This document shows, piece by piece, positions 1 through 37,609 of a DNA stretch of 37,609 nt. How positions within the stretch are numbered: the first letter of the stretch is position 1; each line of letters opens with the position of its first letter. The notes under the pieces are model-generated. The model saw only the letters and a program-made list of their open reading frames with translations. It had not been told where the DNA came from and searched no databases. The translations under genes and the position numbers were made by a program. Origin of the DNA: Actinomycetota bacterium (GTDB lineage: Bacteria > Actinomycetota > Actinomycetes > Actinomycetales > Kineosporiaceae); contig JAUPKJ010000083.1 of assembly GCA_030837505.1 (NCBI GenBank), positions 1 to 37,609 of the forward strand, in the 5' to 3' direction.

Positions 1-1
1 C

Positions 2-115
2 CGCCTGTACTCCCGCCACGGGTACGTGCCCTGTGGGCCGCCTCTCCCCCTGCCCGTCAGGGGCGAGAGTCTGCGCCCCATGTGGCGTGAGCCACAAGGT
101 CCCCGGGCGGCGTGA
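2..115 (+). CDS. 3' end of a possible GNAT-type acetyltransferase (partial)
   Basis: An open frame enters from the left edge and stops at TGA 113-115, giving 37 visible residues. It begins RLYSRHGYVPCG and continues to MWREP. A run of aromatic-Tyr, Arg/His, Gly-Tyr/Phe followed by Pro-rich residues and a closing Arg-Glu resembles the last strands of GNAT N-acetyltransferases, where the RLYERxGF segment follows acetyl-CoA site helix 4. The last ten codons lie inside the first units of a 25-bp tandem repeat, so the natural C-terminus may have been altered by repeat expansion. No start is visible and the substrate cannot be guessed. The call rests only on this short resemblance. Confidence 0.4.
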   Translation, partial: RLYSRHGYVPCGPPLPLPVRGESLRPMWREPQGPRAA

Positions 116-200
116 GCCACACGGTCCCCGGGCGGCGTGAACCACACGGTCCCCGGGCGGCGTGAGCCACACGGTCCCCGGGCGGCGTGAGCCACAAGGC
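83..200. repeat. 25-bp tandem repeat, 4.7 copies
   Basis: Units begin at 83, 108, 133, 158 and 183 (last one partial), with the pattern cggcgtgagccacacggtcc plus ccggg. Copies differ at one to three positions. The first unit lies inside the 3' end of the upstream reading frame, which stops at 115, so the array looks like tandem amplification of a gene end. A second array of 16-bp units (gggacactcggcgggc) follows at 201-245. There are no spacers, so it is not a CRISPR. Confidence 0.9.
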
Positions 201-245
201 GGGACGCTCGGCGGGCGGGACACTCGGCGGGCGGGACACTCGACG
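201..245. repeat. 16-bp tandem repeat, nearly 3 copies
   Basis: Units at 201-216, 217-232 and 233-245 share the pattern gggacactcggcgggc. They directly continue the 25-bp array. The region has no convincing reading frame. Confidence 0.8.
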
Positions 246-258
246 CCCCGGAATCCCT

Positions 259-300
259 CCGGTGGGGCGGCTCCGGTTTTTCTCCGGGCCGCCCCACCGG
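259..300. terminator. Bidirectional hairpin between convergent genes
   Basis: Arms 259-271 and 288-300 pair perfectly over 13 bp. A further CCGG/CCGG pairing closes a T-rich 7-nt loop (tttttct), leaving one bulged T. It lies between the plus gene ending at 115 and the minus gene ending at 375. No T-tract follows on either strand, as is usual for actinobacterial terminators. Confidence 0.7.
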
Positions 301-374
301 GCTGTGTCCTGCGTCGGGCTGCGTTCTGCGTGGTCAGTTCGCGCCGATCGTTGTCACCGGTCCGTGCCGGGCCG

Positions 375-878
375 TCAGTCCGTACCGGTTGTGTTCTCGT
401 CCGCCTCGGGGGCCTGCGCGGCAGCGCGCGTGAGGAGGTCGGTGACAGTACTCGCTGCGAATCCCATGCACTGGGCGCAGAACGCCTGCTGTTCCGGAGT
501 GTGCACGACCAGGTCCCCCAACAACTGGGAGCAGCGGTCCGATCCGAACCGCTCCGTGAAACGGGCGTGGAGTTCCTTGCCGGCTTCGAAGGACGGCCCG
601 ACGGGCTCCGAGGCGTCCTTGCGCCCCAGGGCCAGCCCGAGCGCCATGAAGCCGCCCGTGACCGCGCCGCAGGTGAGCCGCAAGCCGCTCATCCCACCGC
701 CGAAGGGGGTCGCGATCCCGTACGCCGATTCGGGCAGACGCAGGTCGTTCGCGTCGTTGCAGGCTCTCAGGACGGATTCGCTGCAGGTCAGGCCGGTTTC
801 GGCGTATTGTGCGGCCAGATCGGCCGGATCGATGCCCTGGTCGTGCGTCGCTGTGACCGGCACGTCGTTCATGGTCAT
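375..878 (-). CDS. C_GCAxxG_C_C family redox protein
   Basis: A 167-residue protein with the cysteine pattern of the C_GCAxxG_C_C family (putative redox-active). Cys32 and Cys40 come first. The signature CGAVTG follows at residues 70-75, inside a glycine-rich stretch beginning FGGGMSG. Then come Cys116 and the pair Cys134/Cys137 (FCAQC). Family members are small, often iron-sulfur or disulfide-linked proteins of unknown substrate. The start ATG at 878 has a GAGG ribosome site about 7 nt upstream; the ATG at 872 is an alternative. The gene stands alone, facing manA divergently across a long spacer. A 9-bp inverted repeat lies in its 5' leader. The family is clear from the motif; the biochemical role is unknown. 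Confidence 0.85.
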   Translation of the reverse strand: MTMNDVPVTATHDQGIDPADLAAQYAETGLTCSESVLRACNDANDLRLPESAYGIATPFGGGMSGLRLTCGAVTGGFMALGLALGRKDASEPVGPSFEAGKELHARFTERFGSDRCSQLLGDLVVHTPEQQAFCAQCMGFAASTVTDLLTRAAAQAPEADENTTGTD

Positions 879-915
879 GTTCTACCTCGTTCCCCAACCC
901 CGAAGGGATACCGGA

Positions 916-946
916 CCGGGGAACCTCAAATGTCCCAGTTCCCCGG
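916..946. promoter_or_regulatory. Inverted repeat in the leader of the C_GCAxxG gene
   Basis: CCGGGGAAC (916-924) and GTTCCCCGG (938-946) form a perfect 9-bp inverted repeat with a 13-nt spacer. A TAnnnT box on the minus strand (TAGTGT, 963-958) would start transcription near 951, just upstream. The repeat could therefore be a repressor operator or a leader hairpin. No regulator is identified. Confidence 0.4.
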
Positions 947-1414
947 AAAGTGCCCATACACTATTCGGCGAAGAGCTTGCCGGATCGGCCCTGGCACAAG
1001 CTCCGCCGAGTCCGGCAACGGCCGCGTCCCCACAGCATCCCCGCCGGCCGGTACAGGGTCCAGCCCAGGGTCGGATGCAGCCTCCTCCCGCCTCGGACAC
1101 GGCCCGTCGGCAGGGGCACGGTCACAGGGACATCACGGAACTCAGCCAGATGGCTCTCAGTTCCCGGTGTCACTGTTGGTGGGAACAAGTAAGGACTGCC
1201 GTCCGGGATACTGTTTCGCCGTTGACCACAAGCGCGAGCTGACTCGGGAGCTCGACGCCCGACCGACCGCCCGCCCCGGGCGGGAACGGGTGACGTTGCT
1301 GGCCCGTGCGGTCCGCGACCGCGAGGGAGGCCACAGATCGCCACCGATGTTTTTCCCCAGCCCGCTGTGAGCGGTTTTCCCCAGCCCGCTGTGAGCGGTC
1401 CGTGGCCGTTACGC
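947..1414. other. Non-coding spacer between the C_GCAxxG gene and manA
   Basis: The reading frames here are compositional; I recognise no protein family on either strand. The stretch holds a short GC hairpin (1270-1284) and a perfect 24-bp tandem duplication (1351-1374 and 1375-1398) just before manA. I see no tRNA or other structured RNA. Confidence 0.5.
1351..1398. repeat. Perfect 24-bp tandem duplication at the manA start
   Basis: The 24 bases 1351-1374 recur exactly at 1375-1398. Because 24 is a multiple of three, the copies place in-frame GTG codons at 1367 and 1391 ahead of the ATG at 1415. This makes the true manA start uncertain. Confidence 0.9.
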
Positions 1415-2659
1415 ATGCGCAACCCCATCCGGGGCTACGAATGGGGATCGGTCACAGCACTGGCCTGTCTGCAGGGCAGGACCCCCGACGGTTCCCCGGA
1501 GGCCGAACTGTGGATGGGGGCCCATCCGTCCGCGCCTTCCGCCCTGCTTCCCCCGGGGGGCCCCGAGCTGCCCCTGGACGTTCTGATCAAGCAGTCCCCC
1601 GAGTTGTTGGGGGACGACGTCCTGCAGCGCTTCGGAGCGCGCCTGCCCTACCTGCTCAAGGTCCTGGCGATCGCCAAGCCCCTGTCCGTCCAGGTGCATC
1701 CCGGAGCGCGCCGGGCGCTCGCGGCGTGGGAGAACGAGTCGGACGCCGGCAGGCAGCACTACGTGGACCCCTTTCCCAAACCGGAGCTGCTGTACGCGCT
1801 CGAACCCATGGACGTCATGTGCGGCTTCCGGCCGGCCAAACAGGCCTCGCACCTGTTGGAGGCCCTGGGGGGCGCTCGCCTGGCGTCGGTGCGCGAGGCG
1901 TTGGACGGTCCCGGCGAGGAGACGGACCGCCTCCAGTGCGCCTTCCGGACCCTGGTGACCTGGCCGGACGAGGACCGGAACGCCCTGACCACCGAGGTCA
2001 GGGACAAGGCCCGGCTGCTGCTGCGCGAGGTCGGCCGACGGCCGGGGGACAACGAGATCGACGGCGACGACCGCCGCGCCCTGACCTGGGCGCTGCGCCT
2101 GGCGCGCCTGCATCCGCACGATCCCCTGGTCGTCGCTCCCTTCCTGCTGGACCTGGTCCGACTGGACCCGGGGCAGACCCTGTTCGTCCCGGAAGGTGCC
2201 CCCCACGCCTACCTGCACGGCTGCGGCGTCGAGATCATGGGGAACTCTGACAACGTCCTGAGGGCCGGGCTGACCCACAAGCCGGTCGCCGTGGACGAGC
2301 TCCTGGAGGTCATCGACGGTCGGACGAGGCCTGTCCGGGATGTCCCGCAGACCCGGGTCGGCCCCCACGAGATCGTGTGGCATCCGCCGGCAGAGGAGTT
2401 CCAGCTGTCACGGATCTGGCTGACCGACGCCGATCCGGTCGAGGTCTGGTCGCGCCTGCGCGGTCCGCAGATCCTGTTGTGCACCCGCGGCTGCGCGGTG
2501 GTGCGCCACGGGGACGGCGAGGTGAGGCTGAGGGCCGGCGAGTCGGCCTTCGTCGCGGCCGGTGGGGGAAGGACGACCGTCGCCGGTCCGGCGGAGGTGT
2601 TCCGGGCGGCCCCGGGCACGGCGGATCAGGGTGTGGGCTCCGAGACGTTCACGGCGTAG
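1415..2659 (+). CDS. manA: Mannose-6-phosphate isomerase, class I
   Basis: Zinc-dependent interconversion of fructose-6-phosphate and mannose-6-phosphate, feeding GDP-mannose and mannolipid synthesis in the cytoplasm. With the ATG at 1415 it has 414 residues. The N-terminus MRNPIRGYEWGS matches the family start. Zinc ligands are visible as Gln93 and His95 (VQVHPG), Glu124 (KPELLYAL) and His264 (EGAPHAYLHG). The active-site arginine lies in NVLRAGLT near residue 283. A C-terminal cupin-like part follows. No ribosome site precedes any of the three in-frame starts (GTG 1367, GTG 1391, ATG 1415). I chose 1415 because the conserved sequence begins there. Its 3' end overlaps convergent xth by 34 bp. 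Confidence 0.93.
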   Translation: MRNPIRGYEWGSVTALACLQGRTPDGSPEAELWMGAHPSAPSALLPPGGPELPLDVLIKQSPELLGDDVLQRFGARLPYLLKVLAIAKPLSVQVHPGARRALAAWENESDAGRQHYVDPFPKPELLYALEPMDVMCGFRPAKQASHLLEALGGARLASVREALDGPGEETDRLQCAFRTLVTWPDEDRNALTTEVRDKARLLLREVGRRPGDNEIDGDDRRALTWALRLARLHPHDPLVVAPFLLDLVRLDPGQTLFVPEGAPHAYLHGCGVEIMGNSDNVLRAGLTHKPVAVDELLEVIDGRTRPVRDVPQTRVGPHEIVWHPPAEEFQLSRIWLTDADPVEVWSRLRGPQILLCTRGCAVVRHGDGEVRLRAGESAFVAAGGGRTTVAGPAEVFRAAPGTADQGVGSETFTA

Positions 2660-3465
2660 TCCACCACGAGCGGAGCATGGTCGCTCCATCGTTCGGCGTA
2701 GGACGGTGCCCGGTCGACCTCGGCGCCCAGGGCCAGTTCCGCGAGCCCGGCGGTGGCGATCTGCAGGTCGATCCGCCATCCGACGTCGCGGTCGAAGGCC
2801 TGGCCCCTCCAGCTCCACCAGGTGTACGGACCGGGCACCTCACCGGCGAGGTGCCGGTGGACGTCGACGAAACCGTCCTGGGCGTACAGGCGGTCGAGCC
2901 AGGCCCGTTCCTCGGGCAGGAAACCGGCCTTCTTGAGGTTTCCCTTCCAGTTCTTGATGTCCGGTTCCCGGTGTCCGACGTTGAAGTCGCCGCACACGAG
3001 CAGGTGTCTGCCGTCGGCGGCCAGGTCGAGCATCCGGGAGCGCGCGACGTCGAGGAAGCGGTATTTCTCGTCCTGTCGGGGGGTGTCCGCCTGCCCGGTG
3101 GGCACGTACACCGACACGACCGTGAGCAGGCCGGGATCGACGTCGACGGCGTGGTCGGCCTCGACCCAACGCCCCGCCGCGGCGAACTCCTGGGCCGCCG
3201 GTGTCGCGCCTGCCCCGACGCGCACGGCCGACGGCGTGCTCCGGGAGAGCACGGCGACCCCGGCGCGGCCCTTGGCCGAGGCCTCCTGGTGGACCCCCTG
3301 CCGTGTGAGTCCCAGGATCCCGGTGAGCACGTCGTCCGGGGCGCGCACCTCCTGCAGGCACAGCACGTCCGGGTCGCGGGACCGCAGCCACGGCTCGATC
3401 CCCCGGCGCTGTGCCGCGCGGATCCCGTTCACGTTCACGGTCGCGACCCTGAGCATGACACTCAT
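2626..3465 (-). CDS. xth: Exodeoxyribonuclease III / AP endonuclease
   Basis: A 279-residue base-excision-repair enzyme of the exonuclease III class of the endonuclease/exonuclease/phosphatase fold. It cleaves abasic sites and removes 3' blocks. Visible catalytic elements are Asn11/Asn13 (VNVNGIRA), the Mg ligand Glu39 (LCLQEVR), Tyr120 (VYVPTG), Asp160-Asn162 (CGDFNVGHRE) and the closing WSDHAPLVVDY with the Asp-His pair. The DNA-contact loop TWWSWRGQAFDRDVGWRIDL is intact. The start ATG at 3465 is preceded by GAGGCAGG. A second ATG three codons in (3456) is possible. It converges on manA with a 34-bp overlap and diverges from the amidohydrolase. Confidence 0.95.
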   Translation of the reverse strand: MSVMLRVATVNVNGIRAAQRRGIEPWLRSRDPDVLCLQEVRAPDDVLTGILGLTRQGVHQEASAKGRAGVAVLSRSTPSAVRVGAGATPAAQEFAAAGRWVEADHAVDVDPGLLTVVSVYVPTGQADTPRQDEKYRFLDVARSRMLDLAADGRHLLVCGDFNVGHREPDIKNWKGNLKKAGFLPEERAWLDRLYAQDGFVDVHRHLAGEVPGPYTWWSWRGQAFDRDVGWRIDLQIATAGLAELALGAEVDRAPSYAERWSDHAPLVVDYAVNVSEPTP

Positions 3466-3617
3466 CCTGCCTCATCGGTCGAACTGCCGCCCAGGGGAGG
3501 CCGCCCGGCCCGAAAGAACGATTTTCGCACGAGCTCGTACGATTTCCGACGGGAACGGGGCGGGACGCGGGGCCGGGCGGACAGGTCGGGAGCGGTCCGG
3601 CAAGGTAGGAAGGAACC

Positions 3618-4844
3618 ATGAGCATCCTGGACGACGCGCTGGCCCTCACCGGGAGTCTCGTTGACCTCCGCCACCGCCTGCACCAGCGCCCCGAGATCGG
3701 TCTCGATCTGCCCCTGACCCAGAGAACCGTGCTGTCCGAGCTCGACGGCCTCGGTCTGGAGATCACCACAGGGCGGTCCTGCACCTCGGTGACGGCGGTC
3801 CTGCGGGGAGGGGCGGATCCCGGCCCGGGTGGGCCCCGCCGTCCCACCGTGCTGCTGCGCGGGGACATGGACGCCCTGCCCGTGCAGGAGGAGGTCGAGG
3901 TCCCCTACCGGTCGCAGGTGCCAGGGGTCATGCACGCCTGCGGTCACGATCTGCACACGACGATGCTCGTCGGGGCGGCCCGGGTCCTGGCCGCCCGCCG
4001 GGAGGACCTCCCCGGTGACGTGATCTTCATGTTCCAACCGGGCGAGGAGGGCTTCGACGGCGCGTCCAAGATGATCGCCGAGGGGGTTCTCGACGTCACG
4101 GGGGAACGGCCACAGGCCGCCTACGCCCTGCACGTCATGAGTTCCCTCACCCCCCGGGGCACCGTCATCAGCCGTCCGGGACCCCTCATGGCCGCCAGCG
4201 ACGGCCTGTCCGTGACCGTGCGCGGCCGCGGGGGGCACGGCAGTTCGCCCCAGACGGCCGCCGACCCGATCCCGGCGGCCTGCGAGATGGTCCTGGCCCT
4301 GCAGACGGCGCTCAGCCGCACCGTGAGCGCGTTCGATTCCGTGGTCCTCACCGTCGGTTCCCTGCACGCCGGCACCAAACGGAACGTCATCCCGGACACG
4401 GCCTGCTTCGAGGCGACGCTGAGGACCTTCTCCCCCACCGTGCGCGACCTCGTGGTCGCCACGGCCGAACGCGTGTGTCAGGGGGTGGCAGCGGCCCACG
4501 GCGTCGGGGTCGAGGTCCGCTTCGAGGCCGAGTACCCGGTGACGGTCAACGACGCCGTGGAGACGGCCTTCGCCCTCGGGGTCGCCGAGGAGCTCTCGGG
4601 CCGGGACCGGGTGTTCCAGATGGACTACCCGATCGCAGGGGCCGAGGACTTCTCCCGGGTCCTCGCCGAGGTGCCCGGGGTGATGCTCTTCCTCGGCGCC
4701 ATGACCCAGGACACGGATCCGACCCTGGCCCCGACGATCCACTCCCCCCGGGCGTCCTTCGACGACGGCGTGCTGCCCCAGGGGACCGCCCTGCTGGCGA
4801 CCCTGGCGACCCGCCGTCTGTCCTGCGAGCTCGCGCGCGACTGA
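3618..4844 (+). CDS. M20-family amidohydrolase (aminoacylase / hippurate-hydrolase type)
   Basis: A 408-residue cytoplasmic dizinc metallohydrolase, family M20 subfamily D, that cleaves N-acyl amino acids or similar amides. The signature RHRLHQRPE is at 18-26 and RGDMDALPV at 81-89. The metal site includes Cys108 and His110 (HACGHDLHTT), Glu143-Glu144 (QPGEEG) and His172 (ALHVM). GGHGSSP marks the lid domain and a final metal His lies in TIHSPRASFDD. A strong GGAAGGAA ribosome site precedes the ATG. It is a single-gene unit that ends in a 20-bp hairpin shared with convergent folD. The substrate cannot be decided between acyl amino acids, indole-amino acid conjugates and peptidoglycan-derived amides. 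Confidence 0.9.
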   Translation: MSILDDALALTGSLVDLRHRLHQRPEIGLDLPLTQRTVLSELDGLGLEITTGRSCTSVTAVLRGGADPGPGGPRRPTVLLRGDMDALPVQEEVEVPYRSQVPGVMHACGHDLHTTMLVGAARVLAARREDLPGDVIFMFQPGEEGFDGASKMIAEGVLDVTGERPQAAYALHVMSSLTPRGTVISRPGPLMAASDGLSVTVRGRGGHGSSPQTAADPIPAACEMVLALQTALSRTVSAFDSVVLTVGSLHAGTKRNVIPDTACFEATLRTFSPTVRDLVVATAERVCQGVAAAHGVGVEVRFEAEYPVTVNDAVETAFALGVAEELSGRDRVFQMDYPIAGAEDFSRVLAEVPGVMLFLGAMTQDTDPTLAPTIHSPRASFDDGVLPQGTALLATLATRRLSCELARD

Positions 4845-4854
4845 CCGCCATCGA

Positions 4855-4902
4855 CCGGGCCCCCGCCCACCCGCTCGCCTCGGCGGGTGGGCGGGGGCCC
4901 GG
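4855..4902. terminator. Bidirectional terminator between the amidohydrolase and folD
   Basis: Arms 4855-4874 and 4883-4902 pair perfectly over 20 bp around an 8-nt loop (tcgcctcg). It lies 10 nt past the amidohydrolase stop and 6 nt before the folD stop, serving both convergent genes. There is no T-tract. Confidence 0.85.
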
Positions 4903-4908
4903 GGCCTG

Positions 4909-5814
4909 TCAGTCGGTCGCGATCCCCGCGGCGCGTTCGGCGATCTCCACGAGGTTGACCAACAGCATCGCCCTGGTCATGGGGCCGATGCCGCCGGGCA
5001 CCGGGGTCAGGGCCCCCGCGACCTGCGCCACCAGCGGATCGACGTCTCCGACCAGGCGGTTCTTGCCCGTCAGCGGGTCGGTGACCCGGTTGATGCCCAC
5101 GTCGACGACCACGGCTCCGGGACGGACCATCTGCGCGGTGAGCACGCCGGGCACCCCGGCGGCCGCCACGACGACGTCGGCGGCCCGGGTGTGCTCTGCG
5201 ACGTCCCGGGTGCCGGTGTGGCACAGGGTCACGGTCGCGTTGACTTGTTTGCGGGTGAGCAGCAGCCCGAGCGTCCGGCCGACGATCACGCTGCGGCCCA
5301 GGACGCAGACCCTGCTGCCCGCCAGGTCGATCCCGTGGCGCCCCAGCAGTTCGATGATGCCGCGGGGGGTGCAGGGCAGCGGGGAGTCGATCGGCCCGGA
5401 CACCCGCGAGACCAGGTTGCCCAGGTTCGCGGGGTGCAGGCCGTCGGCGTCCTTGGCCGGGTCGATCAGGTCGATCACGGCCTGCTCGTCGATTCCCCGG
5501 GGCAGGGGGAGCTGCACGATGTAACCCGTGCAGGCAGGGTCGGCGTTGAGTTCGCGCACGGCCTGCTCGATGCGGTCCTGGGTCGCGTCGGCCGGTAGGT
5601 CGATCCGCAGGGACTCGACCCCCACCTGGGCGCAGTCGCGGTGCTTGCCCGCGACGTAGGCCAGGCTGCCCGGGTCCTGCCCGACCAGGATCGTGCCCAG
5701 TCCGCACACGACCCCGGCGGCCCTGAGGGCCTCGACCCGCCCGGCCAGTTCGCCTTTGATCGCTTCGGCGGTCGCGGCGCCGTCGAGCAGGCGGGCCGTG
5801 CTCGGGGCGGTCAC
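4909..5814 (-). CDS. folD: Methylenetetrahydrofolate dehydrogenase / methenyl-THF cyclohydrolase
   Basis: Bifunctional, 301 residues. It oxidises 5,10-methylene-THF with NADP and hydrolyses methenyl-THF to 10-formyl-THF, the donor used by PurN and PurH. Catalytic residues align with the E. coli enzyme one position shifted: Tyr53, Lys57 (YVAGKHRDC), Gln101 (QLPLP) and Asp124 (KDADG). The nucleotide site is [10 protein letters not shown] at 171-180, followed late by [14 protein letters not shown]. The start is GTG at 5814. It overlaps the glyA stop by four bases (GTGA), so folD is translationally coupled to glyA. Both lie downstream of the ZTP riboswitch. Confidence 0.96.
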
Positions 5815-7130
5815 CAGGTCTCCAGGCCGTCGTAGAGCGGGAAGTCCGTGGCGAGGCGGGCCACGCGGGCTCGCAGGGCGTCGATGTCGCAGGCCGGCTG
5901 CAGCGCCAGGGCGATGACGTCGGCGACCTCAGCGAACTGTTCGTCACCGAAACCACGGGTCGCCAGGGCGGGGGTCCCGATCCTCAGACCCGAGGTGATC
6001 ATCGGGGGGCGGGGGTCAAACGGGACGGCGTTGCGGTTCACGGTGATGCCGACCTGGTGCAGCCGGTCCTCGGCCTGCTGGCCGTCCAGCTCGGACTCCC
6101 GCAGGTCCACGAGGACGAGGTGGACGTCGGTCCCGCCGGTCAGCACCGAGACCCCGGCCTTGCGGGCGTCGGGGGCGAGGAGTCGTTCGGCCAGGATCCG
6201 GGCGCCGTCGAGGATCCGCTGCTGGCGCCGGGCGAACTCCTTGCTCGCCGCGATCCGGAAGGCCACGGCCTTGCCGGCGATGACGTGCATGAGCGGGCCG
6301 CCCTGCACCCCGGGGAAGACCGCGGACTGGAACTTCCTGGCGCGTTCGTCGGTGGCCGCCAGGATGAGGCCGCCGCGCGGGCCGGCCAGGGTCTTGTGCG
6401 TGGTGGAGGTGACGACGTCGGCGTGGGGCACGGGGTTCGGGTGCAGACCGGCGGCCACGAGCCCGGCGAAGTGGGCCATGTCCACCATGAGCAGTGCGCC
6501 GACCTCGTCGGCGATCGACCGGAAGGCCGCGAAGTCCAGGTGACGGGGGTAGGCCGACCACCCGGCGATGATCAGCTGGGGCCGGTGTTCGAGGGCTGCC
6601 GCCCGGACGGCGTCCATGTCGAGGCGGAAGGTCGTGGGATCGACCTGGTAGGTGGCGGCCTCGTACAGCCGGCCCGAGAAGTTCAGGCGCATGCCGTGGG
6701 TCAGGTGACCGCCGTGGGCGAGCTCCAGGCCCAGGATCCGGTCCCCGGGCTTCAGGAGCGCCTGCATGGCCGCGCAGTTGGCCTGGGCGCCGGAGTGCGG
6801 CTGGACGTTGGCGTAGCCGGCGCCGAACAGGGCCTTGACCCGGTCCCTCGCGAGGTCCTCCGCGACGTCGACGTGCTCGCAGCCGCCGTAGTACCGCTTG
6901 CCGGGGTAGCCCTCGGCGTACTTGTTGGTCAGGACGCTGCCCTGGGCCTGCATCACGGCCCGGGGGGCGAAGTTCTCGCTGGCGATCATTTCCAGGGTGT
7001 CGCGCTGGCGGCCCAGCTCTGCCTTCAGCACGGAGGCGAGTTCCGGGTCCACCTGGTCCAGGGGCGCAGTGGTGATCTCCTGGGGAGATCGGTGCTCCGA
7101 CGCGCTGGTGGCAGGGGTGTCAGTGCTCAT
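5811..7130 (-). CDS. glyA: Serine hydroxymethyltransferase
   Basis: A 439-residue PLP enzyme converting serine plus THF to glycine plus 5,10-methylene-THF, the main entry of one-carbon units. The PLP lysine is Lys246 ([14 protein letters not shown]). Asp217 and His220 ([10 protein letters not shown]) contact the cofactor. SENFAP and the YGG-containing segment KRYYGGCE complete the family pattern. The start ATG at 7130 has AGGAG about 10 nt upstream. It leads a two-gene unit with folD. The leader carries a ZTP riboswitch, so expression should rise when ZTP accumulates through lack of 10-formyl-THF. Confidence 0.97.
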
Positions 7131-7141
7131 GGGGGGCGCTC

Positions 7142-7192
7142 CTAGCAGAACATGCGTGTCCGTCGGCCGGCAGCCGAGCCACCGGCCCTCAC
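7142..7192 (-). CDS. Possible 16-residue ORF between the riboswitch and glyA
   Basis: GTG at 7192 opens 16 codons ending at TAG 7144-7142. A GGAGG motif (7201-7197) lies directly at the 3' edge of the riboswitch, only 4 nt before the GTG. The stop codon overlaps the glyA ribosome site (TAGGAG). The predicted peptide ([16 protein letters not shown]) has no recognised function. Its placement would let the riboswitch gate a small ORF coupled to glyA. Inference only; coding is unproven. Confidence 0.25.
7165..7187 (-). terminator. GC hairpin downstream of the ZTP aptamer (possible expression platform)
   Basis: GGCCGG (7187-7182 on the minus strand) pairs with CCGGCC (7170-7165) around an 11-nt loop, between the aptamer and the glyA ribosome site. 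It could be part of the switching element. There is no U-tract, so intrinsic termination is not shown. Confidence 0.35.
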
Positions 7193-7196
7193 AGAT

Positions 7197-7288
7197 CCTC
7201 CGGACCCAGGCGAACGGCCCCGGGAGGACATGTCACCATCTGCTCCGCCGCTCCCTGGTGGTGACCCACCCGAACGCCAGTCGCGACC
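7197..7288 (-). ncRNA. ZTP riboswitch (pfl motif) upstream of glyA-folD
   Basis: Read on the minus strand, the segment begins GGTCGCGACTGGCG (7288-7275). It continues with a hairpin GGTGG-gtca-CCACC and the conserved CAGGGAGCGGC, and ends CGCCTGGG. GUCGC pairs with GCGGC (one wobble) as P1, and GGCG of the 5' part can pair with the 3' CGCC as the pseudoknot. These are the conserved blocks of the pfl/ZTP aptamer, which binds ZTP/ZMP and is known to precede glyA, folD and purH in many bacteria. A TATTCT box at 7299-7294 would start transcription at about the first aptamer base, which supports the boundaries. I have not scored it against a covariance model. Confidence 0.88.
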
Positions 7289-7293
7289 AGGTC

Positions 7294-7299
7294 AGAATA
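7294..7299 (-). promoter_or_regulatory. -10 element of the glyA-folD promoter
   Basis: TATTCT on the minus strand fits TAnnnT. A start 7 nt downstream falls at 7287-7288, the first base of the riboswitch. A weak TGAGCC lies 18 bp upstream, overlapping the stop codon of the deacetylase gene. Confidence 0.55.
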
Positions 7300-7320
7300 C
7301 CAATCACGCCGGGCGAGGGC

Positions 7321-8610
7321 TCAGGAGCCGGAGGGCACCGGGAAGGCCCTGCCCAGGGGGTCGGTGAAGGTGTAGCCGCGGGACTGGTACCAGGTGATGA
7401 TCCGTTCCAGGGCCGCGACCGTGTTGGGGCGGGGTTTGCCACCGTCGTGCAACAGGATGATCGGGTGCGGTCCCCGCCCGACGGCCCGGGCCGCGATGCG
7501 GTCCGCCCAGGACGCGTCGAGGACGCTGGGCTGCAGGTAGTCCTTGGTCGTCACGGACCAGTCGGTCACGGTGAGGTGCCGTTCCCCGGCTGCGGCGCGC
7601 ACGGCGGGAGAGTCGTCGTTGCCCTGTGGGCCCCGCAGGAAACACACGCGACGTCCGGTGATCGATTCGATGAGGGCGCTCTGACGGTCGATCTCCTGGG
7701 CGAGAGCTGCGCCGCTCAGGCTGTCCAGGCCCCGAGGCAGGGCCGAGGACCGCACGGGGTGACTCCAGGTGTGGTTGGCCACGAGGTTCCCCTCCGCCGC
7801 GATCCGTGCCACGGTCTGCCGGTCGCGCGCGGCCCGCTCCCCCACCACGAAGAAGGTCGCGTGCACGCCCTTCCTGCGCAGGACGTCGAGCACCGCCGGG
7901 GTGCCGGCGCTCGGGCCGTCGTCGAAGGTCAGGGCAACGGTTCTGGCGCGGGTGGCAGGGGTTGTCGTGACGGCGACGCCGTCCGAGGGCCGGCAGGTCC
8001 CCCCGACCCGGCCGGGGAGGGCCGATGAGCCGTCGGGGGCGGTGCCGTGTCCCGTTCCCGGCCCGGAGAGCGCAGTGACCCCCGCCCCTGTGACCCCTGA
8101 CGCCGTGGCCCCCGACGCCGTGAGATCTCGGGAATCGGAACCGTCGGCTTTCGTGGACCGGGAGCCGACGGAGGGTGTGCCCTCTGCGGAACCCCGCGCG
8201 CTCTGTCCCCCCGTGCCCGGGGCCTGGGCCCCGGACCACAGACGGAACAAGGTCTGCCAGTCCGGGCCGTCGGCGGAGTCGGGAGCCAGGGGGACGGGTG
8301 TCCCGGACTGGACGAACTGCTGCGGGCTCAGGGCCGCCGCGGTGCACAGCAGCCCGGACAGGAGGCAGGCTCCCAGGAGCCCGCCGGCCCGGCAGAGCCG
8401 TTGTGCCGGAGAGCGACTCACCGTCCGGGAGCCCGGAGCCTCCCCCCGGCCGCTCAGGCCCGCGGACCGGCGCGGCGCCTCCGATCGCGCCTCCGGTCGC
8501 GCCTCCGATCGCGTGTCCGGTCGCGCCTCCGATCGCGCGTGCGGTCGTGTGTCCGGTCGCGCGTGCGGTCGCGTGTCCGGTGCGACGTCCGTGGGCTCCG
8601 GTCCCGTCAT
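7321..8610 (-). CDS. Membrane-anchored polysaccharide deacetylase (NodB domain)
   Basis: A 429-residue carbohydrate esterase family 4 protein, probably acting on peptidoglycan or another N-acetylated envelope glycan. A basic repetitive N-terminus (residues 11-46, PDTRPHAR-like units) precedes a transmembrane helix at about 76-94 and a Thr/Ser/Gly-rich linker. The NodB domain follows (223-425). Motif 1 is TFDDGPS with Asp230/Asp231, motif 2 is HTWSH with metal ligands His280 and His284, motif 4 is DW at 350-351 and motif 5 is LLHDG with His388. Motif 3 reads RGPQG (326-330) where an aromatic is usual after the proline. The start ATG at 8610 has GGGAGGGACAGGA upstream. It lies directly upstream of the glyA promoter. 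Confidence 0.88.
   Translation of the reverse strand: MTGPEPTDVAPDTRPHARPDTRPHARSEARPDTRSEARPEARSEAPRRSAGLSGRGEAPGSRTVSRSPAQRLCRAGGLLGACLLSGLLCTAAALSPQQFVQSGTPVPLAPDSADGPDWQTLFRLWSGAQAPGTGGQSARGSAEGTPSVGSRSTKADGSDSRDLTASGATASGVTGAGVTALSGPGTGHGTAPDGSSALPGRVGGTCRPSDGVAVTTTPATRARTVALTFDDGPSAGTPAVLDVLRRKGVHATFFVVGERAARDRQTVARIAAEGNLVANHTWSHPVRSSALPRGLDSLSGAALAQEIDRQSALIESITGRRVCFLRGPQGNDDSPAVRAAAGERHLTVTDWSVTTKDYLQPSVLDASWADRIAARAVGRGPHPIILLHDGGKPRPNTVAALERIITWYQSRGYTFTDPLGRAFPVPSGS
8478..8585. repeat. 12-bp tandem repeat inside the deacetylase N-terminus
   Basis: Nine imperfect 12-bp units (pattern cctccgatcgcg) keep the reading frame and encode four-residue Arg-rich units in the predicted cytoplasmic tail. 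Copy number could vary between strains without breaking the frame. Confidence 0.8.
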
Positions 8611-8782
8611 GTCCTGTCCCTCCCCCGAGAGGCGTCTTCAACGCGAGAACGCCTCCTCGTTTCCCGATGAGATCCACCCTAGGACGCCGCCAAGGCCACC
8701 GGCCGCAGGGATCGGGCGGCGCGGGGTGTCGGGGCCGGGCGCACGAGGTGCGCACACGAGCGGGTCCGCTGCGCCTTCGCGG

Positions 8783-8788
8783 TAGTCT
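8783..8788 (+). promoter_or_regulatory. -10 element for leaderless purU
   Basis: TAGTCT lies 7 nt before the GTG start at 8796. The predicted transcription start falls on the start codon, and no Shine-Dalgarno sequence is present. Confidence 0.5.
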
Positions 8789-8795
8789 CCATGCG

Positions 8796-9647
8796 GTGAC
8801 CAGCCATGTTCTCACCCTGTCCTGTCCGGACCGGCCCGGGATCGTCCACGCCGTAGCGGGAGCGATCGTCGAGTCCGGAGGGAACATCACGGAAAGCCAG
8901 CAGTTCGGCGACTGCGGGACCGGCCGGTTCTTCATGCGGGTCGAGGTGGCCCCCGGTGGTCCGGGAGGGGACCTGTCCGGGCTGCGGGAGTCCTTCGTGC
9001 CCGTGGCGGACAGGTTCGGCATGGACTGGCAGCTGTCGGCGACCGACCGACCGGTGCGGACCCTGGTCATGGTGAGCATGGGCGGTCACTGCCTGAACGA
9101 TCTGCTGTTCCGGATCCGGGCCGGTTCCCTGCCGATCGAGGTGCCCGCCGTCGTCAGCAACCACGAGCGGATGCGCGAACTCGCGGAGTTCTACGACGTC
9201 CCGTTCCACCACGTGCCAGTGGACTCCGGTTCCAAACACGAGGCCGAGGCGCGGCTGCTCGAACTGGTGAAGGCGTTGGACGTCGAGCTGGTGGTCCTCG
9301 CCCGGTACATGCAGGTCCTCTCCGACGACCTGTGTCGGCAGCTCCCTGGTCGGATCATCAACATCCACCATTCGTTCCTGCCCAGTTTCAAGGGTGCCCG
9401 GCCCTACCACCAGGCGCACGAGCGCGGGGTCAAGCTCATCGGGGCGACCGCGCACTACGTGACGGCCGATCTCGACGAAGGACCGATCATCGAACAGGAC
9501 GTGATCCGGGCGGACCACACGATGGGTCCGGCGAACCTGGCCGCGGCGGGCAGGGACGTCGAGGCTCAGGTGCTGGCCAGGGCCGTGAGGTGGCACGCAG
9601 AACGCAGAGTGCTGCTCAACGGCGCACGGACCGTCGTCTTCCGCTGA
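8796..9647 (+). CDS. purU: Formyltetrahydrofolate deformylase
   Basis: Hydrolyses 10-formyl-THF to formate and THF, balancing the one-carbon pool. It has 283 residues. An N-terminal ACT domain (about 3-80, VLTLSCPDRPGIVHAVA) is followed by a formyl-transferase-fold hydrolase domain (85-283). Visible catalytic residues are Asn189 and His191 (IINIHHSFLPSFKGA) and the aspartate in TADLDEGPII. The GTG at 8796 is the only start that preserves the complete ACT domain. The ATG at 8791 is out of frame. It diverges from the deacetylase and converges on icd. A TAGTCT box 7 nt upstream and the missing ribosome site suggest a leaderless message. Confidence 0.95.
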   Translation: MTSHVLTLSCPDRPGIVHAVAGAIVESGGNITESQQFGDCGTGRFFMRVEVAPGGPGGDLSGLRESFVPVADRFGMDWQLSATDRPVRTLVMVSMGGHCLNDLLFRIRAGSLPIEVPAVVSNHERMRELAEFYDVPFHHVPVDSGSKHEAEARLLELVKALDVELVVLARYMQVLSDDLCRQLPGRIINIHHSFLPSFKGARPYHQAHERGVKLIGATAHYVTADLDEGPIIEQDVIRADHTMGPANLAAAGRDVEAQVLARAVRWHAERRVLLNGARTVVFR

Positions 9648-9677
9648 TCCGCCCGCGCCGGCAGCGCCGGTGAACGC

Positions 9678-9714
9678 CGATCGCCGGCGTCCCGGAGGGG
9701 ACCGCCGGCGATCG
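9678..9714. terminator. Hairpin between convergent purU and icd
   Basis: CGATCGCCGGCG (9678-9689) and its reverse complement (9703-9714) form a perfect 12-bp stem around a 13-nt loop. It lies between the purU stop (9647) and the icd stop (9735). Confidence 0.75.
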
Positions 9715-9734
9715 CGGGCGTCGGACGGCCGGCG

Positions 9735-10952
9735 TCAGCCGACGCTGGCCTGCAGACGTTCGTCGAGGACCGCCAGGAACTGCTCGGTGGTCAGCCAGGG
9801 CTGCTCGGGCCCGACGAGCAGCGCGAGGTCCTTGGTCATCTGCCCGGCCTCGACCGCCTGCACGCAGACCCGTTCCAGGGTGCGGGCGAAGGCCGTGACC
9901 TCCGGGGTGCCGTCGAGTTTGCCGCGGTGCTTGAGCCCGCCCGTCCAGGCGTAGATCGAGGCGATGGGGTTGGTCGAGGTCGGTTTGCCCTGCTGGTGCA
10001 GGCGGTAGTGCCGGGTCACGGTCCCGTGGGCCGCCTCGGCCTCGACCGTGCGCCCGTCGGGGGTCATGAGCACGCTCGTCATGAGCCCCAGGGAGCCGAA
10101 CCCCTGCGCGACGATGTCGGACTGGACGTCGCCGTCGTAGTTCTTGCAGGCCCAGACGTAGCCGCCCTCCCATTTGAGGGCCGCCGCCACCATGTCGTCG
10201 ATGAGCCGGTGCTCGTAGGTGAGCCCGACGGCCTCGAAGTCGGCCCGGAAGTCCTTTTCGTACACCTCGGCGAAAATGTCCTTGAACAGACCGTCGTAGG
10301 ACTTGAGGATCGTGTTCTTGGTCGAGAGGTAGACCGGGTAGCCGCGCTGCAGCCCGTACGAGAGGGCGGCCCGGGCGAAATCCTCGATCGACTTCGTGAA
10401 GTTGTACATGCCCAGGACGACGCCCCCGCCCTCTGGCATTTTCACGATCTCGACCTGGACGGGCTGCGAGCCGTCGTCCGGGGTGTAGGTCAGGGTGATC
10501 GTGCCGGGGCCAGGGATCTTCAGGTCGGTGGCCTTGTACTGGTCGCCGTGGGCGTGACGGCCGATGACGATGGGCTTGGTCCAGCCGGGGACCAGCCGGG
10601 GGATGTTGCTGATGATGATCGGTTCACGGAAGACGACGCCGCCCAGGATGTTGCGAATGGTCCCGTTCGGGGAACGCCACAGGTGTTTGAGCCCGAACTC
10701 CTCCACCCTGGCCTCGTCCGGGGTGATGGTCGCGCACTTGACCCCGACCCCGTGCTCCTTGATGGCCAGCGCGGACTCGACGGTGATCTGGTCGTCGGTG
10801 GCGTCCCGCTTCGCGATCGACAGATCGAAGTAGCGCAGGTCGATGTCCAGGTAGGGGTGGATCAGGCGGTCCTTGATGAACTGCCAGATGATCCGGGTCA
10901 TCTCGTCGCCGTCGAGCTCGACGACCGGTCCGGCAACTTTGATCTTGGCCAC
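9735..10952 (-). CDS. icd: NADP-dependent isocitrate dehydrogenase
   Basis: Oxidative decarboxylation of isocitrate to 2-oxoglutarate with NADPH formation. At 405 residues it is of the homodimeric type shared with eukaryotes. Family elements are [12 protein letters not shown] near the N-terminus, [12 protein letters not shown] at 94-105 (substrate Ser and Asn), [17 protein letters not shown], the metal Asp region [22 protein letters not shown] and [11 protein letters not shown] for NADP. The start is GTG at 10952 with AGGGAGA upstream; further upstream in-frame starts extend into unrelated sequence. A TATCTT box (10986-10981) gives a plausible own promoter. It lies directly downstream of the PknG module's FHA gene on the same strand. 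Confidence 0.96.
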
Positions 10953-11003
10953 GGCTCTCCCTCTCGATTCGCTCGACGTCAAGATACCTGTTCGTGGACA
11001 CGC

Positions 11004-11039
11004 CGACTCCCCCACGACTCCCGACTCCCCCACAACTCC
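11004..11039. repeat. 18-bp tandem duplication between the FHA gene and icd
   Basis: cgactcccccacgactcc (11004-11021) is repeated at 11022-11039 with one mismatch. It sits downstream of the FHA stop and upstream of the icd -10 box. Confidence 0.8.
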
Positions 11040-11090
11040 CCCCGAATCCCCGGGAGACGTGAGCCGGTGGCTCCCTCGTGCCGGTCGCTC

Positions 11091-12416
11091 TCAGCCCGCG
11101 GCGGGGCGCAGCGCGATCCTGGTCCAGGCCCCGAGGTAGATGTGGTCGTTCTCCGTGAGTTCGACCCGTTCCCCGGGGGCCAGCGGGTCGAGGGGCAACG
11201 GCTCGTCGGGCGAACCGACATAGGTCCCGTTGGCGGATTCGAGGTCCTCCACCCACCATCGTTGTCCGTCGTCGGTGGAAAGTCGCGCATGACGCCGGGA
11301 GACGCCGGTGTCGGAGCCGCATTCCAGGGTCGGATGGATGTTCCGGCTCAAGGAGCGGCGTCCGATCAGGGCGATTTTCCCCGTCAGGGGGACCAGGTCG
11401 GGCCCGCCGGGGTCGGGCGGGCAGGGGTCGTCGGCCTCCTGGTCGGCGTACCACTCCGGGTCCACCCAGATCTCGGCCACCCAGCGGGCAGTGTTCCCCG
11501 AGTGCCCCGACCTTTCCGGGTCGCCGGGCGGGCCGGAGGACTCCGGGGGAACCTGCGAACCAAAGTGCTCAGGGGCCGCAGGATCGGGAAAACCGAGGTT
11601 GGCCAGGGCCTTCGGCAGGCTGGTCACGCGGGGGGCCGGGGCCGGCACCCCGGCAGGGGCCGAGGGAAGAGCGGAGGGGGGAGGCGGCAGGGTCCGCGGC
11701 AGGGTCGGCGGCGGGACCGGTGGCATGGGCACAGACTCCGCCCCCGGCCCCACGGGGACATTGGGACCGACCCGGGTCACGTCCGGGGGGATCGATCCGA
11801 AGGTGCCCGAGGGCTTCTCCTGGCGGGAACGGAGCAACGAGCCGGCCGGGTCGAACGCCCCGGGGCGGTTCGTCGGTCCGACGGCGAGATCCGGTCCAGC
11901 AGGGCCCGACGGCGCGGGACGAAGCCCGGAAACGGGCTGAGCCGCAGGCGGCAGCGGCCCGACCGGGGCGGGACCCACCCGGGTGACATGGTCCAGGGGG
12001 GAGGCGGGCGACGCGGCCTGCGGGGCGGGGACGGCCTTCGCCGGCTCGTCCTCGGAGTCGAGAATCGGCATCGCCGCGGTCTGTTGCAGGAGAGCCGAGG
12101 CCAGCGACGGTCTCTTCGACTCCGGTGGAGAAGCCGACGGCTCCCGGGAGCCCATCTGCCGGGTCCGGTAGTCGTAGCCACAGCTCCGGCAGATCATTCC
12201 GCCGAGTCCTCTGGCCTCACCGCAGTGCGGACAGTTCTTGGGGACCTCGGGTACCACGGCTCTGCCCTGCTGCGGGCCGTCGGGGCGCCCTCCGGCCGGC
12301 GTCGACGGGCGGGCGGGGGAAGCGGCGCCGGGACGGCCCGGAGCCGGGGCACCGCAGGTGTCGCACCGGTCGTCGGAGGCAGAGTGGTGTCCTTGGGGGC
12401 AGATGAAGGGAGTCAC
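11091..12416 (-). CDS. Double zinc-ribbon FHA-domain protein of the PknG module
   Basis: 441 residues. Two N-terminal zinc-ribbon-like knuckles come first: Cys6 with His10/His11 and Cys18/Cys21, then Cys62/Cys65 and Cys76/Cys79. A Pro/Ala-rich disordered region spans about 85-310. A C-terminal FHA domain (about 340-437) shows IGRRS (351-355), SRRH (373-376) and ANGT (395-398), the residues that bind phosphothreonine. The motif VTRVGP occurs twice in the disordered part (Thr145, Thr214). By analogy with GarA/OdhI it may be phosphorylated by PknG and switched by self-binding, but this is inference. The start is GTG at 12416. It overlaps the stop of an upstream 18-codon ORF by GTGA. It is last in the module, before icd. 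Confidence 0.88.
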   Translation of the reverse strand: MTPFICPQGHHSASDDRCDTCGAPAPGRPGAASPARPSTPAGGRPDGPQQGRAVVPEVPKNCPHCGEARGLGGMICRSCGYDYRTRQMGSREPSASPPESKRPSLASALLQQTAAMPILDSEDEPAKAVPAPQAASPASPLDHVTRVGPAPVGPLPPAAQPVSGLRPAPSGPAGPDLAVGPTNRPGAFDPAGSLLRSRQEKPSGTFGSIPPDVTRVGPNVPVGPGAESVPMPPVPPPTLPRTLPPPPSALPSAPAGVPAPAPRVTSLPKALANLGFPDPAAPEHFGSQVPPESSGPPGDPERSGHSGNTARWVAEIWVDPEWYADQEADDPCPPDPGGPDLVPLTGKIALIGRRSLSRNIHPTLECGSDTGVSRRHARLSTDDGQRWWVEDLESANGTYVGSPDEPLPLDPLAPGERVELTENDHIYLGAWTRIALRPAAG

Positions 12417-12469
12417 CGGCGTCCCCGGAGCATCTGGGAGGAACTGAGGTCTGTTGCTGCGTCCTGCAC
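12413..12469 (-). CDS. Probable leaderless 18-residue ORF coupled to the FHA gene
   Basis: GTG at 12469 opens 18 codons (VQDAATDLSSSQMLRGRR) ending in TGA 12415-12413. The stop overlaps the FHA start codon as GTGA. A TAAGGT box at 12482-12477 lies 7 nt before the GTG, the spacing expected of a leaderless transcript. The 161-nt gap after the PP2C stop therefore seems to hold an internal promoter driving a small coupled ORF plus the FHA gene. The peptide matches no family I know. Its role may be translational coupling rather than a product. Confidence 0.45.
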   Translation of the reverse strand: MQDAATDLSSSQMLRGRR

Positions 12470-12476
12470 GGTGACA

Positions 12477-12482
12477 ACCTTA
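12477..12482 (-). promoter_or_regulatory. -10 element of an internal promoter before the FHA gene
   Basis: TAAGGT on the minus strand, 7 nt from the GTG of the 18-codon ORF. It fits the TAnnnT-plus-7 pattern seen at other leaderless starts in this window. No clear -35. Confidence 0.5.
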
Positions 12483-12577
12483 CGCAACCGGTCCCCCTTC
12501 CCGCCCGGCCCGGTCACAGGGGGCGACCGGACGCGACCCGGTGCGGTGGCTCTCCGGGACGTCCCGTCACCCTCCGG

Positions 12578-14209
12578 TCAGGCCCTCGCCAAGGTGACCG
12601 TGATGTTGTCGTGTCCGCCGCTCTTCACGGCCCATTCGACCATCCCCGAGGCAATGACCTCGGGGTCCCCGGCGGCTGCCGACTCGGCCTGCCGCAGGAC
12701 CTCCGCGATCCGCTGGGGATGCGAGGCGTAGTTCCACAGACCGTCGGAACAGACCAGGACCCACCCGGGTCCCGGCAGCTCGACAAGGGCCGTGCGCAGC
12801 ATCGGATCCGGGCTGTCCCGCCCCAACCAGCGGGTTATGGCATGAGCCCACGGGGACCGCTCCGCGTCCTCCAGGGAGGCCCCCAAGGCCACCTGTTCCC
12901 AGATCCAGGAGTCGTCGGCGCTCAGCTGCACGGGCTCGTCGTCGTCCGGGACCCAGTAGATCCTGCTGTCGCCGATCCACCCGATGACCAGGGTCCGGAA
13001 CCTCAGGAGAGCCGCGACCATGGTGCAGGAGGGCGGGTTGACCCCCGGGGGGGTACCGACGGTCAGGGCCGCCCCGGCCGCTGCGTTCTGGGCGGCCCGG
13101 CCGGCCTGTGTCATCCGGTCGAGGAGGATCTCGTCCTCCTCGTTCTCCAGCTGCCCCCCGGCCTCGAGGGGCTGGCCGGCGCGGGCCTCCATCTCGTCGG
13201 GCAGGGGCAGGACGAGGACCTCCCGCGCGGCCCTGGCAGCGGCCAGGCTGGCGACGTCGGAGCCCGCGGCCGACGAGACTCCGTCGCTCACGACGAGAAC
13301 CCCCCACCGTCCCGCCTCCTCGGTGGCAGCAACGGCCATGGCGTCCTCGTTGTGGCTGTGGCGCAGCCCACGGTCACTGACGCCGGCAACCCACGAGGAG
13401 GGACGTTCCTCCCAATGGTCCCGGGGCGGGGACGCCGGGGCCCCGCAGAGCGCACACGTGCCCTCCGGCGAGATGGCCCCGGAGCACTTCCCACAGGTGT
13501 CCGACAGCCCGTCGAGGGTGATGTCCCTCCACAACGGGGCCGGGGTCGACGGTTTCTCGCCCGGTTTCTCGCCCGACGGTTTCCGGTGTGTTCGGTCCCC
13601 GGTCGATCCGGGATCCGGGTTCCCCGCTGCGCGTTCCCCCGAACCGACGCTGTCGGGAGTCGCGCTGCCCGAAGTCGTGTCCTCCACGTCGCTGTTCATC
13701 GGGTCGTCGCTCTCCGGGCCGGGCTCGCTCTCCGGGACGGGCTCTGGGGCGGGGGCGGTTTCCGTGGAGGTCTCCGGGGCGGGGGCGGGCTCCGGGAGGG
13801 CTTCCGGGACCGGCTCTGGGAGCGGTTCGGGAGTCGGCCGGGGGCCGGCTTCCCCGCTCGATTCCCCGCTCGGGTCCCGGTTCGGTGCCCCGTCCGGCTC
13901 CCGGTTCTGCTCCGGAACCGGCTCGGGGGGTGGGGTCGCTGCGGGGGAAGCGGCTCGGTCGGGATCCGGGGTACGGGGGGGAACGACCGGCGGCGGCGCA
14001 GGCTCGGACGCAGGACGGTCGGCGGCAGGACGGTCGGCGGCAGGACGGTCGGACGCGGCGAGGGGGGTTCCGCAGCCCTCGCAGAAGACGTCGCCGTCCC
14101 CGGGCGGTTCCTCGCAGGCCGGGCAGGCCGGGCAGGGCACCGTCCCCCGGTCGGCAGCGGTCCGAGCGGGCGGGACCGACCCCGCGGGGCCGTTCACAGA
14201 GCGGTCCAT
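12578..14209 (-). CDS. Zinc-ribbon PP2C-family protein phosphatase of the PknG module
   Basis: 543 residues. An N-terminal zinc ribbon has Cys26/Cys29/Cys32 and Cys43/Cys46 (FCEGCG). A long Pro/Glu-rich linker (50-225) follows, then a second ribbon with Cys239/Cys242 and Cys252/Cys255. The Mn/Mg-dependent PP2C domain (273-543) shows RHSHNEDA (283-290), the metal Asp309 in VVSDGVSS, CSDGLW with Asp489 and GGHDNIT with Asp534. It probably removes phosphates placed by PknG, whose gene is directly upstream. The ATG at 14209 lies 15 nt inside the pknG end. A GTG at 14197 would overlap the pknG stop as GTGA and is an equally likely start. Neither has a strong ribosome site. Confidence 0.9.
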   Translation of the reverse strand: MDRSVNGPAGSVPPARTAADRGTVPCPACPACEEPPGDGDVFCEGCGTPLAASDRPAADRPAADRPASEPAPPPVVPPRTPDPDRAASPAATPPPEPVPEQNREPDGAPNRDPSGESSGEAGPRPTPEPLPEPVPEALPEPAPAPETSTETAPAPEPVPESEPGPESDDPMNSDVEDTTSGSATPDSVGSGERAAGNPDPGSTGDRTHRKPSGEKPGEKPSTPAPLWRDITLDGLSDTCGKCSGAISPEGTCALCGAPASPPRDHWEERPSSWVAGVSDRGLRHSHNEDAMAVAATEEAGRWGVLVVSDGVSSAAGSDVASLAAARAAREVLVLPLPDEMEARAGQPLEAGGQLENEEDEILLDRMTQAGRAAQNAAAGAALTVGTPPGVNPPSCTMVAALLRFRTLVIGWIGDSRIYWVPDDDEPVQLSADDSWIWEQVALGASLEDAERSPWAHAITRWLGRDSPDPMLRTALVELPGPGWVLVCSDGLWNYASHPQRIAEVLRQAESAAAGDPEVIASGMVEWAVKSGGHDNITVTLARA

Positions 14210-16380
14210 CGACGCAGCGAATTGGCCAGGTCCACGAGACGGATCCTCTCGGCGGGGTCCTCGGTCAGCAGGGCCAGGTCACGGTAGGCGACTTCGACGC
14301 CGTCCCGCAGGGTACGCTCGACCGCGGGGATCCCGGCCAGGCCGATGTCCGGCCGGGGGCCGTCGTCCAGGACCCTGCGGAGCGCTGCGTGCAGGGCCTG
14401 CGCCCGAACTCGCGCCTTTTCCTGCGGTTCCACGGTCACCGACCCTATGCTCTCCAGCGCCTCGGCGATTGCGGCGAGGCCGGGATCGGCGTCCAGGATC
14501 AGGCGGGCGCGCAGCCTCCGGGCGTCCACGAACGACCTGCTGGTGGGGGGCACCCCGTCGAGGGCTGCGAGCGCGGCGCCCAGGTCTTTCCTCTCGGCTC
14601 TGATCCGGGCCAGCCCGAAGGCTGCCGGGGCCCGGTAGTCGGCGTCGGTCCGCGCGCACACCTCGTACATGGCCTCTGCGATCCGGGGTTCCCCGCTGAG
14701 TTCGCAGGCCAGTCCGAGGGCCAGTTTGGGGGCCAGTTCACCGGGGACCTGGCCGTAGACGGCGTTGAAGGAGGCCCGCGCTGACAGGGGGTCGTCCTTG
14801 GCCAGTTCCGACAGGCCGGACAGCCACACGGCGCGCCATTCCCAGGGGTCGTGGGCGATGATCCGGGCGACGGTGTCCTCGGCCTCCTCGAACAGGCCGG
14901 CGTCGAGGGCTGCCCGCGCGAGGGCGAGGAGGACCTCGGGGGTGTCCTGGGGCGCTGCTCGCAGGACGGCGGAGCGGACGGCCGGGTCGGTGACGGACAG
15001 GGAGGACAGCCAGCCGGCCAGGGGGTCGGCCGGGTCGGCCCGCGGGGCGGGCAGGTGGGTCCAGTTCAGGTCCTCGCTGACGACGTCGGGGGGCTCGAAC
15101 AGCACGGAGGGGACCGAGTGGCGTGCGATCTCCTGTTCTGGTCGCAGGTCGCTGACGATCTCCCGCAGGACTCCCAGAAGTTGGACGCGCAGTTCGTCGG
15201 CGGATTGGAACCGATCGGCCGGATCGGGGGCGCAGGCCTTGAGCAGGAGTCTGTGCAGGGAGTCGTGTCGTTCGAACAGTGGGGTCTCGCCGACCGGGGG
15301 CAGGTCGGTGGCGTAGCGGGTCTGGACGTCGGGGAAGTCCGTCGCCAGGACCGCGAGGGTTCGTCCGGCGGTGTACAGGTCGGAGGGGATCGACGTGCCT
15401 TGTCGCCCGACCTCCGGGGCCTGGTACCCGACCGTGCCGTAGACCGGGGACCGGTGGTCCTCCATCCGCCTCACGCCCCCCAGGTCGATCAGTTTGACGG
15501 AGTCCCCGCTCTGGATCATGTTGTCGGGTTTGAGGTCGCAGTACAGCAGTCCGGCGTCGTGCAGGTACTGCAGGGCGGGGAGGATCTCCACGAGGTAGGC
15601 GATGGCCTGGTCGACGGGGATCGGGTCGGGGTCGCCGCCGTGGGCACTTCTCCTGCTGCGCAGCAGGTTCTTCAGCGAGGACCCCCCGACGTACTCCATG
15701 ACGATGTAGCCGGCCCCGTCGTGACGCACGAAGTTGTAGATCTCGACGATGAGCGGGTGCGAGACCTCTGCGAGGAACTTGCGTTCGGCGACGGCGGCGG
15801 AGTATGCCTCCTCGTCCGCGGAGTTCAGCAGACCTTTGAGGACCACCCAACGGTCGGAGACGTTGTGGTCCTTCGCAAGGTAGATCCAGCCGACTCCTCC
15901 GTGGGACAGCGGGCCGACCACCTCGTACTGCCCCGCCACGAGGGTTCCGGGGACGAGTTTGGGGGTGAAGGAGAACGGGGTGCGGCACTGCGGGCAGAAG
16001 CCCTCGGTCCGGCCGGGGCGTGAGTTGCGGGCACGGCCGACGGGCGCGCCGCACGAGGAGCAGTGGCGGCGGTCCTCGGGGACCTCGAGGTTCACAGGAA
16101 GGGCCCTGCGCGGATCGGGCACGGGGACGGTGGGGACGCTGGTCAGGCCGGCTCCCAGGCGGACCCCTCGCAGCCTCGTGGAGGCGCTGCCGGGACGACG
16201 GACGGTACCGCCGGCGCGGGCCGAACCGAGGGGTTTGGAGGGGATGCTCCCGGAGGAGGCCGTGCCGTCCGGCCCGACGTCGACGGGCCTGGTGGGGACG
16301 GGGGTGGTGGGGACAGGCGCGGTGGGGACGGGCCTGTCGGGTAAAGGCGTGGTGGGGACGGGGGGGGTGGGTTCAGTCAT
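14194..16380 (-). CDS. pknG: PknG-type serine/threonine protein kinase with rubredoxin-like and TPR domains
   Basis: A soluble 728-residue kinase. The N-terminus carries PVPT repeats (residues 7-31). A rubredoxin-like metal site follows (CSSCG 107-111, CPQC 129-132). The kinase domain (about 150-410) has Lys182 (VVLKGL), the catalytic YCDLKPDN with Asp282, DLG in place of DFG at 299-301 and APE at 321-323. A TPR-containing C-terminal domain extends to 728. This order and the CDLKP/DLG variants are hallmarks of PknG, which controls glutamate and 2-oxoglutarate metabolism through FHA proteins in mycobacteria and corynebacteria. The ATG has AGGA upstream, 104 nt after glnH. Its stop overlaps the phosphatase gene. 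Confidence 0.96.
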   Translation of the reverse strand: MTEPTPPVPTTPLPDRPVPTAPVPTTPVPTRPVDVGPDGTASSGSIPSKPLGSARAGGTVRRPGSASTRLRGVRLGAGLTSVPTVPVPDPRRALPVNLEVPEDRRHCSSCGAPVGRARNSRPGRTEGFCPQCRTPFSFTPKLVPGTLVAGQYEVVGPLSHGGVGWIYLAKDHNVSDRWVVLKGLLNSADEEAYSAAVAERKFLAEVSHPLIVEIYNFVRHDGAGYIVMEYVGGSSLKNLLRSRRSAHGGDPDPIPVDQAIAYLVEILPALQYLHDAGLLYCDLKPDNMIQSGDSVKLIDLGGVRRMEDHRSPVYGTVGYQAPEVGRQGTSIPSDLYTAGRTLAVLATDFPDVQTRYATDLPPVGETPLFERHDSLHRLLLKACAPDPADRFQSADELRVQLLGVLREIVSDLRPEQEIARHSVPSVLFEPPDVVSEDLNWTHLPAPRADPADPLAGWLSSLSVTDPAVRSAVLRAAPQDTPEVLLALARAALDAGLFEEAEDTVARIIAHDPWEWRAVWLSGLSELAKDDPLSARASFNAVYGQVPGELAPKLALGLACELSGEPRIAEAMYEVCARTDADYRAPAAFGLARIRAERKDLGAALAALDGVPPTSRSFVDARRLRARLILDADPGLAAIAEALESIGSVTVEPQEKARVRAQALHAALRRVLDDGPRPDIGLAGIPAVERTLRDGVEVAYRDLALLTEDPAERIRLVDLANSLRRWTAL

Positions 16381-16484
16381 GTCCTGGCTCCTGCCGTGGG
16401 ACGCCGTCCGGCCGGTCCGGGTCCGTGCGCAGCCGGCTGTGGGCCGGGTCGTCCGTGGGTCCCCTGGTGTTCGAGGCTTTCACG

Positions 16485-17525
16485 TCATCGTCCGTACAGC
16501 GGTTGAGGCGGGGTCGGGGTCCCCGTGGTCCCGCCCGCTCCGGCGGTGTTCAGCCGGTCGCCGATCCAACGCCGGTAGGAGGCCTTCCAGGTACCGTCCT
16601 CGCGCACCTGTTCGAGGACGGCGTTGACGAAGCCGACGAGGTCCTTCTGCTTGGCGGACATCCCGAGGGCGTAAGGTTCTTCGGTCATCTTCGGACCGAT
16701 CACGACGGCGTGGGGGTCCTGGGCCACGAACCCGGCGAGCACGGTGTCGTCGCTGGTCACTCCGTCGACCTTGCCCTGCTGGAAGAGCGCGAGGCAATCG
16801 CTCAGATGAGCCACTTGCACGACTTCGATCCGGGGATGGGCGCCCAGGGTCTTCAGGCTCGTGGAGGTCCGGGTCACGCACACCTTCTGTCCTGCCATCT
16901 GTGACAGGTTCTTCACGGTCGAGCCCTTGGCCACGAGGACCCGCTGTCCGGCCTCGAAGTACACCGAGGAGAAACTGATCTGTCTCCAGCGTTCGCAGGT
17001 CGCCGTGAGGGTGGCTGCGACGATGTCGACCTCGCCGGACTTCAGCACCGGGATCCTCTCGTCCGAGGGGAGCACCCGGTACTGGATCGCCCGACCGTCG
17101 CCGAAGATCGCTCGGGAGACGGCCTTGAGCAGGTCGACGTCGAACCCCTCGATCTGCCCGCTGATCGGGTTGCGGTAGCCGAAGAGCAGGGTGTCGGCCG
17201 AGACGCCGGCCACGAGCCGTCCCCGGCGCTGGATCTGTTCCATGGTGCTGCCCCGGGGCATCTTCCCGGGGGCCGGCAGGGCCCCGGGGCCGGGGGCGTA
17301 GGAGGCCCTCGGAGAGCCGCAGCGGGTGTCGAGGGTGGGCTGCGCCGTGGTCGAGGTCGGTTCCGGAGCCGTCCCGGACGAGGGGGCCGGTCGGGCGGTG
17401 GACTGTTGTCCTGTCCCGGTGGTCTGCCGGGGAGCGCTCTCGCAGCCGGTCAGACCGCCGGACAGCAGCACGGCTCCGGCGACGGACGTCACCAGGGCTG
17501 CCCGCAGGGGGAAGAACTGTCTCAT
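16485..17525 (-). CDS. glnH: GlnH-like amino-acid-binding lipoprotein of the PknG module
   Basis: 346 residues. The signal peptide ends in the lipobox LTGC with Cys28 as lipidation site. A solute-binding family 3 domain runs from about 80 to 330: PRGSTMEQIQRRGRLVAGV, GFDVDLLKAV, LPSDERIPVLKSGEVDIVAATLT and GVTSDDTVLAGF. In mycobacteria GlnH binds Asp, Glu or related acids outside the cell and signals through GlnX to PknG. No ABC permease or ATPase lies nearby, which supports a sensing rather than transport role. The ATG at 17525 overlaps the stop of the upstream membrane gene (ATGA) and has GGAGGAG upstream. An in-frame ATG at 17558 lacks the right spacing to the signal peptide. Confidence 0.92.
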   Translation of the reverse strand: MRQFFPLRAALVTSVAGAVLLSGGLTGCESAPRQTTGTGQQSTARPAPSSGTAPEPTSTTAQPTLDTRCGSPRASYAPGPGALPAPGKMPRGSTMEQIQRRGRLVAGVSADTLLFGYRNPISGQIEGFDVDLLKAVSRAIFGDGRAIQYRVLPSDERIPVLKSGEVDIVAATLTATCERWRQISFSSVYFEAGQRVLVAKGSTVKNLSQMAGQKVCVTRTSTSLKTLGAHPRIEVVQVAHLSDCLALFQQGKVDGVTSDDTVLAGFVAQDPHAVVIGPKMTEEPYALGMSAKQKDLVGFVNAVLEQVREDGTWKASYRRWIGDRLNTAGAGGTTGTPTPPQPLYGR

Positions 17526-18769
17526 CGGTACTCCTCCCGACGCAGCGAGAACCCCCACCAGGCGAACCCACCCGCGAGGATCCCCGACAGGAGGACCCCG
17601 GCCCCCGCGAGATCCAGCCCGGATTCGGCGTCCCGGAACTGCGAGGACATCCGCGCCGACTCACCGGACAGCTCGGACCCGACGCTCTGCGAAAAACGGA
17701 GGAAGGCCGACTCGGCCCCGGTGCTCGAATCCGTGGCGGCCAGTTCGACCGCGGCGTCCCAGTCCCCGGCCCGGTCCAAGGTCCGGATGCGTTCGTGGAC
17801 GGCGAGCCACTCGGCCACAGGATCGGCGTCGGACAGTGTCCCGGCCCGGTTCGCCTCGGTCAGGGACTGCTCGATCTGATCCATCCGCTGGTCGAAACGG
17901 GATTCGTCCTCGTCCGCGCCGCCCCTGGCAATGAGGATCAGACTTTCCAGGGCCTTGGCGTCGAAACCCGCGACCCTTGCCCGCGAGAGCGCGATGGTCG
18001 CGGAATAGGAGCCCTCGTGCAGGTCGTCCAGCTTCTGCTGGGCCAGCGTCATCATGGCGGTCCCTCCCCCGAGGGCCGTGAGGACGCCCAGGGTCGCCAC
18101 CAGCATCGGCAGGTTCAGGACCCGGTGGCTGCTGCGGGCCAGACGCCACTGGAAACAGAGGAGGACCCCCAGGGCCGTCAGCCCGAACAGGAGGAACAAC
18201 CGGCTCGACCACCGGGCCTGTTCGAAGGAGTCGTCGCTGCGCCCCGTCTCGGACGCGGCCAGCGCCTCCAGCTCCGGGGCAATCCCCTTGCGCAGGTGTT
18301 CGGAGGCCTGGCGCAGGTAGGCGGACGCGACGGGGAAGCCCTGCCGGTTGTTGGCCCGGGCGGTCGCGCTCGCCTCCGTGTAGAGCGTGAGCGAGGCGTT
18401 GACCTCTGCCAGCCGTTCACGGGCCGCGGCGTCGTTCCCGCAGGCCTCCACGAGGCCTCGGGAGAGGTCTGACAGGGCAGCGTCGTGGTCCGCCCGCTGC
18501 CCGACGGGTTCGAGCCCACCGCGCAGGTAGGTGTTGGTGGAACGAGCGTCGGCCTGGAGCACCTGGGTCAGGATCTCCTGGAACCCCACGGCCTGTTCGG
18601 TCTGGTGGTGTGCTTCGGCCTGGGCCTGGGACCGGACCTGGAAGGAGAGGAACCCGGCCCCGCCGAAGAACAGAGCCGTCACCGCACAGAGCACGGCGCC
18701 GGTGCGCAGCCGCCCCGGGGTGCTGGACAAGTACGTCCGCATCCACGAAGCGGTGGACGCTCGTCTCAA
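17522..18769 (-). CDS. glnX: GlnX-like four-helix membrane protein of the PknG module
   Basis: 415 residues from TTG 18769. Predicted helices lie at about 22-43, 187-210, 217-243 and 383-408. They frame two extracytoplasmic, mostly helical domains (44-186 and 244-382), rich in Ala, Glu and Arg like sensor domains of chemoreceptors. In mycobacteria GlnX is the membrane link between extracellular GlnH and cytoplasmic PknG. The TTG has GAGGGG seven nt upstream. An in-frame ATG at 18742 has no ribosome site. It is first in the module and ends in an ATGA overlap with glnH. Assignment is by topology and context, since the sequence of this family is poorly conserved. Confidence 0.85.
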   Translation of the reverse strand: MRRASTASWMRTYLSSTPGRLRTGAVLCAVTALFFGGAGFLSFQVRSQAQAEAHHQTEQAVGFQEILTQVLQADARSTNTYLRGGLEPVGQRADHDAALSDLSRGLVEACGNDAAARERLAEVNASLTLYTEASATARANNRQGFPVASAYLRQASEHLRKGIAPELEALAASETGRSDDSFEQARWSSRLFLLFGLTALGVLLCFQWRLARSSHRVLNLPMLVATLGVLTALGGGTAMMTLAQQKLDDLHEGSYSATIALSRARVAGFDAKALESLILIARGGADEDESRFDQRMDQIEQSLTEANRAGTLSDADPVAEWLAVHERIRTLDRAGDWDAAVELAATDSSTGAESAFLRFSQSVGSELSGESARMSSQFRDAESGLDLAGAGVLLSGILAGGFAWWGFSLRREEYR

Positions 18770-18985
18770 CTCGAATCCCCTCGTTGCCTGTTCTCGCCCC
18801 GCTTCGGCTTACCACGTCCCGGCCGTCCCGCCCGCGTTCCGCCCTCTGGTTCCCACAGGTCCTCCGCGGCCGGTCGAAGGCACCTCTCACGGGAACGGGT
18901 CTGCCCGGGACGGCGTTCTCCCCGAAGGGTAGAGGGTGCTGTCGGCCGTCGGAGGGAACCCGCCGACAATGTACGCGCCCGCCGG

Positions 18986-19008
18986 GCCCCTGCGACCGGC
19001 GCAGGGGC
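18986..19008. terminator. Terminator hairpin after DUF3017
   Basis: GCCCCTGCG (18986-18994) and its complement (19000-19008) make a 9-bp stem with a 5-nt loop, 6 nt past the DUF3017 stop on the minus strand. It separates the pur unit from the PknG module. The rest of 18770-18985 shows no gene and no clear promoter for the module. Confidence 0.65.
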
Positions 19009-19013
19009 ACACC

Positions 19014-19289
19014 TCAGCCCGGGACGACCGTTGCGGTGACGGCCAGCGCCACGGCCAGTCCCGCAGAGGTGATGACATCGATCTGCCGTGAGCGCACGAG
19101 CATTCCCAGGCAGTACTTCGCGGGCAGGGTCGCCCGGAGGAAGGCTGCCAGGGCGAGGGCGACGGCCAGCAGATAGCCCCCGAGGCGGAAGTCGATCAGT
19201 ACGGTGACGAGCATCGACAGGACCACCACGCCCAGGACGACGACGAACCCCGTCCGCCGCGCCGGCGGTACCTCCCAGCGGATCCTCAT
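19014..19289 (-). CDS. DUF3017 small membrane protein
   Basis: 91 residues with three hydrophobic segments (about 14-36, 40-58 and 68-90): [28 protein letters not shown] and [17 protein letters not shown]. The N-terminus [14 protein letters not shown] is polar. The DUF3017 family is found in actinobacteria, typically directly behind purH as here, and has no established function. The ATG at 19289 has GGGAGGGAC upstream and follows the purH stop by 77 nt. Confidence 0.85.
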
Positions 19290-19366
19290 GTCCCTCCCTG
19301 CTGCAGGACGGTGTGCCCGTGCCGGTGCTCCGACAGGAGACGGAAACGGCCGGCCGGGGAACTGCG

Positions 19367-21033
<1,667 letters not shown>

Positions 21034-21037
<4 letters not shown>

Positions 21038-21708
21038 CCTTCGTTCCTCCCTGCCGGCCCGGAGGTTCCCGGCTCGACTGTCCCCATCCGGACCGTGCGG
21101 CCGGTGACCGACCATCCGTCCTTCGCCATTCTGGTCACCACGTCGACCAGCAGCTCGCGTTCCCTCACCTTGATTCGTTCGTGGAGCGTCTCCTCGTCGT
21201 CCGAGTCGTCGATCTCGACCGGGACCTGCGCGACCACCGGACCGTCGTCCACCCCGTCCGAGACGAGGATGATCGAACAGCCGGTGACCTTGACGCCGTA
21301 GGCCAGGGCGTCCCGGACCCCGTGGGCGCCGGGGAAGGCCGGCAGCAGCGCCGGGTGGGAATTGATGGTGCGCCCGCCGAAGCGGCGCAGGAAGGGCCCG
21401 CCGAGCAGGCGCATGAATCCAGCGCAGACGACCAGGTCCGGGGAGAAGACCTCCGTCGCCCTGGCCACGGCCTCGTCCCAGGCGGGACGGTCGGGGAAGT
21501 CGGCAGGGCGCACGGTCGCCGTGGGCACGCCGGCGCTCCGGGCCCGCTCCAGACCGAAGGCCCCGGGAGTGTCGCTGATCACCCCGCACACCCGGTACGG
21601 GGCACGGCCGCCGACGGCGGCGTCCAGGAGGGACTGCAGGAGGGTCCCGGACCCCGACACCAGGACGGCGACCCTGAGGGCAGCGACCTCAGGAGGGTTC
21701 TCGCTCAC
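21034..21708 (-). CDS. purN: Phosphoribosylglycinamide formyltransferase
   Basis: Transfers the formyl group of 10-formyl-THF to GAR in purine synthesis. 224 residues from GTG 21708. The phosphate-binding [14 protein letters not shown] is at 15-28. The active site is Asn116 and His118 ([17 protein letters not shown]) with Asp154 (DGVDDGP), and VCAGFMRLL precedes it. The C-terminus is family-like ([12 protein letters not shown]). There is no ribosome site. A TATGGT box lies 8 nt before the GTG, so the mRNA is probably leaderless. It is coupled to purH by an ATGA overlap. Confidence 0.95.
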
Positions 21709-21716
21709 GATCCGAG

Positions 21717-21722
21717 ACCATA
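21717..21722 (-). promoter_or_regulatory. -10 element for leaderless purN-purH-DUF3017
   Basis: TATGGT on the minus strand, 8 nt before the purN GTG. It marks the likely start of the purN-purH-DUF3017 transcript. Confidence 0.5.
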
Positions 21723-21755
21723 TCCGCCTCGGGGAGGCGGTGCGCAGGCCGGCTC

Positions 21756-21803
21756 TGCACGGTGCTCCCGGCGGTGCCCTGCGGGGTGCTCCCGATGGTG
21801 CCC
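21756..21803. repeat. 24-bp tandem repeat after the DUF6350 stop
   Basis: Units 21756-21779 and 21780-21803 match at 20 of 24 positions (core ggtgctcccg). They begin 11 nt after the DUF6350 stop codon in the direction of transcription. Confidence 0.75.
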
Positions 21804-21814
21804 GACCCGGACCG

Positions 21815-23104
21815 TCACCGACGTCCTCGGCCGGAGTATTCCCTGATGAGCCGGGGCAGGCCGCGTTGAAGGAGCACGTAGGCGACGGCCCCCGCCGCGA
21901 CCTCCAGGGCGCACAGCCGACCCACGGGCCACCACGACGGTCCCAGGTGAGCCATGCGCCCCGGCCCGGCCGGACCCGAGGACCACCAGCACAGCAGGCC
22001 CAGCGCCGTACCGGTGAGCAGGCCGCTGCCCGCGGCGTCCAGGGCCACCCTCCACCACCGCCACCGGTGGCTGCGGCGCAGCAGCACAGCTCCCGCGACG
22101 ACGCCGGCCAGCACCGGCACGATCGACAGGGCCCAGGCCCACAGCGGCGGCTCTCCCTGGGGCGGAAGGGCCCCGAGCACGGGCAAGGACGGCAGGGGCC
22201 CGAGTTCAACGCTCCGCAGCCCCACGTGGGTCCCGCCGCCCACGGCGAAACCGGGTCCGACGAGGGCTGCCATCGCCCAGATAACGAGGTTCGGCAACAG
22301 GGCGAGCTGGGCGAGGACCAGAACGGCCCCGCCCACCGCTCCCGGACGCAGCGCGCGGTGCACGTCCAGGACCCGGTCCCCCTCCAGCACGAGCATCAGC
22401 GCGATCAGCAGCGCCCCCGCTGCCGCCTGCACCGCGAGGGCAGCGACCATCGGGCGGATCCACCGTCGCAGCCAGCTGGGCAGCAGCCTTCGAACCAGCG
22501 TCGAGATCCCCCGGACCGGTCCGCCCCACCGGTGGGCCGCGACCCCGGCCGGGGCGCCCGTGCCGCAGACGATGCCGGCGCCGACGATGGCCTGCGCCGA
22601 GATCGGCCGGACGCCCGACATCGACGCGATGAGACTCACGAGCCCGGCGATGAGGGCGTAACAGGAGATCAGGGCGAAGACCGCGCGCAGCGGTGGCAGC
22701 CTGGGCACGGCCCGGCCGCGCCCAGAAGCGATCAGATCGGCCCGGGGATCCAGGGCCCTGGCCAGGCGGCGACCCGCGAACCAGCACGACACGAACGGGA
22801 TCACGGCTGCGCCCAGGGGGACCAGCCCCACGTGCCCTCCGGGGACGGCGATCCCCCCGTGCTGGATCAGCAGCCAGAGGGAGCCGCCCACTCTGGCGGC
22901 CTGGGACCAGTCCGTCTGCGGTCCGGGGGCGACCAGCCAGGCGAGCACGACCGGGACCATGACGGCGACGAGCGAGGCCACTGCAGCCTGCAGGGCACTG
23001 GAGGCCGCGGCCCGGGCGATCGAGGGCGGTGCCTGTCGGACGGGAACGCGCCCGTCGGAGGTCCGGCTCCGGCGGGCGGGCCGACGCGTCGTCACGCTCA
23101 TCAT
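21815..23104 (-). CDS. DUF6350 polytopic membrane protein
   Basis: 429 residues with about ten hydrophobic segments and a basic N-terminal tail (MMSVTTRRPARRSR). Conserved-looking parts are HGGIAVPGGHVGLVPLGAAVIPF in the first third, a central PNLVIWAMAALVGPGFAVGGG, and ending LLQRGLPRLIREYSGRGRR. This matches the actinobacterial DUF6350 family, which usually lies between sucCD and purNH and has been likened to cell-division-associated membrane proteins; no function is proven. The start pair ATG 23104/23101 has only a weak upstream GATGGA. The gap to sucD is 119 nt and shows no clear terminator, so readthrough from sucCD is possible. Confidence 0.8.
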   Translation of the reverse strand: MMSVTTRRPARRSRTSDGRVPVRQAPPSIARAAASSALQAAVASLVAVMVPVVLAWLVAPGPQTDWSQAARVGGSLWLLIQHGGIAVPGGHVGLVPLGAAVIPFVSCWFAGRRLARALDPRADLIASGRGRAVPRLPPLRAVFALISCYALIAGLVSLIASMSGVRPISAQAIVGAGIVCGTGAPAGVAAHRWGGPVRGISTLVRRLLPSWLRRWIRPMVAALAVQAAAGALLIALMLVLEGDRVLDVHRALRPGAVGGAVLVLAQLALLPNLVIWAMAALVGPGFAVGGGTHVGLRSVELGPLPSLPVLGALPPQGEPPLWAWALSIVPVLAGVVAGAVLLRRSHRWRWWRVALDAAGSGLLTGTALGLLCWWSSGPAGPGRMAHLGPSWWPVGRLCALEVAAGAVAYVLLQRGLPRLIREYSGRGRR

Positions 23105-23223
23105 CGTCCATCGTGACCCATGGGTCGTCCGAGCACGCACGGGACTCGCCGAACCGGGTAAGAGTGACCGGCAATAGGGGTCTCCGGCTCGCGACGACCG
23201 GGGGGCGGGACGGACCACGGCCC

Positions 23224-24135
23224 TCAGGAGACGGGCCGGTCCTCCTCGGCGGGCTGTCCCAGGGATCGGCGCATCAGCACCGATGTCTCGTACGGGGTGC
23301 TGCCGACCAGGACCCCGACGTCCTGGAAGGCCCGCATCTTGGCCGCAGCGGTGCCGGAGGACCCGGAGACGATCGCTCCGGCGTGGCCCATCGTCCGGCC
23401 CTCGGGGGCCGTGAACCCCGCGACGTAGGCGACGACGGGTTTGGTGACGTGGTCGCGGATGTGGGCCGCCGCCCGTTCCTCCGCGTCGCCCCCGATCTCC
23501 CCGATGAGGCAGATCGCCTCGGTCTGCGGGTCCTGCTCGAAGGCCTCCAGGCAATCGATGTGGGACGTGCCCACGACAGGGTCACCGCCGATGCCGACAC
23601 AGGTGGAGAAGCCGATGTCCCTCAACTCGAACATCAGTTGGTAGGTCAGGGTGCCGGACTTGCTGACCAGTCCGATCCGGCCGGACCTCGCGATCGAGGA
23701 GGGGATGATCCCGACGTTGGAACCGTCCGGGGTTATGAGTCCCGGACAGTTCGGGCCGATGACCCGGGTGGTCCCCGAGCCCTTGGCCCTGGCGACGAAC
23801 TCGACGGTGTCGCGTACCGGGATGCCCTCGGTGATCACCACGACGAGCCGGACACCGGCGTCGATCGCCTGGAGAGCGGCGTCCTTGGCCCGGGAGGCCG
23901 GCACGAACAGGCACGAGACGTCGGCTCCCGTGGCCTCGACGGCCTCCTGGACGGTGTCGAAGACCGGTCGGGGATCGGTGCCCTCGAACTCCTGGGTCCG
24001 ACCGCCCTTGCCGGGGGTGACGCCGGCCACGACGTTCGTCCCTGAGTCGATCATCAGCTGAGAATGTTTGCGGCCCTCCGATCCGGTCATGCCCTGCACG
24101 AGGATCCGGCTGTCGGCCGAGAGAAAAATCGACAT
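23224..24135 (-). CDS. sucD: Succinyl-CoA synthetase, alpha subunit
   Basis: 303 residues; partner of SucC in interconverting succinyl-CoA and succinate with ATP or GTP formation in the TCA cycle. The CoA-binding N-terminus reads [24 protein letters not shown] is at 125-134 and SKSGTLTYQ at 158-166. The phosphorylated His251 lies in [16 protein letters not shown]. The ATG at 24135 follows the sucC stop by two bases, with GGAAAGGA inside the sucC end as ribosome site. Confidence 0.97.
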
Positions 24136-24137
24136 TG

Positions 24138-25325
24138 TCAGTCCTTTCCTACCCGGTCCGCTGCCAGTTCTGCGGCCCTGCCGGCGGCGCCGTCCATGGT
24201 CCGGACGAGTTCGACCCCTGGCAGCCCGGCCGAGCGCAGGATCTCCTGCCCCGCTGCGGCGTTGTTCCCGTCCAGGCGGACGACCAGCGGCAGACTCACG
24301 GGTTCCCCCGAGTCCCGCAACGCCTCGAAGGCCTGGACGATCCCGCGGGCGACGACGTCGCAGGCCGTGATCCCACCGAAGACGTTGACGAACACGGAAC
24401 GCACCTGGGGGTCCGCCAGGACGATCCGCAGACCGTCCGCCATGACCTGCGCGCTCGCGCCACCGCCGATGTCCAGGAAGTTGGCCGGACGGACCCCGCA
24501 GAACTCCTCGCCCGCGCGGGCCACGACGTCGAGGGTGCTCATGACCAGCCCTGCGCCGTTGCCGATGACGCCGACCTGCCCCTCGAGCCTGACGTAGTTC
24601 AGTCCCAGCTCGTGGGCCCGGCGTTCCCACGGGTCCTGGGTCCACGACTCCGCGAGCGCAGCGTGCTCGGGATGCCGGAACCGGGCGTTGTCGTCGAGGG
24701 TGACCTTGCCGTCCAGGGCGATCACTTCGCCCTGGACGGTCAGCACCAGGGGGTTGACCTCCACGAGGGTGGCGTCCTGTGCCACGAACAGCTCCCACAG
24801 CCGGGTCAGGACCAGGGCGATCTGCTCGGGGTGCTCTGTGAAGCCTGCGCGGTCCACGAGTTCCCGGGCGACCTGTGCGTCCAGGCCGCGCACCGGGTCC
24901 AGGGGAACCCTGACGAGGGCCTGAGGACGTTCGACGGCCAGTTGCTCGATCTCGACACCGCCTTCCCGGGAGACCAGGGCGAGGTAGCCGCCGGTGGTGC
25001 GGTCCAGCAGGATCGCCGCGTAGTACTCCTGGGCGATCGACGCTCCGCGGGCGACCATGACCCGGTGGACGGTGTGGCCCTTGATGTCCATCCCCAGGAT
25101 CCCGGCGGCGGCGCTGCCCGCCTGCTGGGGGTCGTGCGCGAGTCGGATGCCGCCGGCTTTGCCCCGGCCTCCGGTCTTGACCTGGGCCTTGACCACGACG
25201 GTTCCGCCGCCCAGATGCTGCGCCGCCCGGACGGCCCCGTCCGGATCGCTCGCCACCTGTGCGGGGAGCACCGGCACACCGTGCGCGGCGAACAGATCTC
25301 GTGCCTGGTACTCGAAGAGGTCCAC
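24138..25325 (-). CDS. sucC: Succinyl-CoA synthetase, beta subunit
   Basis: 395 residues with an N-terminal ATP-grasp domain ([35 protein letters not shown]) and a C-terminal CoA-ligase domain containing [19 protein letters not shown] and [20 protein letters not shown] carries metal ligands. The start GTG at 25325 has GAGGAC upstream. A TAGGCT box at 25488-25483 would give a leader of about 150 nt. It is first in a unit with sucD. Confidence 0.97.
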
Positions 25326-25638
25326 GGGTCCGTCCTCAACATCGGATCAGGGTGACGCGAAGGGATGGGGGTGAGGTGGCCGGTCCGGGGGCGATCGGCA
25401 GGTCTTCCCTCCGACGGCTCGACGGGCAACACGACACGGAGTCGCGGGACGACTGCGTGTGAACGACCGGCGTTCCAGGACGAGCCTAGCCCTCGGCCGG
25501 ACGGGCTCGGGGACGGGACGACGTGCCCCATCTCACGTCGAGTCCTGGCCTGTCATGATGCCGCAGGTCACTCGGGGGCTCCGCGCGGTGCCCGTGTCCG
25601 GGTCGGTTCGCGACACGACTTCGGTTCGCGGCACGACT
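25326..25638. other. Spacer upstream of sucC
   Basis: Holds the leader of sucCD, a likely -10 box on the minus strand (TAGGCT, 25488-25483), and the 18-bp repeats that follow the neighbouring CBM2-like gene. I see no convincing gene and no recognised riboswitch in the roughly 150-nt leader. Confidence 0.5.
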
Positions 25639-25657
25639 TCAGTTCGCGGCGCAGCTC
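25604..25657. repeat. 18-bp tandem repeats spanning the stop codon of the CBM2-like gene
   Basis: The core cggttcgcg (cagttcgcg in the gene copy) recurs at 25604, 25622 and 25640, exactly 18 bp apart. The third copy contains the stop codon (25639-25641). The gene end has thus been copied twice downstream of itself. Confidence 0.85.
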
Positions 25658-26526
25658 AGGCCCGTGAGATCCGGGGGCTGTTCCGGCCCGCCGACCGCCA
25701 GGATGATCTCCGTGGTCCGGGTGGGGGCGATGTCGTCGTTCTGCGAGGTGCTCCCGATGTGCACGGTCGGGAGGCCGGAGGCGTCCACGATGCCGTTGCG
25801 GACCCACAGGACGTCATGACCACCCGACAGGGTCCCGGTGACCGTCCAGCCGTTCAGGGACACCGGTCCCGGGTTGGCCACCAGGAGCGTCAGCAGGTGC
25901 ACCTCGGCGCGGGAGCGCAGACCCTTCAGGGCGACCGTGCACTCGGGACGCGCGATGGGCAGGACGGGCGTCGCGGAGACCGTGGGACCCGAGACGTCCG
26001 TGCTCCTGGCTGCCGAGGGGAGGCGCTGGGGGGTCGAGGCCTCTCCCGGGGCCGGGGCCGTCCGGGCGGGAAGGGCTTGCAGAGGGCCGCTGGAGGTGCG
26101 GGCCGGCTTCGGCTTCGGGGCGGAGGGGAGCGACGGGGTCGGGGACTGCTCACGTGTGCGGGCGGTGGAGTTTTCACGGCCGGCGGTGGGGGAGGCCGTC
26201 GGGTTGGGGCGGTTCTTGAGTTTGGCCTCCTCCGGGGAGAGCCCGTCGATGGAAAGACTCGGGATGGGAGCCGAACTGTCCTGGTGGCCCGGGAGGAGGG
26301 GGCCCAGGGCCCACACGCAGGCCACCAACAGGACCACGGATCCGGAGGAGACCATCCCCCAGGGGACCCGGCGACGGGTGCGCTCGGTCAGGACAGGCAG
26401 GTCAGGCACTGTCTCGGGGGTGATTCTCCGGGAACGCGCCACAGCCCGGTCCGGTACCGGAACAGCGTCGGTCGAGAGATTGAACGCCCCCGCCGTGGAC
26501 CTGGTCGGATCCTCCGAGACACCCAT
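25639..26526 (-). CDS. Membrane-anchored protein with a CBM2-like domain
   Basis: 295 residues from ATG 26526. A cytoplasmic N-terminus (1-54) precedes one transmembrane helix (about 55-80). A Pro/Thr/Ser-rich extracellular stalk follows (to about 190). The C-terminal beta domain resembles carbohydrate-binding module family 2: paired cysteines at its ends, SLNGWTVTGTLSGG, QNDDIAPTRTTEI and DLTGLSC. The surface tryptophans of cellulose-binding CBM2s are mostly missing, as in the position before NDDI, so cellulose binding is doubtful. Neighbouring GH6 cellulase lacks a binding module. A TACATT box 8 nt before the ATG suggests a leaderless mRNA. A TTG at 26586 with GGAAGG upstream would add 20 residues. 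Confidence 0.75.
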   Translation of the reverse strand: MGVSEDPTRSTAGAFNLSTDAVPVPDRAVARSRRITPETVPDLPVLTERTRRRVPWGMVSSGSVVLLVACVWALGPLLPGHQDSSAPIPSLSIDGLSPEEAKLKNRPNPTASPTAGRENSTARTREQSPTPSLPSAPKPKPARTSSGPLQALPARTAPAPGEASTPQRLPSAARSTDVSGPTVSATPVLPIARPECTVALKGLRSRAEVHLLTLLVANPGPVSLNGWTVTGTLSGGHDVLWVRNGIVDASGLPTVHIGSTSQNDDIAPTRTTEIILAVGGPEQPPDLTGLSCAAN

Positions 26527-26741
26527 GGGACAAGAATGTAGCGACTGTCCGGCCGGGAGTCCGCACCTGTCACTCTCAGTATTCAACCATTACCTTCCGC
26601 TCGCATCCCCCCGAGCAACGGAGCGGAACCCGAGGGAACACCGAAAGGCACAGATTTGCTCAGAATGTGCCCGGCCCACCGGGACGCCCTGTGACGGACC
26701 CGGCGGGACGAGCGGACGGCTTCGGAGGGCGGCGGACGGGC

Positions 26742-27707
26742 TCAGCCGCCGGCCAGTTTGTAGGCGAGGTCGGGCACGAACGTACCGGCAGTGGCCGCAC
26801 ACCCGTCCGCCTCGCCGGGGGGTTTGACCCACAGGAAGGCGTCGACCGTCGCCTGCCCCGTGTTCAAGGTCGGAGCCGAGCCGATCTTCCGCCCGGAGGG
26901 ATCGCACCACTGCGAACCGGCAGGACCGTTGCCGTTCCTCCCCGTGTCGATCACCTGGTGCATGTTGCTGTTGTTCCCCAGGGCCGCGAGCACATTGCGC
27001 CCGAAATTGATCTCATCGTTGGTGTAATGGAAGTTCGAGACGTTGCTGTAGAAGCCGTCGGACTTCAGCACCCCGGCGGCCCTCAGCCGGTCGGCGGCCA
27101 CGGCCGGGGAGTTCCAGGCCGAGTGCCCGGCGTCGAGGTAGACCTTGGCCTGCGGGGCCTTCGCCTTGATGGTCGTGACCGCCTTGCTCAGAGCCGCCGT
27201 CCTCTCGGAGGACTGCTGGTTGTTCAGGCAGGTCCACAGCGCCAGGGAGTCCGGCTCCAGGATGACGATCACCGGATCGCCGCCCAGGGCCCCGGCGAAC
27301 ATCTCGATCCAGGTCTGGTACGCCTGCAGGGTCGGGGCCCCGCCGGCGCTGGGCCCGCCGCAGTCCCGGTTGGGGATCTGGTAAACGACCAGTTGCGGAA
27401 CGGCCGACTGGGCCTTCGCCGCGGAGACGTAGGAACTGACCTGGCTGACCACGGTGCTCGGTTCGTAGTAGGACATCCAGCGGGCCATGGGCTGGGCCGC
27501 GATCCTGTCCCGGATGAGGGCAGCTCTGCTGTCGTTGGGGTTGGAGGACACCCAACGGGCGGCCTGGGTGGTCGGATCCCGGTAGAGGGTGCCGGAGAGG
27601 CTGCCGGCAGCTGCCGGAACACTCCCCAGCGCCCAGACGACGGTCAGGACCGCCGCCGCTCCGGTCAGGGCGGCCCCCTTGCGCTGCAGGGTTCGTCGAC
27701 GAAGCAC
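26742..27707 (-). CDS. Secreted glycoside hydrolase family 6 cellulase
   Basis: 321 residues. The signal peptide is at 1-34 (RRRTLQRK, then a hydrophobic core ending VPAAAG). The GH6 catalytic domain fills the rest. Key aspartates: Asp115 (YQIPNRDCGG), the proton donor Asp153 (VILEPDSLA), Asp192 (YLDAGHSAW), and Asp301 in WVKPPGEADG, the base position. SNFHYT, VIDTGRNGNG and WCDPSGRKIG are also typical. It hydrolyses beta-1,4-glucan with inversion. The size fits a bare catalytic domain with no attached binding module. The start is GTG 27707 with AAGGGAGA upstream. A GCCTGA-A-TCAGGC palindrome lies 52 nt upstream. Endo versus exo action cannot be told. Confidence 0.93.
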   Translation of the reverse strand: MLRRRTLQRKGAALTGAAAVLTVVWALGSVPAAAGSLSGTLYRDPTTQAARWVSSNPNDSRAALIRDRIAAQPMARWMSYYEPSTVVSQVSSYVSAAKAQSAVPQLVVYQIPNRDCGGPSAGGAPTLQAYQTWIEMFAGALGGDPVIVILEPDSLALWTCLNNQQSSERTAALSKAVTTIKAKAPQAKVYLDAGHSAWNSPAVAADRLRAAGVLKSDGFYSNVSNFHYTNDEINFGRNVLAALGNNSNMHQVIDTGRNGNGPAGSQWCDPSGRKIGSAPTLNTGQATVDAFLWVKPPGEADGCAATAGTFVPDLAYKLAGG

Positions 27708-27758
27708 GGTGCGTCTCCCTTCGCGCTCACCCGATCCACACCGCGGCCGACGGTTTCG

Positions 27759-27771
27759 GCCTGAATCAGGC
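27759..27771. promoter_or_regulatory. Palindrome upstream of the GH6 gene
   Basis: GCCTGA-A-TCAGGC is a perfect 13-bp palindrome between the pcrA stop and the GH6 start. A further TCAGGC lies 6 bp on. It could be an operator for sugar control; it does not match the CebR box I know. Confidence 0.3.
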
Positions 27772-27875
27772 GAAGTCAGGCGCTAAGGTAACAATTTGGC
27801 CAGGCAGGGGCCAGGAAAGGGGCAGGACGACCGTCCCGGCCCAGCCGCGACCGGAGAGTTTCACCGTCTCGGGGA

Positions 27876-30377
27876 TCAGAGTTTCTCCAAGGGCGCATAC
27901 CGCAGCAGCAGCCGTTTGGAACCCTCGCCGCGGAAGTCGACGGTCGCGACGGCGCGATCGCCGACGCCCTCGACCTCGACCACGGTTCCCAACCCGAACG
28001 CGTCGTGGGTCACCCGGTCCCCCGGTTGCAGGTTCGGGGCGGGCCGGCCCGCCGGAGCCGCCCCCGCGCGAGAACCCCTCGCGCGGCCGTCCCCGGCCGG
28101 GCTGCCCGGCGAGCGGGGCGCGGACCTCGGGGCCGGGCGGGAGAAGCCGGACTGCCCGGCGGAGAACTGCCCCGTGTTCCAGTCCACCAGGGAGGCGGGG
28201 ATGTCCTCCAGGAACCGGCTGGGCGGGTTGTAGGCCGGCTGTCCCCACGCGCTGCGCATCACCGCGCGCGACAGGTGCAGGCGCCGACGGGCCCTGGTGA
28301 TGCCGACGTAGGCCAACCGCCGTTCCTCGGCCAGTTCCCTGGTCTCCCCCAGCGAACGCTGGTGCGGGAAGACGCCGTCCTCCAGTCCCGTCAGGAAGAC
28401 CACGGGGAACTCCAGTCCCTTGGCCGTGTGCAGGGTCATGAGGGTGACGACGCCCCCGGGGTCGGTTCCCTGCCCGCCGTCCTGTCCCCGTCCGCCGTCG
28501 GCATCCTGCCCGCCGTCGGCATCCTGCCCGGGGGCGTCGGGGATCTCGTCGGAGTCGGCGACGAGCGCGACCTGTTCCAGGAAGTCGCCCAGACCGCCGG
28601 AGGGGTGGGCCGTCTCGAACTCCTGCGCGACGGCGAGGAGCTCTGCCAGGTTCTCGACCCGGACCTCGTCCTGCGGATCCTGGCTTTCCCGCAGCTGCGC
28701 GACGTACCCGGTCCGGTCCAGAACGGCCTCCAAGGCACCGGCGGGCCCCGCACCGCCCTCGACCAGGGCGCGCAGGTCCGAGAGCAACCCGGTGAAGGCG
28801 GTCACGCTGTTGAGCGAACGGGAGGCGAGGCCCGGAGCGTCCCGCGCCCGTTCGAGGGCCTCGGAGAAGGGGAGACGCTCGCGTTCGGCCAGGGCCGCGA
28901 TGCAGGCCTGGGCCCGGTCCCCGATACCCCGTTTGGGGACGTTGATGATCCGCCGCAGGTTGATCGTGTCTCGGGGATTGGCCAGGACGCGCAGGTAGGC
29001 CAGGGCGTCCTTGACCTCCCGCCTTTCGTAGAAGCGGGTCCCTCCGACGACCTTGTAGGGCAGGCCCACCCGGATGAAGACCTCTTCCAGGGCCCGGGAC
29101 TGTGCGTTCGTGCGGTAGAAGACCGCGACGTCGCCGGGCCGGACCCCGTGCTCGTCGCCCAGCCGGTCGATCTGGCGCGCGATGAAGGACGCCTCGTCGT
29201 GCTCATGGTCGGCGACGTAGCCGACGATGCGCGGGCCGGCGCCCTCGGCCGTCCACAGCCGTTTGGCCCGGCGGTCGGGGTTGCGCTCGATGACGGCGTT
29301 GGCGGCGTCGAGGATGGTCTGGGTCGAGCGGTAGTTCTGTTCCAGCAGGATCGTGCGCGCCTGGGGGTAGTCCTTCTCGAACTCGGCGATGTTGCGGACG
29401 GTCGCACCGCGGAAGGCGTAGATCGACTGGTCGGCGTCCCCGACGACCGTGAGTTCGCCCGGGGCCGTGGGGGAGGCGCCGTCGGGGCTCCCGGCCCTGT
29501 CGGCGCGGTCGGCCCTGTCAGCCCGTTCGGTCCTGTCCAGGCCGCCGACCAGCTCGCGGACGAGCACGTACTGCGCGTGGTTGGTGTCCTGGTACTCGTC
29601 GACGAGGACGTGGCGGAAACGGCGATGGTAGTGGTCGGCGACGTCATCGAAGGACTGCAGGATGTTGACCGTCGTCATGATCAGGTCGTCGAAGTCCAGG
29701 GCGTCCGCCTGGCGCAGGCGCCGGTTGTACTCGGTGTACACCTGAGCGAGGGTGCGTTCGGCAGGGTCGCCGCCCGAGGCCCTCGCCGCGAAGGTCTCCT
29801 CGTCGACCAGCTCGTTCTTCAGCGCGCTGACCTTGTTGGACAGGCCCCGCGGCGGGTGATGGCGGGGGTCCAGGTCCAGGTCGCGGCAGACCAGGGTCAT
29901 GAGGCGCTGGGAGTCGGCCGCGTCGTAGATGGAGAAGTTCGACCGCAGGCCCACCCTGCCGGCCTCGCGGCGCAGGATCCGCACGCAGGCGGAGTGGAAG
30001 GTCGACACCCACATGGTCCGCGCGGCCGGTCCGATCAGCTGCGAGACCCTCTCGCGCATCTCGGCCGCGGCCTTGTTCGTGAAGGTGATGGCGAGCACCT
30101 CCCCGGGCCGGACCCCCCGGGCCGCGAGCAGGTGCGCGATGCGGTGCGTGAGGACCCGGGTCTTGCCCGACCCCGCCCCCGCGACGATCAGCAGGGGCGA
30201 CCCCTCGTGGAGGACGGCCTGTTCCTGCTGGGGGTTCAGCCCGTCAAGAAGTTCCTCGGCCGACGGTCCCGCGGTCGGAGGCCGGGCGGGGTCGGCGAGG
30301 GTGTCGGTGTCGAGGAAGGACGGTCCGCCCAGGAGGCGCGCTCCCGGCAGAGGCAGGTCGTCGAACAGGGTGCTCAT
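27876..30377 (-). CDS. pcrA: ATP-dependent DNA helicase PcrA/UvrD
   Basis: An 833-residue superfamily 1A 3'-5' helicase for nucleotide-excision repair, mismatch repair and removal of transcription or recombination intermediates. The Q motif LNPQQEQAVLHE is at 47-58, Walker A AGAGSGKT at 66-73, Walker B DEYQD at 260-264, GDADQSIYAFRGA at 313-325, LEQNYRST, and TLHTAKGLEFPVVFL with AYVGITRAR late. A C-terminal Tudor-like segment (about 780-833) binds RNA polymerase in relatives. Two lineage-specific repeat insertions stand out: RTERADRADRADRAG (282-296) and a DADGGQ repeat near 610, coded by 18-bp units. A TAGGCT box 8 nt before the ATG with no ribosome site suggests a leaderless message. Confidence 0.96.
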   Translation of the reverse strand: MSTLFDDLPLPGARLLGGPSFLDTDTLADPARPPTAGPSAEELLDGLNPQQEQAVLHEGSPLLIVAGAGSGKTRVLTHRIAHLLAARGVRPGEVLAITFTNKAAAEMRERVSQLIGPAARTMWVSTFHSACVRILRREAGRVGLRSNFSIYDAADSQRLMTLVCRDLDLDPRHHPPRGLSNKVSALKNELVDEETFAARASGGDPAERTLAQVYTEYNRRLRQADALDFDDLIMTTVNILQSFDDVADHYHRRFRHVLVDEYQDTNHAQYVLVRELVGGLDRTERADRADRADRAGSPDGASPTAPGELTVVGDADQSIYAFRGATVRNIAEFEKDYPQARTILLEQNYRSTQTILDAANAVIERNPDRRAKRLWTAEGAGPRIVGYVADHEHDEASFIARQIDRLGDEHGVRPGDVAVFYRTNAQSRALEEVFIRVGLPYKVVGGTRFYERREVKDALAYLRVLANPRDTINLRRIINVPKRGIGDRAQACIAALAERERLPFSEALERARDAPGLASRSLNSVTAFTGLLSDLRALVEGGAGPAGALEAVLDRTGYVAQLRESQDPQDEVRVENLAELLAVAQEFETAHPSGGLGDFLEQVALVADSDEIPDAPGQDADGGQDADGGRGQDGGQGTDPGGVVTLMTLHTAKGLEFPVVFLTGLEDGVFPHQRSLGETRELAEERRLAYVGITRARRRLHLSRAVMRSAWGQPAYNPPSRFLEDIPASLVDWNTGQFSAGQSGFSRPAPRSAPRSPGSPAGDGRARGSRAGAAPAGRPAPNLQPGDRVTHDAFGLGTVVEVEGVGDRAVATVDFRGEGSKRLLLRYAPLEKL
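28497..28532. repeat. 18-bp tandem repeat inside pcrA
   Basis: gtcggcatcctgcccgcc (28497-28514) recurs at 28515-28532 with small changes, coding a doubled Asp-Ala-Asp-Gly-Gly-Gln unit in a loop of domain 2. Confidence 0.75.
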
Positions 30378-30385
30378 CGCGGTTC

Positions 30386-30391
30386 AGCCTA
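30386..30391 (-). promoter_or_regulatory. -10 element for leaderless pcrA
   Basis: TAGGCT on the minus strand, 8 nt before the pcrA ATG. Same hexamer as the proposed sucC -10 box. Confidence 0.5.
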
Positions 30392-30512
30392 CGACCTCCC
30401 CCCGACGCCCGCCCCGCAGTGGCCCGATCCGCTCCCCGGTCCGACGACCGGTTCCCCCGAGGATCCCCGTCAGCCGAACCACTCGGAGTGATCCCCACGG
30501 GATCAGATAAAA

Positions 30513-30561
30513 CCCCGCTCCTTAGTATGGTTTACGCGCTAAACCATACTAAGGAGCGGGG
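30513..30561 (-). terminator. Intrinsic terminator of the sensor-kinase operon, perfect 22-bp stem
   Basis: Arms 30513-30534 and 30540-30561 pair perfectly over 22 bp around a 5-nt loop. On the minus strand the stem is followed at once by TTTTAT, the only good U-tract among the hairpins in this window. It stands 97 nt past the response-regulator stop and before the pcrA promoter. Its inner half (TTAGTATGGTTTA) is markedly AT-rich for this genome, which also makes it a palindromic site candidate. Confidence 0.8.
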
Positions 30562-30617
30562 GAGGCAGGGGCTACGGCCGGACGGGGGGCTCGCCGCCGG
30601 GGGTCACCCGGGCGCCG

Positions 30618-30666
30618 GACCCCGTTCAGAGCAGACCCCGTTCAGAGCAGCCGGCGGTCAGAGCAG
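30618..30666. repeat. 16-bp tandem repeats spanning the response-regulator stop codon
   Basis: The core tcagagcag occurs at 30626, 30642 and 30658, exactly 16 bp apart. The last copy holds the gene's final Leu-Leu-stop. Units 30618-30633 and 30634-30649 are identical. Confidence 0.9.
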
Positions 30667-31326
30667 ACGGCGGTCGGCGGCCCAGCGGGTCAGTTCGTAG
30701 CGGTTGGACAGCTGGAGCTTGCGCAGGACGGCCGAGACGTGGGTCTCCACGGTCTTGACCGAGATGAACAGCTCCTTGGCGACCTCCTTGTAGGCGTACC
30801 CGCGGGCGATGAGCCGCATGACCTCCCGTTCGCGGCTCGACAACCGGTCCAGTTCGTCGTCGACCGCGGCGACCTCGCCCGTCCCCGCGCCGAAGGCGTC
30901 CAGGACGAACCCGGCCAGGCGCGGCGAGAACACCGCGTCCCCCTGGTGGACCCGGTGGATCGCGCGGGCCAGATCGGGGCCGGAGATGGTCTTGGTGACG
31001 TACCCCCGGGCTCCCGCCCGGATCACAGCGATCACGTCCTCGGAGGCGTCCGAGACGCTCAGGGCCAGGAACCGGACCGGCGGCTGGGCGGTCAGGCACT
31101 CGGCGCACCGCTGCAGCACCTCCCGGCCCCCCGGCCGGGTCAGGCCCCCGGGCAGGTGCACGTCCAGCAGGACGACGTCCGGCCGGTGCTCGGCCACGGC
31201 CGCGACCGCGGAGTCGACGTCGCCCGCCTGGCCCACGACCTCGATGGTCGGGTCCGCGGCCAGCTCGGCCCGCACCCCGCTGCGGAACATCCCGTGGTCG
31301 TCGACCAGCACGATCCTGACAGTCAT
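30658..31326 (-). CDS. NarL/LuxR-type response regulator
   Basis: 222 residues. The receiver domain (1-125) has acidic residues Asp9/Asp10 (LVDDH), the phosphorylation site Asp55 (VVLLDVHLPGG) and a Lys in VTKTISG. The LuxR-type helix-turn-helix (about 157-215) reads LSSREREVMRLIARGYAYKEVA and ISVKTVETHVSAVLRKLQLSNRYEL. It is the partner of the histidine kinase upstream. The two genes overlap by ATGA. GAGCGAGGACGG precedes the ATG. Its end is repeated downstream as 16-bp units. Confidence 0.93.
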   Translation of the reverse strand: MTVRIVLVDDHGMFRSGVRAELAADPTIEVVGQAGDVDSAVAAVAEHRPDVVLLDVHLPGGLTRPGGREVLQRCAECLTAQPPVRFLALSVSDASEDVIAVIRAGARGYVTKTISGPDLARAIHRVHQGDAVFSPRLAGFVLDAFGAGTGEVAAVDDELDRLSSREREVMRLIARGYAYKEVAKELFISVKTVETHVSAVLRKLQLSNRYELTRWAADRRLL

Positions 31327-32864
31327 CCGTCCTCGCTCCCGCTGCTCGGTGTCCTGTCTCCGGTGTCCGGCCGATCGGAGGAGTCCGGCCGATCGGAGGA
31401 GTCCGGCCGATCGGAGGAGTCCGTGCCGTTCCCCCGGCCGGCGCTCTCCCGGGGTTCGACGGTACGCGCCCCGGGCAGTTCGAGCCGGACCTCCGTGCCC
31501 TCGCCGGGCGCCGTGCGCACGCACGCGGTGCCGCCGTACCGCTGCATCCGGCCGATGATCGACCGCCGGACCCCGAGGCGGTCGGGGGGAACGGCGTCGA
31601 GGTCGAAGCCAGGACCCCGGTCCCGGACGAAGGCCTCCACCCGGTCCGGGCCGCACTCGGCGTAGACCTGGACGGGTGCCCCGGCGTGCCGGACGGCGTT
31701 GAGCATCGCCTCCCGCAGCGCCGCGACGAGGGCGGCCCCCCGCTCGTCGAGATCCCTGTCCCCGACGACGACCACGTCGACGGCGACCCCGTGCAGGTCC
31801 TCGATCTGGGCCGCAGCGGACCGGACCTCCTTGGCCAGGGTCGCCTGGGGAAGGTCCGGCGGCCCGTACAGGTACTCGCGCAGTTCGCGCTCCTGGGCCC
31901 TGGCCAACCGCGCGACCGCCGTCGGGTCCCCGCTCTGCTTCTGGATCAGGGCGAGGGTCTGCAGGACCGAGTCGTGCAGGTGCGCCGCGATGTCGGCCCG
32001 GGCGGTCTGGCGGGCCAGGGCCGCCCGCTCGGCGTCGAGGCTGCGCCACATCCTCACCCCCCAGGGCGTCAGGACGAGCCCCAGCCCCGCGAGCACGGCG
32101 AGCACGGCGACAAGGATCCGAGCGGCCTGCACGACGCCGCTGCCCTGCACGGCCAGCAGCACCGCGCCGATCACCACGAGCGCCGCCCCCGCCGCGACGC
32201 GGAGCACCGCCGACCGCGTCCCGGTCCCGGTCCGCGTCGTCAGGCGGGAGCGTTCCACCTCGTCCAGCTGGCTGAACGCGATGATCGCGCCGCAGCCCAC
32301 GACCAGCAGCGGGAACAGCCCGGGGAGGTCGCCCCACCCGGCCCTCAGCCCCAGGAAGACCAGCCCCATCAACAACAGGAGCAGACCGAGCAGGATGTCC
32401 CGGGAACGGCTCGCCCCCGGAACGCCCCTCCCGACCCCGGCGTTCCCGGTGCTTCCGGCTTTCCCGGCGCTCCCTGCTTTCCCGGCCTCCTCGGAGGAAT
32501 CCACCGGTCGGACCCCGGGGCGCCGGCCCATCTCGCCCGCCCAGGCCGTCCCCGTCGCCCCGTCGGGAACGAGGGCCCACAGCCACAGGTAGAGCACGAT
32601 CCCCGAGCCCCCGAGAACGGCGAGGGCCACGAGCACCGCCCGCACGGCGAGCGTTCCCGTCCCCAGGTGAGCGGCCAGGCCGGTGGCCACCCCGCCCAGC
32701 AGCCGCCCCTGTTCCGGGCGGACCAGCTCGGGCCGCCCGGAGCGGTTCGACGGGGTCCCGGCAGGGACGCGGGCACCGGGAACCGCAGGATCGCCGTCGG
32801 GCACCGCACGCGTGCCGCGCAGCGCCGACGAGGAGTTCCCCGGGACGTTCTCCGATGGGCTCAC
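31323..32864 (-). CDS. PspC-domain sensor histidine kinase
   Basis: 513 residues from GTG 32864. A Pro/Gly-rich N-tail precedes a PspC domain (about 44-101, GRLLGGVATGLAAHLGTGTLAVRAVLV, with one helix). Three or four more hydrophobic segments follow (157-173, 181-198, 221-240, 245-268). The HisKA_3 dimerisation part carries the phosphate acceptor His297 (HLHDSVLQTLA). The ATPase has the N-box EAMLNAVRHAG with Asn389 and DRGPGF at 415-420. The tail contains three perfect 18-bp repeats coding SSDRPD. Related PspC kinases respond to cell-envelope stress. It pairs with the overlapping LuxR-type regulator and diverges from a PspC/LiaF-like gene. Starts further upstream would run into that gene. 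Confidence 0.9.
   Translation of the reverse strand: MSPSENVPGNSSSALRGTRAVPDGDPAVPGARVPAGTPSNRSGRPELVRPEQGRLLGGVATGLAAHLGTGTLAVRAVLVALAVLGGSGIVLYLWLWALVPDGATGTAWAGEMGRRPGVRPVDSSEEAGKAGSAGKAGSTGNAGVGRGVPGASRSRDILLGLLLLLMGLVFLGLRAGWGDLPGLFPLLVVGCGAIIAFSQLDEVERSRLTTRTGTGTRSAVLRVAAGAALVVIGAVLLAVQGSGVVQAARILVAVLAVLAGLGLVLTPWGVRMWRSLDAERAALARQTARADIAAHLHDSVLQTLALIQKQSGDPTAVARLARAQERELREYLYGPPDLPQATLAKEVRSAAAQIEDLHGVAVDVVVVGDRDLDERGAALVAALREAMLNAVRHAGAPVQVYAECGPDRVEAFVRDRGPGFDLDAVPPDRLGVRRSIIGRMQRYGGTACVRTAPGEGTEVRLELPGARTVEPRESAGRGNGTDSSDRPDSSDRPDSSDRPDTGDRTPSSGSEDG
31365..31418. repeat. Three perfect 18-bp repeats in the kinase C-terminus
   Basis: gtccggccgatcggagga at 31365, 31383 and 31401, in frame, coding the acidic SSDRPD units near the end of the sensor kinase. 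Confidence 0.9.
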
Positions 32865-33007
32865 CGGGACATGGTCACACGGGCGGGGCCGTTCCCCCCT
32901 GCCGGAACGCGACCGGTGGGATCCCCCGTTTCCGCGCCGGCACTTCAGGGTTCTCTCAGGGACGTCCCCGATGGTTCCGAGGGGCCTGTGCCCGCGAGAG
33001 TTGAACC

Positions 33008-34519
33008 ATGACCAGCACACCACGGCCGCCGGGCCCCGGGCGGGGCCCCTCACCGGCGAGCGAGCCCCCGGCCGGGCCGGAGCCCGGTCCCCGGGGCGCT
33101 CCCGGTGCCGCGCAACCCGACACGTCCACGGACGTCCCGTCGGCGGGCCCCGGGTCCGCCGGGACCTCCGGCCCCTCCGGCGCCGGGGGCGGGCAGAAGG
33201 CCAACGGCGACCAGGACGTGGAGGCGTTCTTCCGTCGGATCGAGGGCCTGGGCATCGTCCGGCAGGACGAGAACCGGTGGATCGGCGGGGTGTGTGCCGG
33301 GATCTCCCGGCGGTTCGGAATCGACCCGATCCTCATCAGGGGCCTGCTCGTGGCCCTGGCCGTCGTCGGCGGGTTCGGTCTGGGCCTGTACGGCATCGCC
33401 TGGGCCCTGCTGCCGCAGACGAACGGCGTGATCCATGCCAGGGAGGCGACCCGGGGCAGGGTGTCCTCCGGCCTGGTCGGAGCCGTCTTCTGCGTCCTGC
33501 TCGACATCGGTTCTCTCACGGGCCGCAGCATGGGCTACGGGGGGACCTTCTGGTTCGCCCCCGGTGGGCTGCTGATCCTGATTCTGATCGCCCTGGGGCT
33601 GTGGTGGATGGCCGATTCGGGTCGGCTCGACTACAAGCCGTCCGTTCCCGACCCGGCCGGTGCTGCGGGCCGGAGCGGCCAGGGTGCCGCTGCGGGGACG
33701 CCCTACTTCGCGCCCCCCGGGGCGGGGGGCGCGGCCGGCGCGACGTCTCCCCCCGGGACGGACCGCGACGACCCCGTCCCGGGCGCCCCGGCACCCGGGT
33801 GGGGGAGCACCCGGGCGTGGCGACGCGACAGCAGCGCGCCCCTGCATTCCCTGACCAGCGCTGTCCTGGGGGTCGCGCTCCTGGCGGGCGGCGGGGTGCT
33901 CCTGTGGGACAGGGTGGTCCAGGAGGTCACGGGCAGTCCCGGCATCGTCGCGCTGGCCGTGGCCCTGGCCGTGGTGTCCTGCGGCGTGGTCCTGGCCGGT
34001 GCCCTGGGGCGCCGCGGTGGGGCGCTGGCCCCCGTCACGATCCTGCTGATGATCGCTTCCCTGTCCACGGCGGTCTCCTCCACCGCAGGACACGACGTCG
34101 TGTGGAGGCCCGCCCGGCCCTGGCAGAGCACCGATCAATACACGCTGGGGATCGGTGAGGCGGTTCTGGACCTGACGGCTCCCGGGATCCTGCCGGGTGA
34201 GGGGAAGGAGCCCTTCCGGGTCAGCGCCGATGTGGGGGCGGGTCGGATGAAGGTCCTCGTCCCAGGATCGGTCTCGACCGAGGTGCGGTCAGCGGTCGGT
34301 CTGGGCGCCATTGAGGAGCACTCCCCCACCCCCGCTGACGTCGCACAACGCGACGAATGGCCACCAGACGGCGCGAGACACACCGATTACGAGGGTTTCG
34401 GACTCAGCCACCGGACCTTCTTCGGGGGCTCCGAGGACCCTCAGGTGATCGTCTCAGCGAATCTCGGAGTGGGAACCATCGAGATCATCCCTGTGGAGGC
34501 GGTGAACAGCCATGAGTGA
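33008..34519 (+). CDS. PspC-domain membrane protein with LiaF-like C-terminus
   Basis: 503 residues. A Pro/Gly-rich cytoplasmic tail (1-70) is followed by a PspC domain (about 85-137, NRWIGGVCAGISRRFGIDPILIRGLLV) and further helices at about 153-170, 182-201, 283-301, 314-332 and 340-356. A C-terminal extracytoplasmic beta-rich domain (about 375-500, GEAVLDLTAPG, RVSADVGAGRMKVLVPGSVSTEV and VSANLGVGTIEIIPVEAV) has the repeated pattern of LiaF-type cell-wall-stress proteins. LiaF proteins restrain their partner kinase in Firmicutes. Here the gene is divergent from a PspC kinase 143 bp away. The ATG has only a weak GAGAG upstream. It overlaps the next gene by 8 bp. Confidence 0.85.
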   Translation: MTSTPRPPGPGRGPSPASEPPAGPEPGPRGAPGAAQPDTSTDVPSAGPGSAGTSGPSGAGGGQKANGDQDVEAFFRRIEGLGIVRQDENRWIGGVCAGISRRFGIDPILIRGLLVALAVVGGFGLGLYGIAWALLPQTNGVIHAREATRGRVSSGLVGAVFCVLLDIGSLTGRSMGYGGTFWFAPGGLLILILIALGLWWMADSGRLDYKPSVPDPAGAAGRSGQGAAAGTPYFAPPGAGGAAGATSPPGTDRDDPVPGAPAPGWGSTRAWRRDSSAPLHSLTSAVLGVALLAGGGVLLWDRVVQEVTGSPGIVALAVALAVVSCGVVLAGALGRRGGALAPVTILLMIASLSTAVSSTAGHDVVWRPARPWQSTDQYTLGIGEAVLDLTAPGILPGEGKEPFRVSADVGAGRMKVLVPGSVSTEVRSAVGLGAIEEHSPTPADVAQRDEWPPDGARHTDYEGFGLSHRTFFGGSEDPQVIVSANLGVGTIEIIPVEAVNSHE

Positions 34520-34808
34520 ACAGCCGAGCGCTGTCGAGTGGGAGCCTCGACCCACGGAACCGCTCCACGTCCCCGAGCCTCCGCGGCGACGGTCCGGTCG
34601 GCCCCCGCGGCTGCGAACCGTCCTGCTCGGATTGGTCGGTCTCGGCGTGGCGGTCTCGATCCTGATGAGCGAGTTCACGGACGTCGACGTCGACACGCAG
34701 CTCGTCGTCCTCACCGCCCTGATCGGTTCGGGGGCCGTGCTGCTCCTGTGCGGGATCGGCGCGGCCGTCCGGGAGGCCCGGGCGGCCGTGGGCAGGCCCA
34801 ACCCCTGA
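34512..34808 (+). CDS. Small two-helix membrane protein
   Basis: 98 residues. A proline- and arginine-rich N-terminus (1-34) is followed by helices at about 35-52 (LRTVLLGLVGLGVAVSI) and 65-86 (LVVLTALIGSGAVLLLCGIGAA), separated by an acidic turn (TDVDVDTQ). I recognise no named family. It starts eight bases inside the PspC/LiaF-like gene (ATGAGTGA), so it is translationally coupled and probably works with it in envelope sensing. The tandem repeats downstream begin on the last base of its stop codon. Confidence 0.8.
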   Translation: MSEQPSAVEWEPRPTEPLHVPEPPRRRSGRPPRLRTVLLGLVGLGVAVSILMSEFTDVDVDTQLVVLTALIGSGAVLLLCGIGAAVREARAAVGRPNP

Positions 34809-34886
34809 CCGGGCACACGAGAACCGGGCACAGAAGACCGGGCACAGAAGACCGGGCGCCCGAGAACCGGGCACACGAGAACCGGG
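34808..34886. repeat. 14-15-bp tandem repeats starting at a stop codon
   Basis: Units accgggcacacgaga, accgggcacagaag (twice), accgggcgcccgaga, accgggcacacgaga and a partial run from 34808, the last base of the TGA of the small membrane protein. They end inside the terminator arm. Confidence 0.9.
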
Positions 34887-34920
34887 AGGGCCCCGCGGCC
34901 ATGGTCGCGGGGCCCTCCCG
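34883..34920. terminator. Bidirectional terminator between the small membrane gene and the GDPD gene
   Basis: Arms 34883-34897 and 34906-34920 pair perfectly over 15 bp around the 8-nt loop gccatggt. It lies between two convergent genes. No T-tract. Confidence 0.85.
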
Positions 34921-34939
34921 ACGTCGTACCGCGCTGCCC

Positions 34940-36067
34940 TCAGTTCCTGCGCGCGGCGCCGTCCCTGGCCAGGGCCCCGAGGTCGGGGTGGTCGGTGAAG
35001 AAGCCGTCGATCCCGGCCCGCAGGAACACCTGCAGCTCCTCCAGCATCCGCCCGTAGTCCTTCGGGTCGTCCCCCACCCGCAACCGCGCGGGCAGGAAGG
35101 TGTTCTCGGCCCGGAAGGTCCAGGGGTGCACGAGCAGCCCGGCCTCATGGGCGTCCTCCACCAGGTCGGTGGCCGGTCCCAGCGACCCGTCCGACCGGCA
35201 CGGCACGACATGTCCCTTCTCCGGTCCCACCCCCTGGGCGTACTGGGCGATCCCCCGCAATCCCCTGGGCGTCAGAAGGTCCGCGTACGTGGGGCCCTTG
35301 CCGGCCGCCACGGTGTCGTAGGGTGCGCCGTCGGCATTGATCAGCTGGACGAGCGGGAACCGTGCGCCAGCCCCGCGCAGCGCCCGGAGGTTCGACACCT
35401 CGAAGGACTGCACGTACACCGGGGCCTGCGCCCGGTTCAGACCGTGGAGCCCCAGCGCCCTCAGCAGCCGCTCCTCCAGGGCCAGCCCCAGGGACCGGAA
35501 GTACGTGGGGTGCTTGGTCTCCGGGTACACCCCGATCTCGCGGCCCAGTTCCGCAGAGAGCCGCTTCCTCAGCTGCAGCACCTCCTGCAGGGTCGGCACG
35601 GGCCAGCGCCCGTCCAGGAGGGTGTTGCGCTGGCGGATCTGTCCCAGGCGCTCCTTGGCCCGCAGGGTCCGCAGCTCCGCGAGGGTGAAGTCGTGGGTGA
35701 ACCAGTCCGTGACCGACACGCCGTCGAGGGTGACGGTGCGGCGGCGGGAGGCGAACTCCGGTCGGTCCGCGACGTCCGTCGTCCCGCCGATCGCGGGCTC
35801 GTGGCGGCAGACCAGGACGCCGTCGGCGGTGCACACGAGGTCGGGTTCCAGGTAGTCCGCGCCCAGGCGGGCCGCCAACTCGTAGGCGGCCAGGGTGTGC
35901 TCGGGCCGGAGGGCGCTGGCTCCCCGGTGCGCGACGACCGTGACCCGTTCGCTCGGCCGACGGCGGGGGTTCTGCCCGGAGGGGGCCACGGCCGGGAAGG
36001 CACCGAGGAAGGCCGGGGCGGGAGCCGCCGTGGCCAGGCAAGCCAGAACGGTCCGACGGGTACTCAT
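34940..36067 (-). CDS. glpQ: Secreted glycerophosphodiester phosphodiesterase
   Basis: 375 residues. It hydrolyses glycerophosphodiesters to glycerol-3-phosphate and alcohol outside the membrane. The N-terminus MSTRRTVLACLATAAPAPAF with a twin Arg resembles a Tat signal. The TIM-barrel GDPD domain (about 42-365) starts HRGASALRPEHT, with His47 as catalytic base/acid. The metal pair is Glu74/Asp76 (EPDLVCTADG) and the second catalytic His is His89 (CRHEP). The late parts TKHPTYF, VQSFE, HPWTFRAENTFLP and GIDGFFTDHPD fit the GlpQ branch, which is usually 330-380 residues. The ATG has GGAGGAAG upstream. The symbol is by similarity to GlpQ only. Confidence 0.92.
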   Translation of the reverse strand: MSTRRTVLACLATAAPAPAFLGAFPAVAPSGQNPRRRPSERVTVVAHRGASALRPEHTLAAYELAARLGADYLEPDLVCTADGVLVCRHEPAIGGTTDVADRPEFASRRRTVTLDGVSVTDWFTHDFTLAELRTLRAKERLGQIRQRNTLLDGRWPVPTLQEVLQLRKRLSAELGREIGVYPETKHPTYFRSLGLALEERLLRALGLHGLNRAQAPVYVQSFEVSNLRALRGAGARFPLVQLINADGAPYDTVAAGKGPTYADLLTPRGLRGIAQYAQGVGPEKGHVVPCRSDGSLGPATDLVEDAHEAGLLVHPWTFRAENTFLPARLRVGDDPKDYGRMLEELQVFLRAGIDGFFTDHPDLGALARDGAARRN

Positions 36068-36152
36068 CGTCTTCCTCCCAGGGGTCCGGCGACCGACGTT
36101 CCGGTCGGGGTCAAGACCACTTCACCCCTGCAGCGTGCCCTCCGGACGACGT

Positions 36153-36797
36153 TCAGGGGATCGACGCACGGCCACCGGGTGAAGCCCCGGGAACGGACAA
36201 CACGACCGAGTCCGCCACGATCCGGCGGATCCGGAACTTCACCTCCGCGGGCGTCCCGGCCGCGTCCACCGCGTGGAAACGCGCGGCCTCCGGCAGAGCC
36301 CGGTAGGCGGCGTCCAGGGCACTGAGGTGTTCCAGGGTCTCGGTGTCGGTCCCCCGGGTCCGGATCCTCTCCAGGGCGCACTGGGGGGGCACGGCCAGGA
36401 ACAGGACCAGGTCCGGTTCTGGGAACACCCCGTACACCAGCCGGGTCAGTCGCTCCCCGCCGTGGCCCCGCGCCCGCAGGACCGCCAGCTGGCAGTGGGT
36501 GTAGCGGTCCATGACGGCGACCCGCCGGCTCAGCCGCGTGCGCGTCAGGGACCGCAGGAGGGCCAACCAGCGCACGCCCCACTCCATCGCCGAGACCCCC
36601 CGCCCCCCCAGGAGGGCCGCGGCGTCCGGACGCCGCAGACGCCGGGCGAGACGCCCGAGGCGGACCCGTCCCCCCGGATTCTTGACATGCACGGCCGGGA
36701 CTCCCAGACCGTTCAGCCAGACGGCCAGCCAGTCGGCCTGGGTGCTCTTGCCCGAACCGTCGATACCCACGAGCGCGATGATCCTGCGGCGCACCAT
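36153..36797 (-). CDS. Thymidylate-kinase-like P-loop protein
   Basis: 214 residues. The Walker A motif GIDGSGKST is at 11-19, followed by ADWLAVWLNGLGVPAVHVKNPGG. The DRY of MDRYTHCQLAVLRARG is the dTMP-kinase DRx motif. EPDLVLFLAVPPQCALERIRTRG matches the strand-and-arginine segment of the family. Thymidylate kinase would convert dTMP to dTDP. The substrate-binding arginine segment and size vary from true Tmk, so a related (deoxy)nucleoside or sugar-linked kinase is possible. TAGCGT lies 6 nt before the ATG, suggesting a leaderless mRNA. The GTG at 36794 is an alternative start. It precedes the GDPD gene on the same strand with an 85-nt gap. Confidence 0.75.
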   Translation of the reverse strand: MVRRRIIALVGIDGSGKSTQADWLAVWLNGLGVPAVHVKNPGGRVRLGRLARRLRRPDAAALLGGRGVSAMEWGVRWLALLRSLTRTRLSRRVAVMDRYTHCQLAVLRARGHGGERLTRLVYGVFPEPDLVLFLAVPPQCALERIRTRGTDTETLEHLSALDAAYRALPEAARFHAVDAAGTPAEVKFRIRRIVADSVVLSVPGASPGGRASIP

Positions 36798-37085
36798 GGT
36801 GCGACGCTAGTCGCAGTCGGCGTCTTCCGGTACTCACCGGCGGGGTGGCCCGGCCGATACCGGTCGCACCGACACCACCGGAGCGCGCGGGCAATGCCCG
36901 CGAACGCACGAGGCGGAGATCCTGCGAACGACCGAGTATCCGCTGTGGGGGGGGGCAAGGACTCCAACAGGCATCCACTCTCCAGGCGTTACGACATGAC
37001 GACACTGTGTGAATTCATCTCGGTGTTCCACGCCGAGACACCGTCAAGCCCTCGTGTCACGACGCCCTCATGCCAAGGAGATCCC
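36798..37085. other. Divergent control region of the kinase-like gene and the lectin gene
   Basis: Contains a TAGCGT -10 box for the minus gene (36809-36804), a perfect palindrome CGCGGGCA-A-TGCCCGCG (36886-36902), a run of nine G near 36946, and a TCTCGG/CCGAGA hairpin about 50 nt before the lectin start. No gene seen and no clear lectin promoter. Confidence 0.45.
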
Positions 37086-37484
37086 ATGACAGGACCACGA
37101 AGGTCTCGCCTGCGCAGGCTGTGCCTGCCCCTCGCCGGGGCCGCCGCCCTCGTGGGGGTCGCCGGAATCAGCGCCCCCGGCGCCCAGGCCAAGATCACCC
37201 CCCAGAGCTACACCTACTTCGACCTCAAGGCCGTCCACAGCGGCAAGTGCCTCGATGTGGGGGGCGTGAGCACCGCAGACGGCGCCAACATCGTGCAGTA
37301 CGCCTGTTGGGCAGGTCCCAACCAGCAGTGGCGGTTCGTCCCCGCCGCCGCGGGCTACTACACCGTGCGGGCCGCCCACAGCGGGAAGTGCCTGGAGGTG
37401 GGCGGCTGGAACACCGCTGACGGCGCCAACGTCAACCAGTGGAGCTGCCACGGCGGCGCCAACCAGCAGTGGGACATCGTCTGA
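37086..37484 (+). CDS. Small secreted ricin-type lectin with two repeats
   Basis: 132 residues. A signal peptide (1-36, basic start, hydrophobic core LCLPLAGAAALVGVAGI, cleavage after AQA) precedes two ricin-B repeats of about 45 residues. Each has HSGKCL(D/E)VGG, a TADGAN segment and the closing QxW (NQQWRFV, NQQWDIV). A complete beta-trefoil needs three such lobes. The third is absent and no remnant follows the stop, so the protein may pair with itself or another partner. It probably binds galactose-type or other sugars outside the cell. A perfect AAGGAGA site precedes the ATG. Confidence 0.88.
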   Translation: MTGPRRSRLRRLCLPLAGAAALVGVAGISAPGAQAKITPQSYTYFDLKAVHSGKCLDVGGVSTADGANIVQYACWAGPNQQWRFVPAAAGYYTVRAAHSGKCLEVGGWNTADGANVNQWSCHGGANQQWDIV

Positions 37485-37515
37485 CCCCTCGCGGGCACGG
37501 GCCGGCCGGGGGCCG

Positions 37516-37540
37516 GTCCGCCCGGAGCGGCCCGGCGGAC
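37516..37540. terminator. Possible terminator after the lectin gene
   Basis: GTCCGCC (37516-37522) and GGCGGAC (37534-37540) form a 7-bp stem with an 11-nt loop, 31 nt past the lectin stop and before a convergent gene end. Confidence 0.4.
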
Positions 37541-37570
37541 GTTCCCGGGACGACCGACCCCGGCGAGCGC

Positions 37571-37609
37571 TCACCGCAGCCGGTCGTACGCCTCCAGGGC
37601 CAGACGCGC
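37571..37609 (-). CDS. 3' end of a gene entering from the right edge (partial)
   Basis: The minus strand from the window edge reads ARLALEAYDRLR and then TGA at 37573-37571, with no other stop in the 13 codons. The composition is that of a helical protein end, such as a glycosyltransferase, but the piece is too short to assign. The frame also has the G/C-ending codons expected here. Confidence 0.5.
   Translation of the reverse strand, partial: ARLALEAYDRLR

Follow-up and report, generated by a model that had tools for sequence, protein, structure and literature searches.

A PknG signalling locus in the Kineosporiaceae that appears to be a reduced form of a widespread seven-gene actinobacterial cluster

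In Corynebacterium and Mycobacterium the 2-oxoglutarate node is under the control of the protein kinase PknG, which has also been linked to the virulence of Mycobacterium tuberculosis. In both genera it acts within a GlnX-GlnH-PknG-OdhI pathway (PMC6069109; PMC9769921; PMC8546545), and N-terminal phosphothreonines of the mycobacterial and corynebacterial kinases recruit an FHA substrate (PMC8546545). The open-access literature on PknG describes a three-gene operon, and published work on the kinase rests on lineages that possess this operon only, whereas most of the PknG-bearing families examined here add a phosphatase, a reader, a VWA protein, and a helical protein. The closest described neighbourhood of kinase, PP2C, and vWA genes concerns other systems (PMC7159879). 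This article describes a PknG locus from a member of the Kineosporiaceae, its relationship to the gene clusters of other Actinomycetota, and the pathway that it may encode. The window, that is, the whole stretch of DNA that was analysed, comprises 37,609 nucleotides of contig JAUPKJ010000083.1 and belongs to a draft assembly (G000) of 434 contigs with 95.7% completeness.

The initial annotation placed genes for GlnX, GlnH, PknG, a PP2C phosphatase, and an FHA protein in a row, and all five are indeed present, at the positions assigned to them, on the minus strand between 11091 and 18769. The membrane signal transducer GlnX (17522-18769, minus strand) matches NCBIfam GlnX family NF058618 at 267 bits (cut-off 250) and has hydrophobic segments near residues 23-45, 187-240, and 385-403; its listed start is a TTG, with an internal ATG a few codons downstream as the alternative. 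GlnH (16485-17525, minus strand), a lipoprotein solute-binding sensor with a Pfam SBP_bac_3 domain (3.9e-27) and the lipobox LTGC, begins at an ATG at 17525 that overlaps the GlnX stop (ATGA). Both genes adjoin pknG (14194-16380, minus strand), as in a GlnX-GlnH-PknG signalling operon. The start of the PP2C gene (12578-14209, minus strand) overlaps the end of the PknG gene by 16 nt, and the FHA gene (11091-12416, minus strand) completes the row. Only two gaps interrupt the five genes, one of about 104 nt between GlnH and PknG (16381-16484, minus strand) and one of 161 nt between PP2C and FHA, and both coincide with the positions of two extra genes, X and VWA, in relatives. Promoter and terminator scans gave no signal above chance. 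On the same strand, 57 nt downstream of the FHA gene, lies a gene for isocitrate dehydrogenase (9735-11033), which in several genomes of the same family is separated from the cluster by about 5 kb and intervening genes.

PknG of the window displays the domain order that characterizes this kinase, namely a rubredoxin site, a kinase domain, and a TPR domain, with Pfam scores of 86.1 (PF16919, PknG_rubred), 109.2 (PF00069, Pkinase), and 186.6 bits (PF16918, PknG_TPR), all over cut-off. The kinase motifs are intact, as is the rubredoxin-like site that had been recognized at the outset (C107/C110 and C129/C132), which is kept in relatives. The PknG proteins of relatives carry, in addition, an N-terminal zinc ribbon (CxQPGCxGxIxDGYCxVCG) that is not present in the window protein. 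In its place stands a threonine-rich PVPTx start coded by a 15-bp tandem repeat (16282-16371, minus strand; Tandem Repeats Finder). By analogy with the phosphothreonines of the better studied kinases, one might guess that this repeat is a docking site for the FHA substrate.

The phosphatase has a Pfam PP2C_2 domain (5.9e-16), and its structure model matches PstP 1txo (E 3.3e-15), in keeping with a PPM fold; it also carries a long low-confidence linker. Its metal-binding aspartates D289, D309, D489, and D534 are invariant. The two Cys4 ribbons ascribed to it are confirmed (C29, C32, C43, C46 and C239, C242, C252, C255), all eight cysteines being invariant among 36 homologues. The FHA protein (Pfam FHA 2.8e-11) likewise has the two ribbons expected of it, but they are not both of the Cys4 type as had been proposed: the first is a Cys3His site (C6/H10/C18/C21) and only the second is Cys4 (C62/C65/C76/C79). 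These Cys and His positions are invariant or at least 90% conserved among 32 homologues, and the phosphothreonine-binding core (GR, SxxH, NG) is intact as GRRS, VSRRH, and NGT. The ribbons of both proteins give weak matches to Pfam DZR and Zn_ribbon, and they are of a type common in bacteria that usually serves structure and docking. The FHA protein exceeds most of its family relatives in the length of its linker, in which the motif VTRVGP appears two times, at residues 144 and 213.

The surroundings of pknG were surveyed by scanning named genomes with a PknG alignment, yielding 80 loci that were picked by likeness to the window, so that the counts given here are not frequencies in the phylum. 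At 56 of the 80, all seven genes occur in the order GlnX-GlnH-X-PknG-PP2C-VWA-FHA. In six further loci, from Actinomadura and Nocardiopsis, the other five genes come first and the sensor pair follows them; in four, X through FHA are present and the sensor pair is incomplete; and two, from Amycolatopsis and Herbihabitans, consist of GlnX-GlnH-PknG only, like most genomes of family f22. The seven-gene order is present in the same family as the window and in Streptomyces, and only its core is seen in L080, a genome farther removed within the phylum. Two Acidimicrobiales loci (L190, L203) have X-PknG-PP2C-VWA-FHA without a complete GlnX-GlnH pair adjoining. The layout is thus not peculiar to this genome, and the proposal that one cluster codes for sensor, kinase, eraser, and reader holds for a deeply conserved arrangement, though its form in the window is a reduced one: PP2C and FHA genes with two ribbons each lie downstream of pknG, and VWA, X, and the N-terminal ribbon of PknG are missing. 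On this comparison of gene order, the mycobacterial three-gene operon is best read as a reduced form of the seven-gene cluster, and the window as a second, separate reduction of it. No description of the seven-gene cluster was found in the open-access literature, subscription journals lying mostly outside the search.

A trace of this reduction is found at the VWA position. In relatives the VWA protein has Pfam VWA and VWA_3_C domains, and its gene is present in 12 of 12 other genomes of the same family, whereas no full VWA gene occurs anywhere in the assembly of the window. Between PP2C and FHA there is, instead, a match to the VWA profile (LRKVVTVQDAATDLSSSQMLRGRR; 12413-12487, minus strand), which represents the VWA C-terminus in a diverged and shortened form, at the expected position and in frame. 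Its stop overlaps the FHA start (GTGA), and a VWA/FHA overlap of 4 nt is usual in most relatives. A six-frame search of the window puts this match first against the profile, at 5.2 bits with the next at 0.0. Among 3000 dinucleotide shuffles of the PP2C-FHA gap two scored as high or higher, and none of the 3000 did so within the C-terminal portion of the profile. The window lineage has lost VWA and a remnant has been left behind, while PP2C and FHA have been retained with all their ribbon and active-site residues. With the masked locus L195 set aside, the window is the only one of the 80 loci that has PP2C and FHA without VWA. Where it is present (L062-L097, L134-L213), the VWA protein ends in a conserved tail, mostly [DE]TxSTxTxR (81 of 92), that is possibly a phosphorylation site. 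A correspondence between this tail (STKTxRV) and the VTRVGP pair of the FHA linker was considered and rejected, the conserved threonine being placed elsewhere.

Gene X, which in relatives lies between GlnH and PknG, is absent from the locus and from the whole assembly, and no match to a remnant was found in the GlnH-PknG gap. Its product belongs to no Pfam or NCBIfam family. The structure model of X is all-helical and confident (pLDDT 92.6), and in a Foldseek search no solved structure matched it at E <= 0.001. Since a second structure comparison returned only middling helical-bundle matches, the best being EzrA (Z 11.4, rmsd 9.9), no function is assigned to X from structure.

The loss of the PknG ribbon and that of VWA are linked. 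Among 110 PknG loci, VWA and the N-terminal ribbon occur together in 91 and neither occurs in 10, absence of VWA having been checked genome-wide for seven of the 10 and at the locus only for G074, G085, and G288; the other nine are either affected by truncation, masking, or a contig end or are second copies with VWA elsewhere in the genome. Apparent exceptions to the ribbon rule in regular-expression searches were accounted for by contig ends, masking or truncation, a different reading frame, a spacing that the expression missed, or a second copy. Ribbon-bearing second copies of PknG without a local VWA gene occur in Nocardia and in Micrococcales Th196P3bin61 (L208, L179), and the same genomes also carry the full cluster (L219, L220). 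In the PknG tree the window, on a longish branch, falls among VWA-bearing clades, and the starred branches can be explained only by two or more independent losses, a small number.

Additional copies of PknG in other genomes bear on which parts of the cluster travel together. In Streptomyces, a second ribbon-bearing PknG adjoins a second VWA gene without PP2C or FHA; at three such loci (L090, L091, L092) the second VWA gene, paired with the second PknG-like gene, carries a C-terminal zinc ribbon. One Spirillospora copy (L193) comprises X, PknG with its ribbon, and VWA, without PP2C and FHA. It was considered as the mirror image of the loss in the window and rejected as such: a further ribbon-bearing PP2C and FHA are found elsewhere in that genome, and L193 therefore counts as a paralogous copy only. 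More generally, the Actinomadura/Spirillospora copies L193 and L204 have no PP2C (L193 also no FHA) and keep VWA and the PknG ribbon. From these patterns we infer two sub-modules, one probably consisting of X, VWA, and the PknG ribbon and the other of PP2C and FHA; VWA and X were lost together in the window, and so the ribbon could serve either. A tentative extension, to which we give somewhat less than even weight, is that PknG was at its root a two-armed kinase, with a ribbon/VWA/X arm and a PP2C/FHA arm, either of which could be dropped as a unit by lineages or copies, the mycobacterial and corynebacterial kinases having lost both.

The reading that we favour, with confidence a little better than even for its parts taken jointly, is that the window holds a secondarily reduced form of the widespread seven-gene cluster, in which one arm has been lost, a pathway of sensor, kinase, reader, and eraser persists, and the ribbons function in docking. 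In such a pathway GlnH would bind aspartate or glutamate and GlnX would relay the signal to the TPR domain of PknG, and the kinase, once activated, would phosphorylate itself near its N-terminus together with its targets, OdhI among them; these upstream steps and the downstream role of OdhI follow published work in Mycobacterium and Corynebacterium. An OdhI gene with the phospho-motif DTT ([DE]TT) is present in the assembly, away from the locus. The FHA protein is predicted to bind phosphothreonines and the PP2C to remove phosphates, resetting the targets, with the ribbons of the two as putative structural docking parts that would keep reader and eraser close to one another or to the kinase. 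Where the cluster is complete, the N-terminal ribbon of PknG may be the docking site for VWA (and X), which would form a second arm, the one dropped in the window lineage.

Other explanations of the locus deserve consideration. The PP2C and FHA proteins might be a general phosphatase and reader that share an operon with PknG and act neither on it nor on its targets. This is unlikely given that the gene order is kept across families and in a second class and that the PknG and PP2C genes overlap; moreover, the assembly contains further PP2C genes without ribbons as well as the OdhI gene, so the pair in the cluster looks dedicated. A module decaying in this lineage, with PP2C and FHA also on their way out, would account for the VWA remnant, the missing X, and the lost PknG ribbon, as well as for the long linkers, the repeats, and the longish PknG branch. 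Five open frames with catalytic, FHA-core, and ribbon residues all intact argue against it, and we regard such decay as quite unlikely. That VWA and X are real genes lost in a fragmented and incomplete draft assembly is very unlikely, as the locus falls inside a single contig, what is left of VWA is a diverged, shortened piece with no clean cut, and the PknG ribbon has gone too.

It had also been suggested that the shared cysteine knuckles indicate a redox- or metal-linked complex. In such a scheme the ribbons would form a shared sensor, and kinase, phosphatase, and reader would swap partners upon metal loss or oxidation; the invariance of the ribbon cysteines across homologues would suit it, as would the oxidation response of the PknG rubredoxin site, the only one of these sites with a published redox effect (stated in PMC6069109). 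The ribbons of PP2C and FHA, however, resemble ordinary structural zinc ribbons, one of them being Cys3His, and no neighbour gene examined indicates redox or metal handling. The suggestion thus finds no support here, and a sensor of this kind is highly improbable.

The relationship of the reduced cluster to known systems can be summarized as follows. With the GlnX-GlnH-PknG-OdhI/GarA pathway (PMC6069109; PMC9769921; PMC8546545) the window has in common the sensor pair and the TPR kinase, and its PknG has a rubredoxin as in Mycobacterium, but ribbon-bearing PP2C and FHA genes follow PknG, neither of which is part of the known GlnX-GlnH-PknG operon. In the GAP1-N2 neighbourhoods of kinase, PP2C, and standalone vWA, a kinase, often with a zinc ribbon, adjoins PP2C and vWA genes; these kinases are not described as PknG with TPR and a solute-binding sensor (PMC7159879). 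Unlike those systems, the window locus has no GTPase or GAP1 components that could be found. The TerY-P triad of vWA, PP2C, and kinase brings the same kinds of domain together in one neighbourhood and differs in its sensor part. The seven-gene cluster itself, present in Streptomyces, Kineosporia, Cellulomonas, Nocardioides, Actinoplanes, and others, has the same order, homologous proteins, and the PP2C/FHA ribbons, from which the window differs by the absence of X, VWA, and the zinc ribbon at the PknG N-terminus; as a natural deletion, it suggests which parts of the cluster belong together.
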